This document shows positions 1 through 35,730 of a stretch of 35,730 bases of DNA, in pieces (positions within the stretch are counted from its first letter, which is position 1; every line of letters starts with the position of its first letter). Source of the stretch: Betaproteobacteria bacterium (GTDB lineage: Bacteria; Pseudomonadota; Gammaproteobacteria; Burkholderiales; Burkholderiaceae_C); contig JANYKR010000079.1 of assembly GCA_025358155.1 (NCBI GenBank), positions 1 to 35,730 of the forward strand. Reading direction: 5' to 3'. The notes beneath the pieces are model-generated. The model made no database searches. It saw nothing but the letters and a program-made list of their open reading frames with translations, and was not told the DNA's origin. A program made the translations under genes and the position numbers.

Positions 1-482
1 GGCAGCGGGTCGGGCAGGCTGTAGTCGTCGATGTAGGTGTCGAGCCGGTCCATCAGGTTGAAGTGCGGATCGCTGAACAACTTCTTGAGCGCCGCGTTGC
101 GCACGCCCGCATCGACGCCGGGCTGCACAAACCGGCCGTAGTCGGAGTCGCGGTTGAGCAGGTCGACATCGGCCAGGGTGGGCGCTGCGGGCTGGGGTGG
201 TGGCAGAGGCGGCGTGGGCGGCTTGCTTTGCTGCGAGTCGGCCGGCGCCAGTGCTGTGGGGCTTGGGTCAGCGAGCCGCTCAGTGCCCTGCAGCGGGGTG
301 GGCGCGACAAGCGGGGCCAGGTCGGCCGACAGGTGGGTCGACTGCAGACGCTCGGCCGGCACGCCGCCCTGGCGCACCAGCGCCTTGCGGCGCGACCAGC
401 GCGACAAAAAGCCACCGGCCTCGTTCTCGGCCTCGGCCGCGCGGGCGCCGTCCGCTGGCAGGCGTGAATCAGGCCCTGCCAT
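1..482 (-). CDS. DUF3306 domain protein, partial (cut by window edge)
   Basis: The minus-strand frame is open from an ATG at 482-480 to the window edge, giving about 160 residues without a stop. Near the start it reads GGFLSRWSRRK, the opening I associate with DUF3306 proteins. A Pro/Ala-rich low-complexity stretch follows (about residues 75-100), then a conserved end containing LKKLFSDPHFNLMDRLD. The start codon shares bases with the DUF3305 stop (TGATG, 484-480), so the two are translationally coupled. Genes of this type accompany formate dehydrogenase clusters in betaproteobacteria; their biochemical role is unknown to me. The C-terminus lies outside the window. Further FDH accessory genes, such as a TorD-like chaperone or a ferredoxin, might follow off the left edge, which is inference. 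Confidence 0.8.
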   Translation of the reverse strand, partial: MAGPDSRLPADGARAAEAENEAGGFLSRWSRRKALVRQGGVPAERLQSTHLSADLAPLVAPTPLQGTERLADPSPTALAPADSQQSKPPTPPLPPPQPAAPTLADVDLLNRDSDYGRFVQPGVDAGVRNAALKKLFSDPHFNLMDRLDTYIDDYSLPDPL

Positions 483-961
483 CAGCGCTGGCCCGGTGGT
501 TTGAAGGACTGCGGCCGGCGCCGCTGCTTGACCTCTGGCCGGTAGTGCTCGTCAACAAAGGCCTGCAGCAGCGCGGCGATCTCGTCGGACAGGGGCAGGT
601 TGTCCACCCGCTCCTGGGCGTCGAGCTGGCGCCCGGCCTCGTTGTAGGACAGCGTCACCCATTCGGGCCAGGCACGCGACGGGTCATCGTCGTCGATGCG
701 CCACATCACGAACCAGACTGGCGCGCCCGAACTCAGGTTGAGGTAGTAGCCCTCGGCTTCGTCGCGGTGCAGGGAGACCAGCAGCCCCGGGTGCAGCATC
801 TGGGCGGTGCGGCCATCGTCTCGCAGGGTGCGCGGCAGCTGGCCGAAGCCGCCCTCATCGATCACCACCTCGGCAATGCGAAAGCCCCAGGCCTCCCAGG
901 CGTTGGGCTGGCGCTGACGTTCGATCACCACCGCGACGGGGATGTTGGGCCGCTGTTGCAT
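482..961 (-). CDS. DUF3305 domain protein, FDH-associated
   Basis: This is a 159-residue soluble protein beginning MQQRPNIPVAVVIERQ, with conserved-looking WEAWGF, LHRDEAEGYYLNLSS and PVWFVMWR segments. I assign it to DUF3305 from these and from the overlapping DUF3306 partner. It has no signal peptide or membrane segment and ends in a basic, proline-containing tail. Its function is unknown; in related genomes it travels with DUF3306 next to formate dehydrogenase genes, which suggests a role in FDH maturation or assembly (inference). It lies 161 bp downstream of the kinase stop, on the same strand, with its own dyad site at 990-1003, so it probably has a separate promoter. The Shine-Dalgarno match is weak (GGCAGG). 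Confidence 0.8.
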   Translation of the reverse strand: MQQRPNIPVAVVIERQRQPNAWEAWGFRIAEVVIDEGGFGQLPRTLRDDGRTAQMLHPGLLVSLHRDEAEGYYLNLSSGAPVWFVMWRIDDDDPSRAWPEWVTLSYNEAGRQLDAQERVDNLPLSDEIAALLQAFVDEHYRPEVKQRRRPQSFKPPGQR

Positions 962-988
962 AACCTGCCGAGTCTAGCGGCGGCGCTG

Positions 989-1003
989 GCGACAGGTTGT
1001 CGC
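989..1003. promoter_or_regulatory. Dyad-symmetric operator-like site upstream of DUF3305
   Basis: GCGACAGGTTGTCGC is symmetric in its outer six base pairs (GCGACA / TGTCGC). The 14 bases at 990-1003 match 4863-4876, in front of the FDH operon, at 13 positions. It sits about 30 bp upstream of the DUF3305 start. If the TAGACT at 976-971 (minus strand) is a -10 box, the site would cover the -35 region. The repeat is seen directly; regulator binding is inferred. Confidence 0.6.
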
Positions 1004-1122
1004 AGCCGGCCCGCAGCGCGGCAAGCGAGGGTTTATCCGGATCAGGCGTGGACAGGCTGGCCACAGCGTTGGCCAATCGTCCTCAGGCCTTGTTCCCCAG
1101 GGCTGACCCAGCGGGCTCGACC

Positions 1123-3249
1123 TCAAGCCGCGCTGGCCGGCGCCGGCTCACACAGCAAGCGCACCGTCATGCAGGCACCAGGCCCTTCGGCAGTCGGCCG
1201 GTTGCTGGCCAGGATGTCGCCACCGTAGCGCTCGACGATGCCGCGGCTGATCCACAAGCCCAGGCCGGTACCCTCCTTCTTGCGGGTGACAAAGGGCTGG
1301 AAGAGCTCACGCAGCAGGTCCTCGCCCATGCCGGCGCCGGTGTCTTTGACCTCGATCTGCAGGCCGGGCTGGCCGCCGGGGGCGTCCCAATCGGCGGTGG
1401 ACAGCGCCAGCGTGCCACCGTGGGGCATGGCTTGCACGGCATTGACGATCAGGTTGACCAGCACCTGCTGCAGCTCTTGCCGGTTGATGCCGGCTTGGCG
1501 GGTGCCGCGAAAGTCGCGCAGCACCTGGATTCGGGTGTGGGCCAGCAGGTGGCCGGTGAGCACCAGACTGTCGTCCAGTGCCTGGCCGGCCGATACTGCC
1601 TCGATGTAGCCCGCAAATTCATTGGGCCGGGCAAACTGCAGCAGCTGGGTGACGATCAGCCGCATGCGCTCGATTTGCTGGTCGGCCAGCGCCAGCTCAG
1701 GCTTGACGCGCTGTGCATCGGCACCCAGCAGCTCACGCACCAGGTCCAGATTGCCCTGGATCACCGCGATCGGGTTGTTCACCTCGTGCGCGATGCTGGC
1801 GGTGAGCTGGCCGACGGCGGCCATTTTCTCGCTGCGCAGCAACTGGGCCTGGGCGGCTTCCAGGGCGGCGGTGCGGTTGGCCAGCGCCAGGGTGCGCTCG
1901 GCCACCTTGGCGTCGAGCTCGGCGTTCCAGCGTTGCAGCGCGGCGGTGTTGTCGGCGACGGTGTCGAGCAAGTGGTCGAGGTGGCCGGCGAGCGCGCCAA
2001 TCTCATCTTGGCTGGCGACTGGCCCGACCCGGGCGCCCAGAGCGCCGCCCTCGACTTGCCGCAGCGTGCGGTCCATTTGCTCGATCGGCTGGAAGATGGC
2101 GCGAGCCCGGCGCGCCGACCACAGCGCAGCGACGATCATCACCGCAAAAAACACCGCACCAATGCCGGCCAGCACGCCGTACTTCATCAGCGTGAAGGGC
2201 CGCTCCAGGTAGCCTACGTAGAGCATGCCGACCCGCTGGCCGGTCGCGTCGCTGAGCGGTTGGTAGGCCGAGACGTACCAGTCGCTGACCACAAAGGCCC
2301 GGTCCAGCCAGGTGTTGCCCTGGCCCAGCACCGCCTCGCGCACCGTCGCCGATACCCTCGTGCCGATGGCGCGTTGCTCTCCGCTGCCGGCCCCCGCCGC
2401 GCCGTCGAACAGCCGCACGTTGGTGGAAATGCGCACATCGTCCAAAAACAAGGTGGCCGTGCCCTGGCTGCCAAAGGGCAACGCGCCCTCGGGGTAGACG
2501 ATGTGGTTGATGTGGTCGATGAACGGCAGGTTGTGGTTGAGCAGCACACCCGCCTGGACCCAGGCCAGCAAGCGGCCGTCGACCGAGCGCACCGGCGCCA
2601 TGGCCCGCACCACCATCGCCCGGTCCTCCTGACGACGGCTGCTGGGCTGGGCTTGCTGGGTGGCCACCAGCGGCACGGCCACGCGCTGGCGCAGCGCCGG
2701 CGACAACAATCCCTGGGCGGCAGGCAGCAAAACGGCAACAGCAGCGCTGGGGCGACTGGCCGATCCGCCATTGACTTGCGGCGGCGGCGCTGAGTTGTCA
2801 CCAGGGGCAAGGTCACCCTCACTGACACCGTCAAAGTCGGCCAACAACAATCGGCCGTCGGGCGCTCGCAGGTTGATGAAATCGAGCCCCTCACGGTCTT
2901 TGACCTGACCCAGCAGCCGCTGCAAGGCTGCGCGGTCAGCGAGAGTTGGCTCGCTGGCGGTTGCAGCAGACCGGGCTGCCAGCGCTGCATACAGAGCTTG
3001 TGAGTCCGCCACTGCGCCGGTGCTGGCCGCCACCTCGCCCAGCACCCGGTCAAAGTAGCCGTGCGCCACCGCCAGGTCAGAGCGCACCTTGGTGATCAAC
3101 AGCCGGTCCAGCGCGGCATTGCCCCAGACCAGCAACACCAGGCCCAGCAACGGCAGCACGCCCACCAAGGGCAGCAGCACCATCGCCAGCAACTTGCGGC
3201 GGACCGGCCAGGCAGCGAAATGGCTGAGGCCGGGCCAGCGCAGCGTCAC
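1123..3249 (-). CDS. Sensor histidine kinase (NtrB/DctB type), FDH-linked
   Basis: I chose the GTG at 3249, which overlaps the stop of the response regulator (GTGA); the frame runs further upstream but only inside that gene. The protein is 708 residues. It has a basic N-terminus, TM1 about 22-42, a large periplasmic region about 43-355 that looks like a Cache-type sensor, TM2 about 356-378, HAMP about 380-432 and a coiled coil to about 475. The HisKA phospho-acceptor is His488 in SIAHEVNNP. The ATPase domain has an N box (N599, N603), DTGAGMG (636-642) and GTGLGL (660-665). It should autophosphorylate and pass phosphate to the upstream regulator. The signal is unknown; formate or a related small acid is plausible from context only. 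Confidence 0.9.
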   Translation of the reverse strand: MTLRWPGLSHFAAWPVRRKLLAMVLLPLVGVLPLLGLVLLVWGNAALDRLLITKVRSDLAVAHGYFDRVLGEVAASTGAVADSQALYAALAARSAATASEPTLADRAALQRLLGQVKDREGLDFINLRAPDGRLLLADFDGVSEGDLAPGDNSAPPPQVNGGSASRPSAAVAVLLPAAQGLLSPALRQRVAVPLVATQQAQPSSRRQEDRAMVVRAMAPVRSVDGRLLAWVQAGVLLNHNLPFIDHINHIVYPEGALPFGSQGTATLFLDDVRISTNVRLFDGAAGAGSGEQRAIGTRVSATVREAVLGQGNTWLDRAFVVSDWYVSAYQPLSDATGQRVGMLYVGYLERPFTLMKYGVLAGIGAVFFAVMIVAALWSARRARAIFQPIEQMDRTLRQVEGGALGARVGPVASQDEIGALAGHLDHLLDTVADNTAALQRWNAELDAKVAERTLALANRTAALEAAQAQLLRSEKMAAVGQLTASIAHEVNNPIAVIQGNLDLVRELLGADAQRVKPELALADQQIERMRLIVTQLLQFARPNEFAGYIEAVSAGQALDDSLVLTGHLLAHTRIQVLRDFRGTRQAGINRQELQQVLVNLIVNAVQAMPHGGTLALSTADWDAPGGQPGLQIEVKDTGAGMGEDLLRELFQPFVTRKKEGTGLGLWISRGIVERYGGDILASNRPTAEGPGACMTVRLLCEPAPASAA

Positions 3250-4700
3250 GGCGCCAGCGCCCAGTCGGCCACGCGGCGCTCCAGCGTGCGGCGTGAGATA
3301 CCCAGCAACTGGGCAGCCCGGGTCTTGTCGCCGGCCACGCCGGCCAGCACGGCCTGGATGTGTTGTTTCTCCAACGTCAACAAGTCGGTGGTGGCGCTGG
3401 GCTGGGCCTGCAGGCGCGGGTTCAAGCCTGCCGACCACGGGCTGCCAGTGCGGTCCATTTGCCGGTTCAAGCCCTGGTACAGCGCCGAGACATTGAGCGC
3501 CCCCAGGATCAGTGAGCGCTCGATCAGGTTGCGCAGCTCGCGCACATTGCCCGGCCAGTCGTACTGCTGCAGGTAGCCCAGTTCGTCATCGCTGACGGCG
3601 ATGGGCGGCACGCCCAGTTGCGGCGCGAGGCTGTCGATGAAGTGGGCCACCAGCGCGGCCATGTCCTCCTTGTGCGCGCGCAGCGGCGGCAGGTTGATCT
3701 CGACCACCTGCAGCCGGTAGTACAAATCCTTGCGAAAGCGCCCTGCCGCCACCTCGTCGGCCAGCCGGCGGTGGGTGGCGGCAACGATGCGCACATCCAC
3801 CGGGATTTGTTGCTCACTGCCGACCGGGCGGATGCGGCGGTCCTCCAGCACCCGCAACAAGGTGGCTTGCTGTGGCAGCGGCAGCTCGCCAATCTCGTCC
3901 AGAAACAGCGTGCCGCCTTGGGCATACACAAACAAGCCGTCGCGACCCGGCCGGCGTGCTGGCAGCCCGTCCCGGTCGCCGCCCTGGGCTTGGCCAAACA
4001 GCTCTGCATCGATCAGCTCGGGCAGCAAGGTCGCGCAGTTGACCGGGACAAAAGGCCCGGCCGCGCGCGCGCTGTTGTGGTGCAGCGCCAGCGCCGCCAG
4101 CTCCTTGCCGGTGCCCGACTCGCCGCTCAGCAGCACCGTGCTGTCGACCGCTGCCACCCGCTGCAGTGCCGCCTGCAAGCCCTTGATGGCGAGCGAGCCG
4201 CCCACCAGCCCGTCGGCGCAAGGCGTGCGCTGCAACAGCGCGCGCCGCAGCACCCAGTTTTCACGCCGCAAGAGCGCCCGCTCCAGGCCCTGCCGCACGG
4301 CGTTGAGCACCTGCGTCACCCGGAACGGCTTGAGCAAAAAGTCGCTGGCACCGGCGCGCAAGGCCTCGATCGCGGTCTCCAGGTCGGCAAAGGCGGTGAT
4401 CAGCACCACCTCGCCGGCAAAACCGCGCCCGCGCAAGTCGCGCAGCCAGGCGATGCCGCTTTGGCCCGGCAGGCTGACGTCCAGCACGATCAGGTCAAAC
4501 CGGTGGCGCCGCACCAACTCATCCGCCAACTCGGCAGACGCTGCAACCTGCACGCTGCCCACCCGCGTGGCCAAGGTCTTGGCCAGGAAGTTGCACATCC
4601 CCGGCTCGTCGTCCACCACCAGCACGGCAGCGAGCGGCCAGCGCTCGGGCGGGTTGGGGTTGGCTGGCGCCGGCGGGGTAAGCGCGGTGGGGGCAGGCAT
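3246..4700 (-). CDS. NtrC-family response regulator without GAFTGA motif
   Basis: The protein is 484 residues in three domains. The receiver has acidic residues at 30-31, phospho-acceptor Asp74, Thr102 and Lys124. The AAA+ domain has Walker A GESGTGKE at 193-200 and Walker B TLFLDE at 264-269. The C-terminal Fis-type helix-turn-helix is at about 440-480 (GDKTRAAQLLGISRRTLERR). At the position of the sigma-54 contact loop it reads GGDRDG (about 240-245), not GAFTGA. Known GAFTGA-less members such as TyrR and Rhodobacter capsulatus NtrC act at sigma-70 promoters, so I infer sigma-54-independent control here. It forms an operon with the kinase (GTGA overlap) and is divergent from the FDH operon, its likely target. 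The 14-residue start to the Pro-rich leader is plausible; a later start is possible. Confidence 0.92.
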   Translation of the reverse strand: MPAPTALTPPAPANPNPPERWPLAAVLVVDDEPGMCNFLAKTLATRVGSVQVAASAELADELVRRHRFDLIVLDVSLPGQSGIAWLRDLRGRGFAGEVVLITAFADLETAIEALRAGASDFLLKPFRVTQVLNAVRQGLERALLRRENWVLRRALLQRTPCADGLVGGSLAIKGLQAALQRVAAVDSTVLLSGESGTGKELAALALHHNSARAAGPFVPVNCATLLPELIDAELFGQAQGGDRDGLPARRPGRDGLFVYAQGGTLFLDEIGELPLPQQATLLRVLEDRRIRPVGSEQQIPVDVRIVAATHRRLADEVAAGRFRKDLYYRLQVVEINLPPLRAHKEDMAALVAHFIDSLAPQLGVPPIAVSDDELGYLQQYDWPGNVRELRNLIERSLILGALNVSALYQGLNRQMDRTGSPWSAGLNPRLQAQPSATTDLLTLEKQHIQAVLAGVAGDKTRAAQLLGISRRTLERRVADWALAP

Positions 4701-4731
4701 GACTTAAAAATTGGGCGGCAAAGTTGCCTGG

Positions 4732-4737
4732 ATTGTA
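4732..4737 (-). promoter_or_regulatory. Possible -10 box for the regulator-kinase operon
   Basis: Read on the minus strand this is TACAAT, five of six matches to the sigma-70 -10 consensus, 32 bp upstream of the regulator ATG. No good -35 box lies 16-18 bp further upstream. It could therefore need an activator or be a chance match. Confidence 0.3.
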
Positions 4738-4841
4738 GGAATGCCGGAGCCAGAGCGTCCGATGCGCCGGGGGTGTTCTCAGCGCCCAGCGTCGCCTGTG
4801 CGTTGGGTCACCCATGTTCGCGGCCGCCGCACCTTGGTTCT

Positions 4842-4876
4842 GACAGCTTGTCTGACGCGTCACGACAAGTTGTCGC
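4842..4876. promoter_or_regulatory. Paired operator-like sites upstream of the FDH operon
   Basis: There are two dyads: GACAGCTTGTC at 4842-4852 and CGACAAGTTGTCG at 4863-4875. Their centres are 22 bp apart, close to two helical turns, so dimers bound to both would lie on the same DNA face. Measured from the predicted start of transcription near 4935, the centres fall at about -88 and -66, typical for upstream activator binding. The second site recurs at 990-1003. The divergent NtrC-like regulator is the obvious candidate ligand (inference). Confidence 0.6.
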
Positions 4877-4899
4877 GGCCTACCCCGGGAGCCCCCTGA

Positions 4900-4928
4900 T
4901 TGCCATCGGGTAAACGCTGAGCGCTAAT
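4900..4928 (+). promoter_or_regulatory. Predicted sigma-70-type promoter of the FDH operon
   Basis: A TTGCCA (-35, five of six matches) at 4900-4905 is followed after 17 bp by GCTAAT (-10, four of six matches) at 4923-4928, placing transcription start near 4935. I looked for a -24/-12 sigma-54 element with GG-N10-GC spacing in the promoter-proximal part and found none convincing. This fits a regulator lacking GAFTGA. Confidence 0.45.
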
Positions 4929-4942
4929 CCGGGTTGATGATA

Positions 4943-4965
4943 TGCAGGCCCGTGCATGGGCCTGC
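4943..4965 (+). promoter_or_regulatory. Hairpin in the FDH operon leader
   Basis: The arms GCAGGCCC (4944-4951) and GGGCCTGC (4958-4965) are perfectly complementary. A possible G-U pair extends the stem to nine pairs around a TGCA loop. The hairpin lies near the predicted 5' end of the mRNA and ends five bases before the Shine-Dalgarno AGGAG (4971-4975). It could stabilise the transcript or affect translation of the first gene. I see no T-run, so it is not a standard terminator. Confidence 0.5.
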
Positions 4966-4981
4966 TCACCAGGAGCCGCTG

Positions 4982-5194
4982 ATGAGCAAGTCTGAATCCA
5001 CCCCCCTGTCACGCCGCCGGCTGTTTGCTGGCGCCGGCACCGCCGGTGCGCTGGCGGCCGCTGCCGCCGTGTTGCCGTTGCAGCGCGAGGCCGCGCCGGT
5101 GGCGGCGCCGACGCCCAAGCCCGCACCTGAGGCGGGTGGCGGTTACCAGCTCAGCGCCCATGTTCAGCGCTACTACCAGACCGCCAAGGTCTGA
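4982..5194 (+). CDS. Small Tat-signal protein, first gene of FDH operon
   Basis: This 70-residue protein carries a twin-arginine motif, SRRRLFAGAG, at about residues 9-18. A hydrophobic Ala-rich segment, a Pro/Ala linker and a short conserved-looking C-terminus (YQLSAHVQRYYQTAKV) follow. The ATG at 4982 has AGGAG five bases upstream; an in-frame start further upstream lacks this. It lies 15 bp before the catalytic subunit gene. Proteins like this head many proteobacterial FDH operons and are often labelled only as formate dehydrogenase. Its function is not known to me. The mature part after signal removal would be only about 35-40 residues, so it may instead remain membrane-anchored and help assembly (inference). 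Confidence 0.8.
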   Translation: MSKSESTPLSRRRLFAGAGTAGALAAAAAVLPLQREAAPVAAPTPKPAPEAGGGYQLSAHVQRYYQTAKV

Positions 5195-5209
5195 GACCGG
5201 AGACACCCC

Positions 5210-8209
5210 ATGTTGCTGACACGCAAGTCCGGACCTTCCAGCGCCTCTGGCATGGCCCACTCCGGCCGAGTCGCCTCTGGCTTGGTCAACAGCCTGTCGC
5301 GCGGCATGGCGCGCGCCATCCCGACGATGGACCGGCGTGCCTTTTTGCGCCGCTCCGGCCTCGGCGTGGGCGCCGGCATCGCGGCCTCTCAGCTGCTGCT
5401 GGTCAAGAAGGTGCAGGCGGCTGACCCCGGCAAGGCTGCGTCTGGCGCAGCCAAGACCGTGGTGGTCAAGCGCACGGTCTGCGGCCACTGCTCGGTGGGT
5501 TGTGCGGTTGATGCCGTGGTCGAAAACGGTGTCTGGGTGCGCCAGGAGCCGGTGTTCGACTCGCCCATCAACCTGGGCGCGCACTGTGCCAAGGGTGCTG
5601 CGCTGCGTGAGCACGGCCACGGCGAGTACCGCCTCAAGTACCCGATGAAGCTGGTGGACGGCAAGTACCAGCGCATCGGCTGGGACCAGGCGCTCAACGA
5701 GATCAGCGCCAGGATGCTGGACTTGCGCAAGCAGAGCGGGCCCGACTCGATCTTTGTGGTCGGGTCGAGCAAGCACAACAACGAGCAGGCCTACCTGCTG
5801 CGCAAATGGATCAGCTTCTGGGGCAGCAACAACACCGACCACCAGGCGCGCATCTGCCACTCCACCACGGTGGCCGGCGTGGCCAATACCTGGGGGTATG
5901 GCGCGATGACCAACTCCTACAACGACATGCAGAACAGCAAGGCTGCGCTCTACATCGGCAGCAATGCCGCTGAGGCGCATCCGGTGTCGATGCTGCACCT
6001 GCTGCACGCCAAGGAGAACGGCTGCAAGGTCATCGTGGTCGACCCCCGCTTTACCCGCACCGCCGCCAAGGCGGATGACTTCGTGCGTATCCGCTCAGGC
6101 TCGGACATCCCGTTCCTGTTCGGCGTGATGCACCACATCTTCAAGAACGGCTGGGAAGACAAGCAGTACCTGGAAGACCGGGTCTACGGCATGGCCAAGG
6201 TGCGCGAGGAGTGCCTCACCAAATGGACCCCCGACGCGGTTCTGGAGGCCTGCGGGGTTGACGAGGCCACCTGCTACAAAGTGGCCAAGACCATGGCCGA
6301 CAACCGCCCCAGCACCATCGTCTGGTGCATGGGCCAGACCCAGCACACCATCGGCAATGCCATCGTGCGGGCATCCTGCCTACTGCAGCTGGCGCTGGGC
6401 AATGTGGGCAAGTCGGGCGGTGGCACCAACATCTTCCGCGGCCACGACAACGTGCAAGGCGCCACCGACGTCGGCCCCAACCCCGACAGCTTGCCCGGCT
6501 ACTACGGCCTGGTCGAGGGCTCGTGGAAACACTTTGCCAAGGCCTGGGGCGTTGACTTCGAGTGGATCAAGAAGCAGTACGCGCCGGGCATGATGACCAA
6601 GCCCGGCATGACCGTGTCGCGCTGGATCGACGGCGTGCTCGAGAAGAACGAGCTGATCGACCAGGACAGCAACCTGCGCGGCCTGTTCTTCTGGGGCCAT
6701 GCACCCAACTCACAGACCCGTGGTCTGGAGATGAAAAAGGCGATGGACAAGCTCGACCTGCTGGTCGTGATCGATCCGTTCCCGTCAGCCACCGCCGCGA
6801 TGGCGGCCATGCCCGGCAACCCCGACGACCAGAACAAGAACCGGGCGGTCTACCTGCTGCCGGCCTGCACCCAGTTCGAGAACGCCGGTTCTGTCACCGC
6901 ATCCAACCGGTCGATTCAGTGGCGCGAACAGGTCATCGAGCCGCTCTGGGAGTCGCGCACCGACCACATGATCATGTACCAGCTGGCCCAAAAGCTCGGC
7001 TTCGACAAGGAACTGGTCAAGAACTACAAGATGGTCGCGGGCAAGGGTGGGATGATGGAACCCGAGGTCGAGTCGATCCTGCGCGAAATCAACCGGAGTG
7101 TCTGGACCGTCGGCTACACCGGCCACAGCCCCGAGCGGCTCAAGGCCCACATGCGCAACATGAATGTCTTTGACGTCAAGACGCTCAAGGCCAAGGGTGG
7201 TATTGACAAAGAGACGGGTTACAGCCTGGACGGCGACTACTTCGGCCTGCCCTGGCCCTGTTACGGCACACCGGAGCTGAAACACCCGGGCACGCCCAAC
7301 CTCTACGACACCAGCAAGCATGTGATGGACGGCGGCGGCAACTTCCGCGCCAACTTCGGGGTCGAGCGGGAGGGGGTTTCGCTGCTCGCGGGCGATGGCT
7401 CGCACAGCCTGGGCGCTGACCTGACCACCGGTTACCCTGAGTTCGACCATTTGTTGCTCAAGAAACTGGGCTGGTGGGGTGACCTGACCGAGGCCGAGCA
7501 GAAGGCCGCCGACGGCAAGAACTGGAAGACCGACAGCTCCGGCGGCATCATCCGCGTGGCCATGAAGGTGCACGGCTGCCACCCGTTTGGCAATGCCAAG
7601 GCACGCGCCGTGGTCTGGAACTTCCCCGACCCCATCCCGCAGCACCGCGAGCCGCTCTACAGCACCCGGGCCGACCTGGTCGCAAAGTACCCGACCCATG
7701 AGGACAAAAAGTCGTTCTGGCGCCTGCCCACGCTGTTCAAGAGCGTGCAGGAGAAAAACAAGGACATCGGCAAGACCTTCCCGCTGATCATGTCCAGCGG
7801 CCGTCTGGTCGAGTACGAGGGCGGCGGCGAAGAAACCCGGTCCAACCCCTGGCTGGCCGAGTTGCAGCAAGAGATGTTTGTCGAGATCAACCCCAAAGCC
7901 GCCAACGATCGGGGCATCCGCAACGGCGAGGATGTCTGGCTCAGGACGCCGCCGATGGTAGGTGTGCCCGGCTTCAAGGGCATCAAGGTCAAGGCCATGG
8001 TGACCGAGCGGGTAGACGCCGAGACCGTCTGGCTGCCGTTCCACTTCTCGGGTCGCCTGGGCGGCGTGGACCTGGCGCCCTACTACCCGGCCGGCGCGAT
8101 GCCGGTGATCCGCGGCGAGTCGGTCAACACCGCCACCACCTACGGTTACGACAGTGTGACGATGATGCAAGAGTCGAAAACGACGGTTTGCCAGATTGAA
8201 CGCGTCTGA
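5210..8209 (+). CDS. fdhA: Formate dehydrogenase catalytic (alpha) subunit
   Basis: This 999-residue molybdopterin oxidoreductase oxidises formate to CO2 at a bis-MGD Mo/W centre. A Tat motif (DRRAFLRRSG, about 41-50) follows an unusually long n-region of 40 residues, so it should be exported folded with its beta partner. The N-terminal [4Fe-4S] site is Cys91, Cys94, Cys98, Cys126. The metal-ligand residue is Cys216 in RICHSTT (codon TGC at 5855), where E. coli FdnG has selenocysteine. The His after it is the expected catalytic partner. The C-terminal molybdopterin dinucleotide-binding domain occupies about the last 130 residues. The start has CGGAG seven bases upstream. The gene lies in a tightly spaced operon with the beta subunit and small accessory genes. 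Confidence 0.96.
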   Translation: MLLTRKSGPSSASGMAHSGRVASGLVNSLSRGMARAIPTMDRRAFLRRSGLGVGAGIAASQLLLVKKVQAADPGKAASGAAKTVVVKRTVCGHCSVGCAVDAVVENGVWVRQEPVFDSPINLGAHCAKGAALREHGHGEYRLKYPMKLVDGKYQRIGWDQALNEISARMLDLRKQSGPDSIFVVGSSKHNNEQAYLLRKWISFWGSNNTDHQARICHSTTVAGVANTWGYGAMTNSYNDMQNSKAALYIGSNAAEAHPVSMLHLLHAKENGCKVIVVDPRFTRTAAKADDFVRIRSGSDIPFLFGVMHHIFKNGWEDKQYLEDRVYGMAKVREECLTKWTPDAVLEACGVDEATCYKVAKTMADNRPSTIVWCMGQTQHTIGNAIVRASCLLQLALGNVGKSGGGTNIFRGHDNVQGATDVGPNPDSLPGYYGLVEGSWKHFAKAWGVDFEWIKKQYAPGMMTKPGMTVSRWIDGVLEKNELIDQDSNLRGLFFWGHAPNSQTRGLEMKKAMDKLDLLVVIDPFPSATAAMAAMPGNPDDQNKNRAVYLLPACTQFENAGSVTASNRSIQWREQVIEPLWESRTDHMIMYQLAQKLGFDKELVKNYKMVAGKGGMMEPEVESILREINRSVWTVGYTGHSPERLKAHMRNMNVFDVKTLKAKGGIDKETGYSLDGDYFGLPWPCYGTPELKHPGTPNLYDTSKHVMDGGGNFRANFGVEREGVSLLAGDGSHSLGADLTTGYPEFDHLLLKKLGWWGDLTEAEQKAADGKNWKTDSSGGIIRVAMKVHGCHPFGNAKARAVVWNFPDPIPQHREPLYSTRADLVAKYPTHEDKKSFWRLPTLFKSVQEKNKDIGKTFPLIMSSGRLVEYEGGGEETRSNPWLAELQQEMFVEINPKAANDRGIRNGEDVWLRTPPMVGVPGFKGIKVKAMVTERVDAETVWLPFHFSGRLGGVDLAPYYPAGAMPVIRGESVNTATTYGYDSVTMMQESKTTVCQIERV

Positions 8210-8233
8210 CCCCAGCACAGTAGAGGACTTTCC

Positions 8234-8857
8234 ATGGCCCGCATGAAATTTATCTGCGACAGCGAGCGTTGCATCGAATGCAACGGTTGCGTCACCGCCT
8301 GCAAGGCTGAGCACGACGTGCCCTGGGGCGTCAACCGGCGACGGGTTGTGACCCTGAACGACGGTATTGCCGGCGAAAAAAGCATCTCGGTGGCCTGCAT
8401 GCACTGCAGCGATGCACCGTGCATGGCCGTCTGCCCGGTCGACTGCTTTTACCGCACCGACGAAGGCGTGGTGCTGCACGACAAGGACGTCTGCATCGGC
8501 TGCGGCTACTGCAGCTATGCCTGCCCGTTTGGTGCGCCGCAGTTCCCGACCAATGGCACTTTTGGCCTGCGCGGCAAGATGGACAAATGCACCTTCTGCG
8601 CCGGAGGCCCCGAGGCCAACGGCAGCGACGCCGAGTTCGAGAAATACGGCCGCAACCGGCTGGGCGAGGGCAAACTGCCGGCTTGCGCCGAGATGTGCTC
8701 GACCAAGGCCTTGCTGGGTGGCGATGGCGACGTGGTGGCCGATATCTTCCGTACCCGTGTGCTGACCCGCGGCAAGGGCAGTGAGGTCTGGGGCTGGGGT
8801 ACGGCCTATGGCAAGCCTGCAGGCGGCCAACCCAAGACCGAGGCAGGCAAGTCATGA
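8234..8857 (+). CDS. fdhB: Formate dehydrogenase iron-sulfur (beta) subunit
   Basis: This 207-residue ferredoxin-like subunit relays electrons from the catalytic subunit to the cytochrome b subunit. Sixteen cysteines are arranged for four [4Fe-4S] clusters: C13/C16/C19/C23, C55/C58/C63/C67, C87/C90/C93/C97 and C119/C122/C151/C155. It has no signal peptide, so export with the Tat-bearing alpha subunit is expected. Unlike E. coli FdnH/FdoH (about 300 residues) it has no C-terminal transmembrane anchor and resembles the shorter FDH3-type beta subunits. It lies 24 bp after fdhA, and its stop overlaps the start of the small lipoprotein gene (ATGA). Confidence 0.95.
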   Translation: MARMKFICDSERCIECNGCVTACKAEHDVPWGVNRRRVVTLNDGIAGEKSISVACMHCSDAPCMAVCPVDCFYRTDEGVVLHDKDVCIGCGYCSYACPFGAPQFPTNGTFGLRGKMDKCTFCAGGPEANGSDAEFEKYGRNRLGEGKLPACAEMCSTKALLGGDGDVVADIFRTRVLTRGKGSEVWGWGTAYGKPAGGQPKTEAGKS

Positions 8858-9084
8858 CACGACCGATCTGGAGTCTCGCGCTGGCCACTCTGCTGCTGGG
8901 CGCCTGCGGCGAAAAGCCGCAAACCGCAGCAACCCACAAGTCCGACGGCAAACCCTGGGAGAGCGCCAAGACGGCCTACACCGCTGCCGGCTGGACTGCG
9001 GGCGACAAGACCGCCTGGGAGCAGCAACTGCGCCTGCGCTCGCAAGGTCAGAACGAGTACAGCCGCGCACCGGCCAAGCCCTGA
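8854..9084 (+). CDS. Small FDH-operon lipoprotein
   Basis: This 76-residue protein has a short signal and a lipobox LLGAC with Cys18 as the lipidation site. The mature region of about 59 residues is hydrophilic and contains two WES/WEQ-like tryptophan patches (GKPWESAK, KTAWEQQLR). It overlaps the fdhB stop by four bases, so it is coupled to FDH production. I know of no assigned function. A periplasmic or membrane-anchored role in holding or assembling the complex is inference from position. The lack of a C-terminal anchor on the beta subunit makes such a tether worth considering. Confidence 0.75.
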   Translation: MTRPIWSLALATLLLGACGEKPQTAATHKSDGKPWESAKTAYTAAGWTAGDKTAWEQQLRLRSQGQNEYSRAPAKP

Positions 9085-9118
9085 ACGCACGCCAGCACCG
9101 CAGCGGCAAGGAGAGGTG

Positions 9119-10306
9119 ATGCAACCCCTGAATCAAAAATGGCTGTTCCCGGCCTTGCTGGCGGCAGGCTTGCTGGCGGCTGCAGTGCCAGCGCGGGCCC
9201 AAACCGCAGCGCCAGCGGTGAGCCCGGCAGCCACAGCGCAAGCCACGGCGGAGCCCTCAGCCGGCCAGGCGCCACCCGCAGGATTTTCGGCGCCCGCCGA
9301 CCCTAAACCGGATGATTCCAACGCTGCCCGCGCCAAGTCGCAGCCGGGCAACAACGCGCCGTTTTGGCGTGCCGTGCGTGAGTCCGGCAAACAAGAGGGC
9401 ACGGTCAACCTGCCGGGCCTTGAAAAAGGTGTGCTGGTGCAGCCGTTTGTGCAGTACCCGGGCTCGCGCTTTACCAATGCCGGCGAGGCCTGGCGCCAGG
9501 TTCGCAACCAATGGATCATTCCGTACGGCGGCTCGTTGCTGTTGATCGTGGCGCTGGCGCTGGCACTGTTTTATTGGCGCAAAGGTGCGCTCGGTGGCCA
9601 CCTCGCCGACACCGGCCGGGTGATCGAGCGGTTCACGCCTTTCGAACGGGCAGCCCACTGGAGCAACGCGATCGCGTTTTGCGTGTTGGCCCTCTCCGGG
9701 CTGGTGATGGCGTTTGGCAAATTTGTGCTGCTGCCGGTTTTCGGTGGCACCTTGTTCGGTGGCCTGACCTACGCGCTCAAGACCGCGCACAACTTTGCAG
9801 GCCCGCTGTTTGTCGTGTCGCTGGTGATCGTGTTCATCACCTTCGTGCGCGACAACTTGCCGAGCAAAGGCGATCTGGTCTGGCTGCTGCGCGGCGGCGG
9901 CTTGTTCGGCGACCGGGAAGTGCCCTCGCACAGGTTCAACGCTGGTGAAAAGATCATGTTCTGGGGCGGCATCTTCACCCTCGGTCTGGTGGTGGTGGCG
10001 TCGGGCCTCGTGCTCGACAAGCTGGTTCCCGGCATGGCTTACAGCCGGGGCGACATGCAGGTGGCGCAGATGGTGCATGCGGTCGCCACTGTCTTGATGA
10101 TGGCCATGTTTGCCGGGCACATCTACTTGGGGACGGTCGGCATGCGCGGCGCGTACCAGGGCATGCGCAGCGGCTATGTCGATGAAGCCTGGGCCAAGGA
10201 GCACCACGAACTGTGGTACGACGACATCAAGGCCGGCAAGATCCCGGCCCAGCGCTCTCCTGAACCAGCACCTGGCGTGCTGGCCGCGCCAGGGCAGGTT
10301 GCCTGA
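9119..10306 (+). CDS. fdhC: Formate dehydrogenase cytochrome b (gamma) subunit
   Basis: This 395-residue membrane subunit takes electrons to the quinone pool. After a cleavable-looking signal (to about residue 28) comes a long Ala/Pro-rich and charged periplasmic extension to about 130, then TM1 (about 134-152) and three further helices with likely haem ligands His180, His224, His320 and His334. The core resembles E. coli FdoI (about 211 residues); the 130-residue N-terminal addition is typical of the longer proteobacterial form. I chose the ATG at 9119 because AAGGAG lies five bases before it; the GTG at 9116 is the alternative. The C-terminal tail is cytoplasmic and Pro/Ala-rich. Confidence 0.93.
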   Translation: MQPLNQKWLFPALLAAGLLAAAVPARAQTAAPAVSPAATAQATAEPSAGQAPPAGFSAPADPKPDDSNAARAKSQPGNNAPFWRAVRESGKQEGTVNLPGLEKGVLVQPFVQYPGSRFTNAGEAWRQVRNQWIIPYGGSLLLIVALALALFYWRKGALGGHLADTGRVIERFTPFERAAHWSNAIAFCVLALSGLVMAFGKFVLLPVFGGTLFGGLTYALKTAHNFAGPLFVVSLVIVFITFVRDNLPSKGDLVWLLRGGGLFGDREVPSHRFNAGEKIMFWGGIFTLGLVVVASGLVLDKLVPGMAYSRGDMQVAQMVHAVATVLMMAMFAGHIYLGTVGMRGAYQGMRSGYVDEAWAKEHHELWYDDIKAGKIPAQRSPEPAPGVLAAPGQVA

Positions 10307-10403
10307 GTTTTCTGGCCGGCGGCACAGGATGCCGCTGGCCGGACGTGCCGCGCATCTGACACCTGCTCTCACCCCACCCGAATCAATTTTTGCTGGAGTC
10401 CGC

Positions 10404-10769
10404 ATGAAGCGCACTGTTGCACTCTGTCTGTCCGCCGTGCTGGCCTGGGCATCGGTCGGCGTCCACGCCAAGTTGCCTGCGCCCAGCGATGAAGCCAAAG
10501 CCAAGGCGGCCGAAGCTGCGGCCAAAGCTGCCTACACCGGCAAGGTCGACGGCTACAAGCTCTGTCTGGCGATAGACCGCACAGCAGCCGGCTATCAGGC
10601 CGCTGCAAAGAAGGCCGGCAAGGCAGCGTCGGCCCCGGTCGAGACGCCGGCCTGCGCTGACCCTGGCCCATTTGCCTACATACCTGCGGGCGCTGCCTCC
10701 GCGCCAGGGGCCGCTGTACCCATGCCGGTCGCCACAGCGGCAGCGCCAGCGGCTGCCGTCAAGAAGTAG
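10404..10769 (+). CDS. Small exported protein of the FDH operon
   Basis: This is a 121-residue protein with a Sec-type signal (MKRTVALCLSAVLAWASVGVHA). A Lys/Ala-rich amphipathic helix follows, then a segment KVDGYKLCLAIDRTAAGYQ, a second cysteine (ETPACADPGPFAYIP) and an Ala/Pro-rich tail. The two cysteines in the mature part could form a disulfide. The start has CTGGAG five bases upstream. It lies between the gamma subunit and fdhD, so it belongs to the FDH locus, but its function is unknown. The compositional bias means orthologues may be hard to find by simple search. Confidence 0.75.
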   Translation: MKRTVALCLSAVLAWASVGVHAKLPAPSDEAKAKAAEAAAKAAYTGKVDGYKLCLAIDRTAAGYQAAAKKAGKAASAPVETPACADPGPFAYIPAGAASAPGAAVPMPVATAAAPAAAVKK

Positions 10770-10870
10770 GGCGCACGCCAGTCATCGTCCGGCTGGGCAC
10801 ACTGCCCCTCCGGCTGGCCGCCCACCTGCGACACCCTGCCAACTTGTGCCCCGTCTGCACCTCCCCCGCC

Positions 10871-11782
10871 ATGCTGCCCGAGCCTGCTGCGCCATTGGCT
10901 TTCGACGTGCCCCGCTCTCCGCAACCCGTGGCGGGCGCGCCGCGCTTGACCGCAGCCTGCGGCGAATTGCTGCGCGAAATCACCGTACTGGACGAGTACG
11001 GCGACCGCCGCAGCATCCACATTCCTGCTGAGCGGCCGCTGACGGTGTTTGTGGACCGGCGCGAGCTGGTGACGCTGATGACCCTGGGCGCCTCGCCCGA
11101 GTTGTTAGTGCTGGGCTACCTGTGCAACCAACGCCTGGTGGACGCGGTGCACGAGATTGAATCGATTACCGTCGACTGGGACGTGGGCGCCGCCGCCGTC
11201 AAGACCCGGTCCGGCATCACCGACCTGGCTGGCAAGACCGCGCGCCGGGTGGTGACCACCGGTTGCGGCCAGGGCACGGTGTTTGGTGATCTGATGGCGC
11301 AACTCGATACGGTGCAGCTGCCTGACGCCAGCGCTGCACGCATCCGCCAAGGCACGCTGCATGCCCTGCTCGAGCAGATGCGCCAGCGCAACAGCATCCA
11401 CCGCAAAGCGGGCTCGGTGCACGGCTGCGCACTGTTCCAGGGCACCGAATTGCTGATGTTTGTCGAGGATGTGGGCCGCCACAACGCCATCGACACCATC
11501 GCTGGCTGGATGGCGCTGCACGCTGTGACCGGCGCTGACAAGGTTTTTTACACCACCGGCCGGTTGACCAGCGAGATGGTCATGAAATCAGCGCAGATGG
11601 GCGTGCCGATCATCGTGTCACGCAACGGGGTCACTGCGATGGGCCACGGCCTGGCCGAACAGTTGGGCATGACGCTGTTTGGCCGCGCGGCCAACCGCCA
11701 CTTCCTGTGCTACACCGGTTTTGATCGCTTTGACTCCGAGCCCGAACCGCAGCGTGCAGCGGTTCGGGTGGTTGTCGGCTAG
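10871..11782 (+). CDS. fdhD: FdhD sulfurtransferase for formate dehydrogenase
   Basis: FdhD passes sulfur from a cysteine desulfurase to the Mo-bis-MGD cofactor, which active FDH needs. This protein is about 303 residues with family motifs RPLTVFVDR, SPELLVLGYL, KAGSVHGCA, VEDVGRHNAIDTIAG, TTGRLTSEMV and SRNGVTAMG. The loop that carries C121-x-x-C124 in E. coli reads TTGCGQGTVF here, keeping Cys132 but with Gly135 in place of the second Cys. I start at the ATG (10871); a TTG at 10844 is in frame and neither has a clear ribosome site. It follows the small exported protein by about 100 bp and probably ends the FDH operon. Confidence 0.92.
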   Translation: MLPEPAAPLAFDVPRSPQPVAGAPRLTAACGELLREITVLDEYGDRRSIHIPAERPLTVFVDRRELVTLMTLGASPELLVLGYLCNQRLVDAVHEIESITVDWDVGAAAVKTRSGITDLAGKTARRVVTTGCGQGTVFGDLMAQLDTVQLPDASAARIRQGTLHALLEQMRQRNSIHRKAGSVHGCALFQGTELLMFVEDVGRHNAIDTIAGWMALHAVTGADKVFYTTGRLTSEMVMKSAQMGVPIIVSRNGVTAMGHGLAEQLGMTLFGRAANRHFLCYTGFDRFDSEPEPQRAAVRVVVG

Positions 11783-11833
11783 CCTGCCAGCCCCACGCCA
11801 GCAAAGCTGAGGCGCTGCGGCCAAAATACAGCG

Positions 11834-12712
11834 GTGAATCTACTCAACGCTGACCTGCACTGCCACTCCCGTTTTTCAGACGGCACACTCAGCCCAACCG
11901 AATTGGCCGAACGCGCCAGCGCGCAGGGTGTGGCCTTGTGGGCCCTGACCGACCACGATGAGATCCGGGGTCTGGCCGAGGCCGCCGCTGCCGCCCAGAC
12001 GCTGGGCATGGGCTTTGTCAACGGCGTCGAGATCTCGGTCACCTTTGCCGGCGAAACCGTGCACATCGTCGGCCTTGGGTTTGATGCCACCGATGCCGGC
12101 TTGCAAGCCGGGCTGGCCCACACCCGGGGCGGCCGACTGGCGCGCGCCCAAGGTATGGCTGACGGTCTGGCCAAAGTTGGCCTGCCCGGCGCGCTGGAGG
12201 GCGCGTTGCGCTATGTCAGCAACCCAGACCTGGTGTCGCGCACTCACTTTGCCCGCTGGCTCGTCGAGACCGGCGTCTGCAGCGATACCGGTGCGGTGTT
12301 TCGCCGCTACCTGACCGACGGCAAACCCGGCTTTGTGCCGCACCGTTGGGCCGGCCTGGGCGACGCAGTGGCCTGGATCACCCGGGCTGGCGGTGTGGCA
12401 GTGATCGCCCATCCGGGGCGCTACAGGTTTTCAGTCAACGAAGAATTTGCGCTGTTCTCCGAGTTCAAGGCCCACGGCGGCCAGGGGGTTGAGGTGTTGA
12501 CCGGCAGCCATGGCCCGGCCGACACCGCCAAATACAGCGAGATGGCGCTGGAGTTCGGCCTGTTGGCCTCACGCGGCAGCGACTTCCACTCGCCCAGCGA
12601 GAGCCGCATCGAGTTGGGCAGCCTGCCCGATCTGTCCGCCACACTGACGCCGGTCTGGCAGGCGCTCAAATGGCGTGCGCCGCAACAGCGCTTGACCCCG
12701 TTCAGCGCTTGA
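11834..12712 (+). CDS. PHP-family RNase AM / nucleotide phosphatase (TrpH/YciV-like)
   Basis: This 292-residue protein has the metal-binding PHP signatures: DLHCHSRFSDG near the start, TDHDEIRG, NGVEIS, HIVGLGFD, the later VIAHPGRY and GSDFHSPSE. E. coli YciV (RNase AM) of this family is a 5'-to-3' exonuclease that trims 5' ends of rRNA and acts on 3',5'-bisphosphonucleotides. The start is GTG with no clear Shine-Dalgarno sequence. The following gene encodes a YciO-type protein, the same neighbour as in E. coli, which supports the assignment. The 3' end, including the stop codon, lies inside a 17-bp tandem repeat. Confidence 0.9.
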   Translation: MNLLNADLHCHSRFSDGTLSPTELAERASAQGVALWALTDHDEIRGLAEAAAAAQTLGMGFVNGVEISVTFAGETVHIVGLGFDATDAGLQAGLAHTRGGRLARAQGMADGLAKVGLPGALEGALRYVSNPDLVSRTHFARWLVETGVCSDTGAVFRRYLTDGKPGFVPHRWAGLGDAVAWITRAGGVAVIAHPGRYRFSVNEEFALFSEFKAHGGQGVEVLTGSHGPADTAKYSEMALEFGLLASRGSDFHSPSESRIELGSLPDLSATLTPVWQALKWRAPQQRLTPFSA

Positions 12713-12750
12713 CCCCGTTCAGCGCTTGACGCCGTTCAGCGCTTGACGCC
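12687..12750 (+). repeat. 17-bp tandem repeat across the PHP gene stop
   Basis: The unit AGCGCTTGACCCCGTTC occurs at 12687-12703 and 12704-12720. It occurs again with one change (GACG for GACC) at 12721-12737, followed by a 13-base partial copy sharing that change (12738-12750). The unit is not a multiple of three. The stop TGA of the PHP gene at 12710-12712 falls in copy 2, and the remaining copies are non-coding. Confidence 0.9.
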
Positions 12751-12875
12751 TTGGAGGCCGCAGCAGCCAGGCCTGCGCGGTTAGAGTGCGCGGTTGGGCC
12801 AACGCTGGGATCGTCCACGCGCTGGCGCACGCTCTCGCCACTGACCTGGGTCTCACCTGTTCCTGACCGCCCCGC

Positions 12876-13499
12876 ATGTCGCAATATTTTGAGGTCCATC
12901 CCGACAACCCGCAGCCGCGACTGATCCGCCAGGCCGTGCAACTGCTGCACGGCGGTGGGGTTTGCGCCGTGCCCACCGACTCCAGCTACGCCCTGGTCTG
13001 CCACCTCGACGACAAGGTCGCTGCGGAGGCGATGCGCCGCATCCGCCAGGTCGACGACAAGCACCACCTGACCTTGTTGTGTCGTGATCTGTCCGAACTG
13101 GCCAGCTATGCCCGGGTCGACAACCGCCAGTACCGCTTGCTCAAGCTCGGCACGCCGGGGCCCTACACCTTCATCCTGGAGGCCACCAAAGAGGTGCCGA
13201 GACGCCTGTCGCACCCGTCGCGCCGCACTATCGGTCTGAGGGTGCCCGACCACAAGGTGACCCAGGCCTTGCTGGCCGAGCTGGGCCAGCCACTGCTCGC
13301 CACCACCTTGATCGCGCCCGGCGAGACCGATCCGATCAATGACCCGGAGGAAATCCGGGATCGGTATCAGAAGCTGCTGGCGGCGGTAGTCGATGCCGGC
13401 GCCTGCCCGATGGCGCCGACCACTGTGATCGACTTGAGCAACGAGGCGCCGCTGCTGGTACGCCAGGGCCGGGGCGAACTGGCCCGGCTCGGACTGTGA
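12876..13499 (+). CDS. yciO: YciO/Sua5/YrdC-family protein
   Basis: This 207-residue single-domain YrdC-fold protein has the nucleotide-binding signatures VCAVPTDSSYAL, KHHLTLLCRDLSELASYA, PGPYTFILEATKEVP and TIGLRVPDH. The lack of a C-terminal Sua5 domain and its position after a PHP gene point to YciO rather than the main TsaC. The YrdC family makes threonylcarbamoyl-adenylate for the t6A tRNA modification; YciO itself has a less certain role. The start ATG lies 163 bp after the PHP stop, partly inside repeat-derived sequence, so it may have its own promoter. Confidence 0.88.
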   Translation: MSQYFEVHPDNPQPRLIRQAVQLLHGGGVCAVPTDSSYALVCHLDDKVAAEAMRRIRQVDDKHHLTLLCRDLSELASYARVDNRQYRLLKLGTPGPYTFILEATKEVPRRLSHPSRRTIGLRVPDHKVTQALLAELGQPLLATTLIAPGETDPINDPEEIRDRYQKLLAAVVDAGACPMAPTTVIDLSNEAPLLVRQGRGELARLGL

Positions 13500-13523
13500 C
13501 CGGCCTGCCCTGCAAGCTGCCGT

Positions 13524-13985
13524 TCAGGGCCGCTTCGGGCCGCTCGCCTGCAGGCCTTCAAAAACCTGCTGCGGGCTGAAGCCCCACTGCGCCTGGCCGC
13601 GAACCAGCAGCATCGGTGTACCCGGTGCCATCAAGGCCTGATACTGGGCGGCACAACGGGCGTCGGTTTCGATGAAACACTCATCAAACGGCACCCGCTG
13701 CACTGTGAGCCACTGCCGAGCCCGCTGGCAGTAGATGCAGGTCAGCGAGGACAGCATGTGGATGTCGCCGGGCCTGGCCTGTGCGGCCAGTTCAGGCCCA
13801 AGGGCCAGCGCCTGATGGTCTCGCCACCAGCCCGCAGCGCCGGTTACCGCCAGCACCAACAGCAGCAAGGCCAGCAACGAACGTCGGGACGGCGGGCCTG
13901 TCGAGGGGCGCGGGTCAGAAGGGGCGCCGACCTCAAGGCCGGCAGTTTTGCCGCTGGCGGGCGCGACGGGCTTGTCTGGCGTCAC
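13524..13985 (-). CDS. Membrane-anchored glutaredoxin-like protein
   Basis: The protein is 153 residues from a GTG at 13985. It has a Pro-rich cytoplasmic N-terminus, one transmembrane segment at about 36-53 and a thioredoxin-fold domain with CIYC (Cys83, Cys86) at the start of a helix. It ends in a GTPMLLVRGQAQWGF-like segment that looks like the cis-Pro strand of glutaredoxins. It probably works as a periplasm-facing or membrane-tethered thiol oxidoreductase. The reading frame extends further upstream into ridA, but the GTG leaves a clean gap of 17 bp after the ridA stop. It is on the same strand as ridA and plsY. Confidence 0.75.
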   Translation of the reverse strand: MTPDKPVAPASGKTAGLEVGAPSDPRPSTGPPSRRSLLALLLLVLAVTGAAGWWRDHQALALGPELAAQARPGDIHMLSSLTCIYCQRARQWLTVQRVPFDECFIETDARCAAQYQALMAPGTPMLLVRGQAQWGFSPQQVFEGLQASGPKRP

Positions 13986-14002
13986 GACCCGCCCGGCCCG
14001 GC

Positions 14003-14347
14003 CTAGATCGCCGCCGTGACGACAATCTCGATCCGCCACTCGGGCCTGGCCAGCTTGGCTTGCACTGTAGCCCGGGGCGGGGTGTGGTTGAGCACCACCC
14101 AGGTGTCCCAGACTGCGTTCATGGCCGGAAAGTCGGCGATGTCGGCCAGGTAGATTTCGGTGCGCAGGATGCGGCTCTTGTCGGTGCCGGCGCGCGCCAA
14201 CAAGGCATCAATATTGGCCAGCACCTCGCGGGTCTGGCCGGTGATGTCAGGTTGACCTTCAACCGCCACCTGGCCGGACAGGTAACAAACCCCGTTGTGG
14301 ATGGCCATCTCGGACATGCGGGTTCCGACATCAAAACGCTGGACCAT
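14003..14347 (-). CDS. RidA-family enamine/imine deaminase-like protein
   Basis: The protein is 114 residues and resembles the RidA/YjgF family: HNGVCYLSGQVA, TREVLANIDALLARAGTDKSRILRTEIYLADIADF and PPRATVQAKLA. Canonical RidA has a catalytic Arg in an (S)RxxVxVAxLP context; here the matching region is PPRATVQAKLARPEW, which keeps an Arg. Family members hydrolyse reactive 2-aminoacrylate-type intermediates, but this subgroup is not certain to do so. I chose the ATG at 14347 with AAAGGA upstream; the upstream TTG at 14356 overlaps the plsY stop and is unlikely. Confidence 0.85.
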   Translation of the reverse strand: MVQRFDVGTRMSEMAIHNGVCYLSGQVAVEGQPDITGQTREVLANIDALLARAGTDKSRILRTEIYLADIADFPAMNAVWDTWVVLNHTPPRATVQAKLARPEWRIEIVVTAAI

Positions 14348-14352
14348 GGTGA

Positions 14353-15054
14353 TCAATTTCCTTTGGAGTGGTGGGATGTCGGCGCAGTCCCGCCGTCATC
14401 ATGCAGACGGTGGTGCCGCCTGCGGCGTTTGCGCTGGGGTTCGGCAGCCTTTTCACCGATCTTGGTTTCCTTGCCCCGGAGCAGGTTCGTGATGTTGCGC
14501 CAGTGGCGCCAGATCAGCAGCAGGCTCATCACCGTCACCGCCAACGACAGGCGGGGTCGGTCAAAAAACAGCATGGCGTAAAACGGCGCAAAAAGCGCAG
14601 CAGCCACCGAGGCCAACGACGCGTAGCGGAACAAGGCCGCCACCAGCGCCCAGGTCAGGAGCGTTGCCGCACCCAGCAAGGGCTCAAAGGCCAACAACAC
14701 GCCCGCTGCCGTGGCCACGCCCTTGCCACCCTGAAATCGGAAAAAGACCGGGAACAAGTGGCCCAGAAAGGCCGCGACGCCGACAAACGCGATGGTTGTG
14801 TCCTCAAAGCCCAGCTCGAAGGACTTCCAGCGCACCAGCATCACCGGCACCCAGCCCTTGAGCGCGTCGAGCAACAAGGTCAGCACCGCCGCCCACTTGT
14901 TGCCCGAGCGCAGCACATTGGTTGCACCCGGGTTCTTGGAACCGTAGCTGCGCGGGTCCGACAGGCCCATCAGCTTGCTGACGATGACCGCAAACGACAG
15001 CGAGCCAATCAAATAAGCGGTAAAAAACGCGGCGTAGCTGTAGACCAGGTCCAT
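14353..15054 (-). CDS. plsY: Glycerol-3-phosphate acyltransferase PlsY
   Basis: PlsY transfers the acyl group from acyl-phosphate to glycerol-3-phosphate, the first step of phospholipid synthesis, in the inner membrane. The protein is 233 residues with multiple transmembrane helices. The expected loops are SLSFAVIVSK (in place of the common GSIPxG form), DPRSYGSKNPGATNVLRSG and FRFQGGKGVATAAGV. Beyond the usual length of about 200 it has a hydrophilic, strongly basic tail (QRKRRRRHHRLHDDG) that looks additional. I placed the start at the ATG at 15054, which begins the first helix; no good ribosome site is visible. Confidence 0.92.
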   Translation of the reverse strand: MDLVYSYAAFFTAYLIGSLSFAVIVSKLMGLSDPRSYGSKNPGATNVLRSGNKWAAVLTLLLDALKGWVPVMLVRWKSFELGFEDTTIAFVGVAAFLGHLFPVFFRFQGGKGVATAAGVLLAFEPLLGAATLLTWALVAALFRYASLASVAAALFAPFYAMLFFDRPRLSLAVTVMSLLLIWRHWRNITNLLRGKETKIGEKAAEPQRKRRRRHHRLHDDGGTAPTSHHSKGN

Positions 15055-15190
15055 GGGTGTGGGGCTGGCGTGCCGGACGCCTGCGTTGCCGGCACCGGAA
15101 CGCCAGCGACAATGCGGGCGACAAGGCTGCCAGTGTACGGCGCCGACATGCCGCAAAAAGGCCTACAAGATAGGGCTTTGCCTTAGGAAA

Positions 15191-15204
15191 ACGCCATCTG
15201 GCGT
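15191..15204. promoter_or_regulatory. Short palindrome upstream of the copper chaperone
   Basis: ACGCCATCTGGCGT has six-base complementary arms with two central bases, 27 bp before the start codon at 15231. It could be an operator or a small leader hairpin. It does not match copper-sensor operators I know. Confidence 0.25.
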
Positions 15205-15230
15205 CGCTCCGGATACCCAGGAACCACACC

Positions 15231-15695
15231 ATGACCATGACCCGTTCGATCACCACCGCCGCCTGCGTGCTGGCCAGCTTGTTCAGCCTGCCCGCCCAGG
15301 CCCAGACCCGCGTTCAGGACGCCTGGGTGCGTGGCACCGTGCCGCAGCAAAGAGCTACCGGCGCTTTCATGCAACTCAGTTCCACGGCGGGCGGCAAACT
15401 GGTGTCAGTCAGCACGCCCGCTGCTGGCGTGGTGGAGATCCACGAGATGAAGATGGACGGCAGCACGATGCAGATGCGCCCAGTGCCCAGCCTGGACTTG
15501 CCCGCAGGCCAGGTGGTGGCGCTCAAGCCTGGCGGCTATCACGTGATGCTACTGGACTTGAAAGCACCGCTCAACAGCGGTGACACCGTGGTGCTGAACC
15601 TGGTGGTCGAAGCACGGGACGGCAAGCGCGAGACGCTGGTGGTCAAGGCCCCGGTACGTGCGCTCGGCGCCGCAGCGGCCGAGCACAAACACTGA
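15231..15695 (+). CDS. Periplasmic copper chaperone PCu(A)C
   Basis: This 154-residue exported protein has a signal peptide ending near ...PAQAQ (about residue 25). It carries the full PCu(A)C copper motif: His71, ten residues, Met82, 21 residues, His104, one residue, Met106. Proteins of this family bind Cu(I) in the periplasm and deliver it to the Cu(A) site of cytochrome oxidase, often with a Sco protein. No Sco or oxidase gene is next to it. The start ATG has CAGGA eight bases upstream; an ATG two codons later is the alternative. It ends in a short His-containing tail (AEHKH). Confidence 0.92.
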   Translation: MTMTRSITTAACVLASLFSLPAQAQTRVQDAWVRGTVPQQRATGAFMQLSSTAGGKLVSVSTPAAGVVEIHEMKMDGSTMQMRPVPSLDLPAGQVVALKPGGYHVMLLDLKAPLNSGDTVVLNLVVEARDGKRETLVVKAPVRALGAAAAEHKH

Positions 15696-15721
15696 GAGGT
15701 GGCGGCGCGGCCACCCCGCGA

Positions 15722-16087
15722 CTACTTTCGTCCGCGCTTGCCGCCTGGCTTGAAGGCGGGCTCGGGCGGCGGATGACCCCCCGGCGGGGCCGAGAAGAGC
15801 TTGGCAGCGCGGCCTTTTAGCTCCAGCAACTCGGTGGGCGTGATCGAGTACTTGCGCCCGACCACGTCGACTTCGATGCGGAACTCGACCTCCTTGCTGC
15901 CGTTGCTCAGCGTGCCGCAAGTGAAGTCGTACTCCTCACTCTCGGCCGGAAAGCCGTCGGCCTCGGGATCGAAACTGGCGTACTTGACATCGCGGATCTC
16001 GCCGCTGGCCAGGTCGAGCACGCCGGTTGACACGATGATCTCCTCGCTCAATTCATCGTGGATGGTGATCGGCAGTTTCAGGTCCAT
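15722..16087 (-). CDS. Conserved-looking protein of unknown function
   Basis: This is a 121-residue soluble, acidic protein with a basic Gly/Lys tail (PGGKRGRK). I do not recognise the family. Visible features are strongly alternating beta-like segments (EEIIVSTGVLDLASGEIRDVKY; EVEFRIEVDVVGRKYSITP), one Cys and no signal or membrane segment. Sequence quality (balanced composition, proper acidic/hydrophobic patterning) supports a real gene. The ATG at 16087 begins the natural-looking protein; the frame extends upstream but with poor composition. It is on the same strand as the J-domain gene, 70 bp downstream of it. Confidence 0.65.
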   Translation of the reverse strand: MDLKLPITIHDELSEEIIVSTGVLDLASGEIRDVKYASFDPEADGFPAESEEYDFTCGTLSNGSKEVEFRIEVDVVGRKYSITPTELLELKGRAAKLFSAPPGGHPPPEPAFKPGGKRGRK

Positions 16088-16157
16088 CGGGGTTCGCTCA
16101 TGCGGCCGCTCGGGCCATCGGTTCGGGGCCCGGATGATGCCATACCCGCACAAACCC

Positions 16158-16868
16158 TCAAGCCTGGGCCGACACAAAAACACCCACCGACTGCAGCAGC
16201 AGGGCCGTCAACAGCCGGGCATGTACGGTGAAGACCCGGCCCTGGGGCCGGCAGCCCACCACCTCGACCACACCCTCGATCGCGCTGTCGATCAGGCGCA
16301 GGCGCTGGCCCGGCGGCAGGGCCTGCGGTGCATAAAAGCTCAGCCCCGTCAGCGACAGGTCACGCCAGCGCACCGGCAATGCGGGTGATGGCCAACCTAC
16401 GTGCACCAGTGCCACATGGCCTTGGTCGCGCCGCACCGCGTCGCGCCGCCCCAGCAACTCATGGCCCTGGGCACCGGGCCCGGGCAGTGAGGCCAGCGGG
16501 CTGTGGCAATGCGCGCAGCGGCTGTCAGGCCGAGGCAGTCCGGCAAACGACTGCTGACACAAGGGGCAGTGGCTGCGATAACCGGCCTCGGCCGCCAGGC
16601 CACCGCCTGCCCCATAGACAGCGCTGGCCCGACCCTGCGACGCACCTGCGGCCGGCCCCAGCGTCAGGTCGTAGGCCGCGCGCCGTGCCGCGTCTCCCAG
16701 CACCGCCCAGGCCTCGTTGATGATCACCGCCTGGCCGTGGCTGCCGCCCAGGTCAGGATGCTGGCGCAACTGGCTCAGCAACGTACGCCAACTCGCCTTG
16801 ATCACCTCCGGCGGGGCATCAGGCTGCACATGGAGCACGCGGTAGTGGTTGCGGCGGTTGTCAGTCAT
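16158..16868 (-). CDS. J-domain / zinc-ribbon / PilZ fusion protein
   Basis: The protein is 236 residues. An N-terminal J domain (about 6-68) carries the HPD motif at 37-39, needed to stimulate the ATPase of an Hsp70. A CxxC...CxxC zinc ribbon follows (Cys101, Cys104, Cys118, Cys121). The C-terminal region has both c-di-GMP-binding hallmarks of PilZ: RxxxR (Arg142-Arg146) and DxSxxG (Asp170-Gly175). I therefore read it as a chaperone partner with a possible c-di-GMP sensor. The motifs are seen; the PilZ call is made without a profile search. No Hsp70 gene is nearby. It is divergent from the NikR-like gene. Confidence 0.75.
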   Translation of the reverse strand: MTDNRRNHYRVLHVQPDAPPEVIKASWRTLLSQLRQHPDLGGSHGQAVIINEAWAVLGDAARRAAYDLTLGPAAGASQGRASAVYGAGGGLAAEAGYRSHCPLCQQSFAGLPRPDSRCAHCHSPLASLPGPGAQGHELLGRRDAVRRDQGHVALVHVGWPSPALPVRWRDLSLTGLSFYAPQALPPGQRLRLIDSAIEGVVEVVGCRPQGRVFTVHARLLTALLLQSVGVFVSAQA

Positions 16869-17002
16869 GGCGGTGGGCTGGGGCGCTCTGGCCCTTTGTC
16901 GCGGTATCGGCAGGCCGTTGCCAAACTTGAGCGATCAATTTGTGCGGCGTCAATGCGGCCAGCCTCGGCCGGGGTTGACCGGCTGCAGTGCAAAATCCGC
17001 CG

Positions 17003-17467
17003 ATGCAACGCTTCACCATCTCGCTCGACGAAGCCCTGGCCGCGCAGTTTGACGCCTGGATCGCCCAGCGTGGCTACAAAAACCGCAGCGAGGCGGTGCG
17101 CGACCTGTTGCGCGCCGAGTTGCAGCAAACCCGGATGCGGGCCGACGAGGCACCGCAGTGCGTGGCCTGCCTGAGCTATGTTTACGAGCACCAGGCCCGC
17201 GATCTGGCCGAGCGCCTGGCCAAGATCCAGCATGCCCAGCATGATCTGGTGGTCTCGACCATGCAGGTGCAACTCGACCACACCCACCGGCTGGAGACGA
17301 CCGTGCTGCGCGGCAGCACTGTACGGGTCAGCGCCTTTGCCGATGCGGTGTGCGCCGAGCGCGGTGTGCACCACGGCAAGCTCAATCTGATCAGCGTGAT
17401 GAGCCACCAGCCACACCGGCATGGCCCAGCGCAGGCCACCCACCTGCACCTGAAGCCGGCGCACTGA
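17003..17467 (+). CDS. NikR-family regulator with altered nickel site
   Basis: The protein is 154 residues. An N-terminal ribbon-helix-helix domain (MQRFTISLDEALAAQFDAWI, NRSEAVRDLLR) and a C-terminal ACT-like domain match NikR in length and sequence. Aligning by eye to E. coli NikR, His76 is kept (His77 here) but His87, His89 and Cys95 become Gln88, Gln90 and Arg96, so the square-planar nickel site should be lost. The tail is His-rich (His135, 138, 140, 147, 149, 154). I start at the ATG at 17003, which aligns with E. coli Met1; a GTG five codons earlier is possible. It is followed by a TonB-dependent receptor, its possible target. Confidence 0.88.
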   Translation: MQRFTISLDEALAAQFDAWIAQRGYKNRSEAVRDLLRAELQQTRMRADEAPQCVACLSYVYEHQARDLAERLAKIQHAQHDLVVSTMQVQLDHTHRLETTVLRGSTVRVSAFADAVCAERGVHHGKLNLISVMSHQPHRHGPAQATHLHLKPAH

Positions 17468-17548
17468 GGCGGTGCCGGCTGGGCCGCGCGCTGCATCCAC
17501 CGGCAGCCGATCAGCGTAGGGTGAAGAGACCGGCTCAGACACCTGCTG

Positions 17549-17587
17549 TCATACTGTTGAATAAGAGAAATTCAATAATCTTCATAC
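17549..17587. promoter_or_regulatory. AT-rich operator/promoter region before the TonB receptor
   Basis: An inverted repeat TTGAAT (17557-17562), seven bases, ATTCAA (17570-17575) sits in the most AT-rich patch of this part of the window. It is flanked by direct repeats TCATAC at 17549-17554 and 17582-17587, 33 bp apart. TCATAC equals one half of the E. coli NikR site, but there the halves are inverted. AATAAT at 17574-17579 could be a -10 box. Regulation by the adjacent NikR-like protein is inference. Confidence 0.5.
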
Positions 17588-17658
17588 CAGAATCAACCGC
17601 AACAGTCGCTTGACCCTGCCCGCAAGCTCACACCACCTCAGCCGCATCGGCTCCAGTC

Positions 17659-19821
17659 ATGACCCCCTGCCCCCGCCGCGCCCGCCCCTGCCGACTGCCC
17701 TTGCTGCGGCCTGCTGCCCTGGCTGTGGTCGCGCTGTTTGGCCATGCCGCATCAACCCATGCCCAGACCGCTGCGCCCAGCCCGCCCCAGACTGAAGCCG
17801 TGACAGTGGCCCAGGCAGCACCCAACATCACCGCCACCTCCCGAGTCGAGGTCCTGGGCCACTACGACAACGCCGTCGGCAGCAGCGATGCGGCTTCGCA
17901 AGGCAGTATCCGGGCCGAGCTGATCAAGGCCAGGCCGGCACTGCGGCCCGGCGAGGTGCTTGAATTTGTGCCGGGCATGATCGTTACCCAGCACTCGGGC
18001 GACGGCAAGGCCAACCAGTATTTCTTGCGCGGCTTCAATCTCGACCACGGCACCGACTTTGCGACCAACGTCGGCGGCATGCCGGTCAACATGCCCAGCC
18101 ATGCCCACGGCCAGGGCTACACCGACCTCAACTTCCTGATCCCTGAGCTGGTGCAGCGCATCGACTACCGCAAGGGGCCGTACTTTGCACGCAGCAGCGA
18201 CTTTTCGTCGGCCGGTGCTGCCGACATCAGCTACCGCCGCAGCTTCGACGCACCGTTTGCGCAGATTACGCTGGGCCAAGACGGCTACCGGCGCGGTTTG
18301 CTGGGCGGATCGACCGAGACCACGCCGGGCCTCACGCTGTTGGGCGCGATCGAGCTGATGCAAAACAACGGCCCCTGGGCCGTGCCCGAGGGCTTGCGCC
18401 GGGTCAACGGCGTGCTCAGCGCCAGTGCCGGCACCGCCGCCCAGGGCTGGACTGCCAGCCTGATGGGCTACGACGCGCACTGGACCTCCACCGACCAAGT
18501 GCCGCAGCGCCTGATCGACGCCGGCAGCTACAACGGCCGGCCCTTTGGCCGCTTCGACTCGCTCGACCCCAGCGACGGCGGCAACACCTCGCGGTACAGC
18601 CTGTCGGGCGAATGGCACCGCAACACCGATGACGGCAGCCGCACACTTGTCTCGGCCTATGCCATGCGCTACCGGCTGCAGCTGTGGTCCAACTTCACCT
18701 ATGCACTGGACCGGCCGGTCGAGGGCGACCAGTTCCTGCAGCGCGACAGCCGCAGCGTGATCGGCGGGGCTGTGAGCCATGCGCTGAACCACACCCTGGC
18801 CGGCCTGCCGGCGCGCAGTGAATTTGGCGTGCAACTGCGGCACGACAGCATCCGGGTCGGCCTGTTCGACACCGAGTCCCGCAAAATCAGCGCCACCACC
18901 CGCGACGACGATGTCACTGAAACGCTTTTGGGTGTCTATGGCCAGAGCGCGGTCGAGCTCACGCCTTGGCTGCGCAGCATCGTCGGCCTGCGCGCCGACC
19001 AGTTGCGCACCAAGGTCGATGCGCTGAGCCTGGCGGCCAACTCGGGGGCCGCGCGGGGCACCCAGGTCTCGCCCAAGCTGTCACTGATTGCCGGCCCGTT
19101 CCAGAAGACTGAATTCTTTGTCAATGCCGGCCGCGGCCTGCACAGCAACGACGCTCGCGGCACCACCATCACCACCGACCCCAAGACCGGCGCTGCAGTC
19201 GACAAAGTACCGCCACTGGTGGCGTCGCGTGGCTTCGAACTGGGCGCGCGCACCGAGATCATCCCCAGCCTGCAAAGCTCGATCGCGCTCTGGAAGCTCG
19301 ACTTCGACTCCGAGTTGGTCTACATCGGCGACGCCGGCGCCACCGCAGCCAGCGCCGCCAGCCGACGCAAGGGGGTGGAGTTCAACAACCGCTGGACGCC
19401 GCTGCCCTGGTTGCTGGTCGATGCCGACCTGGCGTGGACCCACGGCCGGTTTGTCAACGGCGACCGCATTCCCAACGCGGTGGACCGGGTGGCGTCAGTG
19501 GGGGTCAGCCTGCGTGACCTGGGCCCCTGGAGTGCCAGCCTGCAGTGGCGCTACCTGGGCGCGGGCGCGCTGATCGAGGACAACAGCATGCGTTCGGTTC
19601 CGTCGCTCACCGCCAACCTGCGCATCAGCCGCAGCCTGCAGCCGCTGCTGGGCAGGGACAGTGCGCTGACGCTGGACGCCTTCAATCTGTTCAACCGCCG
19701 GGTCAATGACATTCAGTACTTCTATGGCTCGCAACCGCGCGGTCTTGCGGCGATGGACGACCGCCATGTGCACCCGGCAGAACCCCGCACCTTGCGGCTG
19801 AGCTTGCGGGTCGGTTTTTGA
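17659..19821 (+). CDS. TonB-dependent outer membrane receptor
   Basis: The protein is 720 residues. It has a signal peptide to about residue 36, a plug domain (about 80-200: GEVLEFVPGMIVTQHSG, QYFLRGFNLDHGT, ELVQRIDYRKGPYF) and a 22-strand-type barrel ending in the C-terminal Phe typical of outer membrane proteins (LRLSLRVGF). A His-containing plug loop, MPSHAHGQGY, could contribute to metal binding. The substrate is unknown; position after a NikR-family gene makes a metal or metallophore reasonable, which is inference. No classic TonB box is obvious. The start codon lacks a good ribosome site. No ABC transporter or TonB genes are beside it. Confidence 0.92.
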   Translation: MTPCPRRARPCRLPLLRPAALAVVALFGHAASTHAQTAAPSPPQTEAVTVAQAAPNITATSRVEVLGHYDNAVGSSDAASQGSIRAELIKARPALRPGEVLEFVPGMIVTQHSGDGKANQYFLRGFNLDHGTDFATNVGGMPVNMPSHAHGQGYTDLNFLIPELVQRIDYRKGPYFARSSDFSSAGAADISYRRSFDAPFAQITLGQDGYRRGLLGGSTETTPGLTLLGAIELMQNNGPWAVPEGLRRVNGVLSASAGTAAQGWTASLMGYDAHWTSTDQVPQRLIDAGSYNGRPFGRFDSLDPSDGGNTSRYSLSGEWHRNTDDGSRTLVSAYAMRYRLQLWSNFTYALDRPVEGDQFLQRDSRSVIGGAVSHALNHTLAGLPARSEFGVQLRHDSIRVGLFDTESRKISATTRDDDVTETLLGVYGQSAVELTPWLRSIVGLRADQLRTKVDALSLAANSGAARGTQVSPKLSLIAGPFQKTEFFVNAGRGLHSNDARGTTITTDPKTGAAVDKVPPLVASRGFELGARTEIIPSLQSSIALWKLDFDSELVYIGDAGATAASAASRRKGVEFNNRWTPLPWLLVDADLAWTHGRFVNGDRIPNAVDRVASVGVSLRDLGPWSASLQWRYLGAGALIEDNSMRSVPSLTANLRISRSLQPLLGRDSALTLDAFNLFNRRVNDIQYFYGSQPRGLAAMDDRHVHPAEPRTLRLSLRVGF

Positions 19822-19863
19822 GCATCTGGCAGGCCAGGCCATCCGCGTTCAAGGCGGCTTGGC

Positions 19864-19892
19864 GGGCTGGGCGTCAGGGTCAGCCCCAGCCC
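19864..19892 (+). terminator. Possible terminator hairpin after the TonB receptor
   Basis: GGGCTGGG (19864-19871) pairs perfectly with CCCAGCCC (19885-19892) across a 13-base loop, 43 bp after the receptor stop. No T-run follows, so Rho-independent termination is uncertain. Confidence 0.35.
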
Positions 19893-20014
19893 AGGTCGCC
19901 CGACAGCCTCCTAGGCAAATCCACATTCCAGTCACAGTGACGGCGACCTAAACTGCCGCACTTCAAGCGCTGGCAACCCGGCGCATCCCCTGTGAAATCG
20001 CCTGGAGACCACCC

Positions 20015-21268
20015 TTGAACACCCCCCGCCTGCCCACTTCAGTCCTGCCCCGTCGCCATGGCCTGGCCCTGGCCGCCGCCACGCTGATGGCCCTGCTTGC
20101 CGCGCCCGGCAGCGCCTTGGCGCAGGACAAGATCTCCGACGGCATCGTCAAGATCGGCATGCTGCTCGACATGTCGGGCGTCTATGCCGACATCGTCGGC
20201 CCGGGCTCGGTGATCGCGGCCAAGATGGCCATCGACGACTTCGGCGGCAAGGTGCTGGGCAAACCCATCGAACTGGTGGTGGCCGACCACCAGAACAAGG
20301 CCGACCTGACGGCTGCCAAGGCGCGCGAATGGTTCGATACCCAAAAGGTCGACATGCTCGCCGACGTGGCCGCCACCGCGCCCGCACTGGCCGCGCTGGA
20401 AGTGGCCAAGCAGAAAAACAAGATTGCACTGTTTCCCAGCGCCGCCAGCAGCCGGCTGAGCAACGAAAACTGCTCGCCGATCAGCGTGCACTGGACCTAT
20501 GACACCTACGCACTGGCGGCCGGCACCGGGCGCGGAGTGGTCAAGAACGGCGGCGACTCCTGGTTCTTTCTGACAGCCGACTACGCGTTTGGCACCAACC
20601 TCGAAAAAGACACCACCGACGTCATCAAGGCCGAAGGCGGCCGGGTGATCGGCGCGGTGCGGCACCCGCTCAACGCCTCGGACTTCTCGTCCTTCTTGCT
20701 GCAGGCGCAAGCCTCCAAGGCCAAGATCATCGGCCTGGCCAATGCCGGGGGCGACATGATCAACGCGATCAAGGCAGCCAACGAGTTTGGCATCACCAAG
20801 ACCCAGAAACTGGCCGCGCTGCTGGTGTTCATCAACGACATCCACTCGATCGGCCTGCCGGTGGCCCAGGGCATGCTGCTAACCGAGGCGTTTTACTGGG
20901 ATGCCAACGAGGAAACCCGCAAATGGAGCCGGCGCTTCTTCGAGAAACACAAACGCATGCCCAACATGGCGCAGGCCGGCACCTACTCGGCCATCACCCA
21001 CTACCTGAAGGCGGTTCAGGCCACGGGCACCGACGAAACCACGGCAGTGATGGCCAAGATGAAGGCCTTGCCGGTCAACGACTTCATGACCAAAAACGGC
21101 CAAATCCGCGAGGATGGTCGCTTGATCCGCGAGATGTACGTGTTTGAAGTCAAGAAGCCCAGCGAGTCCAACTACCCCTGGGACTACTACAAACTCAAGG
21201 CCACGATCCCGGCGGATCAGGCCTTTTTGCCGTTGTCTCGCAGCGTTTGCCCATTGCTGAAGAAGTAA
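20015..21268 (+). CDS. ABC transporter substrate-binding protein, LivJ-like
   Basis: This 417-residue periplasmic type I binding protein has a signal peptide ending near GSALAQ (about 36), then KIGMLLDMSGVYADIVGPGS and a two-lobed periplasmic-binding fold. It belongs to the branched-chain amino acid/amide family; ligands of such proteins range from Leu/Ile/Val to urea, aromatic acids and short-chain amides, and the sequence does not show which. The start is TTG, supported by GGAG seven bases upstream and the immediate signal peptide. No permease or ATPase genes adjoin it, so it must share a transporter encoded elsewhere. Three hairpins follow the gene. Confidence 0.92.
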   Translation: MNTPRLPTSVLPRRHGLALAAATLMALLAAPGSALAQDKISDGIVKIGMLLDMSGVYADIVGPGSVIAAKMAIDDFGGKVLGKPIELVVADHQNKADLTAAKAREWFDTQKVDMLADVAATAPALAALEVAKQKNKIALFPSAASSRLSNENCSPISVHWTYDTYALAAGTGRGVVKNGGDSWFFLTADYAFGTNLEKDTTDVIKAEGGRVIGAVRHPLNASDFSSFLLQAQASKAKIIGLANAGGDMINAIKAANEFGITKTQKLAALLVFINDIHSIGLPVAQGMLLTEAFYWDANEETRKWSRRFFEKHKRMPNMAQAGTYSAITHYLKAVQATGTDETTAVMAKMKALPVNDFMTKNGQIREDGRLIREMYVFEVKKPSESNYPWDYYKLKATIPADQAFLPLSRSVCPLLKK

Positions 21269-21307
21269 TTCGGCCAGGCGCCCGCCCGACCGCGCCCACG
21301 ACACAGT

Positions 21308-21385
21308 GGGCATTCATCACGAATGCCCGCAAACAAAGGGCCAGACACCCCCTGAACAAGGGGGTCACCCCCCCCGCTTGCGGGG
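21308..21385 (+). terminator. Three consecutive hairpins after the binding-protein gene
   Basis: Hairpin 1 has GGGCATTC (21308-21315) and GAATGCCC (21321-21328) around ATCAC. Hairpin 2 has CCCCCT (21348-21353) and AGGGGG (21359-21364) around GAACA. Hairpin 3 has CCCCG (21372-21376) and CGGGG (21381-21385) around CTTG. The first is the strongest candidate terminator for the gene ending at 21268. None is followed by a long T-run. Confidence 0.55.
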
Positions 21386-21431
21386 CGTCATTGCCTTGAG
21401 AGTGTCATGCAACCGAAGGATACTTCTCGAT

Positions 21432-21737
21432 ATGGAAAATTTTCCGACACCCCGATTCCCTGCGTTGCCCTGGGCCGCCAACATCGCTACGCTGCTCGTG
21501 ATGGTTTCCGCCACTTGGTGGTCCAGTGCTCAGCGTCCCGTTGCGGAAAGTTCCAACATCAGCGCTTCAGGTCAAACCGACCAGACAGGCAAATCCAAGC
21601 AAAGTCCGCGCCAGGTTTTGAATGTGCCGGCCCAGGACGAGTCCAAACCGAGCCAGGCCACTTGGCCCGCCACCACCACTTTGCTACAGAACAACGGCAT
21701 CAAGGCCGCCAGCTACACGCCGCCGCTGGCTCGCTGA
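21432..21737 (+). CDS. Hypothetical protein with one membrane segment
   Basis: This possible 101-residue protein begins MENFPTPRFPALPWAANIATLL, with a hydrophobic segment at about 13-31 followed by a polar Ser/Gln/Thr-rich region. I do not recognise it. AAGGA lies about 12 bases before the ATG, a little far. Base composition is visibly less GC-rich than flanking genes, which reduces the chance that the frame is open only because of high GC. It may instead be a small exported or anchored protein acquired separately. If it is not a gene, the interval 21269-21803 contains only the hairpins described. Confidence 0.4.
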   Translation: MENFPTPRFPALPWAANIATLLVMVSATWWSSAQRPVAESSNISASGQTDQTGKSKQSPRQVLNVPAQDESKPSQATWPATTTLLQNNGIKAASYTPPLAR

Positions 21738-21803
21738 TTTGTACGGTGCCGACCGCTTTAGGCCAGTTCGGCCGGTCAGACAGCAACGATCAGATCACCG
21801 GGT

Positions 21804-22292
21804 TCAGATCGCGCAATTCACCGCCTGCGCCGAGAGCAAACTCAGCAGCACCGCTGGCGCCAGGCCCAGCAGGTAGCCCCGGCGACCCCCATTGATCAGC
21901 AGGCTGGGCAAGTCCAGCACAGACGCTTCAACAAACACCGGCATGGCCTTGCGCGTGCCGAACGGCGAGGTGCCACCCACCAGGTAGCCGCTGTGGCGCT
22001 GCGCCGCCTCGGGCTTGCAAGGCTCCACACTCTTGACTCCCAGGGCCCGCGCCAAGTTCTTGGTGCTGACCTGTTTGTCGCCGTGCATCAGCACGATCAA
22101 GGGCTCGGCGCGCTCGTTTTGCATCACCAGGGTCTTGACCACCGCATGCTCGGGCCAGCCCAGGGCACGCGCTGACTCGGCCGTGCCACCGCGCTCGACA
22201 TAATCGTAGACATGCTCGGTAAACACCACGCCCGCTGCCCGCAGCAACTGGGTGGCGGGGGTTTCGCTGACGTGCTTGTCCTTTTTGGCCAC
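21804..22292 (-). CDS. ybaK: YbaK-family Cys-tRNA(Pro) deacylase
   Basis: The protein is 162 residues, the usual length for YbaK/EbsC. It shows HAVVKTLVMQ with the conserved Lys, HGDKQVSTKNLARALG and the family signature GYLVGGTSPFGTRKAMPVFVE. YbaK hydrolyses Cys-tRNA(Pro) formed by mischarging at prolyl-tRNA synthetase. The start is GTG at 22292, seven bp after the aldo/keto reductase stop on the same strand, so the two are probably co-transcribed. No other upstream in-frame start is likely. Confidence 0.93.
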   Translation of the reverse strand: MAKKDKHVSETPATQLLRAAGVVFTEHVYDYVERGGTAESARALGWPEHAVVKTLVMQNERAEPLIVLMHGDKQVSTKNLARALGVKSVEPCKPEAAQRHSGYLVGGTSPFGTRKAMPVFVEASVLDLPSLLINGGRRGYLLGLAPAVLLSLLSAQAVNCAI

Positions 22293-22299
22293 GCCGGTC

Positions 22300-23376
22300 T
22301 CACTGCGCCGGGTCGCGCAGCTCCCAGCGAATTGCGTCGATCGCGGCCAGCAACTCGGGAGACAGCGTGGTGCCCCAGGCTGCCAGGTTGGCGTCGAGCT
22401 GGGCCTGGGTGGTCACGCCGATGATGGTGCTGGCCACCCGCCAGTTGGTGTAGCAAAAGGCCAGTGCCAACTGAGTGGGCGTCAAGCCGTGCGCCAGCGC
22501 CAGCGCGTTGTACCGCCGCGCTGCGATCAGGGTCTCGGGCCGGGCCCAGCGTTGTTTGCGCATGCTCTCGAACTTGGCCAGCCGGCCCAGTGTGGGCTGC
22601 GCCGGGTCGAACCCGGGTGCGTCGTACTTGCCGGTCAAGGCGCCAAAAGCCAGCGGGCTGTAGGCCAGCAGCGACACCCCGGTTCGCAACAGGGTTTCAT
22701 CGAGGCCGTTGTCGACGATGCGGTTGACCAGAGCGTAGGGGTTTTGCACCGAAACCACTTGCGGCAGCGCGTGCAGCGCCGCCTGGTGCAGAAACTCACC
22801 CACGCCCCAGGGCGTCTCGTTGGACAAGCCGACATGACGCACCTTGCCGGCCTTGACCAGGGATGCCAGGGCTTCGAGCTGGACCCGGATCGGGCTGAAC
22901 TCACGGTCCTTGCCGGGGTCGAGGTAGACCGCGCCAAAGGCCGGCACGTTGCGGTTCGGCCAGTGGATCTGGTAGAGGTCGATCACGTCGGTTTGCAGGC
23001 GCTTGAGGCTGTCATCGCAGGCCTGCACGATGTCGGCGGCGCGCAGGTTGTCGGCGCCGTTGCGCACCCAGTCCATGCCGCGGGCTGGACCGGCCACCTT
23101 GGTGGCCAACACGATGCGGCTGCGCATGCCGGGGCGGGCGCTGAGCCAGCGTCCGATGATGGCCTCGGTCGCGCCATAGGTTTCGCGCCGGGCCGGCACC
23201 GAGTACATCTCGGCCGTGTCGATGAAATTGATGCCGCTGGCCACCGCGTGGTCCAGCAGGCCGAATGCGGTGGCCTCGTCAACCTGCTCGCCGAAGGTCA
23301 TGGTGCCCAGGCAGATGCGGCTCACGCGAAGGTCGCTGTAACCCAAGGCGATGGGGTCGGTGAAAGAGGGGCTCAT
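22300..23376 (-). CDS. Aldo/keto reductase (Tas-like)
   Basis: This 358-residue NAD(P)H-dependent aldo/keto reductase has the catalytic tetrad Asp53, Tyr58, Lys93 and His138 (FIDTAEMY, LATKVAG, YQIHWP). An LGLGTMTFGE-like opening (ICLGTMTFGEQ) and a C-terminal cofactor-binding part (TNWRVASTIIGVTTQAQLDAN) complete the fold. The length and sequence resemble E. coli Tas. The physiological substrate is not evident. It is followed immediately by ybaK and preceded by a 105-bp gap after the sulfurtransferase stop, all on the same strand. Confidence 0.92.
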   Translation of the reverse strand: MSPSFTDPIALGYSDLRVSRICLGTMTFGEQVDEATAFGLLDHAVASGINFIDTAEMYSVPARRETYGATEAIIGRWLSARPGMRSRIVLATKVAGPARGMDWVRNGADNLRAADIVQACDDSLKRLQTDVIDLYQIHWPNRNVPAFGAVYLDPGKDREFSPIRVQLEALASLVKAGKVRHVGLSNETPWGVGEFLHQAALHALPQVVSVQNPYALVNRIVDNGLDETLLRTGVSLLAYSPLAFGALTGKYDAPGFDPAQPTLGRLAKFESMRKQRWARPETLIAARRYNALALAHGLTPTQLALAFCYTNWRVASTIIGVTTQAQLDANLAAWGTTLSPELLAAIDAIRWELRDPAQ

Positions 23377-23450
23377 GTGGGCTTTTTGGGCTGAAGATCG
23401 GGATCAGCAGTGTGCCGCAGCGCCGGCTGCCGGCCTGCCGCCAGGGTGAC

Positions 23451-23502
23451 TCAGGCGCCAGTGGCCACCGGCGAGTCCGGGTCAGGCGCCGGTGGCCACC
23501 GG
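23451..23502. repeat. Short direct duplication at the sulfurtransferase 3' end
   Basis: The 21 bases at 23451-23471 and at 23482-23502 differ at one position. The second copy encodes the last residues and stop of the sulfurtransferase; the first is beyond the stop. The repeat period is 31 bp. Confidence 0.85.
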
Positions 23503-24342
23503 AGCGGTGGGCTGCGCACACCACTCGCTCCAGGATCCCGGGTAGAGTGCGGCGCCCGACAGACCAGCCGACTCCAGCGCCAGCAGGTTGTGGCAGGCGG
23601 TCACGCCTGAGCCACATTGCATGACCAGGTCGGCAGGGCTGCGGCCGGCCAGCAGGGCCTGCCACTGGGCCGCCAGGGTCTCAGCCGGCAAAAAACGGCC
23701 GTCCGGGCCCAGGTTGTTGCGAAAGAACCGGTTGGCTGCGCCGGGGATGTGCCCGCCCACCGGGTCGAGGGTTTCGTTCTCGCCTCTGAAGCGGTCGGGG
23801 GCGCGGGCATCGACGATCAACTGCCTGCCCCGGCCCAGGCCGGCCAGCAGCTGTGTGAAATCGACATCCCGGGCCAGTGTGGGCCGCAGGCCAAAACGCC
23901 CCGAGGGTCGCGCTGGCACCGGGCCGCCTGCCAACGCGCCACCGGCAGCGTCCCAGGCCGACAGCCCGCCGTCCAGCACCTGGACTGCGCCATGGCCGGC
24001 CCAGCGCAGCATCCACCACAGGCGAGCGGCGTACATGCCACCGGCGCTGTCGTAAGCCACCACCGGCACCTCGTCATCAAAGCCCAGAGCCGCCAGGCGT
24101 TGGGCAAAGGCTTCGCGGCTGGGCAAGGGGTGGCGGCCGCTGCCGGCGACTCGGCTGGCCGGGGCCTCCGACAGGTCAGTGTCGAGGTTCAGGTACAGCG
24201 CTCCCGGCAGGTGGCGCTGCAGGTAGGCCTGCGCGCCAGCGCCGTGATCAGTCAAATCGAAACTGCAATCGCAAAGCAGCAGCGGCGAGCCGCTGGCGAG
24301 CCAGGCGCGCAAGGCGGCGGCAGAGATCAAGGGCTGGGTCAT
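23482..24342 (-). CDS. 3-Mercaptopyruvate/thiosulfate sulfurtransferase
   Basis: The protein is 286 residues with two rhodanese domains. The second carries catalytic Cys243 in CGSGVTA, a loop characteristic of 3-mercaptopyruvate sulfurtransferases (CG[ST]GVT). RFRGENETLDPVGGHIPGAAN is the expected substrate-region signature. No signal peptide is seen, so it is cytoplasmic. The ATG at 24342 starts MTQPLISAAAL, matching the usual family start; longer frames upstream run into the acyl-CoA synthetase gene. The first 3' copy of a 31-bp duplication lies just past its stop. It could feed sulfur transfer, but nothing links it directly to FdhD. Confidence 0.93.
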   Translation of the reverse strand: MTQPLISAAALRAWLASGSPLLLCDCSFDLTDHGAGAQAYLQRHLPGALYLNLDTDLSEAPASRVAGSGRHPLPSREAFAQRLAALGFDDEVPVVAYDSAGGMYAARLWWMLRWAGHGAVQVLDGGLSAWDAAGGALAGGPVPARPSGRFGLRPTLARDVDFTQLLAGLGRGRQLIVDARAPDRFRGENETLDPVGGHIPGAANRFFRNNLGPDGRFLPAETLAAQWQALLAGRSPADLVMQCGSGVTACHNLLALESAGLSGAALYPGSWSEWCAQPTAPVATGA

Positions 24343-24400
24343 GGGCTGTCGGGTTTGAGGTGAAACAGGCGGCGCCGGCACCAGCCGGATCGCGCAACGG

Positions 24401-26275
24401 TCAAGTGGGGGTCGAGGGGCCGGTTGGCAGCGGCGCGTCGGGCGGCAGCAGCGCAAGACGGGCGCGTTCTTCCTCTTGCAGGCGCAGCAGCCGGCGCTGC
24501 AGCTTGCCGGTGGTTGTCATGGGCAAGGCATCGACAAACTCGATCTCCTTGGGGTATTCGTAGGGAGCGAGGCGGTTGCGGACATGGGCTTGCAAGTCAG
24601 CCACCAGCGCGGCATCGCCCTGCACGCCCGGCGCCAGCACGACATAGGCCTTGACCAGTGCGCCGCGCGCCGCGTCGGGCTTGGGCACCACGGCCGCGTT
24701 GAGCACGGCCGGGTGCTTGACCAGGCAGTTCTCGACCTCGCTCGGGCCGATGCGGTAGCCGGCCGACTTGAAGATGTCGTCGCTGCGGCCCTGGTACCAG
24801 AGGTAGCCGTCGTCGTCCATCACGGCCGTGTCGCCGGTGCGGCACCAGCTGTCATCCGGTGAGCCGGTGAACTTGGCCCGGGTAGCGGCCTCGGCCTGCC
24901 AGTAGCCCAGAAAAAACACCGGATCGGGCTGACCGTGCACGTCCCGCCGGTGCAGTGCCACATCGCCTGCAACGCCTCGCGGGCACTCGCGGTCATCGTC
25001 GTCAATCACGGCCACCCGATGCCCGGGGTAGGCCCGGCCCATGCTGCCGGGGCGGGCCGGCCAGCCGGGCACCTTGCTGCCCTGGGCGTCGAACAAATGG
25101 CCGCAATTGCCGACGATGTAGTTGACCTCGGTCTGGCCGAACATCTCGTTGACCGTCACGCCCAGTGCACCGCGGCACCAATCGAACACCGCATCGCCCA
25201 CCGCCTCTCCCGCGCTCATCAATGCCTGCAACTGCAGGCGGTAGTGCCGGCGCGGCAGGGGCTGGGCCTTCATCATGGCCTTGAGCGCGGTGGGGAACAA
25301 AAAGCTGTGGGTGACGCGGCAGTTCTGCAGCAGCTCAAACGCCGACTCGGGCGAGAAGCGGCCGCGCCAGGCCACGATCTCGCGGCCAAAGTACAGCGTG
25401 GGCAACAGCGCGTCCATCAGCCCGCCGGTCCAGGCCCAGTCGGCTGGCGACCAGAAAACGCTGCGCGGCGCTGGGCCGCCACCCGCCGGAGCGAGGGTCT
25501 GCGGAAAACCATTCTGGCTGCAAACAAAACCGCTCAGGTTGCCGATCAGAGCCCGGTGCGGGATCAATGCACCCTTGGCCGGCCCGGTGGTGCCGCTGGT
25601 GTAGATCAGAATCGCCGGGTCGCCAGCGGCCGTGGCCACCGGGGCAAAGTGGTCAGGTGCCAGCGCCAGCGCCACGTCCCAGTCCAGATCACCCTGGCCG
25701 GCGGCGGCACCCACGGCAATCACCGTACGCAGCCCTGGGCACGTGGCGCGTGCTGCCAGCAGGTTGGCCATCGCGCTGTCGTCGGCGATTGCCAGCGCCG
25801 CGCCGCTGTCCTGCAAGCGGTAGGCCAGCGCGTCCGGCCCAAACAGCATGGCCAGCGGCATCGCCACCGCTCCCAGCTGGTAGACGGCGATGTGGGCGAT
25901 GGCGGTCTCGAACCGCTGCGGCATCACGATCGCCACCCGGTCGCCCGCGCGTACGCCCTGCCTGCGCAGCACCTGGCTGAGCCGGTTGGCCTGCTGCTGC
26001 AGGGCGCGGTAGCTCAAGCGGGTCTGGCTGCCGTCCTCGGCCACTGCGCGGACAGCCACTGCACGCGGGCTCTGCCGCGACCAGCGGCTGCAGCAGACCT
26101 CGGCGAGATTGAACTGCGCCGGCACCTGCCAGATGAACGCCTGGTGCAGGGCACTGTGTTGATCGGGTTGAGGCGGCGCCGCCGCACCACCAGGGCGCTC
26201 CCGCTCAGCGTCAGCTTGGAGGCCAAGGGCAGACGGTGCTGGCAGGTGCGGCAAGGCAGGCAGGCTTCTCGGCAT
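24401..26275 (-). CDS. AMP-forming acyl-CoA synthetase (AcsM/acetyl-CoA synthetase-like)
   Basis: This 624-residue adenylate-forming enzyme activates a carboxylic acid with ATP and CoA. Motifs in order are YTSGTTGPAKGAL (P-loop-like), WSPADWAWTGG, NEMFGQTEVNY, WCRTGD, GRSDDIFKSAGYRIGPSEVE (hinge) and TTGKLQRR with the catalytic Lys. The extra residues at the N-terminus (about 1-45, Pro/Ala-rich) make the exact start doubtful; the first conserved part is near FNLAEVCC. WSPADWAWTGGL and GYRIGPSEVE are typical of medium-chain/acetyl-CoA synthetase relatives, but the substrate cannot be read from sequence. It is 58 bp upstream of the sulfurtransferase on the same strand. Confidence 0.9.
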   Translation of the reverse strand: MPRSLPALPHLPAPSALGLQADAERERPGGAAAPPQPDQHSALHQAFIWQVPAQFNLAEVCCSRWSRQSPRAVAVRAVAEDGSQTRLSYRALQQQANRLSQVLRRQGVRAGDRVAIVMPQRFETAIAHIAVYQLGAVAMPLAMLFGPDALAYRLQDSGAALAIADDSAMANLLAARATCPGLRTVIAVGAAAGQGDLDWDVALALAPDHFAPVATAAGDPAILIYTSGTTGPAKGALIPHRALIGNLSGFVCSQNGFPQTLAPAGGGPAPRSVFWSPADWAWTGGLMDALLPTLYFGREIVAWRGRFSPESAFELLQNCRVTHSFLFPTALKAMMKAQPLPRRHYRLQLQALMSAGEAVGDAVFDWCRGALGVTVNEMFGQTEVNYIVGNCGHLFDAQGSKVPGWPARPGSMGRAYPGHRVAVIDDDDRECPRGVAGDVALHRRDVHGQPDPVFFLGYWQAEAATRAKFTGSPDDSWCRTGDTAVMDDDGYLWYQGRSDDIFKSAGYRIGPSEVENCLVKHPAVLNAAVVPKPDAARGALVKAYVVLAPGVQGDAALVADLQAHVRNRLAPYEYPKEIEFVDALPMTTTGKLQRRLLRLQEEERARLALLPPDAPLPTGPSTPT

Positions 26276-26388
26276 GGGCCTGCAGCTTAGGGCCTGAACC
26301 GGCTGCCGCCGACCCGTCGAAACCCGACCCGACTGTCAAGAACTCCCCTCAAGTCCAACCCGAACCACCCGATACACACCCCAGAGCG

Positions 26389-26430
26389 ACTCCGCGGGGG
26401 TTGCAAGTCGGGCTTTCAGACCCACGGAGT
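26389..26430 (+). promoter_or_regulatory. Hairpin that could hide the ribosome site of the HD-GYP-like gene
   Basis: ACTCCG (26389-26394) pairs perfectly with CGGAGT (26425-26430). After one mismatch GGG (26396-26398) pairs with CCC (26421-26423). The 3' arm contains the GGAG that serves as ribosome site for the ATG at 26435, so folding would block translation. The structure is read by eye. Confidence 0.4.
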
Positions 26431-26434
26431 TTTC

Positions 26435-27556
26435 ATGCAGTTCACCTCACTCGCCTTGGTTCAGCAGCGCGTCGTGATTGGCGCGCCCCTGCCCTTCAAC
26501 ATCCGCGACCATGACGGCCACCTTTTGCTGGCACGCGGCCAGTGGCTGGAGTCGGCCGACCAGCGCCAGGCCTTGTTCGACCGCGGCGCGCTGGTCGATC
26601 TTGCCGAGCTGCGCAGCAACCCGGACGCCGTCGCACTGGCCCGGCCCGACGAGCTGCCCGGCCTGTGGTCACGCTGCATGGACGAACTGGGCCAGACTTT
26701 GCGGGAGTCTGGCAAAGAGGGCTTTGCCGAAGCACTGGACGAGGCCACGCCGCCGGTGCTGGCCTTGATCGAGCGCGACAAGGATCTGGCGATCTTTCAG
26801 GTGCTGCGGCAAGACGGCAACAGCCATGTGCAGTACGGTGTCAACCATGCGATGCATGCCGCCATCACCGGCTGCCTGGTGGCACAGCGCCTGGGCTGGA
26901 CCGAGGCGGATGCCCAGCGGGTCTTCAAGGCCGCGCTGACGATGAACATCTCGATGCTGGAACTGCAAGGCCAGCTTGCGCTGCAGCGCCGGCCACCCAG
27001 CGCCGAGCAGCGGGCGGCGATTGTGGCGCACCCTGAACTCAGCCGCCGCATGCTGGAAATCGCCGGCGTAGACGACATCGACTGGCTGACCGCTGTCTCG
27101 CAGCACCACGAAAACCATGACGGCAGCGGCTATCCGACCGGCCTGCGCGACCCCAGCGACATCGCTGCGCTGGTGCGCCGTGCCGACATCTATACCGCCA
27201 AGCTCAGCCCGCGGGTCGGGCGCGAGGCCATCACCGCCGACAAGGCAGGCCGCATGATGTTCATGCAAGACCCGGGGCACCCGATGACGGCGGCACTGGT
27301 CAAGGAGTTTGGCGTCTACCCGCCGGGCTGCTTTGTGCGGCTGATGTCGGGCGAGACCGGGCTGGTGGTCAAGCGCGGGCCGACAGTGATGGCACCCATC
27401 GTGGCGGTACTGACCTCCGCTTATGGCAGCAGCCTGCCCATGCCCATACGCCGTGACACCTCACAACGCAACTACGCTGTGCATTCGGTGCTGGCGCCGC
27501 ATGCGGGCAGCGTGCGGGTCTCGCCGGAGGCGCTGCTGGCGATTGCGGCCGGCTGA
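26435..27556 (+). CDS. Degenerate HD-GYP domain protein
   Basis: The protein is 373 residues. The N-terminal 110 residues are of no family I recognise; the rest follows the HD-GYP fold. HHENHDGSGYP (224-234) matches the GYP signature, and His138/His141 precede it. At the metal-binding HD position, where the family reads AALLHDIGK, this protein has AALTMNISM (Met170-Asn171). Loss of the HD pair should abolish phosphodiesterase activity against c-di-GMP, so it may be a binding or regulatory protein. It has a clear CGGAG ribosome site that may be sequestered in a hairpin. It stands alone between divergent and convergent neighbours. Confidence 0.88.
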   Translation: MQFTSLALVQQRVVIGAPLPFNIRDHDGHLLLARGQWLESADQRQALFDRGALVDLAELRSNPDAVALARPDELPGLWSRCMDELGQTLRESGKEGFAEALDEATPPVLALIERDKDLAIFQVLRQDGNSHVQYGVNHAMHAAITGCLVAQRLGWTEADAQRVFKAALTMNISMLELQGQLALQRRPPSAEQRAAIVAHPELSRRMLEIAGVDDIDWLTAVSQHHENHDGSGYPTGLRDPSDIAALVRRADIYTAKLSPRVGREAITADKAGRMMFMQDPGHPMTAALVKEFGVYPPGCFVRLMSGETGLVVKRGPTVMAPIVAVLTSAYGSSLPMPIRRDTSQRNYAVHSVLAPHAGSVRVSPEALLAIAAG

Positions 27557-27565
27557 GCGCCAGGC

Positions 27566-28060
27566 TCAGTCAAGCGCTGCGGGCGCGGCAAAACCCTGCA
27601 GCGTGCTGCCCGCCAGCCGGCAGATGCGCCACTCGGGCATCACCACTGCGCCCATTTTTTCGTAGAAGCGGATCGCGTTGGCGTTCCAGTCGAGCACGCT
27701 CCACTCGAAGCGGCCGTAGTCGCGCGCCACCGCCAGCGCGCCCAGGTGGCTGAGCAGGGCCTTGCCGATACCCGCGCCGCGAAAAGCCGGCTGCACGTAC
27801 AAATCCTCCAGGTACAAACCCGGCTTGGCCAGAAAGGTGGAGAAGTTGGTGAAGAACAGCGCGAATCCCACCACCCCGCCACCCGCCTCGGCCACCACAC
27901 TCTCGACCACCGGCCGCTCACCAAACAAGTGAGGCGCCAGCGACTCAGGAGTGAGCCGCAGCAAATGCGCCAGTTGCTCGAACTCGGCCAATTCGGTGAT
28001 CAACCCAACGATGGCAGGCACATCGGCGGGCTGGGCGGGTCGCAGTTTGAATTCGATCAT
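27566..28060 (-). CDS. GNAT-family N-acetyltransferase
   Basis: This is a 164-residue protein with the GNAT acetyl-CoA-binding features YLEDLYVQPAFRGAGIGKALL (the R/Q-x-x-G-x-G/A loop is FRGAGIG) and WNANAIRFYEKMGA near the end. The N-terminal half (LITELAEFEQL) resembles diamine/spermidine-type acetyltransferases, but I cannot assign the substrate. I start at the ATG at 28060 (MIEFKLRPA), where the domain begins; an ATG eight codons upstream is in frame. The gene converges with the HD-GYP-like gene, their stops 9 bp apart. Confidence 0.9.
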   Translation of the reverse strand: MIEFKLRPAQPADVPAIVGLITELAEFEQLAHLLRLTPESLAPHLFGERPVVESVVAEAGGGVVGFALFFTNFSTFLAKPGLYLEDLYVQPAFRGAGIGKALLSHLGALAVARDYGRFEWSVLDWNANAIRFYEKMGAVVMPEWRICRLAGSTLQGFAAPAALD

Positions 28061-28194
28061 CGCCGGATTCTGGCATCGGGCCACGCCGCCCGGCTCGGCG
28101 TGCCAGCCGAGCGGGTACGGACCAGACGCCGCGTCAAGCCGGCCCTGTCACGGCACCGACAGCCGCTGCCCGCGCCCGCACCTACAGTGCGGCG

Positions 28195-29121
28195 ATGACC
28201 CCACCCTACCTGCCCCGCCGCCACAGCCACAGCCGATTTCTGCCGCTGCGCGGCCTGCGCTACCACCTCACCCAATGGGGCGAGCCCCAGCCCGGCCAGC
28301 CGCTGCTGTTGATGATGCACGGCTTCATGGACGTGGGCGCGTCGTTCCAGTTCGTGGTGGATGCGATGGAGGACAGCCCGACCGGCTCGGCAGGCCCGCG
28401 ATGCATCATCGCGCCAGACTGGCGCGGCTTTGGCCGCACCGAATCGCCGCCGACCGACAGCTACTGGTTTGCCGACTACGTGGGCGACCTGGACGCGCTG
28501 ATCGACGCGCTCTCACCCGACGCCCCGGTGGACCTGCTCGGCCACAGCATGGGCGGCAACGTGGTGATGACCTACGCCGGTGTGCGGCCGCAGCGGGTGC
28601 GCCGGCTGATCAACCTGGAGGGCTTTGGCCTGCCCGACCTGGCGCCGGCCGATGCCCCCAAACGCCTGGCCACCTGGCTGGACGAGCTCAAAACACCGCA
28701 GCGGCTCAAGCCCTATGCAAACCAGGCCGAGGTGGCGCAGCGGCTGTGCCAGAACAACCCGAGGCTCACGCCCGACAAGGCCTTGTGGCTGGCCGGCCAC
28801 TGGGCCGAGGCCGGCACCGATGGGCTGTGGCGCTTGCTGGCCGACCCGGCGCACAAGCGCATCAACCCGGTGCCCTACCGCGCGGCCGACGCCATCGCCA
28901 CTTGGTCAGCCATCAGCGCGCCGCTGCTGTGGGTGCAAGCCCTGGGCAGCCGGATCGACGCCCACTGGCAAGGCCGCTACAGCAATGCCGAGTTCCAGTC
29001 CCGGCTGGCGTTTGTGCCGGACGTGCGCCAGGTGTTGCTCGATAACGCCGGCCACATGCTGCACCACGACCAGCCGCAGGCCCTGGCAAAAGCGCTGGAC
29101 GGGTTTTTGACGGCGACTTGA
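28195..29121 (+). CDS. Alpha/beta hydrolase
   Basis: This is a 308-residue protein of the alpha/beta hydrolase fold. The nucleophile elbow is GHSMGG with Ser118; LMMHGFMDVGASF forms the oxyanion side and PDWRGFGRTESP is a typical loop before it. The catalytic His lies in NAGHMLHHDQP near residue 290, and an acidic partner is expected in the segment with GSRIDAHW. No signal peptide is visible. The family covers esterases, epoxide hydrolases and ring-cleavage hydrolases; which one cannot be told. It converges with uvrD, whose stop lies 26 bp away. Confidence 0.9.
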   Translation: MTPPYLPRRHSHSRFLPLRGLRYHLTQWGEPQPGQPLLLMMHGFMDVGASFQFVVDAMEDSPTGSAGPRCIIAPDWRGFGRTESPPTDSYWFADYVGDLDALIDALSPDAPVDLLGHSMGGNVVMTYAGVRPQRVRRLINLEGFGLPDLAPADAPKRLATWLDELKTPQRLKPYANQAEVAQRLCQNNPRLTPDKALWLAGHWAEAGTDGLWRLLADPAHKRINPVPYRAADAIATWSAISAPLLWVQALGSRIDAHWQGRYSNAEFQSRLAFVPDVRQVLLDNAGHMLHHDQPQALAKALDGFLTAT

Positions 29122-29147
29122 GGCCGCGCGGCGGCCCGAAAGCCGGA

Positions 29148-31580
29148 TCAGTCCACCGGCGTGAGCTTGGCAATCGCCAGCGCCAGCCACTTGGCGCCGT
29201 GCCGGCCAAAGTTGACTTGCGCCCGGGCGTCGGGGCCCACGCCTTCCAGCGTCAGCACCACGCCCTCGCCGAACTTGGTGTGGAACACCGACTGGCCCAC
29301 CCGCAGGCCGTGCGAGGGCGGCGTCTTGCTGACCAGGGACGCTGGCGCAGGCGGCGCCGCGTAGGCTGGCCGCCCCGCCACCCGCCCTGCCCCGACCACC
29401 GAGCCCAGGCCGGTGCCCCGCTGCCAGGCTTGCTGGTACTCCTTGGCATAGCCTGAGCCAAAGCCGGCGTTGCGCGGCGTCAGCCACTTCAGCGCGCCCT
29501 CGGGCAACTCGTCCAGAAAGCGGCTCTTGACGTTGTAGCGGGTCTGGCCGTGCAGCAGACGGGTCTGCGAGAAGCTCAGGTACAGCCGCTTTCGGGCCCG
29601 GGTGATGGCCACGTACATCAGCCGGCGTTCTTCTTCCAGGCCGTCGGCGTCGCTCATCGAGTTTTCATGCGGGAACAGCGACTCCTCCAGCCCGGTGATG
29701 AAGACGCAATCAAATTCCAGGCCCTTGGCCGAATGCACCGTCATCAGCTGGATGGCGTCCTGGCCGGCCTGGGCCTGGTTGTCGCCGGCCTCCAGCGCGG
29801 CATGGGTCAAAAAGGCGGCCAACGGCGAGACGATCTCGCCAGTTTCGGCATCAGGCGCCAGGTCCACCGCCGCCAGCGCCGTGGGTAGGCCACTGGCCGG
29901 GTTGCCGGGCGCCAGCGTGCCCGGCCCGTGCTCGTCCACCGGCAGCGCCACCGCGTCCTTGCCAAAGCCCTCTTGCGTGACAAAGGCCTCGGCGGCGTTG
30001 ATCAGCTCTTGCAGGTTTTCGATCCGGTCGGCGCCTTCCTTGTCGGCCTTGTAGAAGTCCGTCAGGCCGGACGCCGTCAACATGCGGTCGATGATCTCGC
30101 GCAGCGTCAGGCCGCGGGTGGCCTCGCGCAGCTGGTCGATCAGCGCCTTGAAACCGGCCAGGTTGCTGCCGGCCTTGCCGCTGATCGCGCCCACGCTCTG
30201 GTACAGGCTGCGGGCACTGCTGCGGGCGGCGTCCTGCAATTGCTCGATGCTGCGCGCACCGATGCCCCGGGTCGGAAAGTTGACCACCCGCAAAAACGAG
30301 GTGTCGTCGTTCGGGTTCTCCAGCAAGCGCAGGTAAGCCAGCGCATGCTTGACCTCGGCGCGCTCGAAGAAGCGCAGGCCGCCATAAACCCGGTACGGCA
30401 CACCGGCGTTGAACAGCGCGCTCTCCATCACCCGGCTCTGGGCGTTGCTGCGGTACAGGATGGCGATCTGGCTGCGTGCGGTGCCGCTGCGGTGCAGCTG
30501 TTGCGCTTCTTCGAGCAGCCACTGTGCCTCGGCGTAGTCGCTGGTGGCCTCGCTCACCCGCACCGGCTCGCCCGGGCCAGCCTCGGTGCTGAGGTTCTTG
30601 CCCAGGCGCCGGGTGTTGTGGGCGATCAGCGCGTTGGCACTGTCGAGGATGTTGCCGAAGCTGCGGTAGTTGCGCTCGAGCTTGATGACCTGCGCAACCC
30701 GGTACTCGCGCTCGAAATCGGCCATGTTGCCGACCTGCGCGCCGCGGAACGCGTAGATGCTCTGGTCGTCGTCACCGACCGCAAACACGCTCTGGCCGCT
30801 GCCTGGCGGGGCAAACATCTTGATCCAGGCGTACTGCAGCCGGTTGGTGTCCTGGAACTCATCGACCAGGATGTGCGCGAAGCGGTGCTGGTAGTGCTCG
30901 CGCAGCGCGGTGTTGTCGCGCAGCAGCTCGTAGGTGCGCAGCATCAGCTCGGCAAAATCGACCACGCCTTCGCGCTGGCACTGGTCCTCGTAGGCCTGGT
31001 AGATCTCGACCAGCTTGCGCGACTGCGGGTCTTGCGCGGCCACGTCCTTGGGCCGTTCGCCGTTGTCCTTGCGGGCGGCAATGAACCAGCTCACCTGCTT
31101 GGGCACAAAACGCTCCTCGTCCAGCGCCATCGCCTTGATGATGCGTTTGACCGCCGACAGCGAGTCAGCCGTGTCGAGGATCTGGAACGACTGCGGCAGC
31201 GCGGCCAGCTTCCAGTGGGCGCGCAAGAACCGGTTGCACAGGCCGTGAAAAGTGCCGATCCACATGCCGCGCACGGCCACCGGCAACATCGCAGAGAGCC
31301 GGTGCAGCATCTCCTTGGCCGCCTTGTTGGTGAAGGTCACCGCCATCAGCCCGCCCGGCGAGACCTGGCCGGTGGCCATCAACCACGCTATCCGTGTCGT
31401 CAGCACCCGGGTCTTGCCCGAGCCGGCACCGGCCAAGATCAGGCTGGGCCGGGCCGGCAGGGTGACGGCTGCCAACTGCTCCGGGTTCAAGCCTTTGAGC
31501 AAAGACCCGGTGCCGGGCAAGCCGCTGGGGTCGGCATCGAGGTCTGCACCCGAATCGGCCTGAGAATACTGTTCATGCAT
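29148..31580 (-). CDS. uvrD: UvrD/PcrA-type DNA helicase II
   Basis: This is an 810-residue superfamily 1A 3'-to-5' helicase for nucleotide excision and mismatch repair. Motifs are the Q-motif LNPEQLAAV, Walker A AGAGSGKTR (about 50-58), motif II VDEFQDTN, motif III VGDDDQSIYAFRGA, motif V TVHSAKGLEFDCVF and motif VI VAITRARKRLYLS. The C-terminal tail (NFGRHGAKWLALAIAKL) resembles the UvrD tail that contacts partners. The annotated ATG adds about 30 residues before the Q-motif with no obvious family match, so the true start may be later. Its ATG abuts the divergent ATG of the next gene. Confidence 0.95.
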   Translation of the reverse strand: MHEQYSQADSGADLDADPSGLPGTGSLLKGLNPEQLAAVTLPARPSLILAGAGSGKTRVLTTRIAWLMATGQVSPGGLMAVTFTNKAAKEMLHRLSAMLPVAVRGMWIGTFHGLCNRFLRAHWKLAALPQSFQILDTADSLSAVKRIIKAMALDEERFVPKQVSWFIAARKDNGERPKDVAAQDPQSRKLVEIYQAYEDQCQREGVVDFAELMLRTYELLRDNTALREHYQHRFAHILVDEFQDTNRLQYAWIKMFAPPGSGQSVFAVGDDDQSIYAFRGAQVGNMADFEREYRVAQVIKLERNYRSFGNILDSANALIAHNTRRLGKNLSTEAGPGEPVRVSEATSDYAEAQWLLEEAQQLHRSGTARSQIAILYRSNAQSRVMESALFNAGVPYRVYGGLRFFERAEVKHALAYLRLLENPNDDTSFLRVVNFPTRGIGARSIEQLQDAARSSARSLYQSVGAISGKAGSNLAGFKALIDQLREATRGLTLREIIDRMLTASGLTDFYKADKEGADRIENLQELINAAEAFVTQEGFGKDAVALPVDEHGPGTLAPGNPASGLPTALAAVDLAPDAETGEIVSPLAAFLTHAALEAGDNQAQAGQDAIQLMTVHSAKGLEFDCVFITGLEESLFPHENSMSDADGLEEERRLMYVAITRARKRLYLSFSQTRLLHGQTRYNVKSRFLDELPEGALKWLTPRNAGFGSGYAKEYQQAWQRGTGLGSVVGAGRVAGRPAYAAPPAPASLVSKTPPSHGLRVGQSVFHTKFGEGVVLTLEGVGPDARAQVNFGRHGAKWLALAIAKLTPVD

Positions 31581-32381
31581 CCATCGATTCTAGAAGCCGG
31601 CCGTTGGCTGCGCGCCGTCCCTCTGCCGCTGGCGCTGGCCTGGCTTTGCAATGGAGCGATCGCCGCGCAATCGCCGCCCCAGGCGCCCCAGCCGCCCCAG
31701 GCGCCCCCTGCGCCCAAGAGGCCTGGCACAGCCTGCCCGCCGGCCCAGGCCACGACGCTGGAGCGGCTGTTTTCAGCCGATTGCGCCGATTGCTGGTCGG
31801 CGCCGGCCACACCGCCCGCAGCGTCCGAAAAGCCCCGATCGGCCGCGCCGGGCAATGCCAGGACCGGTCCAGCCCTCTGGCGTTTTGACTGGATCACGCC
31901 AGGCGCCGATGGCGCGCCGCTGGCCGCCGGCGCCCTGCCCGAGGCGGCAGACCGGGTTGCCCGTCTGGGCTTTGAATTGCCGGGCCTAACGCAAACCCTG
32001 CAACAGTCGCGCGTGGCAGCGCCGCCGCTGGCGGGCCTGCGGATCAAGGCAAGCTCCGGCCCGGCTTGGCAAGGCTATTTTGGCGTGCAACTCACGCTGC
32101 AAACCACCTCCGCCACAGCGCTGCCGGCCGGCAGCACCGCCTGGCTGGCGCTGATCGAGCAGGTCAGCGCGGGCAGCGACGGCACGCCGGTTGCCCGGTC
32201 GCTGCTGCGCAGCGTGGCCGGCCCACTGCCTTTGACCACCCTGCAACCCGGCAAGCCCATGACCCATCTGCGTGCGCTGCGTTGGCCCGCCAGCGCCGAG
32301 CCCACGCGCTTGCAAGCGCGAGCCTGGATCGAGGGCCCGGACGGCAGTCTGCTGGCCGTGGCCGCCGACGCCTGCCGCTGA
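31575..32381 (+). CDS. Exported protein of unknown function
   Basis: The protein is 268 residues. A signal-like N-terminus ends near CNGAIAAQ (about 31), followed by a Pro/Gln/Ala repeat-like linker (32-50) and a pair of cysteines in ADCADCW (about 69-75). The remainder, about 180 residues, has alternating hydrophobic beta-like segments (YFGVQLTLQTTS, AWLALIEQVS), suggestive of an Ig- or lectin-like beta sandwich. I do not recognise the family. Composition and open frame support a real gene, and guaC follows after 46 bp. No ribosome site is clear, and its start abuts that of uvrD. Confidence 0.6.
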   Translation: MHPSILEAGRWLRAVPLPLALAWLCNGAIAAQSPPQAPQPPQAPPAPKRPGTACPPAQATTLERLFSADCADCWSAPATPPAASEKPRSAAPGNARTGPALWRFDWITPGADGAPLAAGALPEAADRVARLGFELPGLTQTLQQSRVAAPPLAGLRIKASSGPAWQGYFGVQLTLQTTSATALPAGSTAWLALIEQVSAGSDGTPVARSLLRSVAGPLPLTTLQPGKPMTHLRALRWPASAEPTRLQARAWIEGPDGSLLAVAADACR

Positions 32382-32427
32382 GCGAGCCTAAGGCGGCAAA
32401 ATCACCGCTTCACGAAAGCAAATCGCC

Positions 32428-33405
32428 ATGGACATCTTCGACTACGACAACATCCTGCTGCTGCCCCGCCAATGCCGGGTAGAGAGCCGCGCCGACTGCG
32501 ACCCTTCAGTCGAATTTGGCGGTCGGCGCTTCAAGCTGCCGGTGGTGCCGGCCAATATGAAGACGGTGGTCGATGAGCACATCACCGAGCAGCTCGCCCA
32601 GTCGGGCCACTTCTACGTGATGCACCGCTTTGACCTCGATGCGGTGGCGTTTGCCCGGCGGATGCGCGAGAAGGGCTTGTTTGTCTCGATCAGCTCGGGC
32701 GTCAAGCCGGAGGACGTGGCGGTGATCGACCGGTTGGCGGCTGAAGGCCTGGGCGCCGACTACATCACCATCGACATCGCACACGGCCATGCAGACAGCG
32801 TGCGCCGCATGATCGGCCACATCAAGGACAAGCTGCCGCAGGCGTTTGTGATCGCCGGCAACGTCGGCACACCCGAGGGCGTGATCGACCTGGAAAACTG
32901 GGGCGCCGATGCCACCAAGGTCGGCATCGGCCCGGGCAAGGTCTGCATCACCCGGCTCAAGACGGGCTTTGGCACCGGCGGCTGGCAGCTCAGCGCACTC
33001 AAATGGTGTGCCCGCGTCGCCAGCAAACCGATCGTGGCCGACGGCGGCATCCGCCACCACGGCGACATTGCCAAGAGCGTGCGCTTTGGCGCGGCCATGG
33101 TGATGGTGGGCTCGCTGTTTGCGGGCCACGAAGAGTCACCCGGCGCCACGGTCGAGGTCGATGGCAAGCTGTTCAAGGAGTACTACGGCTCGGCCAGCGA
33201 CTTCAACAAGGGCGAGTACAAACACGTCGAGGGCAAACGCATCCTGGAGCCGGTCAAGGGCAAACTGGCTGACACCCTGCGCGAGATGCGTGAGGACCTG
33301 CAAAGCTCGATCAGCTACGCCGGCGGGCGCCATCTGGCCGACCTGAAGCGTGTCAACTACGTGGTGCTGGGTGGCGAAAACGCGGGCGAGCACTTGCTGA
33401 TGTAG
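32428..33405 (+). CDS. guaC: GMP reductase
   Basis: This 325-residue GMP reductase of the shorter GuaC type reduces GMP to IMP with NADPH for purine salvage. The whole protein follows the IMPDH/GMPR fold: [39 protein letters not shown] and the catalytic loop [15 protein letters not shown] with Cys173. [14 protein letters not shown] and [12 protein letters not shown] form the phosphate-binding part, and SSISYAGG is near the end. There is no CBS domain, which separates it from IMP dehydrogenase. The closest remembered relatives are Gram-positive GuaC-2 forms, so the beta-proteobacterial copy may belong to that clade. Confidence 0.95.
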
Positions 33406-33489
33406 GGCGCCGCACACGGCGGCTGACATTCCTGCGGTTGACCCTGTCAGGGCTTTCCCGGCAATCACGTTTATTTCGGCGTCAGGCCC

Positions 33490-33505
33490 TGGCGCAGTCT
33501 TTACA
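33490..33505 (+). promoter_or_regulatory. Possible sigma-54-like element before the TRAP genes
   Basis: TGGCGC, five bases, TTACA resembles the -24/-12 consensus (TGGCAC-N5-TTGCA) with two changes, including the G of the usually invariant -12 GC. It lies about 90 bp before the dctQ-like start. TRAP dicarboxylate genes are commonly sigma-54 dependent, but the defective -12 box keeps confidence low. Confidence 0.25.
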
Positions 33506-33593
33506 TTTGAAAGCTGGGTCTTGGCAGATGCCGCCAGACCCAGCCCCGGCAATCGCGCTTTGCAGCGCCTGCCTTTCTTACACAGGAGACACC

Positions 33594-34133
33594 TTGTCCT
33601 CCCTGCTGCAACTGTCCCGCTTGATCGACTGGATCAGCGACAGGTTTGGATTCATCGCCAAATGGGCGATCTTCCTGGCCTGCCTCATCAGTGCCACCAA
33701 TGCGGTGGTGCGCTACATGGCCAATTACAGCTCCAACGCTTTCCTTGAGATCCAGTGGTATCTGTTTGGGGCGGCCGTGATGCTGGGCGCATCCCATGTG
33801 CTGCGGGTCAATGAGCACATCCGGGTCGACGTCCTGTACAGCCGCTACTCGGGGCGCACTCAGGCCCTGGTCGATCTGGCCGGCCTGCTGTTTTTCATGT
33901 TGCCGTCGATGGCGGTGATGATCAACTTTGCCTGGCCGCTGTTTGTCAAGATGTACCTCAGCGGCGAGGTATCTCAAAACGCTGGCGGCTTGATCCGTTG
34001 GCCTGCAATGCTGCTATTGCCCTTGGGCTTCGGGCTGTTGTTTGCACAAGGTGTGTCGGAGATCATCAAACGGGTGGCCTGGCTGACCAACCAGTACGAC
34101 GGTGAATTTCACTACGAGAAGCCGCTGCAATGA
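33594..34133 (+). CDS. TRAP transporter small membrane subunit (DctQ-like)
   Basis: This is a 179-residue four-helix inner-membrane protein of the DctQ family: AKWAIFLACLISATNAVVRY, EIQWYLFGAAVMLGASHVLRVNEHIRVDVLY and later helices. DctQ-type subunits hold the large permease and help dock the binding protein. I choose the TTG at 33594 because AGGAG lies five bases before it; the longer frame upstream runs through non-protein-like sequence. The gene ends in an ATGA overlap with the large subunit gene, so the two are coupled. No periplasmic DctP gene is inside the window; it may lie off the right edge or elsewhere. Confidence 0.9.
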   Translation: MSSLLQLSRLIDWISDRFGFIAKWAIFLACLISATNAVVRYMANYSSNAFLEIQWYLFGAAVMLGASHVLRVNEHIRVDVLYSRYSGRTQALVDLAGLLFFMLPSMAVMINFAWPLFVKMYLSGEVSQNAGGLIRWPAMLLLPLGFGLLFAQGVSEIIKRVAWLTNQYDGEFHYEKPLQ

Positions 34134-35656
34134 CGATGGACACTTTTGCGCCGCTGATGTTTGCAGGGCTGATTTTTGTCCTGGTCATCGGCTTCCCTGT
34201 CGCCTTTTCGCTCACCGCACTGGGCCTGGGTTGCGGTTACTACGCGGTCTGGATGGGCTGGTTTCCGGCCAGTTTCATGGGCAATCTGCCGCTCAACGTG
34301 TTCGGTATCTTGTCCAACGACCTGTTGTTGGCGGTCCCCTTCTTCACGCTGATGGGCACCATCCTCGAGCGCTGCGGGCTGGCCGAAGACATGCTCGATT
34401 CGATGGGCCAATTGTTTGGCCCGGTGCGCGGTGGTCTGGGCTACTCGGTCATCATCGTCGGCTTCATCCTGGGTGCCATCACCGGCACCGTGGCGGGCCA
34501 GGTGATCGCGATGGCCATGATCTCGCTGCCAGTGATGATGCGCTGGGGCTACAACATGCGCTATGCCACCGGCGTGCTGGCGGCCTCGGGCACCATCACC
34601 CAGCTGGTACCGCCGTCGCTGGTGCTGATCGTGCTGGCCGACCAGCTGGGCAAGCCGGTGGGCGACATGTACAAAGGCGCCTGGGGTCCGTCGATTCTGC
34701 AGGTGCTGCTGTTTGCGCTCTACACCTTCATGCTGTCGCGCATCAAGCCTTCGCATGTGCCAGGCGTGCCCAAGGAGGGCCGCACCCTGGTAGGTTGGGC
34801 GCTGTGGCGTAAGTGTCTGGCCGGCATCATCCCGTCAGCGGTACTGATCTTCACCGTGCTGGGCAGCATGGGCGGCTTGCCCGGCATCAGCGTGGCGATC
34901 GCCACCCCCACCGAGGCCGGTGCGATGGGCGCGGTGGGGGCCTTCATTCTGGCCGGGATGCACAAGCGCCTGACGATGGATCTGCTCAAGCAGGCTCTGC
35001 TCAGCACGATGCGCCTGACGGCAATGGTGGTCTTCATCCTGATCGGCTCGCGGGTGTTCTCACTGGTCTTCCAGGGCGTGGACGGCGGCATCTGGATCGA
35101 GCATATGCTGACGGGATTGCCAGGCGGTCAGTTAGGCTTCCTGATCGCGGTCAACATCTTCATCTTTTTCCTGGCCTTCTTTCTCGACTTTTTTGAGATC
35201 GCCTTCATCATCATTCCCTTCCTGGCCCCGGTGGCGGCCAAGCTGGGCATCGACCTGATCTGGTTTGGCGTGATGATTTGCGTGAACATGCAGACCAGCT
35301 TCATGCACCCGCCCTTCGGGTTTGCGTTGTTCTACCTGCGAGGCATCGCAGATACCCTGTACAAAAACAAGGCACTGCCGCGCAAGGTCGAGTCGAGCGA
35401 CATCTACATGGGAGCCATCCCTTTCATCGCGATCCAGTTGTTGCTGGTCGGCATCGTCATCTTCTTCCCGCAGACCGTGACCGTGTTTCTCGACAAGGAG
35501 GTGGTGCTTGATCTGGACAAAGCCAGCACCCAGCTGCAGCAAATGGGCAAGGATGCAGCCGGGCCGGCCGGCAACAGCGGCCAAACCGCCGACGACCGCA
35601 TGAAGAGCCTGATGGACCAGATCAAGAAGGACAACGACGCTGCGAAGAAACCTTGA
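34130..35656 (+). CDS. TRAP transporter large permease subunit (DctM-like)
   Basis: This is a 508-residue, many-helix permease that uses the sodium gradient to import an organic acid or related solute delivered by a periplasmic binding protein. It has DctM-family segments: VPFFTLMGTILERCGLAEDMLDS, GTVAGQVIAMAMISLPVM, ASGTITQLVPPSLVLIVLADQLG, ATPTEAGAMGAVGA and FMHPPFGFALFYLRG. The family is usually about 425-450 residues; the extra length comes partly from the end, where a hydrophilic tail of about 65 residues (from about 445) follows the last helix. The solute is unknown. It is translationally coupled to the small subunit gene. Confidence 0.93.
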   Translation: MTMDTFAPLMFAGLIFVLVIGFPVAFSLTALGLGCGYYAVWMGWFPASFMGNLPLNVFGILSNDLLLAVPFFTLMGTILERCGLAEDMLDSMGQLFGPVRGGLGYSVIIVGFILGAITGTVAGQVIAMAMISLPVMMRWGYNMRYATGVLAASGTITQLVPPSLVLIVLADQLGKPVGDMYKGAWGPSILQVLLFALYTFMLSRIKPSHVPGVPKEGRTLVGWALWRKCLAGIIPSAVLIFTVLGSMGGLPGISVAIATPTEAGAMGAVGAFILAGMHKRLTMDLLKQALLSTMRLTAMVVFILIGSRVFSLVFQGVDGGIWIEHMLTGLPGGQLGFLIAVNIFIFFLAFFLDFFEIAFIIIPFLAPVAAKLGIDLIWFGVMICVNMQTSFMHPPFGFALFYLRGIADTLYKNKALPRKVESSDIYMGAIPFIAIQLLLVGIVIFFPQTVTVFLDKEVVLDLDKASTQLQQMGKDAAGPAGNSGQTADDRMKSLMDQIKKDNDAAKKP

Positions 35657-35730
35657 GCGCGCGGCACGGTAGGCACCTTGGCTCGCTGAAGGGTAAGCGT
35701 TCCGCCAACCCATCTATCCCCAAGCTGCCG

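Follow-up and report, generated by a model that had tools for sequence, protein, structure and literature searches.

GAFTGA-less regulators that act on sigma70 promoters have been described in several bacteria: Rhodobacter capsulatus NtrC, Caulobacter NtrC and Vibrio cholerae VspR are the examples given where PMC10274813 treats them. Formate control through an AAA+ regulator is represented by Escherichia coli FhlA, whose own N-terminal domain is described as the putative formate-binding part (PMC11291172, in its account of this protein). Formate is also perceived by the chemoreceptors PacF, McpF and Atu0526, which carry Cache_3-type sensors according to the relevant parts of PMC12501870 and PMC8698456.

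We analyzed a 35,730-nt stretch of a Burkholderiales genome (hereafter the window) in which a response regulator (RR) and a sensor histidine kinase lie between DUF3305/DUF3306 and a formate dehydrogenase operon starting at 4982 (+), which is of the FDH3 type because its beta subunit scores over the NF038355 cut-off. Dyads in front of the FDH operon and of DUF3305 are very probably operators of the neighbouring RR, as predicted from their distribution across genomes. Our overall reading, to which we assign a probability of about 0.85, is that the dyads are the RR operator, that a formate-sensing kinase acts through the RR on sigma70-dependent activation of fdh, and that DUF3305/DUF3306 are co-controlled. 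The periplasmic sCache_3 sensor of the kinase would most likely bind formate, and the kinase, judging by its domains, would phosphorylate the RR. Conservation and co-occurrence suggest binding of RR dimers to GCGACAAnTTGTCGC-type dyads arranged in tandem at a spacing of two helical turns. From a dyad centred near −65, the RR, once bound, would in the window's lineage help sigma70 RNA polymerase at TTGCCA-N17-GCTAAT just downstream and so switch the FDH operon on, and the site at 989–1003 would place DUF3305/DUF3306 under the same control.

Features of the FDH region in the window, with strand and basis of assignment
Feature	Position	Strand	Remarks
DUF3306, cut by window edge	1-497	-	PF11748
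DUF3305	482-961	-	PF11749
Candidate -10 TAGACT, DUF3305	971-976	-	called by eye against the usual -10 consensus; same place in L035, L143, L145, L147
DUF3305-front dyad GCGACAGGTTGTCGC	989-1003	.	predicted operator; 14-bp part CGACAGGTTGTCGC at 990-1003
Sensor histidine kinase	1123-3249	-	sCache_3 sensor, HAMP, HisKA, HATPase
Kinase sensor part (residues 33-365)	2155-3153	-	model and match to 8py0, 8py1
RR, NtrC-type response regulator	3246-4700	-	receiver, AAA+, Fis-type HTH (PF00072, PF00158, PF02954)
Second dyad GACAGCTTGTC	4842-4852	.	GACA-N3-TGTC match near main dyad
Main operator dyad CGACAAGTTGTCGC	4863-4876	.	FDH operon upstream region; predicted operator
Sigma70-like -35 TTGCCA, FDH operon	4900-4905	+	25 nt after dyad, N17 to -10
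Sigma70-like -10 GCTAAT, FDH operon	4923-4928	+	TTGCCA-N17-GCTAAT geometry
Formate dehydrogenase region TAT protein (heads the operon)	4982-5194	+	TIGR02811 40.8 bits, under cut-off 48.45
FdhA, molybdopterin formate dehydrogenase alpha subunit	5210-8209	+	best model TIGR01591, under its cut-off
FdhB, FDH3 beta subunit	8234-8857	+	NF038355 334.4 bits, cut-off 240
Small lipoprotein-like ORF (by-eye label) in FDH operon	8854-9083	+	kept in relatives; without Pfam match
FdhC, cytochrome b subunit	9116-10306	+	TIGR01583, over cut-off
FdhD	10844-11782	+	PF02634

The first-pass annotation of this DNA had reported a dyad occurring twice with one difference, a related site 22 bp from one copy, and an arrangement in which these sites stand upstream of the FDH operon and of DUF3305 with the RR/kinase pair between them. 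Coordinates, shuffle counts and gene positions bear this out. CGACAGGTTGTCGC and CGACAAGTTGTCGC differ at a single position, and the distance from GACAGCTTGTC to 4864–4874 is 22 bp centre to centre. In the window, the pattern CGACARGTTGTCGC has two occurrences where 0.00 are expected, a count reached by 0 of 100 shuffles; GACA-N3-TGTC has four where 0.45 are expected, again reached by 0 of 100. The fourth GACA-N3-TGTC, at 33588–33598, is distant from the FDH genes. Across the window's genome, the CGACANNNTGTCG core has 33 matches compared with 23 for the reversed control; because the core is this common, the evidence rests on position and conservation rather than on rarity.

The RR retains the Walker-type motifs GESGTGKE and GGTLFLDE and the receiver Asp74, and has ELFGQAQGGDRDGLPARRPGRDGLF where GAFTGA would stand. 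On the tree, GAFTGA is kept in outgroup orthologs and has been lost repeatedly. Loss of rpoN does not explain the promoter change, since rpoN is present in 26/26 RR-bearing genomes searched. Promoter elements were judged by the standard consensus sequences for sigma54 and sigma70, and dyad placement by the spacing customary for activators. Among 66 FDH3 loci, 17, including the window, have a sigma70-like −35 element 23–25 nt after the dyad (shuffle rate 0.0005), the other 16 matching the window's geometry with N17 or N18. A sigma54-like promoter was found in 35/66, 14 of them with a lost loop, and neither type in nine lost-loop and five intact or near-intact loci; loop classes were assigned by pattern matching, with GAFPGA and similar near forms counted as intact here and as lost in the tree analyses. 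Loop loss and promoter type are associated at Fisher p = 5e-4, and sigma70-like and sigma54-like promoters exclude each other (p = 1e-7), both with related rows counted many times; the tree-corrected comparison of loop loss with promoter type was not significant, with only 5 pairs. We treat this link as a lead. Genomes fetched twice (L146, L157, L174, L188, L206 and L210) do not enter the promoter and tree counts; the tree further omits L213, L140, L141, L056 and L127.

Repression is the alternative that survives best, and we consider it unlikely. Caulobacter NtrC, which is GAFTGA-less, has both activated and repressed genes as described in PMC10274813, and the RR of the window's lineage could likewise bind the dyads and, without GAFTGA, block polymerase. 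This would apply most plainly at DUF3305, where we infer that the dyad covers the place of the −35 element; the missing GAFTGA also makes sigma54 activation unlikely. Against repression, the dyads at fdh are situated entirely upstream of the −35, by the same 23–25 nt in all 17 loci, a placement usual for activators, and relatives join the same dyad to sigma54-like promoters, which need an activator.

Less probable still is that the window's lineage remains sigma54-driven, with the altered loop standing in for GAFTGA. The retention of rpoN and the 14 lost-loop loci with sigma54-like promoters would fit such an arrangement; against it, no sigma54 −24/−12 match scoring at least 9 was found downstream of the window's dyad, where a sigma70-like promoter sits at the shared geometry. 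Activation by the RR at a sigma70 promoter remains our preferred reading, and the promoter comparison suggests that the regulator changed its way of starting transcription while the site was kept. Whether the wider history holds is, in our judgement, evenly balanced: a formate-responsive regulator family would have repeatedly lost its sigma54-engaging loop and kept its operator, the promoter of the window's lineage would have been rebuilt as sigma70 at a fixed, helically phased distance, and intermediates with a changed loop and a sigma54-like promoter would be alive today.

Assignment of the dyad to the RR rests chiefly on co-occurrence. Absence of the motif in front of orthologous FDH operons had been named in the first-pass annotation as the observation that would speak against an operator. 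In 120 genomes of the same family, 61 with FDH3, we searched for GACA-N3-TGTC within 800 bp upstream of fdhA wherever this region was readable. Of the readable FDH3 genomes, the dyad was present in 21/21 that have an RR ortholog and in 1/38 that lack one (Fisher p = 4e-15), the lone RR-less locus bearing it being L096. These counts exclude G041 (FDH3 with 200 bp upstream), G511 (unreadable FDH3), G101 (contig edge) and, in G052, a second FDH3 copy (65% identity); L095, with only ∼308 bp readable upstream, was kept among the 38. Since the dyad is present wherever the RR is and almost nowhere without it in the genomes compared, it is most likely the RR site.

The site also lies beside the RR in 25/26 ortholog RR loci retrieved from the family genomes sampled; at the exception, G058, the RR locus has neither FDH nor site, and FDH3 ∼209 kb away bears two sites. 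When RR and FDH3 were non-adjacent and the RR itself lacked the dyad, the dyad stood at FDH3 in 11/12 genomes, five of these 11 having FDH3 merely some kilobases from the RR because the fetched stretches overlap. With 80 RR loci chosen by similarity to the window's RR among the matches listed, 52/55 RR loci with an FDH start within 1.6 kb upstream bear the dyad (five of the 55 are family-sample genomes). Against the assignment, the exact dyad is absent from the closely related outgroup loci L120, L122 and L123 despite FDH beside the RR, 35/104 RR loci have neither FDH nor dyad within 1.6 kb, G518 carries the RR and two FDH3 copies with the dyad at neither, and 4/18 genomes of one RR-bearing set have no FDH3 match at the cut-off.

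It is highly improbable, on this evidence, that the dyad belongs to a different regulator, whether global anaerobic, molybdate-responsive or formate-responsive, with the RR no more than a neighbour. Against such a regulator, the dyad tracks the RR ortholog even where FDH3 lies away from the RR, the same operon is nearly dyad-free in family members without the RR, and dyad and RR go together at other types of FDH as well and, in L155, at an MFS/NuoF-like operon.

Conservation points to the same operator. The sites share the consensus (T/C)GCGACAAnTTGTCGC, and many have another exact or near copy ∼22 bp away: 10/21 exact pairs less than 70 bp apart are spaced at 21–23 bp, and near-copies cluster at 21–24 nt. 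Positions left free by the search pattern carry 1.1–1.7 bits over 71 loci. The DUF3305-front dyad recurs in close relatives, its position relative to the start codon being −40 in L035, L143 and L145 and −46 in L147. The recognition helix reads SRRTLERR or SKRTLERR in every clade row except the frame-shifted L056, and SRKTLERK-like in readable outgroup rows; because GGACA arms are present in the main clade also (e.g. L143, L144), covariation of helix and operator is only suggestive. A chance palindrome, repeat element or hairpin is scarcely credible as an explanation, for although CGACANNNTGTCG is little above control genome-wide, the dyad keeps its place in those 71 loci while the flanks vary and follows the RR at the significance given above, and an RNA element was dropped since an Rfam scan of the window at gathering scores gave no match.

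A genome-wide regulon was rejected: the 15-mer GCGACANNNTGTCGC is near background, since 26 RR-bearing genomes together have 88 matches to it and 73 to the reversed control, and the window's genome has 3 and 2. Counts stand above those of other genomes in G091 (11 vs 4) and G082 (7 vs 2). Outside the window CGACANNNTGTCG has 31 sites, of which we read 6; each of the six overlaps a long open frame (some of them flgD-, flgK- or ParB-like by eye) and none has FDH genes, and no conserved third target was found among these and one G091 site. The earlier proposal of an operator of a small local regulon is thereby supported, as the dyad tracks the RR, both FDH-region sites are kept in close relatives and the 15-mer hardly exceeds its background.

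The kinase probably responds to formate: among PDB sequences, its sensor has confident matches only to 8py0 and 8py1, which by their entry titles are formate-bound chemoreceptor domains. These matches span ∼70 residues near the sensor end. The sensor matches sCache_3_3 (5.8e-26), and its model (residues 33–365) has a mean pLDDT of 90.6. TM-scores to 8py0/8py1 are low (0.25–0.28 by query length, 0.52–0.58 by target), and other Cache-type sensors rank above or among them in Foldseek. Arg273, Thr276 and Thr297 (Arg-x-x-Thr ... Thr) align with 8py0 and are invariant in 45/45 aligned kinases, and they are spaced like the PacF ligand residues, whose positions we take from a citing paper, PMC12501870.

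Beyond the first-pass annotation, these analyses add the absence of GAFTGA from the RR, the conserved 22-bp tandem and the likeness of the sensor to formate-binding domains. They single out the probable regulator of a formate dehydrogenase common in Burkholderiales (61/120 family genomes), along with its probable operator and signal. Our searches of open-licence literature showed no described regulator for FDH3, so formate control in these bacteria is now directly testable. The operator is shared by relatives that have GAFTGA and relatives that lack it, which would allow the shift from sigma54- to sigma70-dependent activation to be studied stepwise; if our reading is true, these relatives form a natural series of such conversions.

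Compared with NtrC/AtoC-type sigma54 enhancer-binding proteins, the window RR shares the receiver, AAA+ and Fis-type HTH domains and tandem dyads upstream of its target, but lacks GAFTGA and faces a sigma70-like promoter. In these two respects it resembles, as an NtrC-type protein, R. capsulatus and Caulobacter NtrC and VspR; by their description, it differs from them in pathway and operator, and in that loop loss recurs within one ortholog family that keeps its operator and still has GAFTGA-bearing members. With E. coli FhlA, compared through the NCBIfam scan, it would share formate-linked control of formate dehydrogenase by an AAA+ regulator, whereas in the window system a separate membrane kinase would sense formate. 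That kinase, aligned here with 8py0 and 8py1, has a Cache_3-type sensor like PacF, McpF and Atu0526, with the Arg/Thr/Thr spacing cited for PacF; unlike these chemotaxis receptors, it is a histidine kinase.

Both 14-bp dyads and the related third site that the first-pass annotation had reported around the formate dehydrogenase (FDH) genes are present in the window exactly where it had placed them. The 14-mer was found twice against 0.00 expected occurrences, and its GACA-N3-TGTC core four times against 0.45 expected. The fourth core match (33588–33598) is distant from FDH, shortly past an IMPDH/GMP-reductase-type gene. Elsewhere in the window, a small ORF between fdhB and fdhC (8854–9083) shows 39–63% identity in relatives and belongs to no Pfam family, and a 17-bp tandem repeat, CAGCGCTTGACCCCGTT, is present in 3.6 copies downstream of fdhD (12686–12747).

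Genes flanking the dyads in the window
Feature	Coordinates	Strand
RR (NtrC-type response regulator)	3246–4700	minus
Sensor kinase	1123–3249	minus
DUF3305 and DUF3306	beside dyads	minus
FDH3-type formate dehydrogenase operon	from 4982	plus

We searched a same-family sample of 120 genomes, drawn evenly, with nearly each genome its own genus and relatedness uncorrected. Besides that of the window, 26 RR orthologs were present in 25 other genomes (62–82% identity, E 7e-167 or better), and the best matches beyond them reached 1.8e-90 and at most 46% identity. All 26 loci were retrieved; 25 carry GACA-N3-TGTC upstream of RR, chiefly as GCGACANNNTGTCGC, and four of these 25 (L040, L044, L055, and L056) have a different FDH at that place, ∼30% identical to the alpha subunit FdhA. 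The sole locus without the motif is L047, in genome G058; FDH genes are absent from beside its RR, and FDH3 lies ∼209 kb off with two sites. One genome, G075, holds two RR orthologs (L041, L055), one adjoining an FDH ∼30% identical to FdhA and the other adjoining other genes, with a dyad at each.

FDH3-type FdhA was present in 61 of the 120 genomes, 22 also with RR and 39 without it, and the fdhA upstream region was readable in 21 and 38 of these, respectively. Counting matches up to 800 bp upstream of fdhA, the motif occurred in 21/21 genomes with RR versus 1/38 without (Fisher p=4e-15, kinship uncorrected), the 21 cases being 20 with FDH3 beside RR plus G058. This distribution supports the proposal, made earlier from the window alone, that the dyads serve as the operator of the local regulator.

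The dyad also tends to accompany RR to its presumed target, as judged from a wider set of 104 RR loci (80, taken by similarity to the window RR among the matches listed, plus 24). The motif was located within 1.6 kb upstream of RR in 66 loci. An FDH begins within 1.6 kb in 55 of the 104, and 52 of these have the motif; of the remaining 49, some truncated by a contig end, 14 have it. The three FDH-bearing loci without it (L120, L122, and L123) belong to the outgroup and are close relatives of each other. FDH3 was sought for 19 RR loci, 16 of them lacking the motif, and was present in 14 of their 18 genomes. Where the RR locus lacked the dyad, FDH3 carried it in 11 of 12 readable genomes, G058 included, the exception being G518, with two FDH3 copies and a dyad at neither. 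In five of the 11 (G514, G515, G523, G524, and G525) FDH3 is only some kilobases from RR, since the retrieved stretches overlap; there is no such overlap for the remaining six. G527 and G528 have the dyad at RR and none at FDH3 (0/2). In G528 (L155), the divergent neighbours of RR encode a NuoF-like subunit and an MFS transporter assigned to the oxalate/formate-antiporter superfamily, whose best model, for a lactate transporter, scores below its cut-off. In L152, which has no dyad, they encode a NuoF-like subunit together with an alpha subunit of FDH.

The consensus drawn from 71 loci reads (T/C)GCGACAAnTTGTCGC(A/G), in which GACA and TGTC are imposed by the search pattern; free positions around the arms carry 1.1–1.7 bits and flanks 0.5 or less. 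Among 21 pairs of exact dyads <70 bp apart, ten are spaced by 21–23 bp and the rest by 31–35, 44–46, 13, 15, or 66. Where a locus has just one exact dyad (75 loci), a near-copy (≤ 3 mismatches) is present up to 60 nt downstream in 36, and at 21–24 nt in 32 of those; mononucleotide shuffles attain such near-copies in about 1%. Because pairs and near-copies cluster at this spacing, the site 22 bp from the main dyad belongs to a tandem arrangement that is conserved. Every row of the window's clade has SRRTLERR or SKRTLERR as its recognition helix, except L056, whose RR frame departs from its HTH into other sequence, as in a frameshift; readable outgroup rows have an SRKTLERK-like helix. Among the 13 outgroup loci with a match, 12 have GGACA in at least one arm. 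Covariation of helix and operator is only suggestive, since GGACA arms occur in the main clade too. In a same-genus genome, GCGACAACTTGTCGC occurs close to where a gene for a CHASE/PAS-domain sensor begins (L242, around 1501; G011 C4:365287).

In the window, as in L035, L143, and L145, the DUF3305 dyad is found at −40 from the start codon and is followed by TAGACT; in L147 it is at −46. A dyad lies within 400 bp upstream of DUF3305 in 9 of 12 loci with a readable upstream region, a count in which L146 is from the same genome as L035 and the dyad of L156 and L159 is one common to FDH3. Among 18 more such regions from genomes with RR (L101–L118), only L113 and L114 have a dyad nearby; in L099 a dyad is again common to DUF3305 and FDH3. 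Given this patchiness among relatives, control of DUF3305 by the dyad appears to be a trait of some lineages.

The window RR keeps its receiver and ATPase motifs, and its sigma54-engaging GAFTGA loop is replaced. All 31 outgroup rows in the tree have GAFTGA or a close form. When GAFPGA and similar forms are scored as lost, the 120-row tree requires at least 12 changes of loop state, at least six of them on branches with good support; rpoN was present in 26/26 searched genomes with RR. Among 66 dyad-bearing FDH3 upstream regions, 17 match TTGnnn-N17/18-nn(T/C)AAT, a sigma70-like pattern, with the −35 placed 23–25 nt past the dyad (rate in shuffles, 0.0005). A sigma54-like match is present in 35 (rate in shuffles, 0.10); no region combines the two types, and 14 show neither. 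The sigma70-like loci comprise 16 with a lost loop and one with GAFPGA. Of the 35 sigma54-like loci, 21 have a loop classed as intact or near and 14 a lost one; their −24 element stands 97–99 nt past the dyad in 13 loci and 165–166 nt past it in four. The 14 sigma54-like loci with a lost loop (L043, L054, L057, L059, L181, L189, L195, L197, L198, L200, L201, L204, L205, and L208) mostly carry same-length substitutes (SAVKGA, PGSHGS, and similar). Lost-loop loci also match the sigma70-like pattern at 45–46 nt, two turns farther along (four matches), and at 36 nt (two matches), and intact-loop loci have lone matches at 17, 28, and 67 nt. With the −35 at a fixed 23–25 nt after the dyad, the window dyad would be centred ∼65 nt before the likely start, a usual site for sigma70 activators. 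In some lineages RR has probably abandoned sigma54 and kept its operator.

The kinase sensor (residues 33–365) matches sCache_3, and its model has a mean pLDDT of 90.6. A PDB sequence search with the single protein returned 8py0 at 0.0006 and 8py1 at 0.073; a 45-row profile returned both at 0.0001–0.0002 and no other match up to 0.1. According to their titles, both are formate-bound crystal structures of chemoreceptor sensors. Foldseek ranked several other Cache-type sensors above them, and the TM-scores are low, so the modelled fold by itself does not point to formate in particular. Arg273, Thr276, and Thr297 are invariant (45/45 rows) and align with an Arg-x-x-Thr ... Thr pattern that in 8py0 is spaced by 3 and 13. 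From these sequence matches we strongly infer that the kinase senses formate.

The system is best placed in a known general class, that of formate-linked two-component regulons, as a variant marked by the probable departure of its regulator from sigma54 in some lineages, with the operator kept; our searches of openly licensed literature listed no prior description of it. GAFTGA-less regulators acting on sigma70 promoters are already described in PMC10274813, and residues R142, T145, and T158 of PacF, as given in PMC12501870, have the same spacing as the 8py0 pattern with which the Arg, Thr, and Thr of the kinase align.
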